Below are positions 1-21,910 of a DNA stretch of 21,910 bases, piece after piece (position 1 is the first letter of the stretch; the number at the start of each line of letters is the position of its first letter). A model generated the notes under the pieces. That model saw only the letters and a program-made list of their open reading frames with translations. It was not told the DNA's origin and ran no database searches. This DNA comes from a virus. Location: the IMG/VR virus record IMGVR_UViG_3300017764_000136, positions 1-21,910 of that record; one strand, written 5' to 3'. Position numbers and translations under genes: made by a program.

Positions 1-2349
1 AAGATTTTTTATTTCATCGTCTCCTATTTTCTCAATAGGTATATCGTAATTATCTGACGCTCTTTGTAAGTTTACAATCATTTCTACTTGATTAGGACTT
101 ATTGGATTCTTGCGTTCAGCTTCAAGGATTCTAGTGCGTTGCTCGTCCATAAACAATCCGCTTTGATTGCCATAGTCGGGATCATAATCTGTTTTCTGTC
201 TTTCATTTATTCCTTGATTGAAATAACTTCTAGGCTTTGGAGCTTCATCTACAAATTCTTTAGTAGCTGTTTGCTCAATGATCTCATCTAACATTTCAAT
301 TTCACCTACAATAGCAGACTCTTCTTTAGATTGCATTTCTGTTATTTTGCTAGGAGAAGTATCAACATCAAAGTCGTCTTTAAGAAGATCATCTAAATCA
401 CTTACGCCTTCTTCTGCATCGTTGTATCCTTCAGGAGTTTTTCCTTGCTCCCATCCTTCTTGCATCTCTGTTGTTTTACTAGGAGAAGTATCAATATCAA
501 GGTCGTCTTTAAAAACGTAGTCTAAATCGTCTACGTCTTCTCTCCACTCGTCGTTGTATCCTTCAGGCCAAACATCTTCTGCTTCAGCCCCTTCCTTCAC
601 ATCTTGTTTTAACTGTTGTAGTTTAGCTTTAACAGCTAAAGTTGCTTCTGGGTCACTAACCTCTCTTGCTTCTTTAGCTTCTTTCTTTAACTGTTCTAGT
701 CTTTCTTTAACTGTAGCAGTAGGTGCAACCTTATCTCTACCAAGGCTTCCTTCGTTGTATTTACTATAGTTTACAACAGCATCAAACTTAACCTTGGCTC
801 CTTCAGCAGACTCTCTACCTGCTTTAACCAAAGTGAGTTGCCTTCTAAAGTATGTTATTATCTTACGCTTTTTATCTAACGCACGATCAGCTTCTATGAC
901 CCCTTCAAAGGCTTCGTCCAAAGCAGACTCAATTCTAGAAAGAGATTCTTCTATGTCTATTTGACCGCTTTGAGCTTTGTCAAATTCGTTGTCCATTATA
1001 GGTTTAATTCTTTGACCTACCGTAGGAGGAATTAAAGGAGGTCTTCCTATCTCTGAAGCTCTTTGTCTTAAATTAGAAAGCTCTTGTTTAATGTTCTCAA
1101 CTTTGTTGTCGTCTCTTAAGACTCGCTCTTTAACTGCATTAAAAGAATTAAGTATTCCTTTATCTTTATCGTTTAGTTTTTTATTTTTTCTAAGTTTATT
1201 AAACACACCTTTACTAGCGGCAAATAAACCTTCTCCCATAAGACCCATACTAGTCCATATGGCCGCTTGCTTTACTGCTTCGTCTAGTTTTCCGTCAGAT
1301 TTATAATAGCCAACACCAAAACCTGCAGAGCCTTCACCGCCTAATAATTGGAAAGCAGTTCTTCCTTTTCCGCTTAATCCAATTTTAGTTCCAATTCTTC
1401 CTGCGGCCGCATACGATCCTAATCCGTAAGGCAACGACCCTGCTATAGTCCCTGCAACTTTAGACGGAGAAAACGAACCCCATTGAGTGTCTATGTCTCC
1501 TGCAAAAATGTCTTTATTGTCATCTGTTTCGATTAAGCCAAAAGTAAGACCGTCAATAACGCCTTTTTTAAATTCTCCAAATTCAGATTCTATTCTCCAC
1601 GGAGCTTCTTCGTCAATCCAATCAGTAGAGTATCCTGCGTTTTGAACTCGTTGAATCATGTCTATTTGATTTTCAGGAAACCTCTTAAGGACACCCATAA
1701 TTTTCTTTTTATGAGCAGAGCTTGGTTCTCTAAGCTTTCCTGTGTATGGCTTAGAAGGATCTTTAGATCTAGAAGGAATTATCTTTTCAAAATCTTGATA
1801 AAAATAATCAACGGCTTGTTGACCGCCTTCTTGCTTAACCATGTTTTTTCTAAACTCTTCAAGATTTAAATCAGTAAGTTTAGTATTTAAAGTGATCCGA
1901 TTCCCTTTTTTATCTCTCATCATAAGAGGGATATTAGTTTTAAGATTGCGATTGCCTTTAGCGTCGTCGTCTATAGGAGTGTATATGTCTGCAAACTGCC
2001 CAAACGTCTGACCTCTGTCTTCAGCCATAATACGGATCTGTTGAGTTAAAGCCTTATTGCCACTTTGTGGGCTGTCAAACACAACGAATCCTGCGTCTGT
2101 TGTGTCTACTACGCCTGTCCAAAACTTCTTGGCATCTTGAAGCTTTGCTCTAAGATTTCCGGGGTTGTTGTTATCGACGCTTGCAACAGGATTGTCTGGC
2201 TTGCGTATAGCAGAAGAATCACCCACTCCGCTTTCAGGTTCATTTGGTTTAAACCCTGCATACTTAACAAGCATATCTTCCAACGAAAGCTTTTCAATGT
2301 CTTTGTTAAGACCAAACATTAATTCGTTTACACTATTTATATTACTCAT
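1..2349 (-). CDS. Large internal virion protein with lysozyme-like N-terminal domain (3' end outside window)
   Basis: The frame is open for 783 codons, from ATG at 2349 to the left edge without a stop. The ATG overlaps the stop of the gene before it as ATGA, so it is probably translationally coupled. Residues about 55-130 contain NNNPGNLR (60-67), GFVVFDSP (about 87-94), a Gly-Asn-Lys-Ala-Leu stretch and TFGQFADIYTP. This is the pattern of the NNPGN-R / GFAVFDSPE-G--AL domain found in many phage virion proteins, sometimes labelled lysozyme-like or P5-like. I see no clear catalytic Glu before the motif. Residues about 290-325 are Gly/Ala-rich and hydrophobic. The rest is charged and helical, with an acidic tandem repeat at about 594-672. 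Large size, position after the fibre genes and low-complexity helices suggest an ejected internal virion protein, comparable in role to T7 gp15/gp16. The role is inferred; the domain match is moderately sure. Confidence 0.72.
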   Translation of the reverse strand, partial: MSNINSVNELMFGLNKDIEKLSLEDMLVKYAGFKPNEPESGVGDSSAIRKPDNPVASVDNNNPGNLRAKLQDAKKFWTGVVDTTDAGFVVFDSPQSGNKALTQQIRIMAEDRGQTFGQFADIYTPIDDDAKGNRNLKTNIPLMMRDKKGNRITLNTKLTDLNLEEFRKNMVKQEGGQQAVDYFYQDFEKIIPSRSKDPSKPYTGKLREPSSAHKKKIMGVLKRFPENQIDMIQRVQNAGYSTDWIDEEAPWRIESEFGEFKKGVIDGLTFGLIETDDNKDIFAGDIDTQWGSFSPSKVAGTIAGSLPYGLGSYAAAGRIGTKIGLSGKGRTAFQLLGGEGSAGFGVGYYKSDGKLDEAVKQAAIWTSMGLMGEGLFAASKGVFNKLRKNKKLNDKDKGILNSFNAVKERVLRDDNKVENIKQELSNLRQRASEIGRPPLIPPTVGQRIKPIMDNEFDKAQSGQIDIEESLSRIESALDEAFEGVIEADRALDKKRKIITYFRRQLTLVKAGRESAEGAKVKFDAVVNYSKYNEGSLGRDKVAPTATVKERLEQLKKEAKEAREVSDPEATLAVKAKLQQLKQDVKEGAEAEDVWPEGYNDEWREDVDDLDYVFKDDLDIDTSPSKTTEMQEGWEQGKTPEGYNDAEEGVSDLDDLLKDDFDVDTSPSKITEMQSKEESAIVGEIEMLDEIIEQTATKEFVDEAPKPRSYFNQGINERQKTDYDPDYGNQSGLFMDEQRTRILEAERKNPISPNQVEMIVNLQRASDNYDIPIEKIGDDEIKNL
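334..567 (-). repeat. Tandem in-frame repeat, 132-nt period, in the large virion protein gene
   Basis: Two copies (567-463 and 435-334 on the minus strand) start 132 nt, or 44 codons, apart. Each encodes PEGYND, then an acidic Asp/Leu segment, then DTSPSK-TEMQ. Copy 1 reads KDDLDIDTSPSKTTEMQ and copy 2 KDDFDVDTSPSKITEMQ. The DNA copies differ at many third positions and copy 2 is one codon shorter, so the duplication is not very recent and the protein sequence seems conserved. Confidence 0.85.
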
Positions 2350-3575
2350 TGATAAAATCCCATAGTAGGAAGAAACTCGTTTGTTGTTGCATCTCTGTTT
2401 GCTTCAAGTAACCTTCGTGCTTCTTCTTTAATTCTACGATCGTCTAAAGGTGACAAAGATCTTCTTTGAGTTCGATCTCCTAAAATGTTTTTCCTTGCTT
2501 GTTCCATAAATAAAGCCACCATAGGATTTTCCATTTCAAATGGATTGCTAGCTCCTTTAAGTGTAGTCGTTGCAAAATTCTTTCCACGATCACGTCCTCT
2601 TACAATTCTACCTTTATCTGCAAAGCCTAAACTTTGTAAAACAGAATCACTTGGATCAGAAAGATTTACTCCTCCTTCTCCTCTTTCTGTTAGTGTGCTA
2701 TTTGCTTGTGATTGCAAACTGTCATCAGGATTAGAAGATATATTTGAGTTCCCATATTCAATAGCTTCTTTTCTTTGTGTTTCGTAAGGTTTAAGGTGTT
2801 CAGGAACATTGCCTCCGTATACTTTTGTTAAAACACCCCAAAGTCTTTTGTACGCTTCGTCACCCATACCTGCTCTACTAGTAGAAGATGTAAGTAGATT
2901 TTCAATCTGACTTCTAATTTTCTTTAATTGTGGAGCAACTCGTTTGTTGTAAAGCATAGAATCTGGGTCTGATATAACACCCTGCACAAACTGTTCGCCC
3001 CCTGGGAAAAAGTCTGGCAACAAGAAGTCTTGCCAAGTTCCTTCGGCTAAACTTTCAGCCGCATTTTCAAGTGCTTCTATAGCCTTTAGTGAATTAATAG
3101 TTTTATTAGGATCGTCTGTTAATGGCAATAACTTTGTTAGCTCATCAAGGGCACCTTGTGCTGACGACCCTGCTATTCCTGCATTGGCTGAAATTGAATC
3201 AAACCAATCTTTAGTTAATCTATGTCTCCTGTCTTCTTCTAATTTTTGATTCATTCTTTTTGTTTCTGCTAAAGTTGCATTTTGATATACTATTTGTTGT
3301 TCTAATGCTTTTTGTCTATACGCTTCATCCTCTCCTTGCTTTTTCATTTGTTGCATAAAAGGATGTCGCTCGGACATAGTAGCCCTTGTAGTAGGATCAG
3401 ATGTTCCACCAAACAACCCTGCCATAAGTTTAGCACCAGTGCCTTCACCTTGCTGTTCAGGAGTCACATCAAATCCTTCACGGACTAATTCGTTTTGACG
3501 TTTAGCTTGTAATTGTCTACGGTCTTCGGCTCCTTTAATTTGATTGCCTAAACCACTAAGAATAAGATCTAACAT
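2346..3575 (-). CDS. Putative internal virion protein, 409 aa, mostly helical
   Basis: ATG at 3575 follows an AGGAGA ribosome-binding site with 8-nt spacing. The protein begins with a short amphipathic segment (MLDLILSGLGNQIKG). A long charged region likely to form coiled coil follows (about 70-125, rich in Gln, Lys, Glu and Arg), then helices to about residue 270 and a polar C-terminal third. I see no enzymatic motif, signal peptide or membrane segment. It sits between the 842-aa Gly/Gln-rich protein and the lysozyme-domain protein and overlaps the latter by 4 nt. In podoviruses this position is used for internal core or ejection proteins, which is the basis of the call. I do not recognise a specific family. 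Confidence 0.6.
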   Translation of the reverse strand: MLDLILSGLGNQIKGAEDRRQLQAKRQNELVREGFDVTPEQQGEGTGAKLMAGLFGGTSDPTTRATMSERHPFMQQMKKQGEDEAYRQKALEQQIVYQNATLAETKRMNQKLEEDRRHRLTKDWFDSISANAGIAGSSAQGALDELTKLLPLTDDPNKTINSLKAIEALENAAESLAEGTWQDFLLPDFFPGGEQFVQGVISDPDSMLYNKRVAPQLKKIRSQIENLLTSSTSRAGMGDEAYKRLWGVLTKVYGGNVPEHLKPYETQRKEAIEYGNSNISSNPDDSLQSQANSTLTERGEGGVNLSDPSDSVLQSLGFADKGRIVRGRDRGKNFATTTLKGASNPFEMENPMVALFMEQARKNILGDRTQRRSLSPLDDRRIKEEARRLLEANRDATTNEFLPTMGFYQ

Positions 3576-3587
3576 TATATAAGTCTC

Positions 3588-6116
3588 CTAAGAAAAATAT
3601 CCACCCTGCGTGTTTTTAGGCTCAACATAATTAAACCCACCTAAGTCATTAGGAGGAGGAGTAACAGGCGTTGACGTTAAGGGTTGTGAAACTTGAGCTT
3701 GTGGCTTATTAAAAGCATTATAAAGGCTTGTACCAAGACCTTGAATATTTTGACGATTATTAGCTATGTTTTGCCCTGCCGTATTTGCAACATTAGCTAA
3801 TCCAGTAGAAGCGGCTCCCATGTTAGGCTGTATCATTGAACCCATTGGCCCACCCATCATACTTAATCCAGTATCTTGATAAGTCAAAGGATCCATGTAA
3901 CCTGCTTGATTTTGAGCCATAAACTGAGTACCCTGCTGATTAGCTTGGTTTTGATAATTAGATTGGTCGCTCATTTCTTGACGAACTCTTTGTTGTTCAG
4001 CTCCTTGGAATTGATTTAAATCACTAAGTCTATTCCTTCGGATACCCTCATCTGCTTGAGCCGCTTGCATTCCAAACTGAGAAGTAAGATTGCCAATTTG
4101 TGCTTCTTCAGCTTCAGATATTTTCCTCATCTGTTCTCTTAATAAAGGCGTATCTAATCCCATTACGCCAAAACGATTAACTAATTTTTCTCTTGCATCA
4201 TCATATCTTTGCCTGACATCATCTATAGGCCCAGATAAAATTTGATCTCTTCTAGTGTCAAAAGGATTTGCCTGATCTAATGCACCTAACAACCTGTCCA
4301 TTAACGGTGCTCTCATCATTTCACTGTAGTCGTATATTTCAGGCATATCAAGTATAGGTTGATTGTATAAAGCTTGATTTCCTCTGCCACCTGTATTGAT
4401 ATTAAAATCTCCACTATCACTTATTGCATCTTGAACATCTTTAATTCCAACGTCAGCAACATCAATAGCATCGCCAGTAAGCTGTTCCATGCTTTTTTGG
4501 TAAAACTGATCTATTTGATCTTGAGTAAATTGAGGCATAGCAGAAAAAGCATCTCCAACTGCACTTCCTACAACGTCACCCAAACCTACATTAGCTCCTA
4601 ATCCAAGACCTTCTTTCATTCTGTTTATAATACCTTCTCCACCAAGAAAGTTTTGTAAGGTATCAAACTGACCGCCAAATTGATCTCCTAATAATCCTAA
4701 TTCTTGTTCTATGTCATAGATTGCTCCAAGATTACTTGGGTCGTTAGGATCTCCAAACAATCCTGTGTTAAGCAAATCAAACTGACCTCCTAACCCACCA
4801 AAACCTGAACTTAGCTGATCGCCTATATTAAGAAAACCTGAACCTAACTCACGATCTAATGCTCCAAGTTGTCCACCTATTTGAGTATTAAGGGTATCAA
4901 ATTCTTGGCCGATAAAACCGTCTGGAGATCCAAGCGTTCCTAATGTGTTTTGTAATCCAGTTAAAGATCCACCTATCCCTTCATCCCCTAAAAGATTTTG
5001 TATTCCTTCAAAATTAAGTTGTAAGTCTGAAAGATCAGATCCCATTTGAGTTTGACTGTCTATAATTCCACTTAAATTTGGGCCTTGGACGGTAATGTCA
5101 GGATTAAATAAGTTTTCATTGTTTGTAAAAAATCTTCTAAACGCATCATTTAATTGATTAAGATTTAAGCCACCGCCACCACCACCGACAACTTCACCTA
5201 AACCATCGCCTCCACTAATTATGCTAGTCATAAGATTAGGGTCAGTAAAAGTAGAGCTAAGTTCTTGTCCTGTAGGACTTGTAAATTGTATGGTTCCATC
5301 AGGCCCCATAACCATTTGTCCACCTGTACCTATCATCCCATCATTACCACTCCCTAAAGCGGAACCACCTGATGTGCTTTGTTTTGCACTTGACCTGTTT
5401 TTACCAGATCTAATGTCACTTAAATATTGATTAAAAACTGACTGTGCATCTTGAGGTCTTTCAACAGAAGAATCTCCTCCACGTCCCTCAGAGTCAACTA
5501 GCAATCCTCCCTCGGTTACTCCTGCAAAAGTTCCGTCTGAATTAAGCTGAAAACTTCTAGGATTTATTTCTCCTTCTGGGCCTCTATCTCCAGGAATTGA
5601 AGCTGAAGTAACTTTTCTAATTTCTTGTTCTTGTTCTATTTCTTCAGGAGTTACAGGTTCAGGTCTGTCAGGAGCAAATCCTCTTGCCACTGATTGTCTC
5701 AACCAATGAGGAACACCTGCTTGCATTAACTCTTCTTCTGTAAACCCAAGGTTTTGTCCACTTTGGACATTCCCAGTTTGTTCAAGCAAGGATTGTCGGC
5801 CACCTTCTCTTCCGTCAGAAAATCCACCATAGTTAGACTTAGCGTCTTGTAAAGCTTGAGTTAAACCAACTTGTCCTACAGGCATTTGAAATCTTGCAGA
5901 GTCATCTACTTTATTACCCATCAAGCCAGAACCCATACCGCCTTGAAGTGCAATGTTACCTACATCTACGCCGAGTTGATCTGCAATCACTGCAAGTTGA
6001 TTTGAAGCATAATCTCTAGCTTGAGGGCCAACTAATCTCCGATCAACAAGTCTCCCACCAACAGTCCTTGTTTTCGGCATTTGTGCTCTCATCATTTCTT
6101 CTTGCCATGTAGCCAT
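3588..6116 (-). CDS. Putative internal virion protein, 842 aa, Gly/Gln-rich with amphipathic repeats
   Basis: ATG at 6116 lies 6 nt after the previous stop and is preceded by AAGGG. The N-terminal 300 residues are polar, Gly-rich and look disordered, ending in a run of six glycines near residue 313. Residues about 365-495 form imperfect repeats in which hydrophobic residues alternate with Gly, Gln and Asp (QEFDTLNTQIGGQLGALD, GGLGGQFDLLNTGLFGD, GDQFGGQFDTLQNFLGGEG). Residues about 610-700 are charged and helical, and the C-terminus is Gln/Asn/Gly/Pro-rich. There is no catalytic motif. Size, composition and position between coiled-coil proteins fit a podovirus internal or ejection protein. A tape-measure-like role is less likely because no long-tail genes are present. 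Confidence 0.6.
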   Translation of the reverse strand: MATWQEEMMRAQMPKTRTVGGRLVDRRLVGPQARDYASNQLAVIADQLGVDVGNIALQGGMGSGLMGNKVDDSARFQMPVGQVGLTQALQDAKSNYGGFSDGREGGRQSLLEQTGNVQSGQNLGFTEEELMQAGVPHWLRQSVARGFAPDRPEPVTPEEIEQEQEIRKVTSASIPGDRGPEGEINPRSFQLNSDGTFAGVTEGGLLVDSEGRGGDSSVERPQDAQSVFNQYLSDIRSGKNRSSAKQSTSGGSALGSGNDGMIGTGGQMVMGPDGTIQFTSPTGQELSSTFTDPNLMTSIISGGDGLGEVVGGGGGGLNLNQLNDAFRRFFTNNENLFNPDITVQGPNLSGIIDSQTQMGSDLSDLQLNFEGIQNLLGDEGIGGSLTGLQNTLGTLGSPDGFIGQEFDTLNTQIGGQLGALDRELGSGFLNIGDQLSSGFGGLGGQFDLLNTGLFGDPNDPSNLGAIYDIEQELGLLGDQFGGQFDTLQNFLGGEGIINRMKEGLGLGANVGLGDVVGSAVGDAFSAMPQFTQDQIDQFYQKSMEQLTGDAIDVADVGIKDVQDAISDSGDFNINTGGRGNQALYNQPILDMPEIYDYSEMMRAPLMDRLLGALDQANPFDTRRDQILSGPIDDVRQRYDDAREKLVNRFGVMGLDTPLLREQMRKISEAEEAQIGNLTSQFGMQAAQADEGIRRNRLSDLNQFQGAEQQRVRQEMSDQSNYQNQANQQGTQFMAQNQAGYMDPLTYQDTGLSMMGGPMGSMIQPNMGAASTGLANVANTAGQNIANNRQNIQGLGTSLYNAFNKPQAQVSQPLTSTPVTPPPNDLGGFNYVEPKNTQGGYFS

Positions 6117-6121
6117 GTTTT

Positions 6122-6676
6122 TTACCCTTTAGCCCTTGTCAAAATATTATCTCCCACAATCTCTGAGCGAACAGGAGCAACATTGCTTGAACCTACCAAA
6201 GGATTTTGTTGAACTTTTGGTTTGTCAGCTTCTTTAAAAGTAACAGGATTAGTTTCTCCTATTCTTTGCTGTAAGGCTCTTGCTAATTGAGGATTTAAAA
6301 ACTGTCCTTCTTCTGTCTTTTGAAGTTGAGACATTGAAGGAGCAACCCTTTTGAGATTTGCATATGGATTAGTTGCCTGAAAACTTCTTTGCATAAACTG
6401 AGGAACAGACCTTTCGTTTCTTTGCCTTAAAGCACTGTATAAATCTTTCCTAAAAGGAAGATCCATTTCAGATTGTTCTTTTTGTAAATCAAACATAGCT
6501 CTAGCTAATTTAAGCTGTTCGTTCATTGCTTTACTTTGAGCTTTATTTGACCCTCTGTTTTGAAAGAAATCTAAAGCTAACGGAAGACCTACTGCACCGA
6601 TAGGCCCACCTAAAGCTCCTCCTACCGCACCTGCAAGAATATCTGTAAGACCTTTATCTTTGTCTTCTTCAGCCAA
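6122..6676 (-). CDS. Small virion-associated protein with Gly/Ala-rich hydrophobic segment, TTG start
   Basis: The best start is TTG at 6676. It stands one base after the TAA of the upstream gene and exactly 6 nt after a perfect AGGAGG site. A longer frame from another TTG at 6706 would overlap the upstream gene and put AGGAGG inside the coding region. The 184-aa product starts MAEEDKDKGLTDILAG. It has a Gly/Ala/Leu-rich segment (about 12-38, AGAVGGALGGPIGAVGLPLA) that could insert in a membrane, then helical Gln-rich sequence. Such a segment near the N-terminus is common in ejected virion proteins that help form the DNA channel across the cell envelope; this role is an inference. No family is recognised. 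Confidence 0.62.
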   Translation of the reverse strand: MAEEDKDKGLTDILAGAVGGALGGPIGAVGLPLALDFFQNRGSNKAQSKAMNEQLKLARAMFDLQKEQSEMDLPFRKDLYSALRQRNERSVPQFMQRSFQATNPYANLKRVAPSMSQLQKTEEGQFLNPQLARALQQRIGETNPVTFKEADKPKVQQNPLVGSSNVAPVRSEIVGDNILTRAKG

Positions 6677-6677
6677 T

Positions 6678-7037
6678 TTAAACCTCCTCTTCTTCCATTT
6701 CGGCAACTTCTTTAGCTTGAGCTTGTAAGATAGTTCGCCTATCGTGTAATTGTTTTAAGTCATTAGAGCAGTTAAATACTGAAGCTTTAATTGCTTTTAA
6801 CTGTTGTATTTTTTTAAACCGAATAGTACCAATCATTTTTTCTACTTCTTCAACTGTATTATCTTCAGACAAACCAACCTTAACATGATCTAACTTAGCT
6901 TCTGTTAAAGATTCGGCTTGTAACATTTGGCTGTAGTTTTTAATTTCAGAATGCAATCGAGCACTTAACTTTTGGACTCTTTCAAAATCACGCAAATCAA
7001 TTTCATGTAGCTTTTCTTCAAATGTTGGTTCAGCCAT
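6678..7037 (-). CDS. Small coiled-coil protein, 119 aa
   Basis: ATG at 7037 follows AGGAGA, which lies inside the last codons of the upstream gene, so the two genes abut. The whole product is predicted helical by eye, with heptad-like spacing of Leu/Ile/Val and many Glu, Lys and Gln, and it ends in an acidic tail (EMEEEEV). There is one cysteine. It has no membrane segment or enzyme motif. It begins the run of putative internal virion proteins and may be a core or assembly protein. Function unknown. Confidence 0.6.
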   Translation of the reverse strand: MAEPTFEEKLHEIDLRDFERVQKLSARLHSEIKNYSQMLQAESLTEAKLDHVKVGLSEDNTVEEVEKMIGTIRFKKIQQLKAIKASVFNCSNDLKQLHDRRTILQAQAKEVAEMEEEEV

Positions 7038-7039
7038 TT

Positions 7040-7399
7040 TTATCTCCTGTAAGATGCTCGTTGTCGAATGTAATCGGTTCTTTTCTCATTTGGCGAAATA
7101 GAAACTTCACAAAGGACGATTGCTGTTTCAGCCGATCCGTGAGAAACCGTAATTGCTAACCACCCTGCGGTGTCTGTATCTGTAGCATTTAAACGTATTG
7201 TGTATAACCCATTCCCTAACTCAGCCCAAGTGCCATCACTTAAAGAAGCGTTTGAAGCACCATTCTTACTCGCTACTATTGTAGGAGAAGTAAGGCTTGC
7301 AACTCCTGCACTGCTAGAATTAACTAACAGTACAGGCACAGTTTGAGTTGCGGTAGATTGTGCTAAACTAACTCCGCTATATAAACGGTTGTCACTCAT
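7040..7399 (-). CDS. Predicted beta-sandwich virion protein, 119 aa
   Basis: ATG at 7399 lies inside the end of the upstream small membrane gene (8-nt overlap) and has no good ribosome-binding site, which suggests coupled translation. The sequence alternates short hydrophobic strands with Ser/Thr/Gly turns: VPVLLVNSSSAGVASL, then SLSDGTWAELGNGLYTIRL, then ATDTDTAGWLAITVSH. The segment W-ELG-GLY-I-L--TDTDTAG-L-I-V is a pattern I associate with Ig-like or baseplate/decoration modules in many phage tail and head proteins. It is probably displayed on the particle, but the exact place is unknown. Confidence 0.58.
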   Translation of the reverse strand: MSDNRLYSGVSLAQSTATQTVPVLLVNSSSAGVASLTSPTIVASKNGASNASLSDGTWAELGNGLYTIRLNATDTDTAGWLAITVSHGSAETAIVLCEVSISPNEKRTDYIRQRASYRR

Positions 7400-7550
7400 T
7401 AATTTGTTCTATAATAATGTCAGCACCTTCGTTAGCTACTAATTTAGTTATTTCGTCACTAAATCCCAAGCCACCTAAAACACTGGCAATAATAAGAACC
7501 AGTATACGTTTAGTTGCTTTTCTTTCCAGTTTCTTTTTCAACCACTCCAT
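7392..7550 (-). CDS. Small single-span membrane protein, 52 aa (candidate holin-like)
   Basis: ATG at 7550 has a GAGG ribosome-binding site with 6-nt spacing, and the TGA is at 7394-7392. The gene overlaps its neighbours on both sides, by 41 nt upstream and 8 nt downstream. The product starts MEWLKKKLERKATKR, a strongly basic stretch. A hydrophobic segment RILVLIIASVLGGLGF (about 15-30) and a short acidic tail follow. The basic N-terminus should stay in the cytoplasm. Small proteins of this shape are common in phage lysis regions, where they serve as holins or pinholins, but many have no known role. Confidence 0.6.
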   Translation of the reverse strand: MEWLKKKLERKATKRILVLIIASVLGGLGFSDEITKLVANEGADIIIEQINE

Positions 7551-7695
7551 TGTCATCCTCACTTACTTGAATGTTTCCATTAAGGGCATCTATTGCTCCT
7601 CTTAGATACATCATTGTTGGATCGCTTTTTAACATCTGCTCAGATCTTGCTTCTGCTTCTTTTTCTAATGCTTTTACCAACATGTTATTAACCAT
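7510..7695 (-). CDS. Hypothetical protein, 61 aa
   Basis: ATG at 7695 has a strong AAGGAG site with 5-nt spacing beyond the AT. The product is short, helical in the first two thirds and charged, with no membrane segment and an acidic then basic C-terminus (SEDDNGVVEKETGKKSN). Its 3' end overlaps the start of the 52-aa membrane protein by 41 nt, so the two are probably co-translated. It lies between the MscS-like protein and that membrane protein. I do not recognise it. Confidence 0.55.
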   Translation of the reverse strand: MVNNMLVKALEKEAEARSEQMLKSDPTMMYLRGAIDALNGNIQVSEDDNGVVEKETGKKSN

Positions 7696-7704
7696 AACAT
7701 CTCC

Positions 7705-8106
7705 TTATTTGTGTCCGTTAGGCCCTTCTCCGTGAGTCCAAAAGTCTTCAGTTTCTAATTTAGCTAAAGGCTTTTCGATCTTCATCGAAGAAAGCTGTGT
7801 ATTAGGTACTGCAAGTTTAGTTCCTCCAGAAATCTTACCTCCTTTATAAGTATAGAGGTAAAATACAGTCCGACTAATTCCTACTCTTGCAACACGACCT
7901 GGCCTTCCATCCACAACCACCACATCATCTTCATTTAGCCCTGAACCCATAAACACTTGCAACCCTGCGACTGCTGTGTCTAATTGGCTCTTGAAGAGTA
8001 GAAGTAAAAACGCTATTGTACATATCCAAGCGTATTCACTTATAAAACTTTGCAACCCACTGTCAGCTCCAAATTTATTTAAAGCTTGAACAGCTTCAGT
8101 GTCCAT
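7705..8106 (-). CDS. Miniature MscS-like membrane protein (one membrane span plus MscS beta domain)
   Basis: ATG at 8106 overlaps the stop of the upstream gene as TAATG. The 133-aa product has one hydrophobic span (about 23-38, EYAWICTIAFLLLLFK). An amphipathic helix resembling the pore helix of mechanosensitive channels follows (SQLDTAVAGLQVFM, 40-53). Then comes a beta domain: LNEDDVVVVDGRPGRVARVG (57-76) and KLAVPNTQLSSMKIEKPL (97-114). The pattern D-V-V-G--G-V--IG---T followed by VPN---L----I is the signature of the MscS middle domain, where bacterial channels have IPN. Full MscS has three spans and about 280 residues; here the first two spans and the cytoplasmic cage are missing. It may form a small pore or anchor. 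Whether it gates, lyses or protects the cell is not known. Confidence 0.7.
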   Translation of the reverse strand: MDTEAVQALNKFGADSGLQSFISEYAWICTIAFLLLLFKSQLDTAVAGLQVFMGSGLNEDDVVVVDGRPGRVARVGISRTVFYLYTYKGGKISGGTKLAVPNTQLSSMKIEKPLAKLETEDFWTHGEGPNGHK

Positions 8107-8264
8107 TAGTAGCCAATGGCTCTCTTTTTGCTTCGAGCTTTAGGCCCAACTTTCTTTTTTTCTTTGGTCATTTTCATAGCCTTACCAGTTCTTTTTGCTT
8201 CTCGCTTGGCGGCTTCTTTGCCTTTTTTATCGTAACCAAACTTCTTTTTACCGACAGTAGGCAT
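8106..8264 (-). CDS. Very basic small protein, 52 aa
   Basis: ATG at 8264 has an AAGGAA site with 7-nt spacing. The stop overlaps the start of the MscS-like gene as TAATG, which supports it as a real, coupled gene. About 40 percent of residues are Lys or Arg (for example GKKKFGYDKKGKEAAKREAK and KARSKKRAIGY) and acidic residues are few. The composition suggests nucleic-acid or phospholipid binding, such as a DNA-condensing virion protein. No family is recognised, and the small size makes any role tentative. Confidence 0.66.
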   Translation of the reverse strand: MPTVGKKKFGYDKKGKEAAKREAKRTGKAMKMTKEKKKVGPKARSKKRAIGY

Positions 8265-8274
8265 AATGTTTTCC

Positions 8275-8493
8275 TTATTTAGATTTTGGATTTATTCCAT
8301 GACTTAACTGATATGTATTTAAACGACGCACGGCGGCTTTGGCATCTTTTCTTTTTTCTTCTGAAGTCATATTTTTTAAGGCCTTACGTCTCTTATCTTT
8401 TTCTGCCTTCCGAAGAAGGTGTTTCTTCTGGCTCCCACCAAAAACTCCTGATTTTGTAGTGCTATATATTGAATCTGTTTTTCTTTTAGCCAC
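8275..8493 (-). CDS. Basic small protein, 72 aa, GTG start
   Basis: GTG at 8493 is chosen because AAGGAG stands 6 nt before it. The longer frame from 8538 would overlap the upstream gene by 35 nt and would put this site inside the coding sequence. The product starts MAKRKTDSIYSTTKSGVFGG and continues with a Lys/Arg-rich helical region (QKKHLLRKAEKDKRRKALKN) and a polar tail. It is one of two consecutive polycationic genes. Possible roles are DNA binding in the virion or host interaction. Function unknown. Confidence 0.62.
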   Translation of the reverse strand: MAKRKTDSIYSTTKSGVFGGSQKKHLLRKAEKDKRRKALKNMTSEEKRKDAKAAVRRLNTYQLSHGINPKSK

Positions 8494-8503
8494 GACATTC
8501 TCC

Positions 8504-8935
8504 TTATTTATTATTAGTTGCTTTGTAAACTTCTGCAAAAAACACAGTCATAATCCAAACGATTAATCCATAAACAGCTTCGTGTTCCCAAAACATTTGC
8601 CACTTTTTATCGGCTCCATTACGAGCAAAAGGAAAACCGATAGTATGCCATAATTGATATAATATCGTTACACATATAGCAGATCCTCCGCTCCAAGCGG
8701 CGGCTTTTTTTCCTTCATCTATCGCTTTTTGTCTTCTAGTTAAAGTAACAATACTTCGTTTAGCTGTTTTAAGCTCATCTCTAAGGTCATCACGATCATG
8801 TTTATATTCTTTAGTAATAACATTCTCGCTTTTTACAGAAGCTCTTAAAGCATAGATTTCTTTTACTGCTTGTATGTATAAAATCCTTTGCCTTTCAGCA
8901 GAAGGTATTTCTTCTGGTGATGGATATTTATTCAC
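8504..8935 (-). CDS. Two-span membrane protein with coiled coil, 143 aa (candidate holin)
   Basis: The start is GTG at 8935, 7 nt after GGGAGG. Residues about 15-75 are charged and helical, with likely coiled coil at 45-75. Two hydrophobic spans follow, at about 78-97 (AAAWSGGSAICVTILYQLWH) and 119-138 (EAVYGLIVWIMTVFFAEVYK), separated by a short polar loop. It lies just after the receptor-binding genes, where podoviruses such as T7 place lysis genes. Length, two spans and position make it a holin candidate, but no holin family motif is visible and it could be another inner-membrane protein. Confidence 0.6.
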   Translation of the reverse strand: MNKYPSPEEIPSAERQRILYIQAVKEIYALRASVKSENVITKEYKHDRDDLRDELKTAKRSIVTLTRRQKAIDEGKKAAAWSGGSAICVTILYQLWHTIGFPFARNGADKKWQMFWEHEAVYGLIVWIMTVFFAEVYKATNNK

Positions 8936-8964
8936 AACCCAACCTCCCCAAAACTATTTTAAAT

Positions 8965-9273
8965 CTAACTTTCTAATGTAGGTCTTGTAGCAGGAAAACT
9001 TTCAGTGCTTGGCCAATCTCTTAACTTAGTTCTATATGTCATGTATTTATCTCTTTGTGGATGATCCGACAAAGGGACAATAAAGTCCGTTAATGCTAAC
9101 TCTCCATTACGCCATTCTTTTTCCCATGCCTGACGTTGGCTATCCGTTATTGCAGGAGGTACTATTAACTCATATGATCCACCGTCAGAGGTCACACTTT
9201 TTGGGAAATCTTCATTGTCTGCTAATATGTTTTTAGTCGTTCCATCTGCATATGTAATTTTGTATTCTGGCAT
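8965..9273 (-). CDS. Phage tail assembly chaperone-like protein, 102 aa
   Basis: ATG at 9273 follows AAAAGG. The N-terminal half is a small beta-rich part (EYKITYADGTTKNI). The C-terminal half reads WRNGELALTDFIVPLSDHPQRDKYMTYRTKLRDWPSTESFPATRP. The pattern R--L-L--TDF--PL-D----------YR--LRD-P----FP is that of the Phage_tail_APC-type domain usually encoded right after tail-fibre genes in many phages. It probably helps fold, trimerise or attach the fibre or adhesin encoded just upstream. The family match is fairly clear; the exact client is an inference. Confidence 0.68.
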   Translation of the reverse strand: MPEYKITYADGTTKNILADNEDFPKSVTSDGGSYELIVPPAITDSQRQAWEKEWRNGELALTDFIVPLSDHPQRDKYMTYRTKLRDWPSTESFPATRPTLES

Positions 9274-9285
9274 TTTATTTTCCTT

Positions 9286-10290
9286 TTAACCTACAGACAG
9301 AGGGAAGATTAAAACTACGCCTCGGCCTCCTCGGCCTCCTTGTGATTCTCCACTTCCAATGTCGTTAGTGCAACCTCCACCGCCACCTCCAAGCGTTGCA
9401 AAACCGCCTGTAGTGTATGTTCTTCCTGCGTTTGTGTTTGAAACGCCGTTACCCCCTGCAAAAGGGCCAGAAGGAGCTACTTGTTTATACGTTGAAGATC
9501 TGTGATGATAATTGCCACCTAATGAAAACATTTGTTGATTGTCTGTAAAAGTATCAATACTGTGAGTAGTTCCAGTGGTTCGATTGTTATTCCCATTTAT
9601 GCTTGCTGTAATAGTTTCAAATGGAGCCATAGCAATTGGAGGACTTTGCACCGAAGAAGCTGAAATATAATCTGGCTCGGTCGATCCATAAGAAGCCCCT
9701 CCCATCGAACCATGCAAATTCCCTCCGTCAGCAATTGCATTTTGTTCATACTGAGCATCATCTGCTACATTAGATCCTGCTAAACCCACATCAAACAATC
9801 CAACTGCTCCACCTCCAGAAACCTTATCATTAGGAGTTGCAATAGAATCTCCTCCCTTGTAATTGGCTATGTTACCGCCTGTAGGAGTGCCTCCTGTCCC
9901 CTTAGAAGCTCCACTGCTAGAACAAACGCCTCCTCCACCTCCAGTGCCTGTTATTGATATGCTTTCTGCTGAACAAACAAAAGTAGTATCTACCCCTGCG
10001 GTTCCATTAGAGTTTCCAGATCCTAAAGCATTTGATCCTCCTGCTCCGATTGTTATGACATACGTGCTTGAAGCGTTAAGCATAAGTCTACTTATTGCAC
10101 ATCCACCTGCTCCACCTCCTGAAGCTCCGTGAGATGGAGTAGCGGCCGCATTACTTGAACCACCACCTCCTGCCCCAATAACATACACCATAGCTTCGTA
10201 CGTAACTGTAGGAGTCCAATTCTTTGAAGCAGTAAACATCATCTTTGGAATACCGTCTCCAGAACCTTTATTTGTTCCTAAAAATGCCAT
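9286..10290 (-). CDS. Glycine-rich tail adhesin-like protein, 334 aa
   Basis: ATG at 10290 is used, preceded by a weak AAAGG site. The product has runs of glycine spread along its length (IGAGGGGSS, ASGGGAGG, TGGGGGV, TLGGGGGGCT, GGRGGRGVVLIFPLSVG). Between them are strands typical of the phage glycine-rich tail domain, for example YEAMVYVIGAGGGG and TYVITIGAGG. Related proteins include receptor-binding adhesins in which polyglycine helices pack into a sandwich. Together with the fibre upstream and the chaperone-like gene downstream it forms the probable host-recognition module. Variable Asn/Ser/Thr loops between Gly runs would be the receptor-contacting parts; that is an inference. Confidence 0.7.
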   Translation of the reverse strand: MAFLGTNKGSGDGIPKMMFTASKNWTPTVTYEAMVYVIGAGGGGSSNAAATPSHGASGGGAGGCAISRLMLNASSTYVITIGAGGSNALGSGNSNGTAGVDTTFVCSAESISITGTGGGGGVCSSSGASKGTGGTPTGGNIANYKGGDSIATPNDKVSGGGAVGLFDVGLAGSNVADDAQYEQNAIADGGNLHGSMGGASYGSTEPDYISASSVQSPPIAMAPFETITASINGNNNRTTGTTHSIDTFTDNQQMFSLGGNYHHRSSTYKQVAPSGPFAGGNGVSNTNAGRTYTTGGFATLGGGGGGCTNDIGSGESQGGRGGRGVVLIFPLSVG

Positions 10291-10311
10291 TTTATTTTTT
10301 AACCTTTCTTT

Positions 10312-12222
10312 TTACAGGCTTACCCAACCAAAAGTGTCGTTTACAAAAACCAGTTGAACTGCTGAGTTTGTTAATAACGTCCCATCAGAAGCTACCGAAT
10401 CAATGTCTTTACTGTTTCGTCCAACAGTAACCGTACCTGCTCCTACGTTTTTGATTGTTACTGTATTACCTGCACTTGGTGAAGACGGCAATGTTACTGT
10501 CATTGCTGTTGCTTTGTTGCAAATAACTTGTGCTTTAGTTGCTACAGTTGCAGAGTCCGTAAGAATAGCCCAGTCAGAATAAGCTCCACCTCCTGCATCG
10601 CTCCATGACAAAGCACCAGATCCGTCTGTTGTAAGGACTTGATCTGCATCACCGTCAGTGTTCGGAAACGTAAGCGTTACATCCCCTGCCAGAGCAGGTG
10701 TAGTTAATGTAAGTTTGTGTGCTCCGTCATCAGTGTCTTCGTAAATTTCAATTTTACCTGCTGACGTTGCACCGTTGCCAACTGCCAGTGTTCCTGTAAC
10801 GGTAGTCGCCCCAGAAGCTAACGCTCCAGTAGTTGTAATTGTTGACGATCCTATATTGATATTGCCAAAACCAGAAGTAATACTTCCAGCATTAAGAGCA
10901 CCTGTAGTGACAATAGAGCTACTTCCTGCAACAACAGAATAGTCGCTAGTAGCGGCAACTGCCATTGTTCCAAGTCCTAATGACGTTCTTGCGGTAGCTC
11001 CGCTTTCAGCAACCCAACCACTTGCCGAACCAACTATAAAGTTTCCATCTGAATTTGATAAACCTGCAATAGCTGTTAGGTCAGCATCGTATGCTTGCAC
11101 ATGTGTACCTATAACTAATCCAAGATTTGTTCTTGCTCCTGATTCAGTAGAAGATCCTGTTCCACCATGAGCGACAGCTATATCAGTTGCTCCCCACGTT
11201 CCAGTTCCAATAGTTCCTGTAGTCACTATTGAACTTGAACCTGCTATAGGTGAATAAATCGTTGTTAGATTTGCACCTCCAACAGTAATAGCATCTGCTT
11301 CAAGTGTTCCGTCAATATCAGCATCACCTGAAATGTCTAACGTAGCACCGTCTAATTCTCCAGAAGCAGTAAGATTAGCAACACCTGTAACATTGTTTGA
11401 ATCATCAACAATTATAGAAGTTGCCTGTAAAGTAGATCCTCCAGTTTCATGTGTTCTTGGGATAGCATTATCAGTAGACCCTAAAGATCCTCCAAGAGTT
11501 CCAGATCCACCTGCCGCTACTGCTGTAGTTACATAAGCTGTTGTAGCTATTTGAGTGTTATTTACACTGCTACCTGCCGTAGGAGCGGTAGGTGTTCCTG
11601 TTAAAGCAGGGCTTGCCAATTTAGCGTAGCTAGTTAAAGCCAAAGATTCTTGCGGTAATGAGCCTAAAGAAAATATAATACGTCCAGTAGAAGCATGATC
11701 TACGGTAACAATTCCCACTACTTGAGTAAACTCTGAAGTAGGTTCGGTAAACGTATAAGCTCCTGCAACAGAAGATAAATAAACAGGAGCACCAACAGCA
11801 CTTGAAGCTGAAGTGTTTAAGTTGTCTGATTCGTAAAACAACGCTACGGTGCCGTCTGAGTTATTTGCTATACTGCCTGTAGTAACTCCTTGAGCTAAAT
11901 AAGTTGACCCTGCACTACTAGCGGCAATCGCTTTGCCTATTGTAGGATAATTATTCGTCCCATCTGAATAAGTTCCGCTAAAATAAATTAAACTATCTGC
12001 CCCAATAGTTCCTCCAGAAGCATTACGAACTTTAACTCTTACGCCCTCAACTCCTGCATGAGTTCGAATATTGTCGGCCCTAAGACCATTAGTTTGAACA
12101 TTTACATAGCTTAGTTTTGTAGTGTTAGCCCAAGTTGTAATTTCTGTTAAAGGAGTTTCAACATCGCTCCAACTTTGTGGGCTACCATCGGCCCCTGTAA
12201 GTGTTAGTGAAAGTGTACCCAT
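10312..12222 (-). CDS. Tail fibre protein, 636 aa
   Basis: ATG at 12222 overlaps the nozzle stop as TAATG. The sequence is Ser/Thr/Gly/Ala-rich with short repeated beta motifs. Residues about 100-186 hold an N-terminal domain ending VGIVTVDHASTGRI. Typical fibre shaft motifs follow: SPALTGTPTAPTA near 204-216 and TQIATTAYVTTAV near 223-235. AHGGTGSSTESGARTNLGL is near 351-369. AGSSSIVTTG occurs twice, at 327-336 and 432-441, and ATARTSLGLG near 409. The later part has EIYEDTDDGAHKLTLTTPAL and the C-terminus is beta-rich. There is no enzyme motif, autoprotease or collagen repeat. It probably trimerises and attaches to the tail through its N-terminus. Confidence 0.82.
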   Translation of the reverse strand: MGTLSLTLTGADGSPQSWSDVETPLTEITTWANTTKLSYVNVQTNGLRADNIRTHAGVEGVRVKVRNASGGTIGADSLIYFSGTYSDGTNNYPTIGKAIAASSAGSTYLAQGVTTGSIANNSDGTVALFYESDNLNTSASSAVGAPVYLSSVAGAYTFTEPTSEFTQVVGIVTVDHASTGRIIFSLGSLPQESLALTSYAKLASPALTGTPTAPTAGSSVNNTQIATTAYVTTAVAAGGSGTLGGSLGSTDNAIPRTHETGGSTLQATSIIVDDSNNVTGVANLTASGELDGATLDISGDADIDGTLEADAITVGGANLTTIYSPIAGSSSIVTTGTIGTGTWGATDIAVAHGGTGSSTESGARTNLGLVIGTHVQAYDADLTAIAGLSNSDGNFIVGSASGWVAESGATARTSLGLGTMAVAATSDYSVVAGSSSIVTTGALNAGSITSGFGNINIGSSTITTTGALASGATTVTGTLAVGNGATSAGKIEIYEDTDDGAHKLTLTTPALAGDVTLTFPNTDGDADQVLTTDGSGALSWSDAGGGAYSDWAILTDSATVATKAQVICNKATAMTVTLPSSPSAGNTVTIKNVGAGTVTVGRNSKDIDSVASDGTLLTNSAVQLVFVNDTFGWVSL

Positions 12223-13952
12223 TATCGCCTATCCTCCACATAGCCTATCATGCTAAATGAATTTGTTTGAAAAGTGGAAGCAATTTCTCCATTGTCAAAA
12301 AGCTCTATATCAAATTTTCTACCCAAAACGCCAAACTGAGCACGTGAGTTTATAAAATCACCTGCGTTCCATAAACTTCCATCGCCCCATTCTCGACCAT
12401 CACCCCAATAACCAAATCCGCTTCCTCCAGAAAGGTCTACGTCAGCACTTGATTCAGTAGATCCTCCATCAGCAACAACTTTAATTTTTAACGTATAAAT
12501 ACCTGAACGAGTATTTCTTGTATAAATAGACCTTAAAGATTTAACATTATTACGAATTCCATCTTCAAGTCCATCATAACCGTCTCTTCTTGCTACCATT
12601 CTAATGTTATAATCTGTATCTTTAATTTTATCTACAAATTGATTACTTGCATCCATTTCGTAAACAAAACCATCTTGAGCACACAGACAACGAATAACGC
12701 CGTTGGAATTAGGAAGGTGAGTTGTTGGGTGAATTCTTGCACTAAATAATGTGTTTACAGGAAGACGAACACTGCCAGTTGCTTTATTAGAACGAATACG
12801 CCAATAGGGATATACGCCTTGTGCTCCTTGAGCGTAATTAATTGCACTTGTTATGTTACAACAGTACAAAATATCATGCTGAGTCCCTGAGTTATTGGCA
12901 TAATCGTTTGTGCGAACTGCAAAACGAACTTCATCATATTCAGGGACATATACTCCTTGAACGTCTCCATAACTGTCTACGTCTAAACCTCCTACCCCTT
13001 GAAAATCCTCACCTCGTACAGATCTTACAATAGGAGAACCAATATTAATAAGTTGAGGACTTGCTTGCCCCTGCTTCATTAACATCATGGGGCCTTCGGC
13101 TGTCCAAAACATTGCAAGGTTAAGGCCAACTTTTCCATGAGTTGAAGGAATAGAAACAAAACTTTTGTGACTTGAAGGGCCAATAAGATTAGAAACTTCA
13201 TCATAGTCCCAATCAGTTGCCCCACCTGTTCCTAAGTAATAAGAGCGAATAAATGTTCTACCGCCTATAATTAAGTTGGAACCAATAGTTCCTAAACATG
13301 AAACAGTATCTCCAGATATATTTGTTATTTGAATAGCAATATTAGGATCCCAAGTAGTAGAGTCTCTTACACCTGAAGGAAATACATGATTTTTATAAAT
13401 AGCACTTGTGCTTCCAGACAATATAAGTCTATTAGCGTATACTGTTCCTATAGTGCAAGGGTCTGCGTAAGTAGAATCGCCTGGACTTGTCCACGAACCA
13501 CCTGATCCAGAGTCCGTACCATCTAAAGCGTAAGTAGAAGCTTTAAGCTCTGTTCCATCTATAACGTGAAGCTTGTCTGCAAACATTACTAAATCAGGTC
13601 TAATGTTTTCAGCAATAGTTCGATTTTGCGGAGTAGCAAAAGCTCCGCTTCCATACACATACATGTCAGCAGAGCTTGCACCTTCTTTTTCTTGAATAAC
13701 TACAACTTTTTGTCCTGCTGAAAATTGTGCGTCAAATCCTGCTAATACATCTTTCCCTGCACTGTATGAAGTTGAGTTTATTGCAGAGCTAGTTAAAGGA
13801 CGAATACCACGGTCTTTAGTTAATGCACCTTCGTTAAACAAATGCACATTTTGTAGGTTCCTGTATCGTTTAGTAGATTCGGAAACGTCTTGTCGGATTC
13901 CTCCAATAAAGTTTTCTTCTTCCCAAACAAATTGTCCTTCTCGGTCTATCAC
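12222..13952 (-). CDS. Tail nozzle / DNA-stabilisation protein (P22 gp10 or T7 gp12-like role)
   Basis: GTG at 13952 is the best start: it has GGAGG 6 nt upstream and overlaps the previous stop as GTGA. A TTG 3 nt further up would be too close to that site. The 576-aa product begins MIDREGQFVWEEENFIGGIRQ. It is beta-rich with repeated strand-turn units, as in propeller-like tail nozzles: DLVMFADKLHVIDGT, NRLILSGSTSAIYK, LGTIGSNLIIGGRTFIRSYY, LNLAMFWTAEGPMML and FVYEMDASNQ. A Trp/Gly-rich patch (GFGYWGDGREWGDGSLWNAG) and a strand-rich end follow. Position after the adaptor and before the fibre supports a tail-tube or nozzle role. Which of the two families is closer cannot be told without a search. 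Confidence 0.68.
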   Translation of the reverse strand: MIDREGQFVWEEENFIGGIRQDVSESTKRYRNLQNVHLFNEGALTKDRGIRPLTSSAINSTSYSAGKDVLAGFDAQFSAGQKVVVIQEKEGASSADMYVYGSGAFATPQNRTIAENIRPDLVMFADKLHVIDGTELKASTYALDGTDSGSGGSWTSPGDSTYADPCTIGTVYANRLILSGSTSAIYKNHVFPSGVRDSTTWDPNIAIQITNISGDTVSCLGTIGSNLIIGGRTFIRSYYLGTGGATDWDYDEVSNLIGPSSHKSFVSIPSTHGKVGLNLAMFWTAEGPMMLMKQGQASPQLINIGSPIVRSVRGEDFQGVGGLDVDSYGDVQGVYVPEYDEVRFAVRTNDYANNSGTQHDILYCCNITSAINYAQGAQGVYPYWRIRSNKATGSVRLPVNTLFSARIHPTTHLPNSNGVIRCLCAQDGFVYEMDASNQFVDKIKDTDYNIRMVARRDGYDGLEDGIRNNVKSLRSIYTRNTRSGIYTLKIKVVADGGSTESSADVDLSGGSGFGYWGDGREWGDGSLWNAGDFINSRAQFGVLGRKFDIELFDNGEIASTFQTNSFSMIGYVEDRR

Positions 13953-14863
13953 CAAGAACCTCCATCTGGGACTACAATCTCATCATCCGATTGATGACGT
14001 TTTTGCAACCAAGCTAAAAGCCCTTTTTCCATACCGCCACGACCCGGACTTCCATAGTAAGTTGATTGTAATTCTGACAGTCTATTTCGATTCTTTATTG
14101 CTCCGTCAATAGCCGCTCTCATCGGAACCATTTGATGAAAGTCTTCAGGCACAGGAGAAGAAATAGCAAAAGTGCTAACACTTGAACCGCCAGAGTCTTT
14201 AGGAGTTGGCGTAGTAGACCATGCCGAGCTAATTGTTGCTGTTTTAGAAGATCCTCCTGCGTAATCTGAAATCTTCCGAACATCTCCAACTCCATCGTTT
14301 GAAAGGATTTGGACGGTCATTCCATTATAATAATCAGCACGTGCATCAACTGATCCGTAATTAAGGCTATAATTAGGAGTAACAGTAAAAGGAGCAAAAG
14401 TAGTAGTAGTAGCAGACTGAACTTCTCCTTCAATCATTTGTCCAAAAGAAGGAATATACCAAACAGTAATTGACTGACCTGACGAAGGATTGCTCATTAA
14501 TCTAACCTGATCGTTTTCAAGAATAAAACGATTGCTTGTAAGATTAACTATTCCTGCACTGTCGTAATTTAAATGAACTCTTAACTCTTGAACTGGTAAA
14601 ATTTCAACAGAATCATCGTCATCTTCAGTAAATAATATCCTACTTCCAAGACGAGCATTTAAAGGAAGGTCGTATAACACCTGATCTGCTACTGTTGTAA
14701 ATGTATACTTTTGGACAAAATACGTAGGATCTTCTCTGGATATAATCCTGCATATTTCTTTGTTAGCGTTATCTAACTTTCGCCAGACTTCAGGGCCACT
14801 TAAAAAACTGCTGTCTACATCTAAGTAGCTTTGAAATTCAGCATACATTTCTGAAGGAGTCAT
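13949..14863 (-). CDS. Head-tail adaptor / connector protein, 304 aa
   Basis: ATG at 14863 overlaps the previous stop as ATGA. The N-terminus (MTPSEMYAEFQSYLDVD, then VWRKLDNANKEICRIISREDPTYF) is the helical start typical of podovirus connector proteins. These proteins mount under the portal, as T7 gp11 and P22 gp4 do. The middle is beta-rich, with ITVWYIPSF near residues 130-140 and a Ser/Thr-rich insertion. The C-terminus returns to helix (PEDFHQMVPMRAAIDGAIKN, then KGLLAWLQKRHQ) and ends in a flexible acidic tail. The gene lies between the capsid group and the nozzle, which fits. Moderately sure of the class. Confidence 0.68.
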   Translation of the reverse strand: MTPSEMYAEFQSYLDVDSSFLSGPEVWRKLDNANKEICRIISREDPTYFVQKYTFTTVADQVLYDLPLNARLGSRILFTEDDDDSVEILPVQELRVHLNYDSAGIVNLTSNRFILENDQVRLMSNPSSGQSITVWYIPSFGQMIEGEVQSATTTTFAPFTVTPNYSLNYGSVDARADYYNGMTVQILSNDGVGDVRKISDYAGGSSKTATISSAWSTTPTPKDSGGSSVSTFAISSPVPEDFHQMVPMRAAIDGAIKNRNRLSELQSTYYGSPGRGGMEKGLLAWLQKRHQSDDEIVVPDGGSW

Positions 14864-15336
14864 ACGGCTAAAGCCTCTTGATCTTCTATATAGGCTTGTT
14901 CAAGCCTTTTTTCTGTGAACTCTTCAGGACTCTCTATGTCTTCTTTTGGAATATTTCTACTTCCTACATCAGGCGTATCAAAGCCCCCTGCAGGAGTCAT
15001 GTCCGAAGCCATTGCTTCAAATTCGTTCTTTCTGTCTCTGTTATTAGCTTCGTTTTCTCTTTTGGTAGCATCTATCATCTCTTCCATCATCTCATCAACT
15101 CTTCTGTTGTGAGTATCAGACTTTCTAATGGAGAGTAAAGCCCTGTCGTCTAATGGTCTATATGTCCCATCAGGGTTTTCGCAATAAAACAAAATGGCTT
15201 CTTTTTTATTTAAAATAGTTGTATCTATAACTTCTCTGGTAACAGCCCACCTCTGTTTTCTCTCAACCCAACGGACGTTTAGCTTATTGTCGTAATCCTT
15301 TAATTTTTTAACCATATGCCAATCAGGTATATACAT
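14860..15336 (-). CDS. Post-capsid structural protein, 158 aa
   Basis: ATG at 15336 has a strong AAGGAGG site. The N-terminal half (DYDNKLNVRWVERKQRWAV, then FYCENPDGTYRPLDDRALLS) resembles proteins commonly encoded directly after the major capsid gene in uncultured phages. In those a Trp-rich segment and NPDGSYRPLD--- are followed by a charged helix. Residues about 75-105 are a strongly charged helix (NRRVDEMMEEMIDATKREN) and the rest is acidic and flexible. No catalytic residues are seen. It may be a head-completion or virion accessory protein; exact role unknown. Confidence 0.58.
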   Translation of the reverse strand: MYIPDWHMVKKLKDYDNKLNVRWVERKQRWAVTREVIDTTILNKKEAILFYCENPDGTYRPLDDRALLSIRKSDTHNRRVDEMMEEMIDATKRENEANNRDRKNEFEAMASDMTPAGGFDTPDVGSRNIPKEDIESPEEFTEKRLEQAYIEDQEALAV

Positions 15337-15355
15337 GTATCCTCCTTGTTAAAGT

Positions 15356-15381
15356 GAGGATGAGGCCGAAACCCCATCCTC
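15356..15381 (-). promoter_or_regulatory. RNA hairpin B after the capsid gene, UUUCGG loop
   Basis: On the minus strand GAGGATGGGG pairs with CCTCATCCTC (10 bp including one G-U) around the loop TTTCGG. It ends 19 nt before the next start codon, and no U-run follows, so it is not a standard terminator. It may stabilise or process the capsid mRNA, or set the level of downstream expression. Confidence 0.6.
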
Positions 15382-15386
15382 CCCTA

Positions 15387-15414
15387 CCCCACACCACCCG
15401 AAAGTGATGTGAAG
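15387..15414 (-). promoter_or_regulatory. RNA hairpin A after the capsid gene, UUUCGG loop
   Basis: On the minus strand CACATCAC pairs with GTGGTGTG (8 bp, one G-U), and three weaker pairs can extend it outward. The loop is again TTTCGG. It begins 5 to 8 nt after the capsid stop codon. Two G-U pairs in the extension and one in the core mean it is better formed as minus-strand RNA than as a DNA palindrome. Confidence 0.58.
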
Positions 15415-15419
15415 ATGTG

Positions 15420-16772
15420 TTAGCCGTTATTCTTAAGACCATCAATTCTGAAATGCTTAGAACCGTCGGTAGTTCCAAGGTTGGCATACCAGAATAACGT
15501 AGCTTTGTAAGCCGCTTTTCCGTCAACACGGTGCAAGATGTTACCATCCGTATCATCAAAGTCCCAATCGGCCAACTGATAGATCTTCAAGTGATTTTCA
15601 TCAAGTCCAAAGATCGAATCAGTATCATCAGTTGATTGGGTAAAATTGTTGGAATAGTTTGTAAAGGCACCAGAAGTAGGACAATCAATATCCCAAACGA
15701 TTGGAATACCTGCCCAGTTAATAGCCGTAAAGCCACCATCAAGTTCCATGTCAGTAGCATAACGACGTTGACCTGTTAGTGTCCGACCAATTCTACGGAA
15801 CTGCGTTGGTGTAGTAAGCATGATTGTCGTTTCTGCTTCGTTCTCTGATTGAGCACTTAGCAATGAATCGTCAATCAAGTTTGGCCCAACGTCACTAGCT
15901 CCATTCATGTCTACTGGAGTTGATCCGTCAGAATTGTCTCCATAAACTGCCGCCGCCCATTCAGGATTTGCACCACGGTCAATACCCTGAAGAGATCCAG
16001 TAGCACTAACGATTTTTGAAAGACCGTCAATCTCATTGTTGAGACTTCCAAATCTGACATACGTATCCGTAGACACACTGGCAATTTCTGTTCCTGCGGC
16101 AGGGTTTTCTATGGTAATTTCAGCACCATTAGCACCCTTGGCCCCTACTGAGGCAACAGTATAACCAGTAGATATGTTGTGAACATTAGCGTCATAAGTT
16201 CCAGTAGAAGCATCAATAGATTGAAATATCATTCCTTTTTTAAAGTAATGACCATTTTGAACTACAAATGTATTACTATCAACCGAATCATCTGCAACCT
16301 TTATACCAATAGTACCTGATCCATCGCCCCAAAACTGACGGTTAATGTCATTCTTTAGATCACGACGAATACCATCCATTTCAGCACTCATAGCCTTTAC
16401 CCAAGCACCTCTGTCATTTTTAGAAGCTTGCATAACTGGATGAGTTACTTGTATTGTTCCATAATTGAAAGCATATCCAATCGTGGACTCTACAAATGTC
16501 TGGTTTTGTGGTGTTGGTAATGTTGGCCCACCGTCTGCATCAGCTCTAGCACCAATCGCATTTGAACCACGAATGTTGATAGGTAGCCTTGCGTGACGAC
16601 CTGATACATCTGTTTTTCCTGCATCTCGCTCTAAACGAGACATCAATACCCTACGCTCGTTTACCGTGCTAACAAGACGAGGAAGATAAAATTCTTTAAG
16701 AGCCGCATTAAAACTACCTGCTGTTGCGGTATATTCCTGCGTTTGTGCTCCTAAGAAGGCTGAATCTGCCAT
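15420..16772 (-). CDS. Major capsid protein, 450 aa
   Basis: The ATG at 16772 is 6 nt from the scaffold stop. The product starts MADSAFLGAQTQEYTATAG. It continues with FNAALKEFYLPRLVSTVNE and ESTIGYAFNYGTIQVTHPVM, then DLKNDINRQFWGDGSGTIG near 155-175. This series is characteristic of a tailed-phage major capsid protein class of the HK97 fold. The C-terminal part (about 330-450) includes ELDGGFTAINWAGIPIVWD and a strand-rich end. The gene follows the scaffold and precedes tandem hairpins. Oddly for the most abundant virion protein, only an A-rich stretch with GAAAG lies at ribosome-binding distance; GGAGG is 19 nt upstream. The fold is inferred from class, the identity is strong. Confidence 0.88.
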   Translation of the reverse strand: MADSAFLGAQTQEYTATAGSFNAALKEFYLPRLVSTVNERRVLMSRLERDAGKTDVSGRHARLPINIRGSNAIGARADADGGPTLPTPQNQTFVESTIGYAFNYGTIQVTHPVMQASKNDRGAWVKAMSAEMDGIRRDLKNDINRQFWGDGSGTIGIKVADDSVDSNTFVVQNGHYFKKGMIFQSIDASTGTYDANVHNISTGYTVASVGAKGANGAEITIENPAAGTEIASVSTDTYVRFGSLNNEIDGLSKIVSATGSLQGIDRGANPEWAAAVYGDNSDGSTPVDMNGASDVGPNLIDDSLLSAQSENEAETTIMLTTPTQFRRIGRTLTGQRRYATDMELDGGFTAINWAGIPIVWDIDCPTSGAFTNYSNNFTQSTDDTDSIFGLDENHLKIYQLADWDFDDTDGNILHRVDGKAAYKATLFWYANLGTTDGSKHFRIDGLKNNG

Positions 16773-16778
16773 TTCTTT

Positions 16779-17702
16779 CTACTTTCTGTTTCCTCCAAGC
16801 ATTTTGTTGACCGCATTGTCTCCTGCGTCTAAAAACCTTTTAACCGTAGTTTCAAAGCCATCACCACGAAGATCCATACTTTTATTTTTAGGATCTCTAA
16901 TAGCTTTTTGTATAGACTCTATTGAAGACGTTGCTCCTTCAGCATGTTGCTGTGGAGGTGCATTATTTTGCATGTTTTGTTTGTTTGCTACATACTGAGA
17001 CTGTTGTTGATGTCCCTGATGTAGCCTCTCGTTGTTAATATCACGAAACAGTTTTTTGGCGTGATCTATGTTAAAGTTTTGTCCGTAAACACGTTGCCCT
17101 CTAGCTGCGACCGCATCCTTCATTAAGTTTCGTGTGTAATCGTCTTGAACTCCTGCCTGATTAGCCAGATCGTTCATTGAAGTATCATACTCGCTCAAAA
17201 CTTTTTCATTTGCAGACTGAGCCGCAAATTGAGATACTTGAGCAAGTTGTTGTTTTAAGGGTGCAATTTCGCCATTAACCTTTTCATCTATTTGGTGTTC
17301 AGCGATCTTGCCAGCCGTATCAATCATCCACTTAACTGCTTTAGGATCAACATCTGGATTAGCCTCTAGTAATTGTTTCTCTAAAGATTCCTGAGTAGGT
17401 GTTCCTTGTTCAGCTTGTGGCTGTTGAGCAATAGCTTGCTGTCTAGTTACAGCTAATGCCCCTTTTAATTGATCCACCTGTGCTTGCAATTCGGCAGTTT
17501 TATCAAGTTGTCCATCTGTCTGTGGCTCAACTTGCTCTTGCAATCCTTGCTGACTAGCCTCTGGTGTAGCTTGAGGCATTCCTACTGTTTGACGATACAG
17601 ATCATCAAATACTGCATCATCTACTTCCTGTGGCTGTACGATTTCTTCAGGAGTTGCCTGTGGTTGTCCTTCAGGCTCCTGTTGGTTGACAGCTTCAGTC
17701 AT
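16779..17702 (-). CDS. Capsid scaffolding protein, 307 aa
   Basis: ATG at 17702 follows AAGGAT with short spacing. The product is hydrophilic, Gln/Glu-rich and mostly helical, with an acidic N-terminus (QPQEVDDAVFDDLYRQ) and coiled coil at about 65-95 (KTAELQAQVDQLKGALAV) and 150-170. The end is basic (DPKNKSMDLRG, then NAVNKMLGGNRK). The layout of acidic start, helical middle and basic C-terminus between portal and capsid genes is that of phage scaffolds, whose basic tail binds the coat protein. There is no fused protease motif. Confidence 0.8.
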   Translation of the reverse strand: MTEAVNQQEPEGQPQATPEEIVQPQEVDDAVFDDLYRQTVGMPQATPEASQQGLQEQVEPQTDGQLDKTAELQAQVDQLKGALAVTRQQAIAQQPQAEQGTPTQESLEKQLLEANPDVDPKAVKWMIDTAGKIAEHQIDEKVNGEIAPLKQQLAQVSQFAAQSANEKVLSEYDTSMNDLANQAGVQDDYTRNLMKDAVAARGQRVYGQNFNIDHAKKLFRDINNERLHQGHQQQSQYVANKQNMQNNAPPQQHAEGATSSIESIQKAIRDPKNKSMDLRGDGFETTVKRFLDAGDNAVNKMLGGNRK

Positions 17703-17714
17703 AACACATCCTTT

Positions 17715-19868
17715 CTATTGTTGCGTAGGAACTGTTTGTCCTCCTACACCAGTTTGGGCTAATTGGTCAGCTACCTGCTCAGGAGCACCTTTGGCCGCTT
17801 GAGCTTGCTGTTGCATAGCCATTTGTTGTTGTTGCATAAATTGCTGATGTATTTGTGCTCGTTGACGTATTAACTCTTTTACGTCATCTGAAAGATTTTC
17901 AAAATCACTTGTTAGCATATAATCTTTATAGACTTGAAACTGTATAGAATGATTGTCTACAGATTCGGGAGGAGGCGGTGCTTCTCCTTCTTTCATTTTT
18001 TCTAAATATCTACGTGCTTTTTTAGCATCTAATGTATATTCAGAATCAAAGCCTTTAATATCTAATAACTCTAATATTTTTCCACGCACCATAGGGTTGC
18101 GAGTATCACCAAGTAAACCCATCTGAGCGGCATTCATTACTTTTTGCCTTTGGGCTGATTGGGAATAATCCATCCCAATAGACACTCGGACAGTCATATC
18201 GGACGCTTGACGCAAATCTGCACCAGTTAAAAAATAAGATTCTAATTCTTTGTTGTCTCCTAAAATTCGGACGACTCGACTCTCTTTCCAATGTTGGTTG
18301 GCAAGTTTAAGCTTCTTATGTTCGTGTTCAGAAAGCCCTGCTCTCCACATTTTTACCAGTGGGCCGAATCGCCTAAATGCCTGTTCTTGCATAGCTTCGA
18401 TAGCCGCTCCTGTTTCAGGACCAGGTGGTACGTTGCCTTGCAATACTTCTTTAGCCCCAGAAACAAGTTCCATGTCCATCTTTACTTGTTCACGTTCTTG
18501 CATTACCTGATTAGGTAAAGGAACACCTTGCATTCGTTCTGGCTTAAAACCACCTGAAGTAGAAGGAGTCCATCTAATCATAAGCCCAGACCTACCGTCT
18601 ACTTTATTTACGCCAGACCCTTCAGGAACAAGCCATTGATTTGAAATCATTTGCTTGCGATTTTGAACAACATGAGAGTCAATAGCGTTTAGTCTTTTCT
18701 GCATTGGAATCAAATCATTTAAAAGAGAAATACCCCAAAACCCATCGGGGACACTTCTGTATTTTAAATGAGTGTAAGGAAGTTTTCCGTCACCACAATC
18801 GTCCAATGGGCCTTGGTGTAGAATTTTCCCATTAGCAACAATAAGCAACATTCCATTTTTCCATCTTCTGTCTGGAACATGACGAAACCATTTTACTAAA
18901 GCATGGTCATCCATACTTTCTTGGTCTTGTCCAAAGTTCATATTTAAAGCTTGGGCATACAAACCGCCATAAGAATCAAACTCTAAAGCTTCAGGCATAA
19001 CATCTTTTGCTTTAGATCCAAACAATTCTTTAATATTATCAATAGCCATTGCTTCAGTTTCAATAGCGTAACGCACACGCTTCATGTCTGTAGCAGGTTC
19101 AGGGTAAAAGTTTAAAGGAGATATTAAATTTTCTTGAATATTTCCAATAGAATACTCATCATACTCCCCTGTCTCTTCTTCAACATCAAGCATTACCTCT
19201 TTACCCATATCGTCTAATTGATATGCTTTTCCTGAAATCATAGGCCCACGACATTCAGGACATGCAGAATATTGTAAAATAGCAGGTTCTATTCTACCAC
19301 AATTAGTGCATTCAAGAGTGCTTTGTTCTATTGGTTTTTTACCTAATTTTTTCTTAGGAATACGCATTTTATCGCCTTTATTAGCATTCCATGTTGTGCT
19401 AATAAAACAGTTTCCTGCAACCGCTAGCCATAAAGCGGCAGGGATAATAATGTTTTGCTCTGTTCCTAATCGTCCAAACTCTGAATGTAAAACTCTGGTA
19501 GCCGCTCTAGCCGCATCTACGTCAGGCTGATCTTGCGTTGCAGGATCTACTATGGGCAGTAAATCACCAGAAGTAAAAATATCTAATATTCGATCTACGT
19601 GATCTATGGTAAGATTTGTCATAGGAGTCGGAACCCACTCATCAAGAGAGTGTTTTACAAACTTCCTATTATGAGGAAGAAAACGAACCCATTGGTCTGA
19701 ACTGTAAAAATGTATAGCTTCTTTTACTTGTTGTTCAAAGCTAGACCTATGTGCTGAAAGGTAGCTCCATGTATTTTCTACAAAATTAAGGACATCTTCT
19801 TTTGATGTCGGCTTTGTTTTTGTAGCCGAAACAGGAGCAGACTGTATGCCTTCTTGAGAATAATTCAT
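17715..19868 (-). CDS. Portal protein, 717 aa, with zinc-ribbon insertion
   Basis: ATG at 19868 is preferred to GTG at 19874. It forms a TAATG overlap with the upstream stop and has AAGG 10 nt before it. Portal features are a helical N-terminus (VENTWSYLSAHRSSFEQQVK), DEWVPTPMTNLTIDHVDRI near 77-95, and GFWGISLLNDLIPMQKRLNA in the core. A helical stem and clip region follow, including GNVPPGPETGAAIEAMQEQA. The C-terminus is Gln/Ala-rich. Length fits large podovirus portals of about 700 residues. An extra loop has Cys187-x2-Cys190 and Cys203-x2-Cys206, a probable zinc ribbon. The dodecameric ring would form the DNA entry channel and bind the terminase. Confidence 0.87.
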   Translation of the reverse strand: MNYSQEGIQSAPVSATKTKPTSKEDVLNFVENTWSYLSAHRSSFEQQVKEAIHFYSSDQWVRFLPHNRKFVKHSLDEWVPTPMTNLTIDHVDRILDIFTSGDLLPIVDPATQDQPDVDAARAATRVLHSEFGRLGTEQNIIIPAALWLAVAGNCFISTTWNANKGDKMRIPKKKLGKKPIEQSTLECTNCGRIEPAILQYSACPECRGPMISGKAYQLDDMGKEVMLDVEEETGEYDEYSIGNIQENLISPLNFYPEPATDMKRVRYAIETEAMAIDNIKELFGSKAKDVMPEALEFDSYGGLYAQALNMNFGQDQESMDDHALVKWFRHVPDRRWKNGMLLIVANGKILHQGPLDDCGDGKLPYTHLKYRSVPDGFWGISLLNDLIPMQKRLNAIDSHVVQNRKQMISNQWLVPEGSGVNKVDGRSGLMIRWTPSTSGGFKPERMQGVPLPNQVMQEREQVKMDMELVSGAKEVLQGNVPPGPETGAAIEAMQEQAFRRFGPLVKMWRAGLSEHEHKKLKLANQHWKESRVVRILGDNKELESYFLTGADLRQASDMTVRVSIGMDYSQSAQRQKVMNAAQMGLLGDTRNPMVRGKILELLDIKGFDSEYTLDAKKARRYLEKMKEGEAPPPPESVDNHSIQFQVYKDYMLTSDFENLSDDVKELIRQRAQIHQQFMQQQQMAMQQQAQAAKGAPEQVADQLAQTGVGGQTVPTQQ

Positions 19869-20158
19869 TACCACTTAACCTTATCGGCCCAATATGCGGC
19901 TGACATAGGACCTTTCTTAATATTCTTAGAGTGTCTTGCTTTAAAGCTAGCACGTTTCTTTTTCATTCTATCTGACTCACCTGCTTTAGGTTTCCCTGCG
20001 GTACTAGCTCCTTGTTCGCCAAATCGTATTGTCTTAACTTGGCCTTTACTTTTAGCTACAACCACATGAGACTTCTTGGGATGATTGGGTGTTCTTTTAG
20101 GCTTATTGTACCCAGAAACCCCTACTCTTGTAAGTCTGCTGTCTTTTTTTTGTGCCAT
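19868..20158 (-). CDS. Small basic conserved phage protein, 96 aa
   Basis: ATG at 20158 follows GGGAG with 10-nt spacing and is the first gene after the terminator-promoter region. The product is highly basic. Its C-terminal half (VKTIRFGEQGASTAGKP, then KRASFKARHSKNIKKGPMSAAYWADKVKW) matches a short family I have seen in many phages. In it K-IRFG--G is followed by SFKARH-KNI-KGKMSAAYWA-KVKW. The function of that family is unknown to me. The position immediately before the portal, with a TAATG overlap, suggests a role in packaging or head assembly, perhaps as a DNA-binding protein. Confidence 0.68.
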   Translation of the reverse strand: MAQKKDSRLTRVGVSGYNKPKRTPNHPKKSHVVVAKSKGQVKTIRFGEQGASTAGKPKAGESDRMKKKRASFKARHSKNIKKGPMSAAYWADKVKW

Positions 20159-20178
20159 AAAGATAATCTCCCACTTTC

Positions 20179-20207
20179 ATCATGAAACAAAAAACCCCTA
20201 CTGTCAA
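20179..20207 (-). promoter_or_regulatory. Sigma70-like promoter for the capsid operon
   Basis: On the minus strand a perfect -35 box TTGACA (20207-20202) is followed after exactly 17 nt by CATGAT (20184-20179), 4 of 6 to TATAAT. Transcription would start near 20172, and the ribosome-binding site of the basic protein gene lies close by. The -35 box sits in the 3' arm of the terminator stem. The -10 match is imperfect, and a phage-specific sigma or polymerase cannot be excluded. Confidence 0.5.
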
Positions 20208-20233
20208 GGCTTTTTTTCTTGACAATAAGGGTT
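20185..20233 (-). terminator. Intrinsic terminator after the terminase-side genes
   Basis: On the minus strand AACCCTTATTGTCAAG pairs over all 16 positions with CTTGACAGTAGGGGTT, around the loop AAAAAAAGC. Two of the pairs are G-U, so pairing is complete only in minus-strand RNA; plus-strand RNA would have two mismatches. TTTTTTGTTT follows the stem. It should end or reduce transcription coming from the terminase side. Confidence 0.88.
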
Positions 20234-20310
20234 AAATGCGTGAAAAACATAGGTTTACATTGCTATACCTTAAGGATAAACTTTATTATAAGAAAATAAA
20301 AAATTTTATC

Positions 20311-20790
20311 TCACGTAGAAAAAATATCTCCCATAAGCCCCATTAACGGCCCTAAAGCAGGATCATCGCTTGGTTTAATAGTATTTAACTCTAAACTATC
20401 TGAGTTTTGTGCGTTGTTAATTAGCACTATAACTTGAGACAAGAACAGGTTCCAATCTTCTTTATTTACCATATAAGTGTTACTGTAAGGGAAATGCCAC
20501 GCCTTGCCTGATTCAAGTTTTTCTGAAACTATAGCATTAAACCCAGAAGGCAATAAGTCTTTTAATAGTTTTTGAGGATCAATTTTTTGCACTTCATTGT
20601 TTACAGAAGGCGGTTGTTCTACTTCCCTAAACTCTGCTTTTATTGTTTGTTTTATCTTTTTTTTAGGGGAATTACCTTTTGCTTGTTTTTCTGCCATAGA
20701 GTCAGTAATAACTCTTCCGTTTTCTAATGTAACAGAAGACTCACCTTTTGCTCCTGCTCTTACGCCTATAGTATGACTAGTCTCTACCAT
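20311..20790 (-). CDS. Hypothetical protein, 159 aa
   Basis: ATG at 20790 overlaps the previous stop as TAATG. The N-terminal 60 residues are polar and basic (KQAKGNSPKKKIKQTIKAEF) and look flexible. A compact region follows, at about 70-135 (PQKLLKDLLPSGFNAIVSEK, then WHFPYSNTYMVNKEDWNLFL and SQVIVLINNAQ). The C-terminus is rich in Gly, Met and Leu (GPLMGLMGDIFST). No known motif or membrane span is seen. It is the last gene before the terminator. Its place between terminase and portal suggests packaging or head assembly, but I do not recognise it. Confidence 0.6.
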   Translation of the reverse strand: MVETSHTIGVRAGAKGESSVTLENGRVITDSMAEKQAKGNSPKKKIKQTIKAEFREVEQPPSVNNEVQKIDPQKLLKDLLPSGFNAIVSEKLESGKAWHFPYSNTYMVNKEDWNLFLSQVIVLINNAQNSDSLELNTIKPSDDPALGPLMGLMGDIFST

Positions 20791-21014
20791 TACGAACCTT
20801 CCACATCATGGGTAGAAGCCATAGCAGATCTTAAAACACTAAGATCTCTTGGTTCAAAGTTTTCTATTTCAGAGCCTAATTGAGCATAACGAATAGTAGC
20901 CGCAAGCTCTTGATGGTTTTTCATAAGTTCTGCTCTTTCAATTCTTTCGCAATTAAGTTGTCTTAAAAGAGCCATAATAACTAAAGCCAATGTTCCTATT
21001 GCTACATACTCCAT
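20790..21014 (-). CDS. Small membrane-anchored protein with helical tail, 74 aa
   Basis: ATG at 21014 has a perfect AGGAGG with 6-nt spacing. Residues about 3-18 (YVAIGTLALVIMALLRQL) are hydrophobic and form an N-terminal anchor. A helical, likely coiled-coil part (ERIERAELMKNHQELAATIR) and an acidic polar end follow. The shape (one N-terminal span plus a coiled coil) resembles Rz-like spanins in outline, but it is short and lies next to the terminase, away from the membrane-protein cluster at 7392-8935. Function unknown. Confidence 0.6.
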   Translation of the reverse strand: MEYVAIGTLALVIMALLRQLNCERIERAELMKNHQELAATIRYAQLGSEIENFEPRDLSVLRSAMASTHDVEGS

Positions 21015-21023
21015 AATATCCTC

Positions 21024-21746
21024 CTATACGAGTGATTCCGAAGTAGATGAATATGAGTGTTCTTTTATTTCTTTCGATCTTATTTGATTTACGTGCCGAT
21101 CAATTAGTCCCACATCCGTATCCTCTACGTCTTCATCGTCTAAACTACGCCCTTCCCACAACGGTTCTAAATCTAATTCTGAACTTGCCATACGCTCACA
21201 AGCTATACGCATCATCTCGCAGGTAATAACCCAACACATTACAAGGTCATCGTGACCGCCTGGAATTGCTGAGTATTTAAGGTTTTGTAATACGAATATT
21301 TCAAACTGAGAAACAAGCTCTTTAGACTTTGTTATAGCGTCTCCGTCCTGCATCATATGCCGAGCTTGTGCTACTAACTTATGCCTGTTGCGAATATTAA
21401 TATTAATGCCAAGGTTTTCAGTAAAGCGATCATAAGTTTTTCCATCGTCTTTGATCTCTTTGTATATATTAGGATATTCAAGCTTTGCTAATAGCCTATT
21501 TGCACCACCATCTTTATTTGACTCTATACCAATTAACGCATAGTTATACCAAGCCCCAAGCATATAAGCATGTTCAGCAAAAGCAAAAGGCTCTATTTTG
21601 CCTTGTATCTCGGCAACTTGAACGCCGTTAGTGCAATCTATAACCTGTAAAACACTATCGTCACCATGAGCCAACCCTTCAGCAGGGTCGCCTCCAATAG
21701 CGTAAACATGGTCTTTGTTAGGTTTGTACCATATCCTCAACTGCAT
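21024..21746 (-). CDS. terL: Terminase large subunit, nuclease domain (separate reading frame)
   Basis: The product cuts concatemeric DNA during packaging. Counting from ATG at 21746, it starts MQLRIWYKPNKDHVYAIGGD. Motifs of the RNase H-like terminase nuclease are Asp20 in IGGDPAEG, Asp29/30 in HGDDS, Glu75 in IGIESNKDG, and Asp166/167 in GGHDDLVM. About 60 charged residues follow as a tail. A stop (TAG 21767-21765) lies upstream in this frame, so the ATPase part is not in frame. AAGGTG stands 3 nt before the ATG and could allow its own start; GTG at 21752 is less well placed. The gene encodes only the C-terminal half of a normal terminase. Either it is a second polypeptide, or it is reached by a +1 frameshift from the upstream frame. 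Confidence 0.85.
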   Translation of the reverse strand: MQLRIWYKPNKDHVYAIGGDPAEGLAHGDDSVLQVIDCTNGVQVAEIQGKIEPFAFAEHAYMLGAWYNYALIGIESNKDGGANRLLAKLEYPNIYKEIKDDGKTYDRFTENLGININIRNRHKLVAQARHMMQDGDAITKSKELVSQFEIFVLQNLKYSAIPGGHDDLVMCWVITCEMMRIACERMASSELDLEPLWEGRSLDDEDVEDTDVGLIDRHVNQIRSKEIKEHSYSSTSESLV

Positions 21747-21910
21747 AGTCACCTTCTGATAATTCTATAAACTCTACTTCACCGTCTATAAACTGCAACT
21801 CCCCATCATACTTAGGATCTTGCGTTAAGTATCGCATTTTCCGAATAAGCTTTGTTGGAAAAGCTAATTTAACACCCATAGGGACAAATTGTCCATAGAC
21901 ACGAGCATCA
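21718..21910 (-). CDS. terL: Terminase large subunit, end of the ATPase part (5' part outside window)
   Basis: An open frame enters from the right edge and runs 63 codons to TAA at 21720-21718. The first residues (DARVYGQFVPMGVKLAFPTK) match the end of the terminase ATPase domain, where ARVYGEFV---G-LAFP precedes the linker to the nuclease. The linker continues LIRKMRYLTQDPKYDGELQF to about SEGDY; the next residues (AVEDMVQT) do not look like terminase. The nuclease homology resumes one base out of phase directly after the codon for that Tyr. Walker motifs, if present, lie outside the window. Confidence 0.72.
   Translation of the reverse strand, partial: DARVYGQFVPMGVKLAFPTKLIRKMRYLTQDPKYDGELQFIDGEVEFIELSEGDYAVEDMVQT

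Follow-up and report, generated by a model that had tools for sequence, protein, structure and literature searches.

ATPase and nuclease of the large terminase lie in separate genes across a lineage of viral contigs

The large terminase of an uncultured virus changes reading frame between its ATPase and nuclease parts. Is this change real, and is the terminase made as one protein or as two? We analyzed the metagenome contig IMGVR_UViG_3300017764_000136, positions 1–21,910; this whole stretch of 21,910 nt is referred to as the window. The minus strand at its end carries the 3′ part of a terminase ATPase gene (21718–21909), 63 codons that remain open at the contig end, while full-length orthologues of the gene comprise 344–354 codons. 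The ATPase frame ends with VEFIELSEGDYAVEDMVQT and the stop codon TAA at 21720–21718. In the +1 frame, the codons GTG ACT are followed by ATG CAG TTG AGG ATA TGG, which are read as MQLRIWYKPNKDHVYAIGGD. The ATG at 21746–21744 opens a separate ORF on the minus strand (21024–21746), coding for a nuclease of 240 aa that is RNase H-like and of the T4 gp17 type. The two genes share an overlap of 29 nt (21718–21746, minus strand), no homopolymer is present at the site of the frame change, and a Shine–Dalgarno-like AGGTGA (21749–21754, minus strand), part of AAGGTGA at 21755–21749, precedes the nuclease ATG. The preliminary description of this locus had reported the frame change, the ATG at 21746, the AAGGTG, the 29-nt overlap and the lack of a homopolymer, and was right in each of these points and in all coordinates. 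It had also read the upstream frame as terminase, an assignment that is secured through the full-length genes of two related contigs, L002 and L003, and not from the 63 codons of the window alone, where the A3 profile matches positions 21760–21909 with an E-value of 1.3e-14.

Aligning related contigs at the junction, the check that the preliminary description had proposed, demonstrates that the frame change is conserved. L002 and L003, which come from other metagenomes and were found with the nuclease query, align to the window over 1,100 nt at 90–91% nucleotide identity with zero gaps. Both keep the two frames, the ATG and the stop of the window, and both have the identical 29-nt overlap with one substitution, located in the third position of the nuclease frame. 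Of the substitutions before the junction, 10 of 12 and 9 of 11 hit third codon positions as read in the ATPase frame; beyond it, 58 of 68 and 51 of 68 hit third positions as read in the nuclease frame. Both terminase halves are under strong purifying selection, with dN/dS of 0.02 in the ATPase and 0.03–0.06 in the nuclease. The switch of codon-position bias and the low dN/dS therefore indicate that both frames are translated and selected as they stand. The previously suggested assembly indel is refuted by the two contigs from different metagenomes, and an indel or an isolated inactivating mutation has a negligible probability, since the same arrangement recurs without indels in L002 and L003, other geometries occur in more than 50 contigs, strong purifying selection acts on both frames, and no points in favor of either were found.

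The ATPase family shows the features of an ASCE ATPase of large terminases (TerL), namely Walker A, Walker B/Glu and the coupling motif, in the relatives of the window, which itself retains the last part of the gene only. In 16 full-length relatives the Walker A (GNRxGK), Walker B (DEVQP) and TP coupling motifs are invariant or near-invariant; the ATPase matches the terminase family PHROG 2 (E-value 1e-11), and Pfam Terminase_6N matches 7 of the 16. The nuclease family has invariant D20, E75 and D166/D167, the Asp/Glu/Asp triad of an RNase H-fold nuclease described for T4 gp17 (PMC9958956). In the window the corresponding codons all lie on the minus strand: Asp20 (in GGD) at 21687–21689 is aligned with the catalytic Asp401 of T4 gp17, Glu75 (in GIES) at 21522–21524 with the T4 Glu458 region, and the HDD of residues 165–167 (in GGHDDLVM) at 21246–21254 with the T4 Asp542 region. 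The sequence match to the nuclease of T4/RB49 gp17 (E-value 7e-8) runs through all three catalytic residues, and the terminase family PHROG 24361 matches the nuclease with an E-value of 1e-11. The two folds, their order and the catalytic triad are the same as in T4 gp17 (3CPE/3EZK) and the RB49 nuclease (3C6A). T4 gp17, however, is one polypeptide, whereas here there are two genes, with an ATPase from another terminase lineage. The terminase belongs to the packaging module of a tailed virus, encoded on the same strand, which includes a portal protein (17715–19874, minus strand) and a major capsid protein (15420–16772, minus strand) of families common to 18 of 20 and 17 of 20 tested relatives, respectively. 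Adjoining the portal gene, window positions 19868–20158 contain a 96-aa basic ORF that matches the uncharacterized PHROG 7595 over its whole length (E-value 1e-41).

IMG/VR was scanned with nuclease and ATPase profiles. Approximately 58 contigs, a set that contains the window, some near-copies and many fragments, have the ATPase and the nuclease in separate ORFs and reach down to ~30% protein identity. The same separation is found in every nuclease relative at ≥42% identity for which the 5′ flank is present; the distinct outgroup nucleases with full 5′ sequence are all fused (30 of 30, three rows cut by the contig end being set aside). This pattern of separation in the relatives of the window is far beyond chance. 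Because the ATPase and the nuclease are separate ORFs instead of covalently joined domains, we classify the protein as a two-subunit variant and not as an ordinary TerL. The tested records showed a single ATPase and a single nuclease per contig and no additional TerL, and the ATPase profile revealed no bacterial or archaeal relatives in 84,980 genomes scanned.

The geometry of the junction varies widely. Among 41 distinct junctions the nuclease start lies between −44 and +3,352 nt relative to the end of the ATPase stop: nine overlap by at least 20 nt, 12 overlap by less, and 15 are more than 100 nt apart, so that the geometries range from overlaps (44 to 1 nt) through directly adjoining genes to gaps of as much as 3.35 kb. 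Relative frames 1, 0 and 2 occur in 17, 12 and 12 junctions. Other genes can intervene: L116 has an M15 peptidase gene there, L123, whose terminase genes are 3.35 kb apart, has glycosyltransferase-type genes, and L017 and L031 have small ORFs without an assigned function. The intervening stretch of L123 (IMGVR_UViG_3300017963_000365, 4534–6954) carries a 347-aa ORF without a family and an RGP-type glycosyltransferase (PF03214, E-value 1e-38). In L028 (2522–2985) and L037 (2509–2961), helix-turn-helix-looking ORFs between the ATPase and nuclease genes appear TerS-like by reading of the sequence, with no family matched as TerS.

Two ways of restoring a single protein can be judged against these junctions. 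An intron or intein between the halves could be spliced out to leave one protein. The terL of Jug phages is likewise found as two or three ORFs and is rejoined by group I intron splicing (PMC12363816), and an intein-bearing TerL is annotated in a kuttervirus. The 0.2–3.4 kb that separate the halves in some members would accommodate such an element, but the overlapping and abutting junctions, that of the window among them, have no space for an insert, the search of nine loci returned no Rfam match, group I and II introns included, and the ORFs in between are of peptidase, glycosyltransferase or TerS-like type, not homing endonucleases. Unlike the Jug phage genes, these nine loci yielded no intron match, and splicing is an exceedingly improbable explanation. 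Programmed +1 frameshifting in the 29-nt overlap, the second option of the preliminary description, would join both frames into one terminase. An overlap in the +1 relation is compatible with this, and a group with overlaps of 41–44 nt (L021, L026, L029 and L033) shares that frame relation. However, a conserved frame relation and shift site are absent from the lineage: the second gene occupies all three relative frames, abuts the first or lies far downstream past other genes, and in L013 the nuclease sits behind an in-frame TAG. The ATPase gene ends in CAA ACC TAA in the window and CAA GCC TAA in L002 and L003, neither of which is a recognized slippery stop context, and the ATG with its AGG-type site is kept while the surrounding bases change. 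Frameshifting is thus untenable as a general mechanism and may occur as a rare extra event in the subclade of the window; as an account of the locus we consider it very improbable. The varied frames, the overlaps, the gaps and the lack of an Rfam match in nine loci exclude frameshift, intron and intein as a shared mechanism and leave two polypeptides. In all likelihood, then, the large terminase of this lineage consists of two separate polypeptides from two genes, the first of the options originally proposed, in which a genuine two-subunit terminase is made by translational coupling.

The products would be an ATPase chain of ~340–350 aa with Walker A, Walker B and coupling motifs, and a nuclease chain of ~240 aa with an RNase H fold and the full catalytic triad. 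In the window subclade, nuclease translation would begin at a dedicated ATG within the 3′ end of the ATPase gene, and this start very likely depends on translational coupling, with re-initiation at the Shine–Dalgarno-like site. Such a site is found at the same place before the nuclease ATG in L002 (AGGTGAT), L003 (GAGG) and L094 (GAGG); its AGG-type bases differ among these contigs and the window, so the site persists despite base changes. An alternative nuclease start, GTG at 21752, is absent from L003, and the ATG at 21746 is therefore preferred. Elsewhere in the lineage, Shine–Dalgarno sites are short or missing in some split members, and other members display start–stop overlaps (TAATG, ATGA) that fit translational coupling. 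Coupling would keep the two terminase products in step.

The position of the break relative to the protein fold was approached with a model of the pair from L013, where both genes lie in one frame with a TAG between them. The pair was folded as a single chain in which the TAG was read as a residue, a modeling device that makes no claim of readthrough. An earlier prediction from 18 sequences was poor (pLDDT 63); the model from 36 aligned sequences (A8) has a mean pLDDT of 79.7 and a pTM of 0.56, at which the placement of the domains is unreliable, and its global rmsd is large. Its best PDB match is T4 gp17 (3CPE, E-value 6e-19), and, taken separately, its nuclease domain matches that of RB49 (TM 0.77) and its ATPase domain that of P74-26 (TM 0.65). 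Most ATPase chains end 41–66 residues past a conserved VPxG motif (136 in L019), and many end just past a conserved strand-turn-strand, which in the window is GELQFIDGEVEFIEL (21760–21804, minus strand). This tail is conserved in nearly all split ATPases, and in the L013 model it forms strands 317–323 and 329–333 with pLDDT of ~87–91. The nuclease chain begins a few residues before a W/F aligned with residue 387 of T4 gp17, whereas the solved RB49 nuclease construct starts ~50 residues before that aligned position. The comparison implies that the break probably falls slightly inside the nuclease-side fold, with an N-terminal β-hairpin left on the ATPase chain. The preliminary description had placed the frame change exactly at the ATPase–nuclease junction; this is approximately so, the T4 gp17 alignment and the model putting the break inside the nuclease fold. 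Its further statement that homology continues across the junction with no residues lost goes too far: the C-terminal tail of the ATPase varies among relatives, and SEGDY/QLRIW is for this reason not a precise ancestral join.

How two such chains might work together is a separate matter. They probably assemble in trans on the portal as one packaging motor, in which the ATPase ring would pump and the nuclease would make the initiation and headful cuts. We tentatively suggest docking through the conserved β-hairpin at the C terminus of the ATPase; fused terminases have this hairpin within the nuclease-side fold, and here it would complete the nuclease sheet. T4 DNA translocation needs both domains within full-length gp17 (PMC9958956), and gp17 split at the linker kept ATPase and nuclease functions but reportedly lost translocation (PMC3012670). 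Function in trans needs explaining because of this reported loss. A different arrangement of the two polypeptides, rather unlikely in our judgment, would have the ATPase ring pump alone, as the phi29 ATPase does, with a non-stoichiometric nuclease recruited only for cutting. Gene spacing of up to 3.35 kb does not demand equal expression, and nuclease-dead T4 gp17 still packages linear DNA (PMC9958956), both of which speak for recruitment. Against it, translocation in T4 is said to require the nuclease domain and the groove that this domain bears (PMC3012670), and the conserved hairpin of the ATPase tail suggests a standing contact. Distances between ATPases and between nucleases correlate closely (26 pairs, Mantel r 0.92, with 0 of 2000 permutations as high), which indicates that the two genes travel and evolve together; such tight co-evolution fits the stoichiometric and the recruited version alike. 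Returning to the motor assembled in trans, the chances appear roughly even that this is a widespread lineage in which the ATPase of one terminase lineage works with a nuclease captured from another, held by the hairpin, and that a covalent linker is no general requirement for translocation.

The two halves point to different sources. In profile–profile comparisons the split ATPase scores 293 against the Jasmine-type ATPase and 59 against the other lineage, whereas the split nuclease scores 326 against nucleases of the T4-like lineage and has no match to the Jasmine type; the Jasmine-type alignment has six members only, which makes this good, not final, evidence for two sources. Among the TerLs tested, fused proteins retrieved with the nuclease do not match the ATPase profile, and those retrieved with the ATPase do not match the nuclease profile. 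Arthrobacter and Microbacterium phages of the Jasminevirus type (Casserole, Jasmine, Shocker and DS1) are the closest isolates for the ATPase, capsid and portal. Since capsid and portal also point to these phages, the ATPase looks native and the nuclease acquired, and from the sequence comparisons a Jasminevirus-type ATPase looks to have been combined with a T4 gp17-type nuclease. In Casserole and Shocker, however, TerL is a single protein of 526–527 aa, the nuclease half of which has no detectable similarity to the split nuclease. The closest named fused homologues of the nuclease (34–36%) are the TerL of Vibrio phage 252E42.2 and related TerLs (PHROG 38407/24361); the Vibrio phage protein is fused, 563 aa long, and its ATPase half does not match the split ATPase profile.

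Four fused contigs from three lineages (L139, L140, L148 and L183, all in IMG/VR) match both profiles and thus have the same combination of ATPase and nuclease in a single ORF. The existence of these fused forms implies that fission came after the combination, or that rare re-fusions took place. Nuclease and ATPase trees each keep most split members together, 28 split rows grouping in a careful ATPase tree (94/98), and the same capsid and portal families are present throughout the split lineage. In the ATPase tree, the fused L139 and L140 group with the split L141, apart from the main split clade. A topology that unites every split row in a single clade is rejected (AU p 0.002), a simple single fission is not supported, and the history calls for a minimum of two events, either two separate fissions or a fission plus a re-fusion. 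The fused 527-aa TerL of L183 (3309–4892) lies among Jasmine-type ATPases in the tree and carries a nuclease of the T4-like lineage, possibly an independent domain exchange.

Shorter products of T4 gene 17 arise from internal starts, and in some actinophage annotations the ATPase and nuclease domains carry separate names. In the open-access literature we found no description of a stable two-gene ATPase/nuclease TerL; a lead that pointed to cluster AN Arthrobacter phages as a precedent proved false. The collections searched contain no known isolate of the split lineage. In the best-known packaging model, that of T4, a linker described as essential couples the ATPase to the nuclease/translocation domain. 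Here a comparable split has been made and kept by evolution across proteins differing at up to ~70% of positions, which provides a natural system for asking what contacts, in place of a covalent linker, pass on force and turn the nuclease on or off, and whether the moving motor includes the nuclease. TerL is also a marker gene. NCBIfam recognizes neither half and Pfam is inconsistent, so these viruses may be missed or misplaced, and because the halves point to different relatives, TerL trees depend on the half used.

Two further observations concern individual contigs. L278 (IMGVR_UViG_3300008517_000642, 1022–3512) encodes a 415-aa ATPase ORF, a 114-aa ORF and then a 291-aa nuclease ORF; the ATPase profile barely matches (score 21), the nuclease profile scores 121, and the locus suggests a second, apparently unrelated split terminase and splitting on more than one occasion. 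In L019 (1252–2565) and L020, the ATPase has a C-terminal extension of ~90 residues with several CxxC/CxxH-like pairs, zinc-ribbon-like in appearance, which sits where other members have only the hairpin tail.
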